From Desulfobulbaceae bacterium (GTDB lineage: Bacteria > Desulfobacterota > Desulfobulbia > Desulfobulbales > SURF-16), in assembly GCA_027859235.1 (NCBI GenBank), contig JAQIBE010000211.1:1-39596 (forward strand): DNA of 39,596 nt. Direction: 5' to 3'. Shown one piece after another: positions 1-39,596 of the stretch. The stretch's first letter is position 1. Each line of letters starts with the position of its first letter. A program made the translations under genes and the position numbers. The notes beneath the pieces were generated by a model. It worked only from the letters and a program-made list of their open reading frames with translations, ran no database searches and was not told where the DNA came from.

Positions 1-1
1 T

Positions 2-1555
2 CAGTTACTTGATGCCGGAAGTGTGCGGGAAGAGGTGAAACTCTCCCTTGTCTCCGGGGTGGATTTGCCTGGTATTGTCCTCCTCCTGCGGGAGATAGAG
101 GCTGGCGGTGGTGACCGTAATCTTGGTCTCAGGCTCAGTCGAGAGGTCCGTACCCTTGGGGAGCGTTTGCTGTTGTTTGACCGCGTTTTGGTGAACTCAT
201 CACGGGAACGGCTTATTGGGTATCAGAATATTATTATTGGTTCAAGCGCCCTGGCTGTAGCATTCCTAGTTGGTGTTTTAATCCTTTTTCATAGACGTTT
301 GCTTGTTCCGCTATGGCAGCTCGTGGATGATTCTGATCAGGTTCTGGCTGGTCAGAAGACTGATGTAATGGTGTCCCCCTACTGTAAAGAGGCCTCTGTT
401 CTTGCCGAAATCATAAATGAACAGGAAATTTTAAAGGGAACCTTGTTTGACCGCTTAAAGAAATGTCGCCAGGTTACCAGTGATATGATATCAGCCCTTG
501 GCGGTGTGTGGGCTGAGATTGATGATAGTGGCAAGATCTGCCAGGTCAATGAAGAGATTGAGTTTCGCTGTGGCTATGGGGTGGGTGAGACAGCCAACCG
601 GGATTGGTTTGATTTTTTTCAACCTGAAGATGATTTTTCCCATGATTTTAGAGAGCTTGCTGAAGCCGGCCCTATGGAATGTCGTCTGGTTGGGAAGGAC
701 TCAGCCTTAGATCGGCAGATGCGCTGTATCTTCTTTTACTCCCAATGTGCTGATGATTCCTGCTTGATTCGTTGTATTGGCTTTGATGTTACGGATGAAA
801 AGGCTCATATCCGTCATTTACAGGATGACCTTGATTTAGAAAAGACCAAGAAGCTTGAACTGGTTCGGGTGTCACAGTTGTCTGCCATTGGTCAGCTCGC
901 CTCTGGTGTCGCCATGGAGGTGAATAATGTTGGCAACGGTATCATCAATTATGCGCAACTCCTTGAAGATGATATGGATGAAACAGCACCTGGTACTGAA
1001 ATAGTAAGAAAGATTATAAAGCAGGGTGATACCATTACGAACTTGGCCTCAAACCTTTTGGCCTACTCTGGAGATGACGATGGGCCGTGTGAAATGGTGT
1101 TGCTCAGTCATGTCCTTGGCAATTCAATCACCCTGATGAAACCGCTTTTGAAAAATGATGGAATTGAGGTGGAGGTAGACCTGCAAGACTTACCTGAATA
1201 TCATTGTCCAGCCCGGGAAATGCAGCAGGTAGTTCTCGCGATACTGATGAACAGTCGTCATGCCCTTAATTTGAAGTATCAGACTAAAGAGACTGACAAG
1301 CGGATTGAAATCAAAGGGATACGTGTTGACTCAAGAGAGGCTTTGCAGCTCATGATTACAGATTATGGAATTGGGATTGATGGTGAATTTCTGGGCACGA
1401 TCCTCAAGGCCCGCAACAGTCACTGGCCTGATGGTCAACAAACAGGTATGGGTCTTGCGCTGGCCTCTGATATTATCACGAACCATAAGGGAACCATTGA
1501 GGTTGAAAGTGAATTAGGTGTTTCCACCACCGTCCGTATCAGTTTGCCTGTGTAG
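2..1555 (+). CDS. Sensor histidine kinase, 5' truncated by window edge, phosphoacceptor His missing
   Basis: The frame is open from base 2, so the listed start at 23 is internal and the N-terminus lies outside the window. Seen (ORF numbering from 23): a membrane segment at about residues 68-91, a HAMP-like linker, a PAS/PAC-like region ending near CIGFDVTDEKAH, a dimerisation helix, then an HATPase_c domain with an N-box (ILMNSRHAL), a D-box (DYGIGIDG) and a glycine loop (TGMGLALA). The H-box that normally reads like GVAHEINNP is GVAMEVNNV here: Met298 replaces the phosphorylated His. The ATP-binding half looks intact. No response regulator is visible. The family (PAS histidine kinase) is clear; whether it still signals is not. 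Transcription probably ends at the hairpin at 1639-1682. Confidence 0.85.
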   Translation, partial: QLLDAGSVREEVKLSLVSGVDLPGIVLLLREIEAGGGDRNLGLRLSREVRTLGERLLLFDRVLVNSSRERLIGYQNIIIGSSALAVAFLVGVLILFHRRLLVPLWQLVDDSDQVLAGQKTDVMVSPYCKEASVLAEIINEQEILKGTLFDRLKKCRQVTSDMISALGGVWAEIDDSGKICQVNEEIEFRCGYGVGETANRDWFDFFQPEDDFSHDFRELAEAGPMECRLVGKDSALDRQMRCIFFYSQCADDSCLIRCIGFDVTDEKAHIRHLQDDLDLEKTKKLELVRVSQLSAIGQLASGVAMEVNNVGNGIINYAQLLEDDMDETAPGTEIVRKIIKQGDTITNLASNLLAYSGDDDGPCEMVLLSHVLGNSITLMKPLLKNDGIEVEVDLQDLPEYHCPAREMQQVVLAILMNSRHALNLKYQTKETDKRIEIKGIRVDSREALQLMITDYGIGIDGEFLGTILKARNSHWPDGQQTGMGLALASDIITNHKGTIEVESELGVSTTVRISLPV

Positions 1556-1638
1556 GGGGTGATTGATTCAGGCTGGTGAGGTTTGTTTAAAAAACCATCA
1601 CCTTCTCAAGTAGGTTTTAATCACATACCGTGAACAAT

Positions 1639-1682
1639 AAAAAAGGAGCCGTTTCCCTATTCAGGGTAACCGCTCCTTTTTT
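1639..1682. terminator. Bidirectional intrinsic terminator between the kinase gene and ctpA
   Basis: Arms AAAAAAGGAGC and GCTCCTTTTTT pair perfectly, with a T tract on either strand. It lies between two convergent genes (plus-strand kinase, minus-strand ctpA), so it can serve both. Confidence 0.85.
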
Positions 1683-1715
1683 ATTAAAGATGCAGGGGGG
1701 ATGTCAGGTCTACAC

Positions 1716-3110
1716 TTACTGCTGTTCCCCGAAAGAACCAAAGATTGAGGCCCCTTTAAGAAGTATGAGGGCTTGTTTGAGCTGGTTGTCTTGCTCTATC
1801 TGTTCTTTTATTTCAGACTCTGTGGCTTCTTGCTGCTCTTCTTCTGGTTTTTCCTTTTTAACAGGCTCGGTAATGTCTTTTTGATCTGCATCGCCGTTTT
1901 TAAAATGATGGGGCAGGTCAGATTCTTTGATGAATTTTGGTGTGTCTTTTTGTTGTTCTTCTTTTTGTTCTTTTTTCGTGTCGAGTTCTTCTTTCGTTAA
2001 AAAAGAGGATGGTACAATAATATCCGGTGTAATGCCTGTTGCCTGAATAGATCTGCCGCTCGGGGTGTAATATAATGCTGTGGTTAATCTTACACCTGCA
2101 CCATTTACCATGGGGTGGATGGTTTGCACGGACCCTTTACCAAAGGTCTGCGCCCCTAAAATTAAAGCCCGTTTATGGTCTTGTAATGCGCCTGCTACAA
2201 TTTCTGAGGCACTGGCACTCCCTTCATTCACCAGAACGACAATGGGAAAGTCATATTTCAGGAAGTCCTTGTGGGCTGAGAAACTCAGGTTGTTATCTTC
2301 TCTTCTGGCCTTAGTGTAGACAATAAGTCCATCGTCAAGGAAAATATCCGAGATGCGAACGGATTGGTCAAGGAGGCCGCCGGGGTTATTGCGCAGATCA
2401 AGGACCAATCCCTTTAAGTCTTGTTTTTGGGTGATCTCTTGGAGGGCTTCTTTAAAGTCACGGGTCGTATTGGTCTGAAATGAACGAATACGGATATAGC
2501 CATAACCGGGTTCCAGAATTTTTGATTTCACACTGAGAAGGGGAATGTCATCCCGGGTGAGTACCAGCTCTTTAAGCTCGGTCCAGCCTTCACGATGAAT
2601 TGAAATGGTAACGTTGCTTCCTTTTGGGCCGCGCAATTTTTTCACGGCCTCCATTAAGGTGATATTCTTCGTGGTCTGACCTTCAATTTTCAGGATCTTA
2701 TCTCCAGCCTTTACACCACCCTTAAAGGCTGGGGTGTCATCAATGGGGCTGACAACAGTGAGAACGGAATCCTTCATGGTAATTTCAATACCAATACCTG
2801 AAAAACTTCCCTGGGTTTCGATCTGCAGTTCTTTAAAGTCTTCAGGGCTCATGTAGGAAGAATGGGGGTCAAGGGAGGTGAGCATCCCATTTATGGCGCC
2901 TTCCATAAGCTTTTTGGAGTCGATCTCCTCCACGTAGTTCTCGTCGATCATATGCAGGACAGCAGTGAATGTCTCAAGCTGCTGATAGGTATCACTGGTC
3001 TTAGCAACCACTGAAGCATTTCTGTCAAAAAGCTGTAAGGCAAGAAGGGGCAGTATTAATGCTGTAATGGCAATAATAACCCGTTTTTTTGTAAATAATT
3101 CCGCTTTCAT
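1716..3110 (-). CDS. ctpA: Carboxyl-terminal processing serine protease (S41 family, CtpA/Prc type)
   Basis: Periplasmic protease that trims or degrades cell-envelope proteins. The 464-residue product has an N-terminal signal anchor (about residues 9-28), a PDZ domain around residues 95-180 (GIGIEITMKD, GGVKAGDKILKI) and the S41 catalytic core with Ser in GSASASEIVAG and Lys in TFGKGSVQT, the usual Ser/Lys dyad. After about residue 375 there is a low-complexity Lys/Glu/Gln-rich tail. The start is backed by AAAGGA about 6 bases upstream. It is last in a minus-strand run with ftsE, ftsX and the EnvC-like gene, separated from the latter by 60 bases. In other bacteria Prc/CtpA proteases control cell-wall hydrolases, which suits this neighbourhood (inference). 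Confidence 0.93.
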   Translation of the reverse strand: MKAELFTKKRVIIAITALILPLLALQLFDRNASVVAKTSDTYQQLETFTAVLHMIDENYVEEIDSKKLMEGAINGMLTSLDPHSSYMSPEDFKELQIETQGSFSGIGIEITMKDSVLTVVSPIDDTPAFKGGVKAGDKILKIEGQTTKNITLMEAVKKLRGPKGSNVTISIHREGWTELKELVLTRDDIPLLSVKSKILEPGYGYIRIRSFQTNTTRDFKEALQEITQKQDLKGLVLDLRNNPGGLLDQSVRISDIFLDDGLIVYTKARREDNNLSFSAHKDFLKYDFPIVVLVNEGSASASEIVAGALQDHKRALILGAQTFGKGSVQTIHPMVNGAGVRLTTALYYTPSGRSIQATGITPDIIVPSSFLTKEELDTKKEQKEEQQKDTPKFIKESDLPHHFKNGDADQKDITEPVKKEKPEEEQQEATESEIKEQIEQDNQLKQALILLKGASIFGSFGEQQ

Positions 3111-3170
3111 GTAAATCCTTTAACGTGGGGGATAATATATTTAAGACAACGTCCTTTTATTTTACTGTTT

Positions 3171-4472
3171 TTACAGGGTTGCTTCAAGCTCTGGAGAAAA
3201 AATAATATAATTTTCGTCAAGCCAGTCCAGCGGATCCAGAGGTTTTTCTTTTAATCTGATCTCAAAATGCAGATCCTCTTGCATGTTTGCGCCATGTTTA
3301 GAGGTGTACCCCAGTTCGTCACCCTGCTTAACCATATCACCTTTTTGTACCGTGATCGTGTTAATGCTGCTGGTTAACGTGTAGTAGTCGTCGGAATGAC
3401 TGATGATCACCAGTTGTCCATATCCCTGCACAAAGCCTGCATGTACCACCTTACCTGTAAATACAGCCCGAATCTTTGCTTGTGGCGCGCTTTTAAAATC
3501 AACTCCAAAGTTGAGATCCCCTGGGCGCCCTGAATCGCCGGTGTAGAGTTTGGTGACGGTTCCTAGGATTGGCGGAGGAAGGTGTTTTTGATGGCCCCCT
3601 ATACCGCGTAACCAAGAGGGCTTTCTCTTTTTATGGGGCTCAATGGGGTAGGTGGCAATCATCCACTCCTCTTTTACCTGCTTTGCCTGCCGGGCGTTAT
3701 CTTCAAGATCTTCTATCTCTTGAATTAAAGTTTGAGCCGATTGTTCAAGTTGTTGTGCTGCCTCTTGGTACAGTGATTTCTCAACCTGTATCTGGGCTAT
3801 AACCTTTTGCTGATCCTGTTTTGTTGCCGCGAGAATAACCTGCTGCTTCTTGGTGTCCTCCATGGCAAGTTCAAGACGTTTTGCTTCTTCAGTATGGGCC
3901 ACACGTGCCTGTTTTAATTCAGTGAGCTTTACGCGAAAGCTATGAATAAGCTGTCGGTCCTGTCTGAGCATGTATCTGTAATACTCATGAAAATTAACAA
4001 GTTCAGGGAGAGTAGAGGTTGAAAATGTGATGTTGAGAACGCCGATGTCTCCCATTCTATAATAGGCTGCCAGTCGTTTTTCCGTTTGTATGGCGAGTAT
4101 TTTTTTTTCAGAATCAGTGGATTCAAGCGCTGCTTTTGTCTCACGTGTTTTGAGCTGTTGGAGCTGCATCTCCTTATACATGGCTACAAGTTGTTCAGAG
4201 TCATCAAAAATTCTCTGATCAATTTCCGCAAGTTTTGTGAGGAGTGTTTGTTCCTCCTCTTGTGACTCGGCAAGGTTTTGTTCCTGTTGGGCAAGCCCCT
4301 GGTTCATCCGTGAAAGTATAGATCGACGGTTATGGAGATCCTCTTCTGCAATGCGTACCGCCTTTTCAAGATCTAGATTCTCCTCAAGATAGTCTGCACA
4401 GGTAATGGGTACCTGGGTGAGGAATAGCAGATGAATAAAGGCGGCGAGTAATATTTTTGTGAACATGTCCAT
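3171..4472 (-). CDS. EnvC-like divisome factor: coiled coil plus degenerate LytM/M23 domain
   Basis: The 433-residue product starts with a signal peptide (cut probably after ITCA, near residue 26), followed by a long coiled-coil region (about residues 30-275, rich in Gln, Glu and Leu) and a C-terminal LytM/M23 fold (about 300-425, GVDF...GKVVHAG...GYGQLVIISH...LHFEIR). Zinc-ligand positions are altered: the usual HxGxD reads NFGVD, and HLHFEIR reads DLHFEIR. The domain is therefore probably not a working peptidase. This is the design of EnvC, which activates cell-wall amidases under control of FtsEX. The gene begins two bases after the ftsX stop, so the operon is ftsE-ftsX-envC. A Met two codons downstream (MFTKILL) is an equally possible start. 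Confidence 0.85.
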   Translation of the reverse strand: MDMFTKILLAAFIHLLFLTQVPITCADYLEENLDLEKAVRIAEEDLHNRRSILSRMNQGLAQQEQNLAESQEEEQTLLTKLAEIDQRIFDDSEQLVAMYKEMQLQQLKTRETKAALESTDSEKKILAIQTEKRLAAYYRMGDIGVLNITFSTSTLPELVNFHEYYRYMLRQDRQLIHSFRVKLTELKQARVAHTEEAKRLELAMEDTKKQQVILAATKQDQQKVIAQIQVEKSLYQEAAQQLEQSAQTLIQEIEDLEDNARQAKQVKEEWMIATYPIEPHKKRKPSWLRGIGGHQKHLPPPILGTVTKLYTGDSGRPGDLNFGVDFKSAPQAKIRAVFTGKVVHAGFVQGYGQLVIISHSDDYYTLTSSINTITVQKGDMVKQGDELGYTSKHGANMQEDLHFEIRLKEKPLDPLDWLDENYIIFSPELEATL

Positions 4473-4474
4473 TC

Positions 4475-5362
4475 TTATAATTTTAGATATTTACGGATGG
4501 AAATCATACTGCCGCTGGTGCAGAGGAGAAGGGACATGGTGAAAATGATGAGGAGCGTTGAGCCGGGCAGGAAGGAAAACTCAAACAGGTTCATGAAACC
4601 CGGACCGGAAAAACGAATTTTAACCCATTGATAGAGGAATAATAGGGCTGCTAAGCCACTTATTGTTCCGAGGAGGCCAAGGAGAAATCCTTCAATGATG
4701 ACTGGCCCGCGAATATAGCTGTCGGTGGCGCCAAGAAAACGTAATATCTCAAGTTCCTCCTGGCGGGATTCCAAGGTGAGGCGGATGGTGTAGGAAACCA
4801 TGAACACAGATGTGAGGATGAGAAGCGCGCCACTTAAGATAACAATAATACGTAATAAGCTGATAAAATAGCCAAACCGTTCAATCCATTCCTGGCCGTA
4901 TTGTACCTTGGTCGCACCTGGCAGGCCGCCCAGGTAATCGCTAAACGCCTTAATCCTGGCGAGGGATTTCAAGTTCTTGTTGGGGTAAATTTCCACAGAG
5001 TAGGGGAGAAAGGAGGCGTCAAGTCCGTCAAGGACATCGTTGTCCTTGCCCAGTTGTTTCTTTAGTCGACCAAAGGCGTCTTCCTGTGAAACAAAAATGA
5101 TATCTTCAACTTCTTCAAAGTCAGTGATTTTTTTCTGAAATTCAGTTCGAAAATTAACAGGAACTGCATCTTCAAGATAGACGATGAGGCGTAACTCATT
5201 GCCAAGGCGACTGGATGCCTTTTGCATGTTGGTATAGATGAGAAGGAAAAAGGAGAAAATAAGAACCGAAAGCATGATAGTAAACAAGGTCATGATCTGG
5301 GCAGTCCAGCCGTGCTTGGCATTCCGGACAAGCTGGCCTATGACAAAAGAGATATATTGCAT
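4475..5362 (-). CDS. ftsX: Cell division protein FtsX (ABC transporter-like membrane subunit)
   Basis: Membrane partner of FtsE. The 295-residue product has one membrane segment near residues 22-44, a periplasmic extracellular domain (about 50-165), and three further membrane segments (about 168-195, 220-245 and 265-285), the normal FtsX topology. The conserved region between the second and third segments (SRQEELEILRFLGATDSYI) matches the FtsX/MacB coupling motif. The periplasmic loop is the part that in other bacteria binds EnvC or other hydrolase activators, and an EnvC-like gene follows at once. ftsE lies 40 bases upstream. No strong ribosome binding site is seen before the ATG. Confidence 0.92.
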   Translation of the reverse strand: MQYISFVIGQLVRNAKHGWTAQIMTLFTIMLSVLIFSFFLLIYTNMQKASSRLGNELRLIVYLEDAVPVNFRTEFQKKITDFEEVEDIIFVSQEDAFGRLKKQLGKDNDVLDGLDASFLPYSVEIYPNKNLKSLARIKAFSDYLGGLPGATKVQYGQEWIERFGYFISLLRIIVILSGALLILTSVFMVSYTIRLTLESRQEELEILRFLGATDSYIRGPVIIEGFLLGLLGTISGLAALLFLYQWVKIRFSGPGFMNLFEFSFLPGSTLLIIFTMSLLLCTSGSMISIRKYLKL

Positions 5363-5402
5363 TTGAGTTCTGGTGTTAATAGTTAAAAAAATAGAAATCT
5401 AA

Positions 5403-6092
5403 TTAGCTTTGACTTTCCTGTAATTTCCCATTTGCTATATTGATAATACGGTGTCCTGTATTCTGATAGATTTTTTCATCATGGGTAGCGATGAGCAGCG
5501 TAGTGCCGGCCTCATGGAGTTTGGCCAGAAGCTTCATGACCTTGGCCGTTGAGTCAGCGTCAAGATTTCCTGTGGGCTCGTCTGCTAAGAGGAGAGCCGG
5601 CTTATTGGCACAGGCACGGGCTAAGCAGACCCGCTGTTGTTCCCCTCTGGAAAGTTTGTTTGTGGGGGTGTGAATTTTGTCGGAGAGTGCAAGGTCATTC
5701 AGCAGTGCCATGACTCTCTTTTTGATTTTTACGGGGTTCTCGTAACGCACTTCCATGGCCAGTGCTATGTTTTGGTACACCGTATGTTTAGGCAGTAACT
5801 TGAAGTCCTGATAGGCCACGCCAATTTGTTGACGCATGAACTGCAGATTTATGGCAGACAATCTGCTGACATCCTTTCCATCCTGTTCTATCAACCCCTT
5901 TGTGGGGTATTCAAGAAAGCAGAGCATCTTGAGGAGGGTGGATTTCCCAGCACCACTTGCACCAGTAAGAAAGAGCATTTCCCCGCGGTTAATGGTCAGA
6001 GAGATGTTGTCCAAGGCCATAATGTTCGGGGGGTAAACCTTGGAAACTTTGACAATATCGATAAGGGGGGATGATGGGTGTGTATCGTTCAT
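5403..6092 (-). CDS. ftsE: Cell division ATP-binding protein FtsE
   Basis: ABC-type ATPase that pairs with FtsX at the septum and drives activation of peptidoglycan hydrolases. The 229-residue product has Walker A (GASGAGKST), a Q-loop region (VAYQDFKLL), the ABC signature (LSRGEQQRV), Walker B (LLLADEPTG) and the switch His (ATHDEKI). Length and motifs are standard for FtsE. No good Shine-Dalgarno sequence precedes the ATG. It is the first gene of ftsE-ftsX-envC-ctpA on the minus strand; a possible promoter lies about 60-90 bases upstream. Confidence 0.94.
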   Translation of the reverse strand: MNDTHPSSPLIDIVKVSKVYPPNIMALDNISLTINRGEMLFLTGASGAGKSTLLKMLCFLEYPTKGLIEQDGKDVSRLSAINLQFMRQQIGVAYQDFKLLPKHTVYQNIALAMEVRYENPVKIKKRVMALLNDLALSDKIHTPTNKLSRGEQQRVCLARACANKPALLLADEPTGNLDADSTAKVMKLLAKLHEAGTTLLIATHDEKIYQNTGHRIINIANGKLQESQS

Positions 6093-6149
6093 GTATTTTA
6101 AAAAGTAACTCTGTGGGTGAAAGGGGCAGACTGTTGAGTATCTGTACTG

Positions 6150-6179
6150 ATTAACTGCGTAACCTATTTACAGTGACAA
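6150..6179 (-). promoter_or_regulatory. Possible sigma-70 promoter for ftsE operon
   Basis: On the minus strand TTGTCA is followed after 18 bases by GTTAAT, about 60 bases upstream of ftsE. The -35 is good and the -10 only fair. The 202-base gap between ftsE and cooC holds nothing else I can recognise. Confidence 0.3.
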
Positions 6180-6294
6180 GGAAAGGACGGGATTAAGTGC
6201 AGTCTGCTTTAAACTTATTGCTCAAGCATTGCATTATAGCGGGGATCGGACAAAAATACCATGTGTTCCTTTATGTGGCTGGAGGTGTTTCTTT

Positions 6295-7056
6295 TCAAGA
6301 GAATATCTTGTCAAAGGCTGCCCAAACCGTCTTGAGCATGGGCACATCATTACTCAGTTCCAGGTAGGACCCCCCGGTGATTTCCTGATGGATGAGCTCG
6401 TCGCTTGAGGGGAAAATGCCAGCCAGCGGCAGATCTGAATCCTGCACGGCCTCATTAATCTTCCCTTCAAGTTCAGGTGATAGGGGTGTCGGGGCGCGAT
6501 TGACAATGAGATGTTTGTTTTTTACGTCAAGCTTCAAGGGTTCAGTGATTTTAGAAATACGGCGTGCGGTTAAGATACCCCGGGCCGAAGGATCAGAAAC
6601 AATGAAGAGATGGTCAATGGAGTGGAGATTGAGACGGCTTAAATGTTCCATGCCTGCCTCATTGTCCACAATGATATATCTATAATTTTCGGCAAGGCGG
6701 TCCATGGACATGGCCAGATACTGGTTGGCTGAACAATAGCACCCCGGCCCGTCGGGCATTCCCATCACCATGAGGTCAAATCCTGATTCTTCGATAATGG
6801 ACTGTTGGATCTTCATCTCCATGAATTGATCACGGGTCATACCGGAGGGCATGTCGCCTTTGAGGTCTTTGCGGATTTCACCAATGGTCGTGGTAATCTC
6901 AAGATTCAGTAATTCGTTGAGGTTGACGTTGGGGTCGGCATCCACGGCCAGAATCGGGGTTAGATTTTTTTCGATGAGATATTTTATGATCAGGGCTGAG
7001 ATAGTGGTTTTACCTGTGCCGCCTTTTCCTGCCATGGCAATAACTTTTGGGGTCAT
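6295..7056 (-). CDS. cooC: CooC/AcsF-type nickel-insertion ATPase for CO dehydrogenase / acetyl-CoA synthase
   Basis: P-loop ATPase of the MinD/Mrp class. The product from the chosen start is 253 residues. Seen: a deviant Walker A (KGGTGKTT), a switch region (AVDADPN), and the CooC-type Cys pair in GPGCYCSAN, where family members bind a metal at the dimer interface. Known role: ATP-driven nickel loading of CODH/ACS. The ORF track starts 12 codons earlier, but the ATG at 7056 (MTPKVIAMAGKGG) has GAGG seven bases upstream and begins where the family begins. No CODH or ACS gene is in the window, so the gene stands alone between ftsE and ileS. Its presence suggests a carbon monoxide dehydrogenase or Wood-Ljungdahl pathway elsewhere in the genome. 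Confidence 0.85.
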   Translation of the reverse strand: MTPKVIAMAGKGGTGKTTISALIIKYLIEKNLTPILAVDADPNVNLNELLNLEITTTIGEIRKDLKGDMPSGMTRDQFMEMKIQQSIIEESGFDLMVMGMPDGPGCYCSANQYLAMSMDRLAENYRYIIVDNEAGMEHLSRLNLHSIDHLFIVSDPSARGILTARRISKITEPLKLDVKNKHLIVNRAPTPLSPELEGKINEAVQDSDLPLAGIFPSSDELIHQEITGGSYLELSNDVPMLKTVWAAFDKIFS

Positions 7057-7089
7057 GAGGATGCCTCGTTGATTTGAATGGATAAGTGG

Positions 7090-7118
7090 CACCTACTATA
7101 AAAAGGAGGTGCTTTTTT
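7090..7118 (+). terminator. Small hairpin with T tract in the cooC/ileS divergent region
   Basis: GCACCT and AGGTGC form a 6-bp stem followed by six T on the plus strand. It looks like a weak terminator, but no plus-strand gene lies upstream, so it may only limit antisense transcription into ileS. The rest of the 7057-7291 gap is AT-rich with no clear promoter consensus. Confidence 0.35.
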
Positions 7119-7291
7119 GTCAAACGACCTTCTGTATATTCAGCATTTCTTTATATTCTCTATTTCTCTTTTATATATCCTTTGCAAGATAAGGTTAAGT
7201 TGGTACGTTATCGGCGCTTACGTCCCTCTGGGGATGCCATTACTCAACTTATAAAAAAACATGCTCTGCTCTACACTGGAGACTCGTGAAT

Positions 7292-10084
7292 ATGGATTAC
7301 AGGTCAACGCTGAATCTGCCCCAAACCAAATTTAAAATGAAGGCCAACCTGACCCAGAAGGAACCGGAATTCCTGAAGAAATGGGAAAAGGAAGGGTTGT
7401 ACGCCGAGGTGCAGGAGGCCACAAAGGATCGGCCGCTCTATCTTCTCCATGATGGGCCTCCATATGCCAATGGTCATCTGCATATGGGCCATGCCTTTAA
7501 TAAGATTTTAAAAGATATGATCTTAAAATCAAAACGTATGTTTGGCTATCATGCACCCTATGTCCCCGGTTGGGATTGTCATGGTCTGCCCATTGAGCTC
7601 AATGTTGATAAGGAGCTTGGTGCCAAGAAAAAAGAAATCCCAAAGCTGTCTTTTCGTGGGGCGTGCCGTAAATATGCGGGCAAGTGGGTGAAGACCCAAT
7701 CTGCGGAATTTAAGCGCTTTGGTGTACTCGCTGATTGGGATAATCCTTATTTAACCATTCATTACAGCTATGAAGCTGCCATTGCCCGGGAGTTTAACCG
7801 TTTTCTCACTAATGGTTCGGTGGTCCGTGCCAAGAAGCCCGTGTATTGGTGCTCTTCCTGTACCACGGCCCTGGCTGAGGCGGAGGTTGAGTACGATGAT
7901 CATACCTCGACGTCCATATATGTGAAGTTCCCTGTGGCGTCTGATCTCGGTATTCCAGCCCTTGAGGGCAAACAGGTCTCTGTTGTTATCTGGACCACCA
8001 CCCCCTGGACATTACCGGCAAATGTTGCCGTGGCGTTGCATCCAAAGTTTGACTATGGCGCCTATGAGGCGAATGGCGAGGTGTATATCCTGGCCCAGGG
8101 TCTGGCTGAAAGCGCCATGCACGCCTTTGGTTTTGCAGAGTACACCGAGGTTTGTCTGTTTAGCGCAACTGAAATTGAAGGCCTGGAATGTCACCATCCC
8201 TTTCTTCCCCGCACTTCAAAAATTGTCCTTGCTGACTATGTCACCCTGGAAACTGGTACAGGTTGTGTCCACACCGCGCCAGGTCATGGCCGTGAGGATT
8301 ATATCACCGGCTTGAAGTATGAACTGGATGTCTTAAGTCCGGTGGATGACCGCGGTGTGTTTACTGAAGAGGCGGGTAAGTATATGGGCATGCATATTAA
8401 TGATGCCAACCCCGTAATCTGTGAAGATATGCAGGCCAGCGGCCATCTCCTGTCTCAAAATAAGATGAACCATAGTTATCCCCATTGCTGGCGCTGTAAA
8501 AAACCCGTAATTTTTCGGGCCACCAAGCAGTGGTTCATCGGTATGGATAATAATGATCTGCGCCAGAAGGCCCTGGCCGCCATCAAGGATGTGACGTGGA
8601 TACCGTCCTGGGGGATGGAGCGTATTTACGGTATGGTTGAAGGCCGGCCTGATTGGTGTTTAAGCCGTCAGCGGGCCTGGGGTGTGCCCATCACGGCCAT
8701 TACCTGCGATGATTGCGGCGAGATCATGAATAATGATTTTATCAATAAGCGCATTGATGAGTTCTTTATAAAAGAAGGTGCTGATGCGTGGTTTGCACAT
8801 GACGTCAAAGAGTTTATGGAGGAGGGTTTTCAATGTTTATGCGGCGGCACCTCTTTCACCAAGGAGGAGGATATCCTCGATGTTTGGTTTGACTCCGGCG
8901 TGAGTTACGCGGCAGTACTGGAGGAACGCGGTCTTGAGACCCCTGCTGATCTCTACCTTGAAGGCAGCGACCAGCATCGCGGCTGGTTCCAGTCGGCCCT
9001 GTTGGCCTCTGTGGGAACCCGTGGTGTTGCCCCGTATAAGGGCGTGCTCACCCACGGCTTTGTGGTGGATAAGCATGGCAAGAAGATGTCAAAATCCATT
9101 GGCAATGTTATTGCCCCGGAAGAGATCATCAAGCAGTATGGCGCGGAAATCCTGCGCCTATGGGTGTCGTCCGAGGATTACCGTGATGATATTAAGATAT
9201 CCGATGAAATCCTGCGCCAGCTCGCTGATTCCTACCGTAAAATCCGCAATACCACCCGTTATCTTCTGAGTAATCTCGGTGATTTTAATCCGGCCACCGA
9301 TACTATTGCCTTTGACGACCTGGAGGAGCTGGATCGCTGGGCCCTGTCCCAATACGAGCGTTTGAAGCGCAAGGTGCGGGGTGGCTATGAGAGCTTTGAA
9401 TTTCACCAGGTGTATCATGGGTTGCAAAATTTCTGCACCGTGACCCTGAGTAATTTTTATCTGGATATTATCAAGGACCGCCTCTACTCTGAATTGCCGG
9501 ATTCGCTATCCCGCCGTTCAGCCCAGACCGTCCTCTATGAGATTGCGGTGGGGATGCTCAAGCTCATGACCCCGGTGAACAGCTTTACCGCGGTTGAGGC
9601 CTGGGATTACCTGCCTGAGGATGCGGCCCGGGAAGATAATCTCTTCATCGCCCTGTTTCCAGATGAAAACGATGACTATCTGCAGGATGAGCTGCACGGG
9701 AAGTGGCAACAGCTCCAGCAGGTTCGTGGTGAGATAACCAAGGTGCTTGAGCTGGCCCGCCGGGAGAAGATCATTGGTCATCCCCTTGAAGCGGAGGTGT
9801 GGATCTCTGTTGGGGTTGATCTGGCGGAATCCCTGGCGGATCAATGGCAGACTCTGGAGCGTATTGCCAATGTCTCTAAGCTCAACCATGTTGATGCGCC
9901 GGCGGTCGGTGCGACTAGTTCTGAAACCATTGCTGGCCTCACAGTGCTGGTTAAGGCCGCAACCACTGAGAAATGTGAGCGGTGCTGGACGCGAAGTGCA
10001 ACCGTTGGTTCCCATGGGGATCATCCTGAGATCTGCAGCCGTTGCCATGCTGTTGTGACGGCACTCGGCATCGAAGAAGCGTAG
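7292..10084 (+). CDS. ileS: Isoleucyl-tRNA synthetase
   Basis: Class I aminoacyl-tRNA synthetase that charges tRNA-Ile and edits misactivated valine. About 930 residues. Seen: the HIGH motif as HMGH in PYANGHLHMGH, the CP1 editing domain (WTTTPWTLPAN and surroundings, about residues 230-390), the KMSKS loop (KKMSKSIGN, near residue 600), the anticodon-binding region, and a C-terminal zinc finger with two Cys pairs (CERCW...CSRC) as in bacterial-type IleRS. The track start is GTG at 7286; ATG at 7292 gives the family-typical MDYRSTLNLP. A GGAG sits upstream of both, so the choice is not certain. A hairpin follows the stop. Confidence 0.97.
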   Translation: MDYRSTLNLPQTKFKMKANLTQKEPEFLKKWEKEGLYAEVQEATKDRPLYLLHDGPPYANGHLHMGHAFNKILKDMILKSKRMFGYHAPYVPGWDCHGLPIELNVDKELGAKKKEIPKLSFRGACRKYAGKWVKTQSAEFKRFGVLADWDNPYLTIHYSYEAAIAREFNRFLTNGSVVRAKKPVYWCSSCTTALAEAEVEYDDHTSTSIYVKFPVASDLGIPALEGKQVSVVIWTTTPWTLPANVAVALHPKFDYGAYEANGEVYILAQGLAESAMHAFGFAEYTEVCLFSATEIEGLECHHPFLPRTSKIVLADYVTLETGTGCVHTAPGHGREDYITGLKYELDVLSPVDDRGVFTEEAGKYMGMHINDANPVICEDMQASGHLLSQNKMNHSYPHCWRCKKPVIFRATKQWFIGMDNNDLRQKALAAIKDVTWIPSWGMERIYGMVEGRPDWCLSRQRAWGVPITAITCDDCGEIMNNDFINKRIDEFFIKEGADAWFAHDVKEFMEEGFQCLCGGTSFTKEEDILDVWFDSGVSYAAVLEERGLETPADLYLEGSDQHRGWFQSALLASVGTRGVAPYKGVLTHGFVVDKHGKKMSKSIGNVIAPEEIIKQYGAEILRLWVSSEDYRDDIKISDEILRQLADSYRKIRNTTRYLLSNLGDFNPATDTIAFDDLEELDRWALSQYERLKRKVRGGYESFEFHQVYHGLQNFCTVTLSNFYLDIIKDRLYSELPDSLSRRSAQTVLYEIAVGMLKLMTPVNSFTAVEAWDYLPEDAAREDNLFIALFPDENDDYLQDELHGKWQQLQQVRGEITKVLELARREKIIGHPLEAEVWISVGVDLAESLADQWQTLERIANVSKLNHVDAPAVGATSSETIAGLTVLVKAATTEKCERCWTRSATVGSHGDHPEICSRCHAVVTALGIEEA

Positions 10085-10094
10085 GCAACCCTTT

Positions 10095-10144
10095 GAATCA
10101 CCCATGGTCACGAATATCTGTGCATTCATGACCATGGGTGATTC
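10095..10144 (+). terminator. Long perfect hairpin after ileS
   Basis: A 16-bp perfect inverted repeat (GAATCACCCATGGTCA and its complement) with an 18-base loop, followed by a T-rich but interrupted stretch. Likely terminator or processing site between ileS and lspA. Confidence 0.7.
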
Positions 10145-10168
10145 TTTAATTTAAGTTGTTATTCCTGA

Positions 10169-10693
10169 ATGGTTATGTCCCCACTTACCCCTGCCAATAA
10201 GAATTTGGCCCTGAAGCGGTTCTTCTTCCTCCTGTCCATTGCCCTGCTGGTGATCGCAGTAGATCAGGGGACCAAGATGCTGGTCATGGAGTCCTTGAAC
10301 CTCTATGATACCCGCGAGATTATTCCGGGTCTTTTCAACCTGACCTATCTCCATAACTCCGGGGCTGCCTTTGGCTTCATGTCTGGTGTGACAGGTGGGT
10401 GGAAACATTGGTTTTTCGTTGGTGTGGCTGTGGTTGCCCTCGGCTTTATCATGGTCTTGTATGCTCAGCATTGTCTCGAGAGGTTTATGTATACCATTGG
10501 TCTTGGTCTCATTGCCGGCGGTGCGGTGGGGAATGTTATTGACCGGGTACGCTTTGGCTCGGTGGTTGATTTTCTGGATGTCTATGTCGGAACCCGTCAC
10601 TGGCCCGCCTTTAATGTTGCAGATTCGGCAATATGTGTCGGGGTCGGCTTGTTTTTGCTGGCAAATCTGCTGGGTGCAAAAGAGAGGGCATGA
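10169..10693 (+). CDS. lspA: Lipoprotein signal peptidase (signal peptidase II)
   Basis: Inner-membrane aspartic protease that cleaves the signal peptide of diacylated prolipoproteins. The 174-residue product has four membrane segments and the two catalytic Asp motifs: NVIDR in GAVGNVIDRVRFG and the second Asp in FNVADSAI. LAHNSGAAFG-like text (YLHNSGAAFGF) is also typical. Two in-frame ATG codons (10169, 10175) are possible; neither has a clear Shine-Dalgarno. The ileS-lspA order is common in bacteria. At least two of its likely substrates, the lipoproteins at 18929 and 20637, are encoded in this window. Confidence 0.95.
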   Translation: MVMSPLTPANKNLALKRFFFLLSIALLVIAVDQGTKMLVMESLNLYDTREIIPGLFNLTYLHNSGAAFGFMSGVTGGWKHWFFVGVAVVALGFIMVLYAQHCLERFMYTIGLGLIAGGAVGNVIDRVRFGSVVDFLDVYVGTRHWPAFNVADSAICVGVGLFLLANLLGAKERA

Positions 10694-10778
10694 GTATCGG
10701 CTGGAGTTGCATAGATGTCCATAGCTCGTGGTTGAGATGAGTAGGTTTAAAGCTTAAAATTTGGTGGAGTAGAAAAAG

Positions 10779-11708
10779 ATGTCCAAAACAGCGGTAATTT
10801 TCCCTGGACAGGGATCACAATTTGTCGGAATGGGTCAGGGTTTTCTTGAAACAGATGCAGAGGCCCGGAAGCTCATGGGTCTGGCTGAGGATATCAGCGG
10901 TATGCCGCTGGCCAAACTCTGTCTGGAAGGTCCCATGGAAGATCTCACCCGTACGGTGCATCTGCAGCCTGCCATGACCGTTCTTAATATGATGACGTGG
11001 AATGCGCTACAAGAGGCAGGGCTCAAACCTGATTTTTACGCGGGTCATTCCCTGGGTGAGTATGCAGCCCTCTATGGTTCCGGCGTTCTGTCCGCCGAAG
11101 ATACCCTTAAACTGGTCACAGAGCGTGGCCGGTTGATGGAGCGTGAAGCCACGAAGAATCCTGGGGCCATGACCGCCATCTTGAAGCTCAGCATTGAGGA
11201 TGTGCAGAAGGCGGTGCAGGTTGGCCGTGAATCAGGTGAGGTGACGGTGGCCAATTATAACACCGGGATGCAGATTGTGATTTCCGGTGAAAAGGGCGCG
11301 GTTGAGGCTGCGGGCCGGGCTGCGGCTGAAATGGGAGGCCGCGCCATTGGCCTGCCCGTGAGTGGAGCGTGGCATTCAAACCTTGTGGCGGGTGCGATTC
11401 CTGATTTTGAAAAGGTGATGGCTGACACAACTTTCAATACCCCCACAGGAACCATGCTCTTTAATGTGACGGCCCGGTCTGAAAATGATCCTGCTGTAAT
11501 TAAAACCATCATGGCGCAACAGATTGCCTCCATGGTTCGCTGGTATGAAATCATCATGTCTCTGCATGGTCAGGGCGTGACAACCTTTATTGAAGTCGGC
11601 CCCAAAAAGGTTTTGACCGGGATGATGAAGAAATTACTGCCACCAGACCATGGCTGTACCTGTGTGCAGGTGGAAGATCCCCAGGGGATTCCGCAATGTC
11701 TCACATAG
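10779..11708 (+). CDS. fabD: Malonyl-CoA:ACP transacylase
   Basis: Moves malonyl from CoA to acyl carrier protein for fatty-acid synthesis in the cytoplasm. 309 residues, standard length. Seen: N-terminal FPGQGSQFVGMG, nucleophile Ser in AGHSLGEYAAL, catalytic His in SGAWHSNL and the late GPKKVL motif. GGTGGAG lies nine bases before the ATG. It sits alone, not in a fab cluster; the 85-base gap from lspA has no recognisable terminator. Confidence 0.96.
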   Translation: MSKTAVIFPGQGSQFVGMGQGFLETDAEARKLMGLAEDISGMPLAKLCLEGPMEDLTRTVHLQPAMTVLNMMTWNALQEAGLKPDFYAGHSLGEYAALYGSGVLSAEDTLKLVTERGRLMEREATKNPGAMTAILKLSIEDVQKAVQVGRESGEVTVANYNTGMQIVISGEKGAVEAAGRAAAEMGGRAIGLPVSGAWHSNLVAGAIPDFEKVMADTTFNTPTGTMLFNVTARSENDPAVIKTIMAQQIASMVRWYEIIMSLHGQGVTTFIEVGPKKVLTGMMKKLLPPDHGCTCVQVEDPQGIPQCLT

Positions 11709-11742
11709 GCGTGTAGGCTGTGGGGGATGGGTATTTAATCCC

Positions 11743-11771
11743 TTGACATCCAGAGGGAGACCATGTATTTT
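11743..11771 (+). promoter_or_regulatory. Sigma-70 promoter for ffh and the downstream S16 operon
   Basis: TTGACA, a 17-base spacer and TATTTT, 113 bases before the ffh ATG. A 7-bp inverted repeat (GTATGTG/CACATAC, 11836-11865) lies in the leader. Confidence 0.65.
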
Positions 11772-11883
11772 CTCCTGTTTTCGTGTCCAAGGTTCGTGGA
11801 GAAAATTGCGCCCTGGTCCTGTAATTAATATTAAGGTATGTGGTCATGGGTCTCTTGGCACATACATTTAAAATAGAAGAAAT

Positions 11884-13245
11884 ATGTTTGACAATCTGTC
11901 GGATCGCCTCAATAACGTGTTCCGTGACCTGCGTGGTCATGGGACGCTGTCTGAAAAGAATATTCAGGATGCCCTGAAAGAAGTACGTATGGCGCTTCTT
12001 GAGGCCGATGTTAACTTTAAGGTTGTTAAAGAGTTCATCGCCACAGTTCAGGAAAAGGCGGTTGGTACTGAGGTGGTGCAGTCCATCTCTCCGGGTCAGC
12101 AGGTTGTCAAGGTTGTCCACGACGAGTTGGTGAATCTCCTCGGCGGTGAATCGGTTGCCCTTGATTTTACCGGTAAGGGACCGGCCGTTATTTTGATGGT
12201 GGGTCTTCAGGGCTCGGGTAAAACCACCACCTCGGGTAAGCTTGCAAAATTATTGATTAAGCAGGGGCGCAGGCCCTATCTGGTTCCTGCTGATGTGTAT
12301 CGTCCTGCTGCGATTAAACAGCTCACCGTACTTGGTGAGAGTTTGGGTGTGCCGGTTCATCCCTCCACCACTGATCAGAATCCGGTCACCATTGCTAAAA
12401 ATGCAATGCTGGTGGCAGAGAAGTCAGGGTATGACACCCTGATTATTGATACAGCTGGCCGTCTCCATGTGGATGAAGAACTCATGGGGGAATTGCAGAA
12501 TATTCGCCAGGCCGTGAATCCATCTGAAATCCTGTTTGTGGCTGATGCCATGACGGGCCAGGATGCGGTTACTGTTGCTCATAAGTTTAATCAGGATCTT
12601 GAAATTACCGGTGTGGTCCTTTCCAAGATGGAAGGTGATGCCCGTGGTGGTGCCGCCTTATCCATTAAGAAGGTCACCGGCAAGCCCATTAAGCTGGTTG
12701 GTACGGGTGAAGATCTTGATGCCATTGAAGTCTTTCATCCTGATCGTGTGGCCTCCCGTATTCTTGGGATGGGTGATATCCTCACCCTGATTGAGAAGGC
12801 GGAAGAGGTTGTCGACAAGAAGGATGCTGAGAAGATTGCCCAGAAGATTCGCAAGAATAGCTTCACCCTGGAAGATTTCCTGGGCCAGATTCAGCAGATT
12901 CGCAAGATGGGTTCCCTGGAACAGATCATGGGGATGATTCCTGGCCTGAACAAGATGGCCAAGATGCAGGACATGCCCAAGCCCGATGAAAAAGAGCTCG
13001 GCAAGGTTGAAGCCATTATTCGTTCCATGACCCTGAAGGAACGTGCTAAGCATCGGCTTATTGATGCCAGTCGCCGTAAACGTATTGCCGCAGGTTCCGG
13101 GACATCCGTGCAGGATGTGAACAAGGTCATCAAGAGCTATACTGAAATGCTCAAGATGATGCAGAAGATGAAGGGCAAGATGGGCGGTGGTAAAGCAATT
13201 GCTGGCAAGAAACGCCGGAAGAGGCCGAAGGGTCTGATGCGGTAA
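11884..13245 (+). CDS. ffh: Signal recognition particle GTPase Ffh
   Basis: Targets nascent membrane and secreted proteins to FtsY and the Sec translocon together with 4.5S RNA (no ffs gene seen here). The 453-residue product has the N domain, the G domain with P-loop GLQGSGKTTTSGK, DTAGR, LSKMEGDARGG and GTGE, and a methionine-rich M domain from about residue 325 that ends in a basic Lys/Arg/Gly tail. The ATG has only a weak A-rich upstream region. It precedes rpsP, a very common gene order. A 136-base gap with two small hairpins separates it from rpsP. Confidence 0.97.
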   Translation: MFDNLSDRLNNVFRDLRGHGTLSEKNIQDALKEVRMALLEADVNFKVVKEFIATVQEKAVGTEVVQSISPGQQVVKVVHDELVNLLGGESVALDFTGKGPAVILMVGLQGSGKTTTSGKLAKLLIKQGRRPYLVPADVYRPAAIKQLTVLGESLGVPVHPSTTDQNPVTIAKNAMLVAEKSGYDTLIIDTAGRLHVDEELMGELQNIRQAVNPSEILFVADAMTGQDAVTVAHKFNQDLEITGVVLSKMEGDARGGAALSIKKVTGKPIKLVGTGEDLDAIEVFHPDRVASRILGMGDILTLIEKAEEVVDKKDAEKIAQKIRKNSFTLEDFLGQIQQIRKMGSLEQIMGMIPGLNKMAKMQDMPKPDEKELGKVEAIIRSMTLKERAKHRLIDASRRKRIAAGSGTSVQDVNKVIKSYTEMLKMMQKMKGKMGGGKAIAGKKRRKRPKGLMR

Positions 13246-13330
13246 ATGCTTGGTGTATGCGAGTAATTAGCAAAGAGTTTCTGGACGTTTTATGCTATAA
13301 GAGTTGTAACTTTATAATTACTATTCATCT

Positions 13331-13367
13331 CAATGGGGATGAATTATTCATTTCCGGCAAATGCCGG
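13331..13367 (+). promoter_or_regulatory. Paired small hairpins in the rpsP leader
   Basis: ATTCATC...GATGAAT and, just before the ribosome binding site AGGAG, CCGGC...GCCGG. They may be mRNA secondary structure affecting rpsP translation. A TATAAT at about 13313 could be a -10 box but has a poor -35. Confidence 0.3.
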
Positions 13368-13381
13368 TGTAGGAGAACATA

Positions 13382-13621
13382 ATGGCTGTAAGTATTCGTT
13401 TGACCAGAAGAGGAAAGAAGAAGAAGCCTTTTTACCGTATTGTTGCGGCTGATAGCCAGTGCTCTCGTGATGGCAAGTTCCTTGAAATTCTTGGAACCTA
13501 TGATCCCTTGACTGAGCCTGCTGCGATCAATATCCAGACAGATAAACTGCAGTATTGGCTTGATAAAGGTGCCATTGCCTCTGATACGGTTAAAAGTCTG
13601 ATCGCAAAAGCAGCAAAATAA
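13382..13621 (+). CDS. rpsP: 30S ribosomal protein S16
   Basis: 79 residues, normal length for bS16, with the conserved start MAVSIRLTRRGKKKKPFYRIV and the GTYDPL motif. AGGAG lies seven to eight bases upstream of the ATG. First gene of rpsP-khpA-rimM-trmD-methyltransferase-rplS; its stop codon shares a base with the next ATG. Confidence 0.97.
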   Translation: MAVSIRLTRRGKKKKPFYRIVAADSQCSRDGKFLEILGTYDPLTEPAAINIQTDKLQYWLDKGAIASDTVKSLIAKAAK

Positions 13622-13854
13622 TGCAGGATTTAATTCGTCATATTGCCTTAGCCCTTGTTGCTCAGCCTGATGCGGTTGAGATCTCGGAAGAACAAGTGGA
13701 TGATGAGAATACCACCATTATGCTCAAGGTTGCCCAGGAAGATTTGGGTAAGGTGATTGGCAAACAGGGTCGGACAGCACGGGCTATGCGCGCCTTATTG
13801 TCTGCTGCCACCCATGGGCAGACCATGCAGTACCGACTTGAGATTGCAGAGTAA
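13621..13854 (+). CDS. khpA: KH-domain RNA-binding protein KhpA (YlqC family)
   Basis: A single KH domain of 77 residues with the RNA-contacting GxxG loop in VIGKQGRTARAMRAL. In other bacteria KhpA forms a complex with KhpB/Jag and binds many transcripts. The ATG overlaps the rpsP stop by one base (TAATG), so the two are translationally coupled. Its position between rpsP and rimM is the usual one. Confidence 0.95.
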   Translation: MQDLIRHIALALVAQPDAVEISEEQVDDENTTIMLKVAQEDLGKVIGKQGRTARAMRALLSAATHGQTMQYRLEIAE

Positions 13855-13856
13855 GA

Positions 13857-14393
13857 GTGACAGCCTTAGAGAAACTTGCGCATTATGTTCATGTGGGGAC
13901 GTTGACCAAGCCCCATGGCATAAAAGGTGATGTGAAGATTGTACCTTTTTCAGGTGAGCCTGAGCGTTTTCAAGGTTATCCTGAACTTATTCTGGTTGAT
14001 GGTCAGGATCGGCTGTCTGAATACACGGTGTCCAAATGTCGAACCCAGGGACGGTTTGCTGTTGTTAGCCTTAAAGGGGTAATAACCCGTAATCAGTCTG
14101 AGGCCTTGGCTGGCCGGCAGGTCTGGGTTGCGGACTCCTGGCTTCCAGATTTAGACGACTCTGAGTTCTACTGGCGCGATGCCTTGGGTAAAGCTGTTAC
14201 AACCCTGGCAGGTCAGCATATCGGCACACTGGTTAATATTTTTGACGCGGGCGGCCGGGATATGATGGTGGTTGAGACTGAGGACGGTGAGGTATTGATT
14301 CCCGGTCAGTCTGAATTTGTTGTTGAAGTGAACGAGTCCGGGATTGTGGTTGATTTACCCCCCGGGTTACTCGAAGTTAATGTGAAGGAGTAA
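13857..14393 (+). CDS. rimM: 16S rRNA processing protein RimM
   Basis: Assembly factor for the 30S head, acting with S19. 178 residues, with an N-terminal RimM domain (VGTLTKPHGIKGDVKI) and a C-terminal PRC-barrel (GRDMMVVETEDGEVLIPG). The start is GTG, two bases after the khpA stop. Only weak purine-rich sequence precedes it, so it probably depends on coupling. Confidence 0.95.
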   Translation: MTALEKLAHYVHVGTLTKPHGIKGDVKIVPFSGEPERFQGYPELILVDGQDRLSEYTVSKCRTQGRFAVVSLKGVITRNQSEALAGRQVWVADSWLPDLDDSEFYWRDALGKAVTTLAGQHIGTLVNIFDAGGRDMMVVETEDGEVLIPGQSEFVVEVNESGIVVDLPPGLLEVNVKE

Positions 14394-14398
14394 AGGGT

Positions 14399-15145
14399 TT
14401 GCGTTTTGACGTATTAACCATTTTTCCGGAGCTGTTGAATTCCCCCCTGGATGAAGGAATCATCCGCAGGGCGATTCAGAATGAACAGATTGAGGTTGGG
14501 ATGACCAATATCCGTGATTTTGCCACGGATAAACATTCCATGACCGATGATCGACCTTTTGGTGGCGGTGAGGGCATGGTGATGAAGCCTGAACCTTTAC
14601 TGGCTGCGACAAAGTCGGTGAATCCTCAGGGTTCCGGTCATGTTGTTTTTTTAAGTCCCCAGGGACGACAATTTACCCAGCAGGTTGCGGCCAGCTTAAG
14701 TCAGTGTGAGCACCTGATTTTGATCTGTGGCCGTTATGAAGGGGTGGATCAACGATTTTTAGATCATTATGTGGATGAAGAAATCTCCATTGGTGATTTT
14801 ATCCTCACTGGTGGTGAACTTGGTGCTATGATCATCATTGATGCGGTGACCAGGCTCATTCCGGGTGTTGTCGGCTGCAGCGACTCTATCAGCAAGGACA
14901 CCTTTAGTCGGGGTGGATTGAAATATCCGCAGTATACGAGGCCCCGCACCTTCGAAGGTGAGGATGTCCCGGAGGTTCTGCTGTCTGGAGATCATGCCGC
15001 CATTGAAGAATGGCGCTTTATTCAGGCCATGCAAAGAACAAAGGCCCGGCGGCCGGATCTTTTCGCCCAACTGGAGTTTTCAGCCCAGGAAGAGAAGCTG
15101 CTGGTGAAACATATGCTAGTAGCTGGCAGGGTACATAGGCGATGA
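14399..15145 (+). CDS. trmD: tRNA (guanine-N1)-methyltransferase TrmD
   Basis: SPOUT enzyme that makes m1G37 in tRNAs, preventing frameshifts. 248 residues. Seen: MRFDVLTIFPELL start, GGGEGMVMKPEPL, and the trefoil-knot SAM region LICGRYEGVDQRF and ISIGDFILTGGEL. The start codon is TTG: AAGGAG at 14385-14390 is spaced eight bases from it, and the family begins at this residue. It overlaps the next gene by four bases (ATGA). Confidence 0.96.
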   Translation: MRFDVLTIFPELLNSPLDEGIIRRAIQNEQIEVGMTNIRDFATDKHSMTDDRPFGGGEGMVMKPEPLLAATKSVNPQGSGHVVFLSPQGRQFTQQVAASLSQCEHLILICGRYEGVDQRFLDHYVDEEISIGDFILTGGELGAMIIIDAVTRLIPGVVGCSDSISKDTFSRGGLKYPQYTRPRTFEGEDVPEVLLSGDHAAIEEWRFIQAMQRTKARRPDLFAQLEFSAQEEKLLVKHMLVAGRVHRR

Positions 15146-15702
15146 GAGAGGCAAAGGTAGATATCGCCCTCATCCATTATCCTGTATATAATAAAAATCA
15201 TGATGTCATTGGTTCAGCTGTTACGAATCTTGACCTTCATGATTTAGCTCGGGCAGGAAAAACATATGGGGTTCGGCACGTATATGTGGTAACTCCATTT
15301 GCGGATCAGCAGAAACTGGTGCAAGAGATTGTCGGTCATTGGCAGGATGGTTACGGTGCCACCTATAATCCGGATCGCAAAGAGGCCTTGGCCATTATCC
15401 GCATATGTGCGGATGTTGATGAACTTCTTGAGCTAACAAAGGGTGAGAACGGTGAGAAGCCCACAGTGGTTGCCACCTGTGCCACGCCAAAGGCTGACAC
15501 CATCCCCTTTGGAGATGCCAAAACGCGCATTCTCGCGGGTGAACAATTTTTATTCCTCTTTGGTACAGCCTGGGGGCTGACGGAAGAGGTTTTTGAGGTA
15601 GTTGATGGGACCTTTCCTCCCATCAAAGGACGAACAGCGTATAACCATCTTTCTGTTCGTTCGGCAGTGTCCATTATATTGGATAGAATACTCGGGGTGT
15701 AA
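15142..15702 (+). CDS. Second SPOUT-type RNA methyltransferase (Methyltrn_RNA_4 family)
   Basis: 186 residues resembling the small SAM-dependent RNA methyltransferases that follow trmD in several deeply branching and delta-type bacteria. Seen: ALIHYPVYNKNHDVIGSAVT at the N-terminus, a NLDLHDLARAGKTYGV segment typical of SPOUT helices, and a knot-like C-terminal part with LAGEQFLFLFGTAWGL and PPIKG. The four-base overlap with trmD implies coupled translation. The target RNA is not known to me. Family placement is from recall of sequence style and neighbourhood. Confidence 0.8.
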   Translation: MREAKVDIALIHYPVYNKNHDVIGSAVTNLDLHDLARAGKTYGVRHVYVVTPFADQQKLVQEIVGHWQDGYGATYNPDRKEALAIIRICADVDELLELTKGENGEKPTVVATCATPKADTIPFGDAKTRILAGEQFLFLFGTAWGLTEEVFEVVDGTFPPIKGRTAYNHLSVRSAVSIILDRILGV

Positions 15703-15791
15703 GAGCCCCTGTGATTGATACGTAACACATCGAATTTTACCTTTTGGGCGTAGAATTCGGATTGATAAAAAAAACATGAGAGTGACGAACA

Positions 15792-16142
15792 ATGAGCATC
15801 ATCGATACTATTGAAAAAGAAAATATGCGTTTTGATACCCCAGCCTTTCGTTCAGGCGATACCGTGAAGGTACATATCCGCATCGTTGAGGGGGCCAAAG
15901 AACGGGTTCAGATCTTTGAAGGTGTTGTTATTGGTCGTAGAAATCGGGCAATGGGTTCTAACTTCACCGTGCGTAAGATGTCCCACGGTGTTGGGGTTGA
16001 GAAGGTTTTCCCTCTCCACTCCCCCCGCCTTGAGAAAGTAGAAGTGGTGACCGAAGGTCGTGTCCGCCGCTCCAAATTATACTATCTTCGTGAACTTCGC
16101 GGCAAGGCTGCCCGTATTCGTGAGCGCGGTATCCGCAAGTAA
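15792..16142 (+). CDS. rplS: 50S ribosomal protein L19
   Basis: 116 residues, standard for bL19. Seen: [29 protein letters not shown] and the basic C-terminal [15 protein letters not shown]. It follows the methyltransferase after 89 bases and is closed by a run of hairpins with a T tract, so it is the last gene of the rpsP operon. Confidence 0.97.
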
Positions 16143-16151
16143 TGGTCTGCC

Positions 16152-16268
16152 GGGTATCTTGAACTCACGATACCTGAATAGATATATAGACCTCCTGTTG
16201 CGAGGTCTATTTAAACAAGGCGCAATGGGTGCGTGGTTTATACAACCATACTCCGTGCGCCTTTTTTT
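16152..16268 (+). terminator. Three successive hairpins ending in T7 after rplS
   Basis: First GGTATC/GATACC (16153-16174), then ATAGACCTC/GAGGTCTAT (16186-16210) with TTT after it, then AGGCGCA/TGCGCCT (16218-16262) enclosing a small inner TGGTT/AACCA hairpin and followed by seven T. The last is a strong intrinsic terminator; the others may stabilise the 3' end. Confidence 0.75.
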
Positions 16269-16284
16269 ATGGTAAGGGGCTGAT

Positions 16285-16896
16285 GTGTTGCAGGATTCTT
16301 TTTCAATAGAAAGGGCTTTACATAGGCAAGGCTACGTTGCTGTTATTGGCGTGGATGAGGCTGGACGCGGGCCGCTGGCTGGGCCGGTGGTTGCCGGTGC
16401 GGTGTTCTTACCCCCTGGTGCCGATTATACACCCTTCAAAGATTCAAAAAAGCTCAGCCATAAAAAACGGGTGATGCTGTTTGCCCGGATCAGAGAGCTG
16501 CAGTATCCCTACGGCTTGGGTCTTTGTTCACCTGAAGAGATTGACGATATTAATATTCTTCAGGCCTCGTTGCTGGCGATGCGCAGAGCGGTGCTTGCCT
16601 TGAATATGCAGGCCGATTATCTTCTCATTGACGGTAAATTCACCGTTGATATGGACCTTCCCCAGGAACCCCTCATTAAGGGTGAAGACAAGAGCAGTTC
16701 CATTGCCGCGGCCTCCATTATTGCCAAGGTAACCCGTGATCAGCTCATGACGGATTATGACCGGGAGTATCCCCTTTATAAGTTTGCAGCCCATAAGGGG
16801 TATCCCACCAAGGTCCATAAGGCATTGATTGCAGAGCATGGTGTTTGTCCCATCCATCGCCGCACCTTTCGCGGGGTGAAGGAGTTCTGCGTATGA
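16285..16896 (+). CDS. rnhB: Ribonuclease HII
   Basis: Removes RNA from RNA/DNA hybrids and single ribonucleotides from DNA. The 203-residue product shows the catalytic GVDEAGRGPLAGPVV motif, DSKKL and the late Asp in AKVTRDQLM; the ending HRRTFRGVKEF is typical. The start is GTG with AAGGGG six bases upstream. rnhB-yraN is a widespread pair and the two overlap here by four bases. Confidence 0.95.
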   Translation: MLQDSFSIERALHRQGYVAVIGVDEAGRGPLAGPVVAGAVFLPPGADYTPFKDSKKLSHKKRVMLFARIRELQYPYGLGLCSPEEIDDINILQASLLAMRRAVLALNMQADYLLIDGKFTVDMDLPQEPLIKGEDKSSSIAAASIIAKVTRDQLMTDYDREYPLYKFAAHKGYPTKVHKALIAEHGVCPIHRRTFRGVKEFCV

Positions 16897-17255
16897 CCTT
16901 TGCCCGCCTCAAACTTGGAGAAAAGGGAGAAGCACTTGCCGTGGCCTATCTGCAGTCCAAGGGGTACACCCTGCTCCAGCAGAATTTCCGCACTAAATCA
17001 GGCGAGATTGACTGCATCCTCCAAGACGGTGAGGAGCTTGTCTTTGTGGAGGTGAAAACACGCACGAATGGTGATTTTGGTTCACCCCTTGAGGCGGTTG
17101 ACCGCAGGAAGTGGCAGCAGATTACCCGGGTAGCCCAGGAGTATCTGGCCCAGACGAAAGGCTTTGATCAGGCTGTCCGCTTTGATGTGGTTGGCGTTAT
17201 CATTGGCAGTACCAATACAATTGAGCATATTAAAAATGGTTTTGAAGGATTTTAA
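16893..17255 (+). CDS. yraN: UPF0102 family protein YraN (nuclease-fold)
   Basis: 120 residues of the YraN family, which has a restriction-endonuclease-like fold and no firmly established role. Seen: LGEKGEALAVAYLQSKGY, NFRTKSGEIDCI and ELVFVEVKTR, matching the Asp and ExK of PD-(D/E)XK nucleases. The track start at 16845 adds an out-of-family stretch inside rnhB; the ATG at 16893, overlapping the rnhB TGA, is the likely start. Its stop shares a base with the pdxA ATG. Confidence 0.93.
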   Translation: MTFARLKLGEKGEALAVAYLQSKGYTLLQQNFRTKSGEIDCILQDGEELVFVEVKTRTNGDFGSPLEAVDRRKWQQITRVAQEYLAQTKGFDQAVRFDVVGVIIGSTNTIEHIKNGFEGF

Positions 17256-18265
17256 TGGTGACCTGTAGCTCTTTCCATAAACCCCTCGCCCTCACCATGG
17301 GTTGCCCGGTTGGTATCGGTCCTGAACTGGTTTTAAAGCTGTTCAGCCAAGGGGCACCTGATATTGTTGTTGTCGGCGACCCTGCTGTTTTAGCCCGTTG
17401 CGCAACCCGTCTTGACGGACGTTGGACTATTGTTCCCTGGCTTCCAGGCCAGGAGATTATTCCTGGTACCCTGCCTGTCTATTGTCCTGAAGGCGGTGCA
17501 CTTGCCCATGAAGGTGAGTGGGGCAAGCCCACCAGCCAAACCGGCAAGGCCATGGGGCGTTATATTGAAGAGGGGGTAGCGCTTAGCCAGGCAGGTGTCT
17601 GCTCTGGTATGGTGACCTGTCCCATTACCAAAACAGCGCTGAACGCCGGAGGGTATCATTTCCCGGGGCATACAGAGATGCTGGCCCACCTCTGTTCTAC
17701 CTCTGAGTATGGCATGATGATGGCGGGTGCAAGTCTTAAGGTTACTCTGGTTACCATTCATACGCCGCTTGCTGCTGTTGCAGATCAGCTTTCCAGTGAG
17801 TCTGTCTTTGCTATGATCAGGCGCACCTATAATGCCCTGCATGTTGATTTCGGTCTGGAGTCCCCTAGGGTCGCTGTGGCTGGTTTGAATCCCCATGCCG
17901 GTGAGGATGGTATGTTCGGTGACGAAGAGATTCGGATCATTGCCCCGGCCATCCACAGGGCACAGACTGAAGGCATGGATATTGATGGACCATTTCCCCC
18001 TGATACGGTGTTTAATAAGGCGGTAAATGGTGAATTTGACGCGGTGGTCTGCATGTATCACGATCAGGGGTTGATTCCCTTTAAACTCCTGCATTTCAGT
18101 GACGGAGTGAATGTGACCTTCGGCTTGCCCATTGTGCGGACCTCAGTGGATCATGGCACCGCCTATGATATAGCCGGCAGAGGTGTAGCTGATCCTGCCA
18201 GTCTAATTGCTGCCTGTGAGATGGCGAGACAAATTGTGGCAAATCGTCAAGGAAGGAGGTTGTAG
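17255..18265 (+). CDS. pdxA: 4-hydroxythreonine-4-phosphate dehydrogenase
   Basis: NAD-dependent oxidation of 4-phosphohydroxy-L-threonine in the DXP-dependent route to pyridoxal phosphate. 336 residues. Seen: N-terminal LTMGCPVGIGPELV, PITKTALNAGGY, the metal-ligand His in GHTEML, GLNPHAGEDGMFGDEE and MYHDQGLIPFK with the other metal ligands. It overlaps yraN by one base (TAATG); a GTG one codon later is an alternative start. Purine-rich GGAAGGAGG at its 3' end serves the next gene. Confidence 0.95.
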   Translation: MVTCSSFHKPLALTMGCPVGIGPELVLKLFSQGAPDIVVVGDPAVLARCATRLDGRWTIVPWLPGQEIIPGTLPVYCPEGGALAHEGEWGKPTSQTGKAMGRYIEEGVALSQAGVCSGMVTCPITKTALNAGGYHFPGHTEMLAHLCSTSEYGMMMAGASLKVTLVTIHTPLAAVADQLSSESVFAMIRRTYNALHVDFGLESPRVAVAGLNPHAGEDGMFGDEEIRIIAPAIHRAQTEGMDIDGPFPPDTVFNKAVNGEFDAVVCMYHDQGLIPFKLLHFSDGVNVTFGLPIVRTSVDHGTAYDIAGRGVADPASLIAACEMARQIVANRQGRRL

Positions 18266-18267
18266 TT

Positions 18268-18858
18268 ATGCAAAAAGGACTTGGCCTCTGCGGTAGTCAT
18301 CGCACTGGCAAAACCACATTGGCCCAGAAATTCTCCGAGGGGTATGGTCTGCCGTTTGTGGTGACCACGACAAGCGACGTGTTTGCGGCGAATGGGTTAA
18401 AACCGTCATCCCCTATGGATTTCAACACCCGTTTGTGGATTCAGGATAAAATTATTACAGCCGCCGAAGAGGTGTGGAGCGGTTGTGATGACCCGTTTAT
18501 TACAGATCGAACCCCCCTTGATATGCTCGCCTATACCCTGGGTGATATTCAGGGCATTGTTACGGTGGAATTTGCGCCGTTACAGGCGTATATTGAACGG
18601 TGCATTGAGTCGACCAACCGTTTCTTTGGTGCTCTCTGTGTAGTGCAGCCAGGCATTGCTTTGATTCCAGCCCCCGGCAAGGCTGCGCTCAATCTTGCCT
18701 ATATTGAACATCTCAATACCTTGGTCCTTGGCCTCTGTGTTGATGAGAGGATCACCGCTCCCTATCATCTCTTGCCGAGGGCAACCATTGATTTAGATGA
18801 AAGATGTAGTTTCCTCGCACACAACTCTTTACCCCACCTGGGAATCAAGATAAGATAA
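18268..18858 (+). CDS. P-loop NTPase, AAA/nucleoside-kinase-like, function unknown
   Basis: 196 residues. Seen: Walker A as GSHRTGKTTL at the very N-terminus, a DR-type motif in FITDRTPLDMLAYT typical of small nucleoside and nucleotide kinases, and no DNA-binding or membrane part. It resembles AAA_28/NadR-like ATPases and small phage-type kinases, but I cannot name a substrate. The gene begins two bases after the pdxA stop with an excellent GGAAGGAGG ribosome binding site, so it is co-transcribed with rnhB-yraN-pdxA. A link to cofactor phosphorylation is possible but is pure inference. Confidence 0.6.
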   Translation: MQKGLGLCGSHRTGKTTLAQKFSEGYGLPFVVTTTSDVFAANGLKPSSPMDFNTRLWIQDKIITAAEEVWSGCDDPFITDRTPLDMLAYTLGDIQGIVTVEFAPLQAYIERCIESTNRFFGALCVVQPGIALIPAPGKAALNLAYIEHLNTLVLGLCVDERITAPYHLLPRATIDLDERCSFLAHNSLPHLGIKIR

Positions 18859-18928
18859 ACCATTATCTTGGAATAGTTACTGGGAAATCACCTTTTCATA
18901 AATGTCTAGCTCGCACTGACCTCTACCT

Positions 18929-20647
18929 ATGACACATTTCAAACTGCTGTGTATAATCCTTGTTCTTCTCCTGCTAAGTGGTTGTGCTGCAAAGCAAACA
19001 GCGGTGACTGAAGTACAACCTGCCCCTGTTGCCCCAGAGCCTGCTGATCCCCTCTGCGGATATTTTTATTTTTCCTGGGGACGAATGGCTGAGCTTTCCG
19101 GCCGTTTAGCTGAGGCGCAGGATGCCTATACCAAGGCCCTGGTCTGTGATGAACATTCGGCCTATCTGCATCAGCGCTTGGCGTTTCTCCTGATTAATAT
19201 GGGTAAAAAGGAACTGGCTTCTATGCATTTAGAGAAGGTTCTTGAGAATTCCCCCAAGGATAATCCGACCCGTCGAGAACTTGCGGGCATCTTTGCAGAA
19301 CTTGGTAAAACTGAGATGGCGATCAGTCTGTTTAAGGCCAATCTTGAAGACGATCCCCGGGATAGTGATACCTATATCCGTCTAGGCTATCTCTACCTTC
19401 GCCATGGTTATTCTCTTAAGGCAAGACCTCTCCTTGAAAAACATATTGAACTGGCTCCCCACTCCTATGCGGGCCATGTGATGCTTGCCAAGACCTATCG
19501 GGCCCTTGGGGAAAATGACCTTGCGGTTGAACAGTATGAAGAGATCCTGGAATTAAACTGGTCGACGTTGCAGGCCTATGAGGCAGCTGAATTTTATGAA
19601 TCCATTGGCGAAGATGGCTCTGCCATTGAGCTGTATGTGAAGCTCCTGAAAGAGGATACGGGAAATGCAACCACCAGGCGGCGTCTTGCGGAGCTGTATG
19701 CCCGAACAGATCAGCTCGATAAGGCCATTGCGCAGTTAATCATTGTCCGCGCCTCAACAGAAAATGTGAGTGATATTGATCTGGCGATCGGCCGGCTCAT
19801 GGTGAATGGCAAACAGTATGAGAAGGCCATAGCCCACCTCACTCCCATGCTGAGCAAGCATCCTGAGTTGCCCCTGCTGCGGCCTTTACTTGCGTTGGCG
19901 TATCATGAAAATGGCGATGATGCCTCCGCAAAGAACGTGCTCAGTGAGGTTGGCGTTGATTCTCCGGTCTATGAAGATGCAATTCTCATGTATGTTCGTA
20001 TCTGTGAGGATAATGATGAACTGCAGGAAGGTATAGAAACGCTTCAGCGGAGTATTGAACAATTTCCAGGAAAGTTCTTTAAATTTTATTATCTCCTGGC
20101 GGATCTGTATCGCCAGAACAAGCAGCCAGCTCAGGGTGCTGAGGTCTTTGCCCGGGCTGTGACTGCTTTTCCTGATGACCATAAGGTGAGGTTTGAGTAC
20201 GGCTTGTATTTTGAGAAGATTAACCAGCCTGAGCGCGCCATGGAAGTTATGTTGGAGGTCCTGGCCCTGGCCCCTGATGATGCCTTGGCCTTGAATTATG
20301 TCGGCTATACGTGGGCCGATGCCGGGAAAAATCTGGAACAGGCGTTGGACTATCTCAAACGGGCCGTTGAACAGGAGCCCGCCGATGGTTTTGTCCGTGA
20401 TTCTCTCGGTTGGGTCTATTACCAAATGGGGGAATACCAGCTTGCAGTGAAAGAGCTGCATTACGCCACGCAGTTGCAGCCAGATGACCCCACGATCAAG
20501 GAGCATCTGGGCGATGCCTATGTGAAGCTCGGTGATCTTGAGAAGGCTGTTGTCCAGTATGAGAGGGCAGTGAAGTTATTTAAAGATGCAAAAAAGCGGG
20601 CGCTGGCTCGTCAGAAGATGGCGGATGTGCAGGGTGATGATGAATAA
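18929..20647 (+). CDS. TPR-repeat lipoprotein
   Basis: 572 residues with a lipoprotein signal peptide (lipobox LLSGC, Cys near residue 18) followed by about a dozen or more tetratricopeptide repeats from about residue 45 to the end (AYTKALVCD, ALDYLKRAVEQEPADG, YERAVKLF and similar). Such proteins act as outer-membrane or periplasmic scaffolds; the exact role is unknown. Asp at the +2 position is absent (CAAK), consistent with transport to the outer membrane if a Lol system applies. It overlaps the next lipoprotein gene, suggesting joint function. Confidence 0.85.
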   Translation: MTHFKLLCIILVLLLLSGCAAKQTAVTEVQPAPVAPEPADPLCGYFYFSWGRMAELSGRLAEAQDAYTKALVCDEHSAYLHQRLAFLLINMGKKELASMHLEKVLENSPKDNPTRRELAGIFAELGKTEMAISLFKANLEDDPRDSDTYIRLGYLYLRHGYSLKARPLLEKHIELAPHSYAGHVMLAKTYRALGENDLAVEQYEEILELNWSTLQAYEAAEFYESIGEDGSAIELYVKLLKEDTGNATTRRRLAELYARTDQLDKAIAQLIIVRASTENVSDIDLAIGRLMVNGKQYEKAIAHLTPMLSKHPELPLLRPLLALAYHENGDDASAKNVLSEVGVDSPVYEDAILMYVRICEDNDELQEGIETLQRSIEQFPGKFFKFYYLLADLYRQNKQPAQGAEVFARAVTAFPDDHKVRFEYGLYFEKINQPERAMEVMLEVLALAPDDALALNYVGYTWADAGKNLEQALDYLKRAVEQEPADGFVRDSLGWVYYQMGEYQLAVKELHYATQLQPDDPTIKEHLGDAYVKLGDLEKAVVQYERAVKLFKDAKKRALARQKMADVQGDDE

Positions 20648-21443
20648 AGGATATTTTCTCCGCAGGTTGAGCTTGATCACTCTTCTGGGTTTTATGTTGA
20701 CGGGTTGTGCTCATTTCCCTGACCTTGATCCTGTCTCGGAAATAGAGACTCAGGCGGTTCGTGACCGATTTAAAGAAATGATTGCAGCCCAAGAGTCTTG
20801 TCATTGTTGTCTTGATGGCGCTGTAAGGGCCAGTTTCAACAACTTCTTTGATGCCGGTTCAGTGACGGGTTATCTGCAGGCGATGAGTCCGTCATACTTA
20901 AAGTTCATAGCGCTGTCTCCCCTTGGTCAGCCGTTGTTGATCTTGACCAGTGATGGAGAGTCATTTCAGTATGTGGATGTGACAAAGCAGGTAGAATACG
21001 TCGGGTCTGTTACGGGTCAGACCTTTCAAAAATATGCACCCGTTGGCTTTAGTCCTGAATTTACCTATTACTGGTTTACCGGAAGATTACGCCCGGGTGA
21101 GGTGAAGATTGGTGTTGCCAGCCGTGCCCAGGATGATAGAGGTTACTGGATTGATCTCTATTATAATGATGGCCGCAAGAACATGGTTCTCTTTGACCCC
21201 GTCACCCTGCATATCTATCATCATCTTGTCTATAATACAGAGGGAGAGGTGCTACTTGAGATCCTCTATGATGATTATAGTACAGAGAGTTGTGGACTGC
21301 CACGTTCCATTACGGTGAAATCGTTGACCTGGGACACCACGCTGGCGCTAACCCTTGCCGATCTTGTTGATAATGTTTCATTGTCCAGTGGGGATTTTTC
21401 CTATACACTGCCAGCTGCTTTTAAAAGGGAAGTGGTTGAGTAG
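20637..21443 (+). CDS. Outer-membrane lipoprotein, LolB-like / DUF4292-like
   Basis: About 268 residues with a signal peptide and lipobox LTGC. The mature part has the beta-rich look of the LolA/LolB fold: a short helix, then strands such as LKFIALSPLGQPLLIL and VLLEILYDDY, and IDLYYNDGRKNMVLFDP. The track start at 20586 is unlikely because it adds a charged stretch before the signal peptide; the tandem ATGs at 20637 and 20640 overlap the TPR gene's end and sit after CAGGGTG. Together with the upstream TPR protein it may take part in lipoprotein or envelope trafficking (inference). Confidence 0.7.
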   Translation: MMNKGYFLRRLSLITLLGFMLTGCAHFPDLDPVSEIETQAVRDRFKEMIAAQESCHCCLDGAVRASFNNFFDAGSVTGYLQAMSPSYLKFIALSPLGQPLLILTSDGESFQYVDVTKQVEYVGSVTGQTFQKYAPVGFSPEFTYYWFTGRLRPGEVKIGVASRAQDDRGYWIDLYYNDGRKNMVLFDPVTLHIYHHLVYNTEGEVLLEILYDDYSTESCGLPRSITVKSLTWDTTLALTLADLVDNVSLSSGDFSYTLPAAFKREVVE

Positions 21444-21540
21444 GCGGAAGGCGGTTTTGTAGCCCAGGCTATTTTATCTCGATGTTCCTTTTTTTTATAC
21501 CTCTTTTTTTCCTCAATACCCTTTACCAGAATAGAAAAAC

Positions 21541-24027
21541 GTGAACCCAGAACAATACCTTCCCCTTGTCCGTAAGCCCAGCCGTTATAGCGGCAACGAG
21601 TTTAATGTTGTTGTTAAAGACCCGGATACGGTTCAATGCCAAATACTGCTCACCTTTCCAGACCTCTATGAGATTGGCATGTCCCATTTGGGCCTGCAGA
21701 TTCTCTATCATATCTTAAATGACCGTGATGATGTGGCGGCCGAAAGGCTCTATACCCCGGATACCGACCTTGAAGAGATGCTCCGGGAGAATAACGAGCC
21801 GCTTTTCAGCCTTGAATCCAGACGTCCGGTAACCGAGTTTGATGTGTTGGCCATCACGCTGCCCTATGAGCTGTGTTACACCAATATTCTCACGGTGCTC
21901 GATTTATCAGCCATTCCTTTTTATGCCAAGGACAGAACCGCAGCTCATCCCATTGTGATTGGCGGAGGACCCGGCGCCTTTCATCCTGAACCGGTGGCGG
22001 ATTTCTTTGATGCCATTCTCCTGGGGGATGGTGAAGAGGCTGTCCTTGATGTGGCGGATCTCATGATTCAGGCCAAGGCAGAGGACTGGTCACGGTTGCA
22101 GACCCTGGAGGCGCTGACGAAAATTACAGGCATGTATGTCCCTCGATTTTTTGAGCCCCGTTATGACGATAATGGTGCTTTTCAGGGGATGAACGCCACC
22201 CTTGAGGGCTACACCATGGTGAGGCGCCGTGTTCTGGCGGGTTTTGATCATCAGAAGCCTGCCACGCCGCTGGTTCCTGTGGGCAAGGTGGTGCATGACC
22301 GTCTAGGGATTGAAATTGCCCGCGGCTGTACCCGGGGCTGTCGTTTCTGTCAGGCGGGGATGATCTACCGCCCGGTTCGTGAACGAACTCCTGAGCAGAT
22401 TATGGAGATTGCCGAAAAGGGAATCAGCACCACAGGTTTTGAAGAGCTTGCCATGCTGTCGCTCTCCACAGGGGATTATTCCTGTCTTGGCCCTGTTCTC
22501 GTGAAACTCATGGATGCCTATGCCGAGAAACGGGTATCAATATCCATGCCTTCCATGCGGGTGGGGACGCTGACCGAAGATATCATGCAGCAGATTAAAC
22601 GGGTGCGTAAAACAGGATTCACGGTGGCCCCTGAGGCGGGTACGGATCGGTTGCGGGAGGTGATTAATAAGGGCATCACCGAGGAGGATCTGCTCACCAC
22701 CTGTAATGCGGCCTTTGGTCTTGGCTGGAAGCTCATTAAGTTCTATTTCATGTTCGGTCTTCCCACTGAAACATGGGATGATCTTGAAGCCATTGCCGAT
22801 CTTGCCCACAAGGGGCTGAAGGCCGGTTCAGGGCCGGGCCGGAAAATTACCGTGAGTGCCGCAACCTTTGTGCCAAAGCCCCATACCCCTTTTCAATGGG
22901 AGCCGCAACTCACCGTTGATGAAGGATTTGCGCGCATTGAATTTCTCCGGGCAAAGCTGAAGGAAAAAGGGCTGCAGCTGCGCTGGGGTGATCCCCGCCA
23001 GAGTTTTCTTGAAGGTGTTTTTTCCCGTGGTGACCGTGTGCTCTCCAAGCTCATTGTTCAGGCATGGCAGGACGGCGCACGCCTTGACAGCTGGAATGAG
23101 CATTTCAATCTCACGGCGTGGCGGCAAGCGGCTGAGAAGGTTGATATTGATTTGGATAGCTATATGCAGCGGCGTGAGTTTGGTTCACCTCTGCCGTGGG
23201 ACCATCTCCACTGCGGCGTTGATGCCAGTTTTCTGCGGGAGGAATATGAAAAAGGGTTAAGGCAGGAATATACGCCAGACTGTCGTCTGCATGGCTGTCA
23301 GAAATGCGGCCTGTGTGACTTTAAAGAGGTGTATCCAAAGACGTATCCCCAGGCGGGGAATTTGCAGTTTTCTCCGGCGGAAAAAACTCCTATTCCTAAG
23401 GATCATTATCGTTTTCGCATTGATTATGCAAGGCTCGGGCGCAGTCGTCTTCTCTCACACCTGGAACTCCTGCAGATGTTCTTCAGGGCGTTCAACCGGG
23501 CCGGTCTGCCCCTGCATTACTCCCAAGGGTTTAATCCCTCCCCCAAGGTGTCCTTTTCCCCGGCCCTGCCCCTTGGCACAGAGAGTCGTGCCGAGTATCT
23601 ATTTGTTGACCTGACTGAGGATATTGATCCCCGGATATGGCAGGAGAAGCTGAATAAGCAGTTGCCCGAAGGATTATCTGTGCAGGGGATTGAGTTTTCG
23701 GATTCCAAGAAGATACCGTCACGGGTTGAAACATGGTATACCGTTAATTTTCCAGAAGAAATTGATGATGCAGCCTTTGCATCATTTGCTGAAGTTGCGA
23801 CCTTCCCTGTGACGGTGGTGCGCAAGAAAAAATCGCGCACGATTGATGCAAAGCCGCAGGTTTCCACCTGGAGGAAGGTCGGTGCTACGGCCGTTGAACT
23901 CAGCCTCATCACTGAGGTGAGTCGTGCTGGTCTGAAACCCGTTGAAATTGTCCAGGCCGTTTTTGGACTTGCGCCAGATGATGTGATCCGGCTGCGCATG
24001 GTGAAGGAACGCTTTACAGCGGTATAA
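21541..24027 (+). CDS. Radical SAM protein fused to a radical SAM-linked C-terminal domain (TIGR03960 + TIGR03936/DUF2344 type)
   Basis: 828 residues. The N-terminal part (about 1-200) resembles the cobalamin-binding-like region of these proteins. The radical SAM core has the 4Fe-4S motif in RGCTRGCRFCQAGMIYRP near residue 265, with glycine-rich and TVAPEAGTDRLR segments. A Cys-rich linker (CRLHGCQKCGLCDF) near residue 585 may bind a second cluster. From about residue 620 a DUF2344 domain follows (RIDYARLGRSRLLSHLEL). In many bacteria these are two genes; here they are one. The product is uncharacterised, but its constant place beside rng suggests an RNA or translation link. GTG start, 27 bases before rng. 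Confidence 0.85.
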   Translation: MNPEQYLPLVRKPSRYSGNEFNVVVKDPDTVQCQILLTFPDLYEIGMSHLGLQILYHILNDRDDVAAERLYTPDTDLEEMLRENNEPLFSLESRRPVTEFDVLAITLPYELCYTNILTVLDLSAIPFYAKDRTAAHPIVIGGGPGAFHPEPVADFFDAILLGDGEEAVLDVADLMIQAKAEDWSRLQTLEALTKITGMYVPRFFEPRYDDNGAFQGMNATLEGYTMVRRRVLAGFDHQKPATPLVPVGKVVHDRLGIEIARGCTRGCRFCQAGMIYRPVRERTPEQIMEIAEKGISTTGFEELAMLSLSTGDYSCLGPVLVKLMDAYAEKRVSISMPSMRVGTLTEDIMQQIKRVRKTGFTVAPEAGTDRLREVINKGITEEDLLTTCNAAFGLGWKLIKFYFMFGLPTETWDDLEAIADLAHKGLKAGSGPGRKITVSAATFVPKPHTPFQWEPQLTVDEGFARIEFLRAKLKEKGLQLRWGDPRQSFLEGVFSRGDRVLSKLIVQAWQDGARLDSWNEHFNLTAWRQAAEKVDIDLDSYMQRREFGSPLPWDHLHCGVDASFLREEYEKGLRQEYTPDCRLHGCQKCGLCDFKEVYPKTYPQAGNLQFSPAEKTPIPKDHYRFRIDYARLGRSRLLSHLELLQMFFRAFNRAGLPLHYSQGFNPSPKVSFSPALPLGTESRAEYLFVDLTEDIDPRIWQEKLNKQLPEGLSVQGIEFSDSKKIPSRVETWYTVNFPEEIDDAAFASFAEVATFPVTVVRKKKSRTIDAKPQVSTWRKVGATAVELSLITEVSRAGLKPVEIVQAVFGLAPDDVIRLRMVKERFTAV

Positions 24028-24053
24028 TATAACCCCAACAAGGATAACGCCTC

Positions 24054-25590
24054 ATGGCTACTGATCTTATAATTAATGCAAGCAGCTATGAGGTAAGGAT
24101 TGCCCTTGCTGAACATGGAAGTCTGGTGGAATTCTACCTGGAGCGCCCAACAGAAAGGGGGCTTGTGGGGAATATCTATCTCGGCAAGGTGGTTCGCGTC
24201 CTGCCCGGCATGCAGGCGGCCTTTGTTGATATTGGTCTTGAGCGGTCTGGTTTTTTATATGTTGATGATGTGCATATCTCCACCGATGCCTTTGAAAAAC
24301 GGATGAAAAATTGTAGCGGTGAAGGGGCGGCCTGTTGCGACAATGAACCGCCCGAATCCCTGGCTATCCGGACTCCTGGTAAATCCATTGAAGACCTCCT
24401 CACTGAGGGGCAACCGATCATTGTCCAGATCTGTAAAGAACCGATCAGTACGAAGGGGGCACGGCTTACATGCCATATCACCCTGCCGTGCCGGAATCTG
24501 GTCTTCATGCCCATGACGGATCATGTGGGTATCTCCCGCAAGATTGTCGATGAAGAGGTCCGGCAGCAGTTACGTGAAGATATTGAACTCCTGCGTCCTG
24601 CTGGAACGGGCTTTATTGTCCGTACCGTTGCCGAAGGGGCCAGCCGTCCAGAGCTTGAAGCGGATATGGAGTTTCTCATGCATCTCTGGAGTGAGATTGG
24701 TGACTTGGCCGAGAAGTCGCCGCCCATGTCCATGGTTTATGAAGATCTTGATATCATTCTCAGGGTGGTGCGGGATATCTTTTCCCCTGATGTGGATCGG
24801 GTGGTGGTGGATGATTACAACACCTATCAACGGGTGCTTAAATTTATCGAAACCTTTGCGCCCCATCTCTATAACAAGGTGCATCATTACGACAGCCCCA
24901 CCCCTATTTTTGATGCCTACGGGGTGGAAATGGATATTGCCCGGGCATTGGATAAGAAGATATGGCTCCGTTGCGGCGGTTCAATTATTATTGAACATAC
25001 GGAAGCGCTCTCCGTTGTTGACGTCAATACGGGGCGTTATGTGGGTAAAAACGATCTGGAAGAGACGATCTTTACGACCAATATGGAGGCGGTGCGCGAG
25101 ATCGCCTATCAGCTCCGGCTGCGAAATATTGGCGGCATTATCATTATCGATTTCATTGACATGGAAGATCGTGAGCACCGTGAAGAGGTGTTCCGTGCCT
25201 TGACTGAGGTGTCAAAGAAGGACAAGAGCCGCATCAATATCCTCAAGGTTTCTGAGTTCGGTTTAGTGCAGATGACCAGGAAGCGAAACCGGGAAGATCT
25301 CGCCCATATGCTTTGTGAGCCCTGTCCCTGTTGCAGCGGAGATGGGATGGTGAAGTCGTCCAGAACCGTCTGTTATGAGATTTTTAGAAAAAATAACCAT
25401 TGGTGCGAAAACAATTGCTGGTCCCGGGGTAACCCTGCGGGTCCATCCCAAGGTTGCTGGAATGATGCTCAAGGAAGAGGCGATGACCATTCATAATCTT
25501 GAGGATGAATTGGCAAAGACATTGACGATTATTCCGGTGAAAGAGATGCCTCTGGAGAAATATGAGATTGTTTGGCAGGGTGAAAAATGA
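24054..25590 (+). CDS. rng: Ribonuclease G, interrupted by a one-base frameshift near the 3' end
   Basis: Endoribonuclease of the RNase E/G family, which trims the 16S rRNA 5' end. The first frame (24054-25496) carries the S1-like domain (NIYLGKVVRVLPGMQAAFVDIG), the DNase I-like catalytic part with Asp in VDVNTGRYVGKNDLEET and IIDFIDMEDREH, and the zinc-link Cys in CEPCPCC. At CYEIFRK it meets an A6 run (25388-25393) and goes out of frame into a meaningless tail. Skipping one A gives CYEIFRKITIG and continues to 25590 (ORF 25375-25590), matching the normal RNase G C-terminus. The intact product would be about 511 residues. The cause may be a homopolymer sequencing error or a real mutation affecting only the tail. 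Confidence 0.9.
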
Positions 25591-25615
25591 CGGATCTTTT
25601 TTCCGCTGGTAACGC

Positions 25616-25987
25616 TTATTTTATGATGTAGGTGAAGACCCCATCCCACGCCATATCTGGCGGGTTTTCCTGAAAGAATACACAGCGAGCCATATAGGTT
25701 TGGTATAATTTATGGGGATGGTTGTTATTGAGTGGGGTCAGCATCTCATATGCCTTGCTGAACTGACGAGTTAAATAGAGCGCAATGGCTTGGTTAAAAG
25801 CTGCAAACTCTTCTTTCTGCTGCGCGGCCTTGTCAAAACGCATTGGTGTGTAGATTCGTACTGGAATGTCCTTGCCCTTTACCCGTACGGTATCAATGTA
25901 CTGACTGAAAAAATGTTCTGCCACTGCCCGCTTGGTTGTTTGGCTAATGAGGATGTCGGTGCCGTAGTTTTTGTTGAGTCCCTCAAG
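25616..25987 (-). pseudogene. C-terminal remnant of an adenylate/guanylate cyclase (class III)
   Basis: Read on the minus strand from about 25987, the frame gives LEGLNKNYGTDILIS, then VKGKDIPVRIY and a tail with FSKAYEMLTPL and WDGVF. This is the usual end of class III cyclases: the last strands of the catalytic domain followed by a short helical repeat. The catalytic metal-binding Asp residues and everything N-terminal are missing. Upstream, in another frame, is an unrelated signal-peptide start, so this is a broken gene rather than a short protein. The only start codon in the frame is a GTG at 25924. Confidence 0.75.
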
Positions 25988-25989
25988 TC

Positions 25990-26079
25990 CTGGCCTTGGA
26001 TCATGGCCGGTGTTTTTGCCAGAGCGGATTGGCAGAAAAAGAGAATAATAAGGGCACTTATAATTCCTGCTTGTTTCAT
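25990..26079 (-). pseudogene. Orphan signal-peptide start fused out of frame to the cyclase remnant
   Basis: The minus-strand ATG at 26079 begins MKQAGIISALIILFFCQSALA, a well-formed secretion signal with an Ala-x-Ala cleavage site, followed by KTPAMIQ. Past about 25990 the reading continues in a different frame from the cyclase tail and ends at 25879 in low-quality sequence (67 codons). I read it as the 5' end of a lost secreted-protein gene joined to the cyclase remnant by deletion. A short expressed peptide cannot be excluded. Confidence 0.45.
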
Positions 26080-26192
26080 AATTATTTTACCAGCAATGAG
26101 GTTGATAAAGATGGTCTATATATGATATAAAAAATGGTAACGGATTTCAAAATAAATAAAAGAAAAGACCCGCAGCTTTCTTTCATTAGATG

Positions 26193-26220
26193 TTGACAAA
26201 AAAAAGAAATATGTTATCTA
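26193..26220 (+). promoter_or_regulatory. Sigma-70 promoter for rplU-rpmA
   Basis: TTGACA, a 16-base A-rich spacer and TATCTA, about 115 bases before rplU. The AT-rich upstream region could act as an UP element, fitting a strong ribosomal-protein promoter. Confidence 0.65.
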
Positions 26221-26286
26221 TCACTGTTTCCGTATTCGGCCCCGGCTGATGCGGTTTTTAATCAGAGTAAATTAAGGTAACTGTAA

Positions 26287-26303
26287 CGTTTGTTGTGCAA
26301 ACG
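26287..26303 (+). promoter_or_regulatory. Leader stem-loop before rplU
   Basis: CGTTTG/CAAACG with a five-base loop, about 30 bases upstream of the rplU start. Could be a leader structure for ribosomal-protein feedback; it does not match a leader motif I can name. Confidence 0.3.
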
Positions 26304-26334
26304 GGAAGACCTGCTAAATAGTTTGGAGGATGCA

Positions 26335-26646
26335 ATGTACGCAATTATTCGTACTGGTGGTAAACAATATCAGGTTGCAGCAGGTGATCGTGTGCGAGTT
26401 GAGAAGCTGGATGGTGTTGTTGGTGATACCGTTGAGCTGGCTGATGTCTTGATGACTGCTGATGGCGAATCTGTAAAGATTGGTCAGCCTGTTGTTGAAG
26501 GTGCTAAAGTAACTGCTAAGATTATGGAGCAGGGAAAAGATAAGAAAGTTATCATCTTCAAAAAGAAACGTCGTAAGGGCTATTCTTTGAAAAAAGGGCA
26601 TCGGCAAATGTACACCGCTCTTGAAATTCAGGAAATTTCTGCTTAA
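26335..26646 (+). CDS. rplU: 50S ribosomal protein L21
   Basis: 103 residues beginning [25 protein letters not shown], with the [15 protein letters not shown] 23S rRNA-binding region and a normal end. The track start at 26290 adds 15 unrelated residues; the ATG at 26335 has GGAGG seven bases upstream and matches the family. rpmA follows after 56 bases, the universal L21-L27 order. Confidence 0.96.
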
Positions 26647-26702
26647 TAATTGATGGTGTTCGGTTACGGATGCTTTGATTTAGAATAGAAGAGGACTCGA
26701 AA

Positions 26703-26963
26703 ATGTCACATAAGAAAGCTGGCGGTAGTTCCAGAAACGGTCGCGATAGTAATTCCCAACGTCGTGGCGTAAAGAAATTTGGTGGTCAAGTTGTAACGGC
26801 TGGGTCCATTCTTGTACGTCAATTAGGAACAAGACTTCATCCCGGATCCAATGTTGGTTTAGGGCGTGATTTTACCTTGTTTTCAAAAGTTGATGGTGTG
26901 GTAACCTTTGAAAACTTCGGCCACAAGCGCAAGCGTGTGTCTGTGTATCCTGTTGCTGAGTAG
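26703..26963 (+). CDS. rpmA: 50S ribosomal protein L27
   Basis: 86 residues, start [20 protein letters not shown]. It has the short Gly/Ser-rich N-terminal arm that reaches the peptidyl-transferase centre, without the cleavable extension seen in some Firmicutes. GAGGA upstream gives a usable ribosome binding site. Terminated by a strong hairpin at 27043. Confidence 0.97.
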
Positions 26964-27042
26964 CTTTTAAACGACTCGTAGCGCGATTATAAAAATATAT
27001 TTGTATATGACTCATTAGGGGCCTGGCCTTTATAACGAGTTT

Positions 27043-27081
27043 AAGAGCATGGGGTTTTTATTAACCTCCATGCTCTTTGTG
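27043..27081 (+). terminator. Intrinsic terminator after rpmA
   Basis: Ten-base arms AAGAGCATGG and CCATGCTCTT, followed by a short interrupted T stretch. The 221-base rpmA-obgE gap also contains AT-rich sequence before obgE that probably holds the obgE promoter, but no clear consensus was seen. Confidence 0.7.
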
Positions 27082-27184
27082 TATGTACCTCATGTGAGTT
27101 TTCCTGTTCTGGTAAAACGATGTGAGGTTGTTGTGTCTATTTTCAATTTAAATAAAAATCTCTTTTAACTTCCTGGTGGCCAAC

Positions 27185-28186
27185 ATGGCTTTTATTGATG
27201 AAGCAAAGTTTTTTGTCAAAGCCGGCGACGGTGGTCGAGGCTGTGTGAGTTTCCGCCGGGAGAAATTTATTCCTCGAGGTGGGCCTGACGGTGGTGATGG
27301 CGGCAACGGCGGTTCGGTTTACATTGAAGCTGTAACCCGTCTCCATTCCCTGCTTGATTTTAAATATCGTTCCCACTTTATTGCCAAGAATGGTACCCAT
27401 GGTATGGGTAAGAAAATGCATGGTGCTCGCGGTAAGGATTGGACCATCTTGGTTCCTGTGGGCTCGATTGTTAAGGATGTTGAAACAGGTGAGGTGCTTA
27501 TTGACCTTGTTGAAGAGGGTGATCGTTATCGTGTCGCCCAGGGTGGTATCGGCGGGCGGGGTAATGTTCGTTTTGCTACCTCAACAAATAGAGCCCCTAG
27601 AATTGCTGACAAGGGTCGTCCCGGGGATGAGCGCTGGCTTCGTATTGAGTTAAAGCTCATTGCCGATGTTGGTCTCATTGGTCTGCCCAATGCCGGCAAA
27701 TCCACGCTGTTATCGAATATCTCGGCCGCAAATCCCAAGGTGGCTCCGTATCCCTTTACAACCCTTGAACCGCAACTTGGCGTGGTGCATCTGGATTATG
27801 GCGAATCCTGTATTGTTGCAGATATCCCCGGGCTTATTGAAGGTGCCAGTGAGGGTATAGGCTTGGGTCATAAGTTTTTACGCCATGTGGAGCGTACCCG
27901 TATTCTCCTCCATGTTATTGATGGTTCAGGTTTTGAGGGCAACCCCCTTGATCAGTATCGTATTTTGGAAAAGGAGCTGGCCCAGTTTAACGATGAGCTT
28001 GTTGATCGAAAACGTTTGATTCTCTTAAATAAGAAGGATCTGCTGAGTGATGAAGAACTCAAGGCAGTTCAGGAAACATTTCAGGCTGCAGGTCTCGAGA
28101 CCATGGCAATTTCAGCAGAATCAGGTGCAGGGCTTGATGGGTTGAAGGATTGGTTGTCTGAGATTCTTCTTGAGGAAGAAGTTTAA
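27185..28186 (+). CDS. obgE: Obg GTPase (50S assembly, stress control)
   Basis: 333 residues from the ATG at 27185 (MAFIDEAKFFVKAGDGGRG). Seen: the glycine-rich Obg fold (about 1-158, GGPDGGDGGNGGSVYI), then a G domain with GLPNAGKSTLL, DIPGLIEGASEG and NKKDLL. There is no C-terminal OCT domain. The track's GTG start three codons earlier is less likely: GGTGG sits well for the ATG. Its 3' end lies against proB, with which it is probably co-transcribed. The rplU-rpmA-obgE-proB-proA-nadD order is widespread. Confidence 0.96.
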   Translation: MAFIDEAKFFVKAGDGGRGCVSFRREKFIPRGGPDGGDGGNGGSVYIEAVTRLHSLLDFKYRSHFIAKNGTHGMGKKMHGARGKDWTILVPVGSIVKDVETGEVLIDLVEEGDRYRVAQGGIGGRGNVRFATSTNRAPRIADKGRPGDERWLRIELKLIADVGLIGLPNAGKSTLLSNISAANPKVAPYPFTTLEPQLGVVHLDYGESCIVADIPGLIEGASEGIGLGHKFLRHVERTRILLHVIDGSGFEGNPLDQYRILEKELAQFNDELVDRKRLILLNKKDLLSDEELKAVQETFQAAGLETMAISAESGAGLDGLKDWLSEILLEEEV

Positions 28187-28190
28187 GGTT

Positions 28191-29348
28191 ATGTTTACTA
28201 TTACGGCTGAAGAGGGACAGAAACTTCGCCTTGCCCATCTGCAATCGGTTAAGCGTGTTGTGGTTAAAGTTGGCAGTGCCGTCCTTACCGATGAAAACGG
28301 TCTGCACCAGAAGACCTTGGAGTCCCTGGCCACGGAAATTTCCTTTTTGCGGGAGATGGGCCTTGAGGTGGTGCTGGTGAGTTCCGGGGCGGTTGCTGTC
28401 GGCCGGAAGAAACTTGACCTGACCCGGCCTAAACTCTCCCTGCAGGAGAAGCAGGCCGTCGCCTCGGTGGGCCAGTCTGGCCTTATGTATTCCTATGAGC
28501 AGCTCTTTGCCGCTCGTGGTGTGCAGGTGTCGCAAATCCTGCTTACCCATGATGATCTTGCCCACAGAAACCGCTTTCTCAATATTCGTTCCACCCTGAC
28601 CACCCTCTTTGAGTGGGGTGTACTCCCCATTGTTAATGAAAATGATACCGTGTCAGCTGAAGAGTTGCAGTTTGGTGATAACGACACCCTGGGTGCGCTC
28701 ATTACCAATTTGATTGATGCGGATATCTTCATTTGTCTTACAGATGTAGATTCTTTATACACCGCCAATCCCCATACTGACGCGGATGCTGTGGCCTTAC
28801 ATACCGTGCCACGGGTTGATGATGACGTTATTAATATGGCGGGGAATAGCGGTTCCATCCTTGGTACTGGCGGCATGCGTTCCAAGATTATGGCGGCCCG
28901 TATGGTGGCGGCCCGGGGAGGACACTCCTTTATCGGCCCTGGCCGGAAACCCGGGGTGATCCAGTCCTTATTCAAGGGCGAACTCCTGGGGACGTTTTTC
29001 TTGCCCAATGAGGAAAACGTCAAGCTCCACTCCCGTAAACATTGGATCGCCTATGTCCTGCGGCCCAAAGGGTATCTGGTTCTTGATGAGGGGGCCTGTC
29101 GGGCTGTGAAACGTAAGGGTGCCAGTTTACTTCCTTCAGGTATTGTTGAGGTTCGGGGTAATTTTGATGTTGGTGATGCAGTTCATTGTCTGGATGGTCA
29201 AGGGAAGACTGTAGCTGCTGGTTTGGTGAATTATACCAGCAATGAGACGCAGATGATTAGTGGTCATCATTCAGCCGATATTGCTGAAATCCTTGGGGCA
29301 AAGGGTGATGATGAAGTGATTCATCGGGATAATCTGGTGACGCTGTAG
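28191..29348 (+). CDS. proB: Glutamate 5-kinase
   Basis: First step of proline synthesis, phosphorylating glutamate. About 385 residues: an amino-acid kinase domain (VVVKVGSAVLTDENG, LVSSGAVAVG, NENDTVS, FGDNDTLGALI, GTGGMRSK) and a C-terminal PUA domain from about residue 285. The track start (TTG 28170) lies inside obgE; the ATG at 28191 has AAGG close upstream and is preferred, though weakly. Followed by proA after 153 bases that include a possible promoter. Confidence 0.95.
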   Translation: MFTITAEEGQKLRLAHLQSVKRVVVKVGSAVLTDENGLHQKTLESLATEISFLREMGLEVVLVSSGAVAVGRKKLDLTRPKLSLQEKQAVASVGQSGLMYSYEQLFAARGVQVSQILLTHDDLAHRNRFLNIRSTLTTLFEWGVLPIVNENDTVSAEELQFGDNDTLGALITNLIDADIFICLTDVDSLYTANPHTDADAVALHTVPRVDDDVINMAGNSGSILGTGGMRSKIMAARMVAARGGHSFIGPGRKPGVIQSLFKGELLGTFFLPNEENVKLHSRKHWIAYVLRPKGYLVLDEGACRAVKRKGASLLPSGIVEVRGNFDVGDAVHCLDGQGKTVAAGLVNYTSNETQMISGHHSADIAEILGAKGDDEVIHRDNLVTL

Positions 29349-29394
29349 TCCGGTGTGCTTGAGGTTCAGGGGGATTTCCCTCTTTTATAATTGT

Positions 29395-29422
29395 TTGACA
29401 AATTTGAAAAGGCTGATAGCTT
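29395..29422 (+). promoter_or_regulatory. Possible promoter for proA
   Basis: TTGACA followed after 16 bases by TAGCTT, about 80 bases before the proA start. The -35 is perfect and the -10 fair. Confidence 0.35.
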
Positions 29423-29501
29423 TTATTCTGTAAGCTGCAAGGCAGGAGTGTTCGCGCCCGTCAGTCTAAACAGCAAATCATCCTATGAAAGGAACGTGCA
29501 T

Positions 29502-30758
29502 ATGTCCATTCAAGAAACCATAAAGAAAATAGCTGTGGACGCCAAAATCGCTGCCCGTTCCATGGCAGCTTTATCCACGGCAAAGAAGAATAGGGTGCTT
29601 GAGTCCATGGCCTCTGGCCTTCTCGCGCAGACAGCTTTTATTCAAGCAGAAAACCAGAAGGATCTTGTGGCAGGTAAGGCAAAAGGTTTGTCCGCTGCCA
29701 TGCTTGATCGCCTTGAGCTCTCCGATAAGGTTATGGGGGCCATGATCGATGGCTTGCGCCAGGTGATTGCCCTGCCTGATCCTGTCGGCGAGATTAGCGA
29801 TATGAGCCGCCGCCCTTCCGGGATCACGGTTGGTCGTATGCGTATCCCCCTTGGTGTTATTGGTATGATTTATGAATCACGGCCAAATGTCACGGTGGAT
29901 GCGGCTTCGCTCTGTTTGAAGGCGGGGAACGCTATTGTCCTGCGGGGCGGTTCAGAGGCCATTCACTCGAATCTGGCCCTGGCTCAGGTGTTGCAGGATG
30001 CGCTGCGTAGTGAAGATGTTGATCCTGCCGTGATTCAGGTTATTCCCACCACTGATCGTGATGCCGTGACCTGCATGCTGCAGATGGAAGAGCAGATTGA
30101 TCTCATTATTCCCCGGGGCGGTGAAGGTCTTATTCGTTTTGTATCTGAGAATTCCCGTATTCCCGTGCTCAAACATTATAAGGGCGTGTGTCATGTCTTT
30201 ATTGATGAATCCGCCAAGATTGAGATGGGGGTCAATATCGTTAATAACGGCAAGGTGCAGCGTCCTGGTGTCTGCAATGCCCTTGAGACCTTACTGGTGC
30301 ATGAAAAGATTGCCGGAACCTTCCTCCCCGCTGTGGCTGAAAATCTGCTTGCGGCAGGGGTTGAGATTCGCGGCTGTAAGAAGACCTGTTCCATTATAAG
30401 GAAGGCGGTTCCTGCCACTGAGGCCGATTGGCCTATGGAGTTTCTCGAGCTGATTCTGGCGGTGAAGGTTGTCAGTTCTCTTGATGAGGCCATGGATCAC
30501 ATTGTGGCCTATGGCTCTCAGCACACCGAAGTCATTGTTACTGAAAATTACACCAATAGTCAGCGCTTCATCCGTGAGGTTGATGCCTCTGCCGTGATGA
30601 TTAATGCCTCTACCCGTTTCGCCGACGGCGGCGAGTTCGGGCTCGGCAGTGAGATTGGTATTTCCACCACCAAGCTTCATGCCTATGGTCCCATGGGCTT
30701 AAAGGAACTGACCACCAAGAAGTTCATCGTTTACGGTGATGGTCAGGTTCGGGTCTAG
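29502..30758 (+). CDS. proA: Gamma-glutamyl phosphate reductase
   Basis: NADPH-dependent second step of proline synthesis, making glutamate semialdehyde. 418 residues of the aldehyde-dehydrogenase superfamily; the catalytic Cys is in RPGVCNALETLL, with VIYESRPNVTVDAA and IPRGGEGLI also visible. The track start at 29391 adds 37 residues of no family likeness; the ATG at 29502 has AAAGGA eight bases upstream and matches normal length. Confidence 0.96.
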   Translation: MSIQETIKKIAVDAKIAARSMAALSTAKKNRVLESMASGLLAQTAFIQAENQKDLVAGKAKGLSAAMLDRLELSDKVMGAMIDGLRQVIALPDPVGEISDMSRRPSGITVGRMRIPLGVIGMIYESRPNVTVDAASLCLKAGNAIVLRGGSEAIHSNLALAQVLQDALRSEDVDPAVIQVIPTTDRDAVTCMLQMEEQIDLIIPRGGEGLIRFVSENSRIPVLKHYKGVCHVFIDESAKIEMGVNIVNNGKVQRPGVCNALETLLVHEKIAGTFLPAVAENLLAAGVEIRGCKKTCSIIRKAVPATEADWPMEFLELILAVKVVSSLDEAMDHIVAYGSQHTEVIVTENYTNSQRFIREVDASAVMINASTRFADGGEFGLGSEIGISTTKLHAYGPMGLKELTTKKFIVYGDGQVRV

Positions 30759-30819
30759 GGTATTGCGGTGACAGATCAGCTTTGCAATCACTTCATTATA
30801 AGCCTGTTGCCGGATTGAT

Positions 30820-31434
30820 ATGGCAACTACTCTTGTGAAGAAAGGTATCCTGGGCGGGACGTTCAATCCCGTTCATATTGGCCATCTCCATCTGGCTCAA
30901 GTGGCGTTACACGTCCTTGAGCTGGATCAGATTCTGTTTATTCCCTCCTCTTCACCACCCCATAAGTCAGATGCAGGTCTTTGCCCGTTTCAGCATAGGC
31001 TCGCCATGCTTGAGATCGCGGTGGCCCCCTATCCTGCGTTCTCTGTCTCGCCCCTTGAATCTTTACGGGGTGGTTTTTCCTATTCCATTGATACGTTGCG
31101 TCAGTTACATGCCGAGTCCCAGGGAAAAGAGCAGCTCTTCTTTTTGATGGGGTTTGATGTCTTTGTGGAAATGGGGTCGTGGAAGGATTATGCGCAACTC
31201 CCAGAATATGCTACCCTTGCCGTGTGTCAGCGAGAGGGAAATGATATTGCAGCGGTGGCTGAGCAATTATTCGGGGATGAGGCGTCACGTATTCAAGCCT
31301 TTGATGTCCCTGAAAAGCGGGTTTCCTCTTCTGTTGTGCGTAAGGTCTTGGAGGAAGGTCGCGGAGGGGGGCGGTCACTCCTGCCCCCGGGGGTTTGGGA
31401 ATATATAGAGGAGCATGGTCTGTTTAGGGATTAA
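30820..31434 (+). CDS. nadD: Nicotinate-nucleotide adenylyltransferase
   Basis: Makes deamido-NAD from nicotinate mononucleotide and ATP. The 204-residue product has the nucleotidyltransferase motif GGTFNPVHIGHL, the substrate loop PSSSPPHK and the late SSS motif in KRVSSSVVRKVL. The start context is weak. It lies 61 bases after proA, last gene before a repeat-containing gap (31435-31612). Confidence 0.95.
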   Translation: MATTLVKKGILGGTFNPVHIGHLHLAQVALHVLELDQILFIPSSSPPHKSDAGLCPFQHRLAMLEIAVAPYPAFSVSPLESLRGGFSYSIDTLRQLHAESQGKEQLFFLMGFDVFVEMGSWKDYAQLPEYATLAVCQREGNDIAAVAEQLFGDEASRIQAFDVPEKRVSSSVVRKVLEEGRGGGRSLLPPGVWEYIEEHGLFRD

Positions 31435-31480
31435 GACAACACCCAGAAATGTTTTGTGCGAAGCGGGTGGTCGGGGTGCC

Positions 31481-31616
31481 TAGGGGCCGTTAAGAATGTT
31501 GATCAGGTAAGCGTAGACTCCAGGTAAGCGCAGACTCCGTTGTAGCAATTTCCTTATACCCCCTCAGGCAGCTATGGACATCTCCGTGGGCATGTTAATT
31601 TGTTACAACTGCTTAA
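31481..31616 (+). repeat. Dispersed repeat, copy A (with an internal 17-base tandem duplication)
   Basis: Starts TAGGGGCCGTTAAGAATGTT and ends ACTGCTTAAC. About 117 bases align with copy B at 38794-38910 in inverted orientation; the first 20 bases are identical, and the remainder is roughly three-quarters or more identical by eye. Copy A has a 17-base unit (AGGTAAGCGNAGACTCC) twice in tandem, which explains its greater length. The 3' end covers the folE2 stop codon. It carries no coding sequence. Confidence 0.8.
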
Positions 31617-32353
31617 CACCCCATGGTGTCGCTGGTGACAATGGCGTAGGCCGAGTGCTTATGGATGGATTCGAACGATTCTACGCCAACGGAAAACCAG
31701 GTGATGCTGGGGTGTGCGCTGGCTAACCCGGCAACCTTACGCACCGCATCTTCAACAAACATGGGGTTTTCGTAGGCCTTTTCAGTGACGTATTTTTCAT
31801 CGGGTCGTTTCAGCAGTGAAAAGACTTCGCAGGAGGCCCCTGACTCAACCATGCTGATCAGATCCTCAAGCCAGATAAAATCGGAAAATTTCACATCCAG
31901 GCGTATCTCTGCCCGTTGATTATGGGCGCCATACTTGCTGATTTCCTTGGAGCAGGGGCATAATGTGGTGGTGGGGACCCACATGGACATGATGAGGTCA
32001 TCGTCATTTTCAGAGGTTCCGGTGAAGGAGCAGGTGTACTCCATGAGGCCGGCGGTCTTGGTGACGGGTGCCTTTTTTTCAATAAAATAGGGAAAGGTCA
32101 TGGTGAGTTTTGCCGAATCCGCCATGAGCTCGGTTTTCAGCTCCTTGAGCAGGGCTGGAAATGCCGGGGGGGAGATGTCATCTCCATATTTGCCCAGCAA
32201 CCCCAGCAGGGTGGATACACAATCTTCGCAAAATTGTTTTGGCGTATTAACCTGGAGGGTAATGAGGGCCACCGTGTCCTGACGTGTCCCCCCCTTCTCC
32301 CTGATTTTCACAGGGAACCGGATGTCTTTTATTCCCACATTTTTTAGATCCAT
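31613..32353 (-). CDS. folE2: GTP cyclohydrolase FolE2 (type IB)
   Basis: Converts GTP to dihydroneopterin triphosphate for folate (or deazapurine) synthesis; the FolE2 type works with metals other than zinc. 246 residues. Seen: the catalytic Cys in TTLCPCSKEIS, GAHNQRAEI, and the ending HKHSAYAI. There is no strong ribosome binding site before the ATG. It is divergent from hslR, and its last codons lie inside dispersed repeat copy A. No folE, queuosine or zinc-regulon gene is next to it. Confidence 0.93.
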   Translation of the reverse strand: MDLKNVGIKDIRFPVKIREKGGTRQDTVALITLQVNTPKQFCEDCVSTLLGLLGKYGDDISPPAFPALLKELKTELMADSAKLTMTFPYFIEKKAPVTKTAGLMEYTCSFTGTSENDDDLIMSMWVPTTTLCPCSKEISKYGAHNQRAEIRLDVKFSDFIWLEDLISMVESGASCEVFSLLKRPDEKYVTEKAYENPMFVEDAVRKVAGLASAHPSITWFSVGVESFESIHKHSAYAIVTSDTMGC

Positions 32354-32464
32354 AGTGGGGTCTTTTTACACGTTTTCTGCCGTTGGCGCGACTCTTTTAT
32401 GAACTTGCCGGATTACAGGGCTTGCGGGTTGCATAGATTAAATAATAGTGATGAAAAAGCGGGT

Positions 32465-32493
32465 TTGAGAAGGGCTGTTATTTATGGTAGAGT
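32465..32493 (+). promoter_or_regulatory. Sigma-70 promoter for hslR-purH-purN-pyrR
   Basis: TTGAGA, a 17-base spacer and TAGAGT, 38 bases before the hslR ATG. The 177-base folE2/hslR divergent gap shows no other recognisable site. Confidence 0.5.
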
Positions 32494-32530
32494 GTGTAGC
32501 TCTATAGATGATTTAAGTTAAGGGACAATA

Positions 32531-32929
32531 ATGAGTGTTCACTATGCGGATGGGGAACAGGTTCGCGTTGACAAATGGCTCTGGGCGGCTCGTTTCTTTA
32601 AGACACGCTCGCTGGCTGCCAAAGCGGTTTCGGGCGGTAAGGTTCATTTGAATCATGGGCGGGTGAAAGCGGCAAAGGGCGTAAGAGTTGGCGATTGTCT
32701 AACCATTACCCGCCAGCATATTGAGTGGGTGATTGATGTGGTGGCCCTAGCGGAAAAACGGGGACCGGCAGCCTTTGCCCAGACCCTCTACGTGGAGCGA
32801 CCTGAATCCCTTGCCCATCGGGAACAAACCCGGGAGAGCAGGAAATTTGCCCATGCAGGTCATGTGCAGCCCCCTCAGCGTCCATCCAAGAGAGATCGGC
32901 GGCTTATTCGGGAATTTACGAGAAAATAA
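32531..32929 (+). CDS. hslR: S4-domain RNA-binding protein Hsp15 (HslR)
   Basis: 132 residues with an S4 domain at the N-terminus (VRVDKWLWAARFFKTRSLA and KVHLNHGRVKAAKGVRVGD) and a basic C-terminal tail rich in Arg and Lys. In E. coli Hsp15 binds 50S subunits that still hold a peptidyl-tRNA after stalling. The start follows AAGGGAC at good spacing. purH begins 23 bases after the stop, so the two are probably one transcript. Confidence 0.92.
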   Translation: MSVHYADGEQVRVDKWLWAARFFKTRSLAAKAVSGGKVHLNHGRVKAAKGVRVGDCLTITRQHIEWVIDVVALAEKRGPAAFAQTLYVERPESLAHREQTRESRKFAHAGHVQPPQRPSKRDRRLIREFTRK

Positions 32930-32952
32930 CTATAATAAAATAAGGATGAATC

Positions 32953-33567
32953 ATGAAGAAAGCAGAAAGGGCATTAATCAGCCTCACCGATAAATCTGGC
33001 ATTGAAGGGTTTGCCCGTGAGCTTGAAGCATTGGGTATTGAGATATTGTCCACTGGTGGAACCGCAGCAAAAATGCGTGCTGAGGGCATTGCGGTGAAAG
33101 ATGTCTCTGAATTCACTGGTTTTCCTGAGATGCTCGACGGCCGTGTCAAGACCCTGCACCCAAAGGTGCATGGCGGTATTCTGGCTCAGAAGACCAATGC
33201 GGATCATGTGGCGCAGATGCAGGAGCATGGTCTGCAGGCAATCGATATTGTAGCGGTTAATCTCTATGCCTTTGAGAAGACGGTTGCTGATCCTGCCTGT
33301 ACACTGGCCAATGCCATTGAAAATATTGATATTGGCGGGCCCACCATGCTGCGCGCCGCTGCCAAGAATTATCAGGATGTGACCGTTATCGTTGATCCTG
33401 CGGATTACCCCATTGTGGTGAGTGAACTTAAGGCAACCGGTAATACAACCCTGAAGACCCGTTTCAAGTTGGCCCGCAAGGTGTTTGCCCTGACCTCCGC
33501 CTATGATACCGCCATTATCCAGTGGCTTGATCAGGTTGATGCAGATAAACATCCGGAGTTGGTGTAG
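32953..33567 (+). CDS. purH: IMP cyclohydrolase (PurH N-terminal domain only)
   Basis: Closes FAICAR to IMP, the last step of purine synthesis. The 204-residue product contains the MGS-like domain ([53 protein letters not shown]). The AICAR transformylase domain of ordinary bifunctional PurH (about 520 residues) is absent: the stop is followed by only 95 non-coding bases before purN, with no remnant. Stand-alone cyclohydrolases are known in some anaerobic bacteria, with the transformylase elsewhere. AAGGA precedes the ATG. Confidence 0.93.
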
Positions 33568-33662
33568 CCAGCCGAGAACTGTGAGGGGAAGGGCATCATG
33601 AATTTCTTCCATGCCGAACCTCTTACATCTCATCCCTCACCCTTAGTAACGAGGCATAACCC

Positions 33663-34250
33663 ATGAAAATGGCTGTTTTACTTTCAGGCAGTGGCCGCAC
33701 CTTGGATAACTTCCATGAGCGTATTGCTGCAGGCACCATGCAGGGGTCCATTGAAGTTGTTATCTCCAATGTTGAAGGGGCGCTTGGTCTTACAAAGGCT
33801 GAGAAGTACGGCTACCCCGCCTTTTATTGTCCCACAAATGCTGAGATCAATGATTTGCTGGCAAAGTATGATGTGGATTTGATTCTCCTTGCCGGGTATC
33901 TCAAGCTGTACACGCCGCCTGCAACCTTGAAAAAGGCAGTCCTGAACATTCACCCCTCCCTCATCCCGGCGTTCTGCGGGGCCGGCTTTTATGGCATGCA
34001 TGTGCATCGGGCGGTGAAAAGACGTGGGGTAACCGTCACGGGTTGTACCGTGCATTTTGCCAATGAGGTGTACGACGAGGGGCCAATTGTAGTCCAGACT
34101 CCCGTGTCTGTCGCTGATGACGATACCCCCCAGATGATTGCTGATAAGGTTTTTGCTGAGGAATGCAACGCCTTTCCCGAGGCCATTAACCGCGTGCATG
34201 ACCTTGGTATTGATTATTTCTGGGATCGGACCATGGGAGGGGATGAGTAA
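33663..34250 (+). CDS. purN: Phosphoribosylglycinamide formyltransferase (PurN type)
   Basis: Folate-dependent formyl transfer to GAR, third step of purine synthesis. 195 residues. Seen: VLLSGSGRTLDNF, the catalytic triad region with HPSLIPAF (AsnxHis pair NIHPSL) and GVTVTGCTVHFANEVYDEGPIV. The 95-base gap before it can fold (GTGAGGG/CCCTCAC, GGCAT/ATGCC). Its stop overlaps the pyrR ATG by one base. Confidence 0.94.
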   Translation: MKMAVLLSGSGRTLDNFHERIAAGTMQGSIEVVISNVEGALGLTKAEKYGYPAFYCPTNAEINDLLAKYDVDLILLAGYLKLYTPPATLKKAVLNIHPSLIPAFCGAGFYGMHVHRAVKRRGVTVTGCTVHFANEVYDEGPIVVQTPVSVADDDTPQMIADKVFAEECNAFPEAINRVHDLGIDYFWDRTMGGDE

Positions 34251-34795
34251 TGGCAACAACCCGCACCATTCTTATGAATGCCGTAGATATTGACCGTTCC
34301 TTGCATCGTATTGCCCTGCAGATTATGGAGATGAACCGCGGGGTGGATAAGCTTGCCCTGGTGGGTATCCACACCGGTGGTGTGTTTCTCGCTGATCGTC
34401 TGCAGACCATTATTCGGCAGCAGGAACAACGTGAGGTTCCGGTGGGTTCCCTTGATATTACCCTCTATCGTGATGACTGGACGCAGATTGCCCAGCTCCC
34501 CATTGTTAAGACCACAGATATTCCCTTTGCAGTTGAGGGGTGGACTATTATTCTGATTGATGATGTACTGTATTCAGGACGGACGATTCGCGCGGCCCTG
34601 GACGCTATCATGGATATTGGTCGCCCGCGCTCTATTGAGCTGGGTGTTCTCATTAATCGTAAATGCGGCCGTGAACTGCCTATCCAGGCGAATTACGGCG
34701 GTATGGATGTCATGGAATCCCGGAATGAGCATGTTCATGTCTTGCTCAAAGAGAAATTTGGTTGTGATGAGGTTATTCTCGAATCCCATGACTGA
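34250..34795 (+). CDS. pyrR: PyrR bifunctional pyrimidine regulator / uracil phosphoribosyltransferase
   Basis: 181 residues with the PRPP-binding motif in VILIDDVLYSGRTIRAAL and the PyrR N-terminus ILMNAVDIDRSLHRIA. In Gram-positive bacteria PyrR binds pyr mRNA leaders to cause attenuation; here it may do that or serve mainly as UPRTase. No PyrR-binding leader is visible nearby. GGGAGGGG lies upstream of the start, and the ATG overlaps the purN stop. A hairpin (34832-34854, GTCTCTT/AAGAGAC) follows without a T tract. Confidence 0.93.
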   Translation: MATTRTILMNAVDIDRSLHRIALQIMEMNRGVDKLALVGIHTGGVFLADRLQTIIRQQEQREVPVGSLDITLYRDDWTQIAQLPIVKTTDIPFAVEGWTIILIDDVLYSGRTIRAALDAIMDIGRPRSIELGVLINRKCGRELPIQANYGGMDVMESRNEHVHVLLKEKFGCDEVILESHD

Positions 34796-34905
34796 CCATA
34801 ACGTAGCTTGCTGGAAAAATTGTACTGGTGGGTCTCTTTATTAAAAGAAGAGACAGCTTCCCATCATGATGCTGCATGAACCATTTTTTAATGGAGAAGG
34901 CTAAT

Positions 34906-36243
34906 ATGGCAGGAAGTACAAAGGAGCATTTACTTACGAGGATTACCGCAAAGGGGGGAGATTATGCCCACCATCATTTCACCCAGGCCCAGGATGGGAT
35001 TTTAAAGACCTTTTTTGATCTGGTTCATGAGTATGACACCCTTGAGGATTATTACACGATTTGTGTGCTGACCTTAAAGCAATCCATGGATGTGGAGTGT
35101 CGGTTGTATCTCAATGATCAGCATGGTGATTTGAAACTGGTGCGGGCCAGTGATCTTGACGAGTCCTTTCCGGTAACTGCCCCAAGTCATATCCAGGTCC
35201 AGCATGAGACCATTGATCTTGATGGTTCTTTGTTCTTTCCCGTATATATGGGGCCATTGCGCACCAACGAACAGGTACCGGTGGGTATTCTCCAGGTTAC
35301 CCCTGGCCAGCCCCTCTCTGAACAAGAGCAGTTTTTTATATCCATTTATGCAAACCGCATCGGCATAACGTTAAATGATAAGGTGTCTGCCTGTCAGAAT
35401 ATACAGCATATTAAGTTTGTCCAGGGTCTGGTGACAGATATTGAGCATAATGTCATCATTCCTAATATGTATTTCAGACATCTCTTCAAGAAGTTGCGGC
35501 ACAACATTGATGTAATGGGTGAGTTGAAAGATGCCATTCTCTCTCAGCAGGAGGACCTGGGCGTTGCGGATAATAAGTCGTGCAGGGAGATCGTTGCAAA
35601 GGTTGCCGCATTGCATGACTCCTTTCTGAGCCATCACAATGAGCTGGAGAAACATCATGCCAGCAGTTCCTTGTTCATTGAATCATTGTTTCGGAAGGAT
35701 CATTTTGACCGGGGTGAATTGGTTCTGCGGCCGAAAAAATGTTTTGTCGAGCAGGAGATTATTGATCCCCAGCTTGAGCATTTTGCCAACCGTTTCAAAC
35801 ATCATAATATTGTGGTGCGGCGTCCTGCAGATATGCGTGATGAAGAGATTGCCCTGAACGTTGACATTGGACTGCTGGCGCAGGTGTATGCGAATCTCTT
35901 TTCCAACGCCTTGAAATATGCCAGTGTCAGCGAAGGTAGTGTGGATAATGTTAAGCTTGTGGCCTATGGCCGGGAGTATGTCAGCGATTGTTTTGGTGAA
36001 GGTCGCGGGGGGGTAAAGTTTAATGTCTTTTCAACGGGACCCCACCTCTCTCCTGCTGAGGCGCAATTTGTTTTTGATGAAGGTTTTCGTTGTGATAATG
36101 CCGGGTTTCAGTCCGGCAAAGGTCATGGTCTGGCGTTTACTCGCCAGGTGGTTGAAATCCATGGAGGCCGTGTGAGTTATGAACCGGTGGCAGGCGGCAA
36201 TAATTTCTGCTTTTACCTCCCCCTGGCGGTTGATGAAACGTGA
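34906..36243 (+). CDS. Soluble histidine kinase-like protein with a GAF-like sensor domain
   Basis: About 445 residues from the ATG at 34906, chosen because GGAGAAGG sits five bases upstream; ATGs at 34876 and 34891 lack this. There is no membrane segment. The N-terminal half (about 25-165) looks like a GAF domain. A helix with DIEHNVIIPN carries the likely phospho-His. An HATPase_c domain follows with N-box FSNALKYAS, an unusual D-box (FNVFSTGP, Ser-Thr-Gly in place of Asp-x-Gly) and a glycine motif SGKGHGLAFTRQ. No response regulator lies beside it. It is downstream of pyrR, probably with its own control, and ends at a strong terminator. Confidence 0.75.
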   Translation: MAGSTKEHLLTRITAKGGDYAHHHFTQAQDGILKTFFDLVHEYDTLEDYYTICVLTLKQSMDVECRLYLNDQHGDLKLVRASDLDESFPVTAPSHIQVQHETIDLDGSLFFPVYMGPLRTNEQVPVGILQVTPGQPLSEQEQFFISIYANRIGITLNDKVSACQNIQHIKFVQGLVTDIEHNVIIPNMYFRHLFKKLRHNIDVMGELKDAILSQQEDLGVADNKSCREIVAKVAALHDSFLSHHNELEKHHASSSLFIESLFRKDHFDRGELVLRPKKCFVEQEIIDPQLEHFANRFKHHNIVVRRPADMRDEEIALNVDIGLLAQVYANLFSNALKYASVSEGSVDNVKLVAYGREYVSDCFGEGRGGVKFNVFSTGPHLSPAEAQFVFDEGFRCDNAGFQSGKGHGLAFTRQVVEIHGGRVSYEPVAGGNNFCFYLPLAVDET

Positions 36244-36274
36244 TGCACTGTTGGGTAGGATTGAAGAGTTGCAG

Positions 36275-36312
36275 CCCCTTTAAATTCGCAATGTTTTTAA
36301 GGGGTTTTTTTT
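36275..36312 (+). terminator. Intrinsic terminator after the soluble kinase gene
   Basis: CCCCTT/AAGGGG stem (extendable through A/T pairs) followed by eight T. A strong rho-independent signal. Confidence 0.85.
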
Positions 36313-36381
36313 ATGGTCGTTCCGTATGCTGCATGCGGTTTGGAGAAGTTTGAAACACTGCCCTGATCTTGTCGAGTTGTG

Positions 36382-36409
36382 AAAGACGTCTTTGGGTAGA
36401 AATTATAAA
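36382..36409 (+). promoter_or_regulatory. Palindromic operator-like site and possible -10 upstream of the U32 gene
   Basis: AAAGACGTCTTT is a perfect 12-base palindrome, 45 bases before the ATG. A TATAAA follows at 36404, where the -35 would overlap the palindrome. Suggests a regulator site, unproven. Confidence 0.35.
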
Positions 36410-36437
36410 ATATGAAAAATAAAATTGTTGTTAATTT

Positions 36438-38612
36438 ATGAAACTTGCACAAGATATTCTCCCTGAACTCCTTGCCCCTGCCGGCTCCATTGAAGTTTTT
36501 GAGGCGGCTGTGGATGCCGGTGCCGATGCCATTTACATTGGTGCACCAAATTTTAATGCGCGAAATCTCGCCCACCATTTTTCGGTGGCTGAGGTGGCCT
36601 CCATGATTGATTTCGGCCATGCCAACGGGGTCAAGGTGTATCTTGCCGCCAATAGTCTGGTGCGTCAGGATGAGCTGGCTGAAGTCTGTGATATGCTTGC
36701 CATGTGTGATGCCCTTAAGCCGGATGCGCTCATTGTTCAGGATCTGGGTCTGTATCAGATTGGTCGCGAACATTTCCCAGACTTGGAATTTCACGCCTCA
36801 ACCCTCATGCTGGCCCATAACCATTACGGGGTCAGGCAGCTGGCCAAGATGGGGTTCCCCCGCGTGGTGCTGGCGCGGGAGCTGACCTTGCCTGAGATTC
36901 GCCGTGCCTGCCGGGAAGAGGCGGAGATCGAGGTGTTTGTCCATGGTGCCCTATGTTTTGCCTATTCCGGGCTATGTCTGTTCTCCAGCTACCTCGGTGG
37001 CCGTTCGGGGTTACGCGGACGCTGCGTCCAGCCCTGCCGTCGTCTGTACAGTCATGAGGATGTCCCGGGATCCTCCCGGAGCCGCAAAGAAAAGGGGTAT
37101 GATTTTTCCATGAATGACCTCTCCGGTATTGAAATGGTGCCGGATCTTGTGGATGCCGGTGTAGCCTCCCTGAAGATTGAAGGACGCATGCGTTCCATCC
37201 ATTATGTGGCGTCAGTGGTGAAGGCCTACCGCTTGGCCCTGGATAATCTGGATGATTTTGCAGCGGTCCTGCCCGAATGTAAAGCTCTCATTGCTCAGTC
37301 CATGGGGCGGACGCCAACAGGAGGGTATTTTGCTGGTGCAAACCCTGAGGATGCCTTGGCGCCTCAGCAATCCGGTAATATCGGCACCCTGCTGGGTCGA
37401 GTGGGTAAGCATGATGGTGGCTGGGCCGAGGTTAAACTGAAAGATGATGTGGAGGTGGGCGATCGTCTCCGGGTGCATCAGGAACGCTCGGGGGAACGTG
37501 TTTCCCTCACCTTGAAAAAGATGAAGGATCGTAACGGGTTGGTTGCCAAGGGTCTGAAGGGGTGGAAGGTTACCCTTGACTTTGGAGATCGTGAGCTGAA
37601 CCCCGGTGATGTTGTTTATAAGGTGGATGTGAAGGGACGCCGGGTTAAGGCTAAGTTTATTCGACCCGCTGATTTTGAATATGTGGAGGATACCCTGCGC
37701 GAGGATAACCGTTCGACATTGATCTATAAGCAGCTTGGTTTGAAGACGATCCCCCGTCGTTCCAAGAAGAAAAAGAAGGGGAGGGGTGGCGATGATGCTT
37801 ATGTCCCCCCTATTTGGCTGCGCAGTGATAATTGGCAGGTGGTGAATCTTGCCCGGGAAATCAGACCTGAAAAGGTGGCGCTGGCCCTTGATCGGGAGAC
37901 CCTCTCCCATGTGTTCAGGGAGAAAAAGGGGGTAAGGAGTATGACGCGAGTTCTGGTGTGGAGTCTGCCTCCGGTTATTCTGGAGGATGATCTTGATTTC
38001 TACACCAAGGCGTTGCAGGCTCTCATTGAACTGGGGTTTTACCAGTTTCAGATTGGTCATCTTTCCCAGATCGTCATGCTCCGTGAGATTCACAAGGGGA
38101 TAAAATTACCACGGCAGAAGAGACTGGTTCTGTTCGGCGGTTATACCTTAAATATTCTCAACAGTATGGCCCTGGTTGCCCTGCAGAAAAATGGGGTAAT
38201 GCAGACCGCCGTATCCATAGAAACAGATCTTGATAATCTGAAACTCCTGGCCCATAATCGCGGGACCAGCCGCATTGGTATGGAGGTTTACGGTCATCCG
38301 CCCTTATTCACCAGCCGTCTGCAATCTTCCCATTTGCAGCCCGGCAAGGTGCTGACCAGTCCCCGTGGCGAGGATCTGGTTCTTGCTGTAAGGGGCGGGC
38401 AGACCGTGGCCTATTCCCCTGACCCTTTTTCCCTGTTTGGCCAGATTCATGAGCTGAGCAAGATGGGGATTGATTTTATGGGAGTGGATATTTCCGGCGA
38501 GAAGTTAAAACGGCGGGATCTCCTGGCCCTGGTTGGGAAAGTGCAGAAGTCGAGCAAAGGCAAGCGCCGCGCAGATGAGAACTCGTTTAATTTCAGGCTG
38601 GGATTGAAGTAG
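36438..38612 (+). CDS. U32 peptidase-family protein (RlhA/TrhP-like RNA hydroxylation factor)
   Basis: 724 residues. The N-terminal U32 domain shows ELLAPAGSIEVFEAAVDAGADAIYIG and the Cys-rich signature EVFVHGALCFAYSGLCLFSSYLGGRSGLRGRC...QPCR. In E. coli the large U32 proteins (RlhA, TrhP) help hydroxylate 23S rRNA or tRNA and use these Cys for an iron-sulfur cluster; true proteolysis is doubtful. The C-terminal half (from about 300) has a DUF3656-like barrel region, a Lys-rich insert (KKKKKGRGG near 445) and a second TIM-barrel-like part. It is monocistronic with a palindrome in its upstream region. Confidence 0.87.
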   Translation: MKLAQDILPELLAPAGSIEVFEAAVDAGADAIYIGAPNFNARNLAHHFSVAEVASMIDFGHANGVKVYLAANSLVRQDELAEVCDMLAMCDALKPDALIVQDLGLYQIGREHFPDLEFHASTLMLAHNHYGVRQLAKMGFPRVVLARELTLPEIRRACREEAEIEVFVHGALCFAYSGLCLFSSYLGGRSGLRGRCVQPCRRLYSHEDVPGSSRSRKEKGYDFSMNDLSGIEMVPDLVDAGVASLKIEGRMRSIHYVASVVKAYRLALDNLDDFAAVLPECKALIAQSMGRTPTGGYFAGANPEDALAPQQSGNIGTLLGRVGKHDGGWAEVKLKDDVEVGDRLRVHQERSGERVSLTLKKMKDRNGLVAKGLKGWKVTLDFGDRELNPGDVVYKVDVKGRRVKAKFIRPADFEYVEDTLREDNRSTLIYKQLGLKTIPRRSKKKKKGRGGDDAYVPPIWLRSDNWQVVNLAREIRPEKVALALDRETLSHVFREKKGVRSMTRVLVWSLPPVILEDDLDFYTKALQALIELGFYQFQIGHLSQIVMLREIHKGIKLPRQKRLVLFGGYTLNILNSMALVALQKNGVMQTAVSIETDLDNLKLLAHNRGTSRIGMEVYGHPPLFTSRLQSSHLQPGKVLTSPRGEDLVLAVRGGQTVAYSPDPFSLFGQIHELSKMGIDFMGVDISGEKLKRRDLLALVGKVQKSSKGKRRADENSFNFRLGLK

Positions 38613-38700
38613 GGGGATGGGATGGCTCCCTTCTTGCCGTCTGTATTGTTTTTCCCCAATGACTGGTACCGCTGTCTTGTTGAATGGAACCCCTTGTAAC

Positions 38701-38791
38701 GTTTACGGTTTACGGTTGCCAGTTTACGGTTCAAGGTAAAATGCATCAGATAACGTCAACATCCACGAACTGTAAACGGTAAACTGGCAAC
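38701..38791. repeat. Inverted repeat with GTTTACGGTTTACGGT units
   Basis: GTTGCCAGTTTAC (38715-38727) is inverted at 38779-38791, and the ...GTTTACGGTT... unit occurs several times nearby. It is a hairpin-forming, non-coding repeat directly next to dispersed repeat copy B. It may be an extragenic palindrome (REP-like). Confidence 0.6.
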
Positions 38792-38793
38792 TG

Positions 38794-38910
38794 GTAAGCA
38801 GTTGGAAAAAATAACATGGCCAATGAGATGTCTATAGCTGCATAAGGGGCCGTAAAAAAATGATATAACGGAGTCTGCGCTTACCGGATAAACATTCTTA
38901 ACGGCCCCTA
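38794..38910 (-). repeat. Dispersed repeat, copy B (inverted relative to copy A)
   Basis: The reverse complement starts TAGGGGCCGTTAAGAATGTT, like copy A. Inside it a 66-base core (38844-38909) has inverted ends AGGGGCCGT and ACGGCCCCT, so it can fold as a hairpin. It has one copy of the 17-base unit that is doubled in copy A. The 38613-39028 gap contains this repeat and the adjoining inverted repeat, and no gene. Confidence 0.8.
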
Positions 38911-39028
38911 ACTTGTTGGAGTGACAGAATATTGTTTGTGTTCTCTCTAAGTTAGGTTGAAGTTGGGTGGTAATCATATATACTTATAGATGTGCAGGAC
39001 TCATCTTAAAATTCATCTGGGGCGTGGT

Positions 39029-39596
39029 ATGCTTGAAACCCTTTTTACTCCAAAATCCATAGCCGTGATTGGTGCCTCAAGGTCAGCGGCAAAGGTTGGC
39101 GCCATTGTGCTGAATAATCTCATTGACGGAGGTTTTTCAGGGCAGATTATCCCGATTAATCCCTTTACCTCTGAACTATGCGGGTTGGCCTGTTATCCAT
39201 CGTTACGTGAGTCCGGTGCTGAGGTTGAGCTCAGTGTGGTGGCCGTGCCGAAGGATTTGGTGGAACAGGCGGTGCGTGATTCGGTTGCGGGTGGGGCACA
39301 GGTTATCATTATTTTATCCTCCGGCTTTCGTGAATCAGGGGCATAGTGCAGGATTCTTGAGGAAAAACTGGTAGATTACTGTACGAAGCGCCGTGTGCGG
39401 CTGGTGGGCCCGAATTGCCTCGGGGTGATGAATACCCATGGCCTGCTCAATTGCTCTTTTTTAGGTGAGCTTCCCCTGGCCGGGAATGTGGCCATTCTAT
39501 CCCAGTCCGGTGCCCTTTGTTCTGTGCTGGTTGATTTGGCGCTGGATAATCATCTTGGTCTTTCCCGGGTGATCAGTATGGGCAATAAGGGGGATG
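39029..39596 (+). pseudogene. Acyl-CoA synthetase (ADP-forming), CoA-binding part, interrupted by in-frame TAG; 3' truncated by window edge
   Basis: From the ATG at 39029 the frame reads LFTPKSIAVIGASRSAAKVG, a Rossmann CoA-binding start, then SVVAVPKDLVEQAV and SSGFRESGA, where TAG (39344-39346) stops it. The same frame goes straight on with ILEEKLVDYC, LVGPNCLGVMNT and AILSQSGALCSVL to the window end with no further stop. This is the normal continuation of the NDP-forming acetyl/acyl-CoA synthetase family. The residue at the stop is usually acidic or polar, so a GAG-to-TAG change is likely. It could be a nonsense mutation, a sequencing error or readthrough. The track start at 38990 is less likely than 39029. 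Confidence 0.8.

Follow-up and report, generated by a model that had tools for sequence, protein, structure and literature searches.

Two palindromes facing each other across a 7-kb gene block in a Desulfobulbaceae genome are ordinary copies of a high-copy repeat family

The window analysed here, 39,596 nucleotides from a Desulfobulbaceae bacterium (contig JAQIBE010000211.1), holds two palindromic sequences, copies A and B, that face each other 7.3 kb apart across a block of metabolic genes. The locus raises the question of whether this pair can invert the block, as a first-pass annotation proposed, and of what kind of sequence the two copies are. The facing arrangement itself is real, with 41-nt arms that are 93% complementary and 29-nt arms that are 90% complementary. 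We find that copies A and B are ordinary members of a palindromic repeat family that is non-coding, non-autonomous and present in high copy number.

The feature first noticed was a core with mutually inverted ends, and in copy B these ends are exact reverse complements, AGGGGCCGT at 38845-38853 and ACGGCCCCT at 38901-38909. The core spans 65 bases rather than the 66 claimed and is not the natural unit; it is the second of two hairpins in the 114-bp copy B, and the unit is the entire repeat of 114-117 bp with both hairpins (Table 1). The interval 38794-38910 originally assigned to it lay near the true unit, but the real target TAA occupies 38795-38797 and the element 38798-38911. Folded as single-stranded DNA, copy B reaches -17.1 kcal/mol (z = -3.24), a value equalled by 0 of 200 shuffles. 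Copy A, one end of which had been described as worn, is indeed degenerate; its loop holds a second 17-bp unit and it folds no better than shuffles (z = +1.65). However, its end GGGGGTAT is also found in several further copies (e.g., L016 and L023-L026), so that this end is in part an inherited variant.

Table 1. Features of copies A and B and their surroundings in the window.
Feature	Position	Strand	Basis
Copy B, 114-bp palindromic repeat	38798..38911	+	matches ~98 genomic copies; ends from alignment
Target TAA (GGTAA), left of copy B, part of host repeat	38795..38797	+	flank joining
Hairpin I of copy B (GCAG...CTGC)	38798..38841	+	single-strand fold; covariation across 18 relatives
Hairpin II of copy B (AGGGGCCGT...ACGGCCCCT), the feature first noticed	38845..38909	+	fold z -3.24; covariation
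17-bp microunit CGGAGTCTGCGCTTACC, loop of hairpin II, copy B	38869..38885	+	100 exact genomic 16-mers, reversed control 0
Host repeat, upstream part, entered by copy B	38690..38794	+	common to many loci around 34 host-repeat matches
Host repeat, downstream part CTTGTTGGAGTGACAG...GGTAATCATAT	38912..38985	+	34 genomic matches
Copy A, same repeat, facing copy B	31480..31612	-	arm complementarity; whole-genome model search also recovers copy A
folE2 TAA stop codon, target of copy A	31613..31615	-	open frame ends there
Two tandem microunits in copy A (CGGAGTCTGCGCTTACC TGGAGTCTACGCTTACC)	31506..31539	-	sequence inspection; 16-mer count
CGGAGTCTRCGCTTACC sites	38869-38885, 31506-31539; also L330, L332, L333, L339		

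BLAST with copy B alone returned 41 matches in the genome, a draft of 2.85 Mb in 333 contigs. A sequence model built from 31 copies returned 124; 26 of these are the second part of a copy that has multiple loop units, and they were merged by hand. The genome-wide search for the core suggested at the outset thus yields about 98 dispersed copies, roughly one per 29 kb. Among the source genome and its relatives the repeat was matched in 20 of 58 genomes and 13 of 34 genera; most of these genomes are drafts and many are MAGs, and because repeats break assemblies the copy numbers are likely lower bounds. There was no match in G001, a genome of the same genus, and none in the plasmids and phages searched. 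A pattern scan of a public genome collection returned 80 stretches with MAG labels of Desulfobulbaceae, Desulfurivibrionaceae, Desulfocapsaceae, Desulfobacterales and Desulfoarculaceae; one stretch was labelled Bacteroidales (isolate set with a similar name). The usual form is 105-106 bp, TAA followed by GCCGYTGTAAAAAAATAACATGGCCA...CGGCATAAGGAGCCGTAACGAAAT...ATTTCGTAACGGCTCCTAA, and other Desulfobulbales genomes carry related 106-bp forms in tens of copies. The 106-bp form at L167 resembles the source-genome element as it would be prior to entry of the 17-bp unit into its loop. We found no earlier description of the family in the open PMC literature.

The proposal that recombination between A and B inverts the 7-kb folE2-U32 block, in the manner of a phase-variation switch, draws on their mutually inverted arrangement and 7.3-kb spacing, but the relatives speak against it. 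In G001, a genome without the repeat, the block is collinear and in the same orientation; the window from 29391 to 39596 aligns to it in five pieces, all in a single orientation, and the flanking acyl-CoA synthetase gene is also in place. proA and the block likewise stand in one orientation in G003, G004, G005, G006, G007, G009 and G013, and a single orientation was seen in all comparable relatives (G002, G008 and G010 are uninformative on orientation, their genes lying on separate contigs or being partly present). The longest exact match between A and B is 20 bp, and no recombinase gene was found among the identified genes of the block. Moreover, the facing pair is unremarkable in a genome with about 98 copies: with an average spacing of ~29 kb and copies in both orientations, many will have a neighbour no more than 7.3 kb away, and half of these neighbours should be in facing orientation. 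The U32 gene and the acyl-CoA synthetase gene are separated in G001 by a short spacer only, and so the repeats at B are probably later arrivals. In sum, we give inversion almost no credence and infer that the genes lying between A and B are bystanders, which removes a false lead, an invertible metabolic block being very unlikely here.

The family consensus reads YTAA followed by GCAGTTGTAAAAAAATAACATGGCCAACGAGATGTCCATAGCTGCATAAGGGGCCGTAAAGAAATTGATACAACGGAGTCTGCGCTTACCTGGTCAACATTCTTAACGGCCCCTAA, and both of its hairpins are maintained by compensatory change. Across 18 diverse copies the two hairpins were paired in 95.0% of cells, against 35-53% when the partner was slid by 1-3 columns as a control, and changes on both sides were seen in 6 pairs and 27 cells, against 10.4 in shuffles (in hairpin II alone, 4 of 15 pairs). 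Folding energies across the family lie 2.9 to 6.6 standard deviations below shuffles, the degenerate copy A being the exception; related copies are not independent, and these pairing and folding figures describe a trend and are not probabilities. An alternative long stem, AAATAACATGGCCA with TGGCCATGTTATTT, has 84.7% support.

Copy B lies within a second dispersed family, a host repeat with 34 matches built of TTTACGGTT...AACCGTAAA and TAACTTGTTGGAATGACAG...CTAAGTTAGGCTGAAGTT. This family is a recurrent landing place of the 114-bp repeat and supplies three sites that occur both filled and empty: GGTAA^CTTG (copy B, L059 and L060), GTTAG^GCTG (L005 and L025, with the right side of the site also in L003) and GTAAA^CTTC (L002). 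Joining the flanks of copy B gives CTGGTAA+CTTGTTGG, the same as in uninserted host repeats. Taking out GCAG...CCCCTAA recreates the empty sequence, and the insertions are exact and directly 3′ of a TAA-like tetranucleotide. The left tetranucleotides of 148 copies were CTAA (65), TTAA (33), GTAA (17), ATAA (15) and others (18), counts that are partly biased to TAA, part of the loci having been fetched by a pattern that starts with TAA. The dispersed copies, the exact insertions with empty sites and the covarying hairpins together bear out the early suspicion that the hairpin is typical of a mobile or palindromic element.

These junctions bear on whether the repeat is a classical MITE, with terminal inverted repeats, a DDE transposase and a 3-bp TAA duplication. 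Such an origin would fit the TAA found at both borders of most copies and the long subterminal inverted repeats of the 106-bp forms (AAATAACATGGCCA / TGGCCATGTTATTT). However, the sites GTTAG^GCTG and GTAAA^CTTC rejoin exactly with duplication absent; their left flanks are unlike the right-end TAA, so that no 3-bp duplication fits and one is excluded at two of the three sites. At GGTAA^CTTG, where TAA stands on both sides, a duplication cannot be excluded. The TAA counts of pattern-fetched loci are unfit for this comparison, as the pattern itself required TAA. The right end also stays TAA where the left flank is TAG (L005, L025, L014), TGA (L012, L021) or TAC (L020); at L021 the TGA is the stop of a 306-codon frame. 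Finally, the inverted ends are not flush, with about three extra bases on the right end, and flush inverted ends combined with target duplication, as in a MITE, were not found. We consider a MITE origin quite improbable.

Frames of 80 codons or more end on the left flank in 20 of the 127 copies, compared with 3 and 10 for the other reading frames. Roughly a sixth of the copies thus lie directly behind a stop codon, among them copy A behind folE2, where 250 open codons terminate exactly at the TAA. This placement, together with the conserved hairpins, would also suit an element kept for its function, for example an mRNA 3′-end hairpin or a protein-binding site, that has been spread by recombination and not by transposition. 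We regard that account as unlikely: exact empty sites within a multicopy repeat show insertion, and the same-genus genome G001 has no copies. Furthermore, no terminator or promoter signal at copy A or B clearly exceeded shuffles, and an Rfam search of 31000-39596 gave no match up to E = 1. Individual copies could still serve a function after insertion. The use of TAA stop codons as a landing place may explain why so many copies are tolerated.

We lean towards regarding the family as non-autonomous palindromes that travel as single-stranded DNA, and the anatomy of the ends suggests that the mover is probably of Y1 type (IS200/IS605 or REP-transposase). A Y1/HUH-type transposase acting in trans would recognise the hairpins of the single-stranded repeat, cut on the 3′ side of both the YTAA at the left flank and the CTAA that ends the element, and then rejoin the ends. 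Such a cut-and-rejoin reaction would account for both the absent duplication and the TAA at both borders. We infer this route from anatomy, because no Y1 locus is flanked by the repeat and the GC skew is unfavourable. Of 44 Y1_Tnp loci in the source genome and its relatives, none has the repeat at its borders (one repeat lies ~2.6 kb away), and it is likewise absent from the borders of 16 further Y1 loci; the Y1 transposase genes at these loci were rejected as parent elements, and near matches at L083, L084 and L274 proved on inspection to be chance. The search yielded no transposase gene bounded by repeat ends. Larger autonomous copies with split halves were also considered and rejected, as split copies held short inserts only, many of them palindromic; among 80 pattern-fetched copies no right end lay beyond 231 bp, and 6 had no right end within 3.5 kb or before the end of the stretch. 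G059 has a few repeat copies but no Y1 match. The GC skew of the element's top strand (mean -0.021, p 0.0015, 79 vs 51 copies) is weak and comes from copies that are not independent; its negative sign is the opposite of that for top-strand insertion into the lagging-strand template, and so the simplest IS200/IS605 strand assignment is not favoured. Because the ends and the target of this Desulfobulbales family are defined and empty sites occur naturally, its mover can now be sought.

The sole Y1_Tnp gene found in the source genome (L031) encodes a RAYT-like protein of 267 aa that matches NCBIfam NF047646 at 60.4 bits, below the cut-off of 80. It is framed by GTGGGGTCGGACCACG / CGTGGTCCGACCCGAC (178-193 and 1139-1154), apparently its own terminal repeats and unrelated to the 114-bp repeat.

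The oddest feature of the family is nested within it and poses a sharper question than the repeat that carries it. A 17-bp unit, CGGAGTCTRCGCTTACC, occupies the loop of hairpin II in one to four tandem copies. Its 16-mer is found 100 times in G000, 113 in G059, 86 in G002, 46 in G003 and 45 in G010, against 0 for the reversed control, and in several genera a genome carries about 100 of these units, in surroundings that are unrelated and palindromic. In G003 and G059 it takes the form GGAT[17 bp]TCCGG within a common palindrome that also occurs uninterrupted, as GGATTCCGGCTAAAAACATGCCGGAATGA, and in one case CGGAGTCTRCGCTTACC is an exact 17-bp insert in GGAT^TCCGG relative to the uninterrupted form. 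Seven matches of the 16-mer in viral contigs were taken as chance. We raise only tentatively, and with the balance of our judgement against it, the possibility that CGGAGTCTRCGCTTACC is itself mobile or actively templated, entering hairpin repeats of unrelated families by exact insertion and then multiplying in tandem; if true, few known insertion units would be as small. Other inserts were also seen: a 27-bp palindromic unit, CTCTTTTCAGTACCCCCTTGAGGGGTA, is present between the hairpins in other genomes as a single copy or a tandem of two or three (L131, L132, L145, L173), and a ~55-bp insert related to GTCGCTCCTACGCCGTCCATGGCGCTCGCGACACTGGGCCATCCCTGGCCTGCG is found at differing points of the repeat in KA05 and Desulfocapsa (L168, L170, L187, L213).

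Two neighbouring genes are unusual in their own right. An in-frame TAG at 39344-39346 breaks the CoA-binding / acyl-CoA synthetase gene (start at 38990); the frame continues past it, and the G001 gene has no stop at the matching position; the TAG is a nonsense mutation, an assembly error or a case of stop-codon readthrough. The purH-like frame at 32953-33567 encodes just 204 aa, an MGS domain together with positions 1-64 of the AICARFT/IMPCHase model, and so lacks most of the AICAR transformylase part.

Among known systems, integron attC sites were rejected as a candidate, the ends TAAGC...CCCCTAA being without GTT/AAC core sites. A design of two hairpins flanked by tetranucleotides has been described for IS200/IS605 and REP systems (PMC6006769). 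Like IS200/IS605 passengers (TnpA Y1, HUH), the repeat has two imperfect hairpins, inserts 3′ of a short fixed tetranucleotide without duplicating its target, and closes on the right in a similar tetranucleotide. It differs in that no autonomous tnpA copy with the same ends was found, in that hairpin I begins directly at the target with no guide between, and in its weak GC skew, which would point to the other strand.

The GTAG/CGTC REP superfamilies are defined by the tetranucleotide GTAG or CGTC at the foot of a 20-40 bp hairpin, and include CGTC repeats without a known transposase (PMC3733652). Membership, with movement by a RAYT, would be in keeping with the ~100 copies per genome, the paired and conserved hairpins, the frequent placement directly behind genes, the clustering with other palindromes and the one RAYT-like gene of the genome with its sub-threshold score. 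However, the hairpin feet carry no GTAG/CGTC tag in the consensus or the 31-copy alignment (TAAGCAG..., ATAAGGGG...), the unit is 106-117 bp long, and no RAYT is flanked by the repeat at the Y1_Tnp loci. We therefore think this identity unlikely and do not claim REP membership. A further difference from REP, BIME and REPIN systems is that a single 106-117 bp repeat family spans several families within one order. ERIC (127 bp) and similar intergenic palindromes are, by description, alike in size, in palindromic form and in having no internal gene; the 114-bp repeat differs from ERIC in that it inserts at YTAA without duplication.
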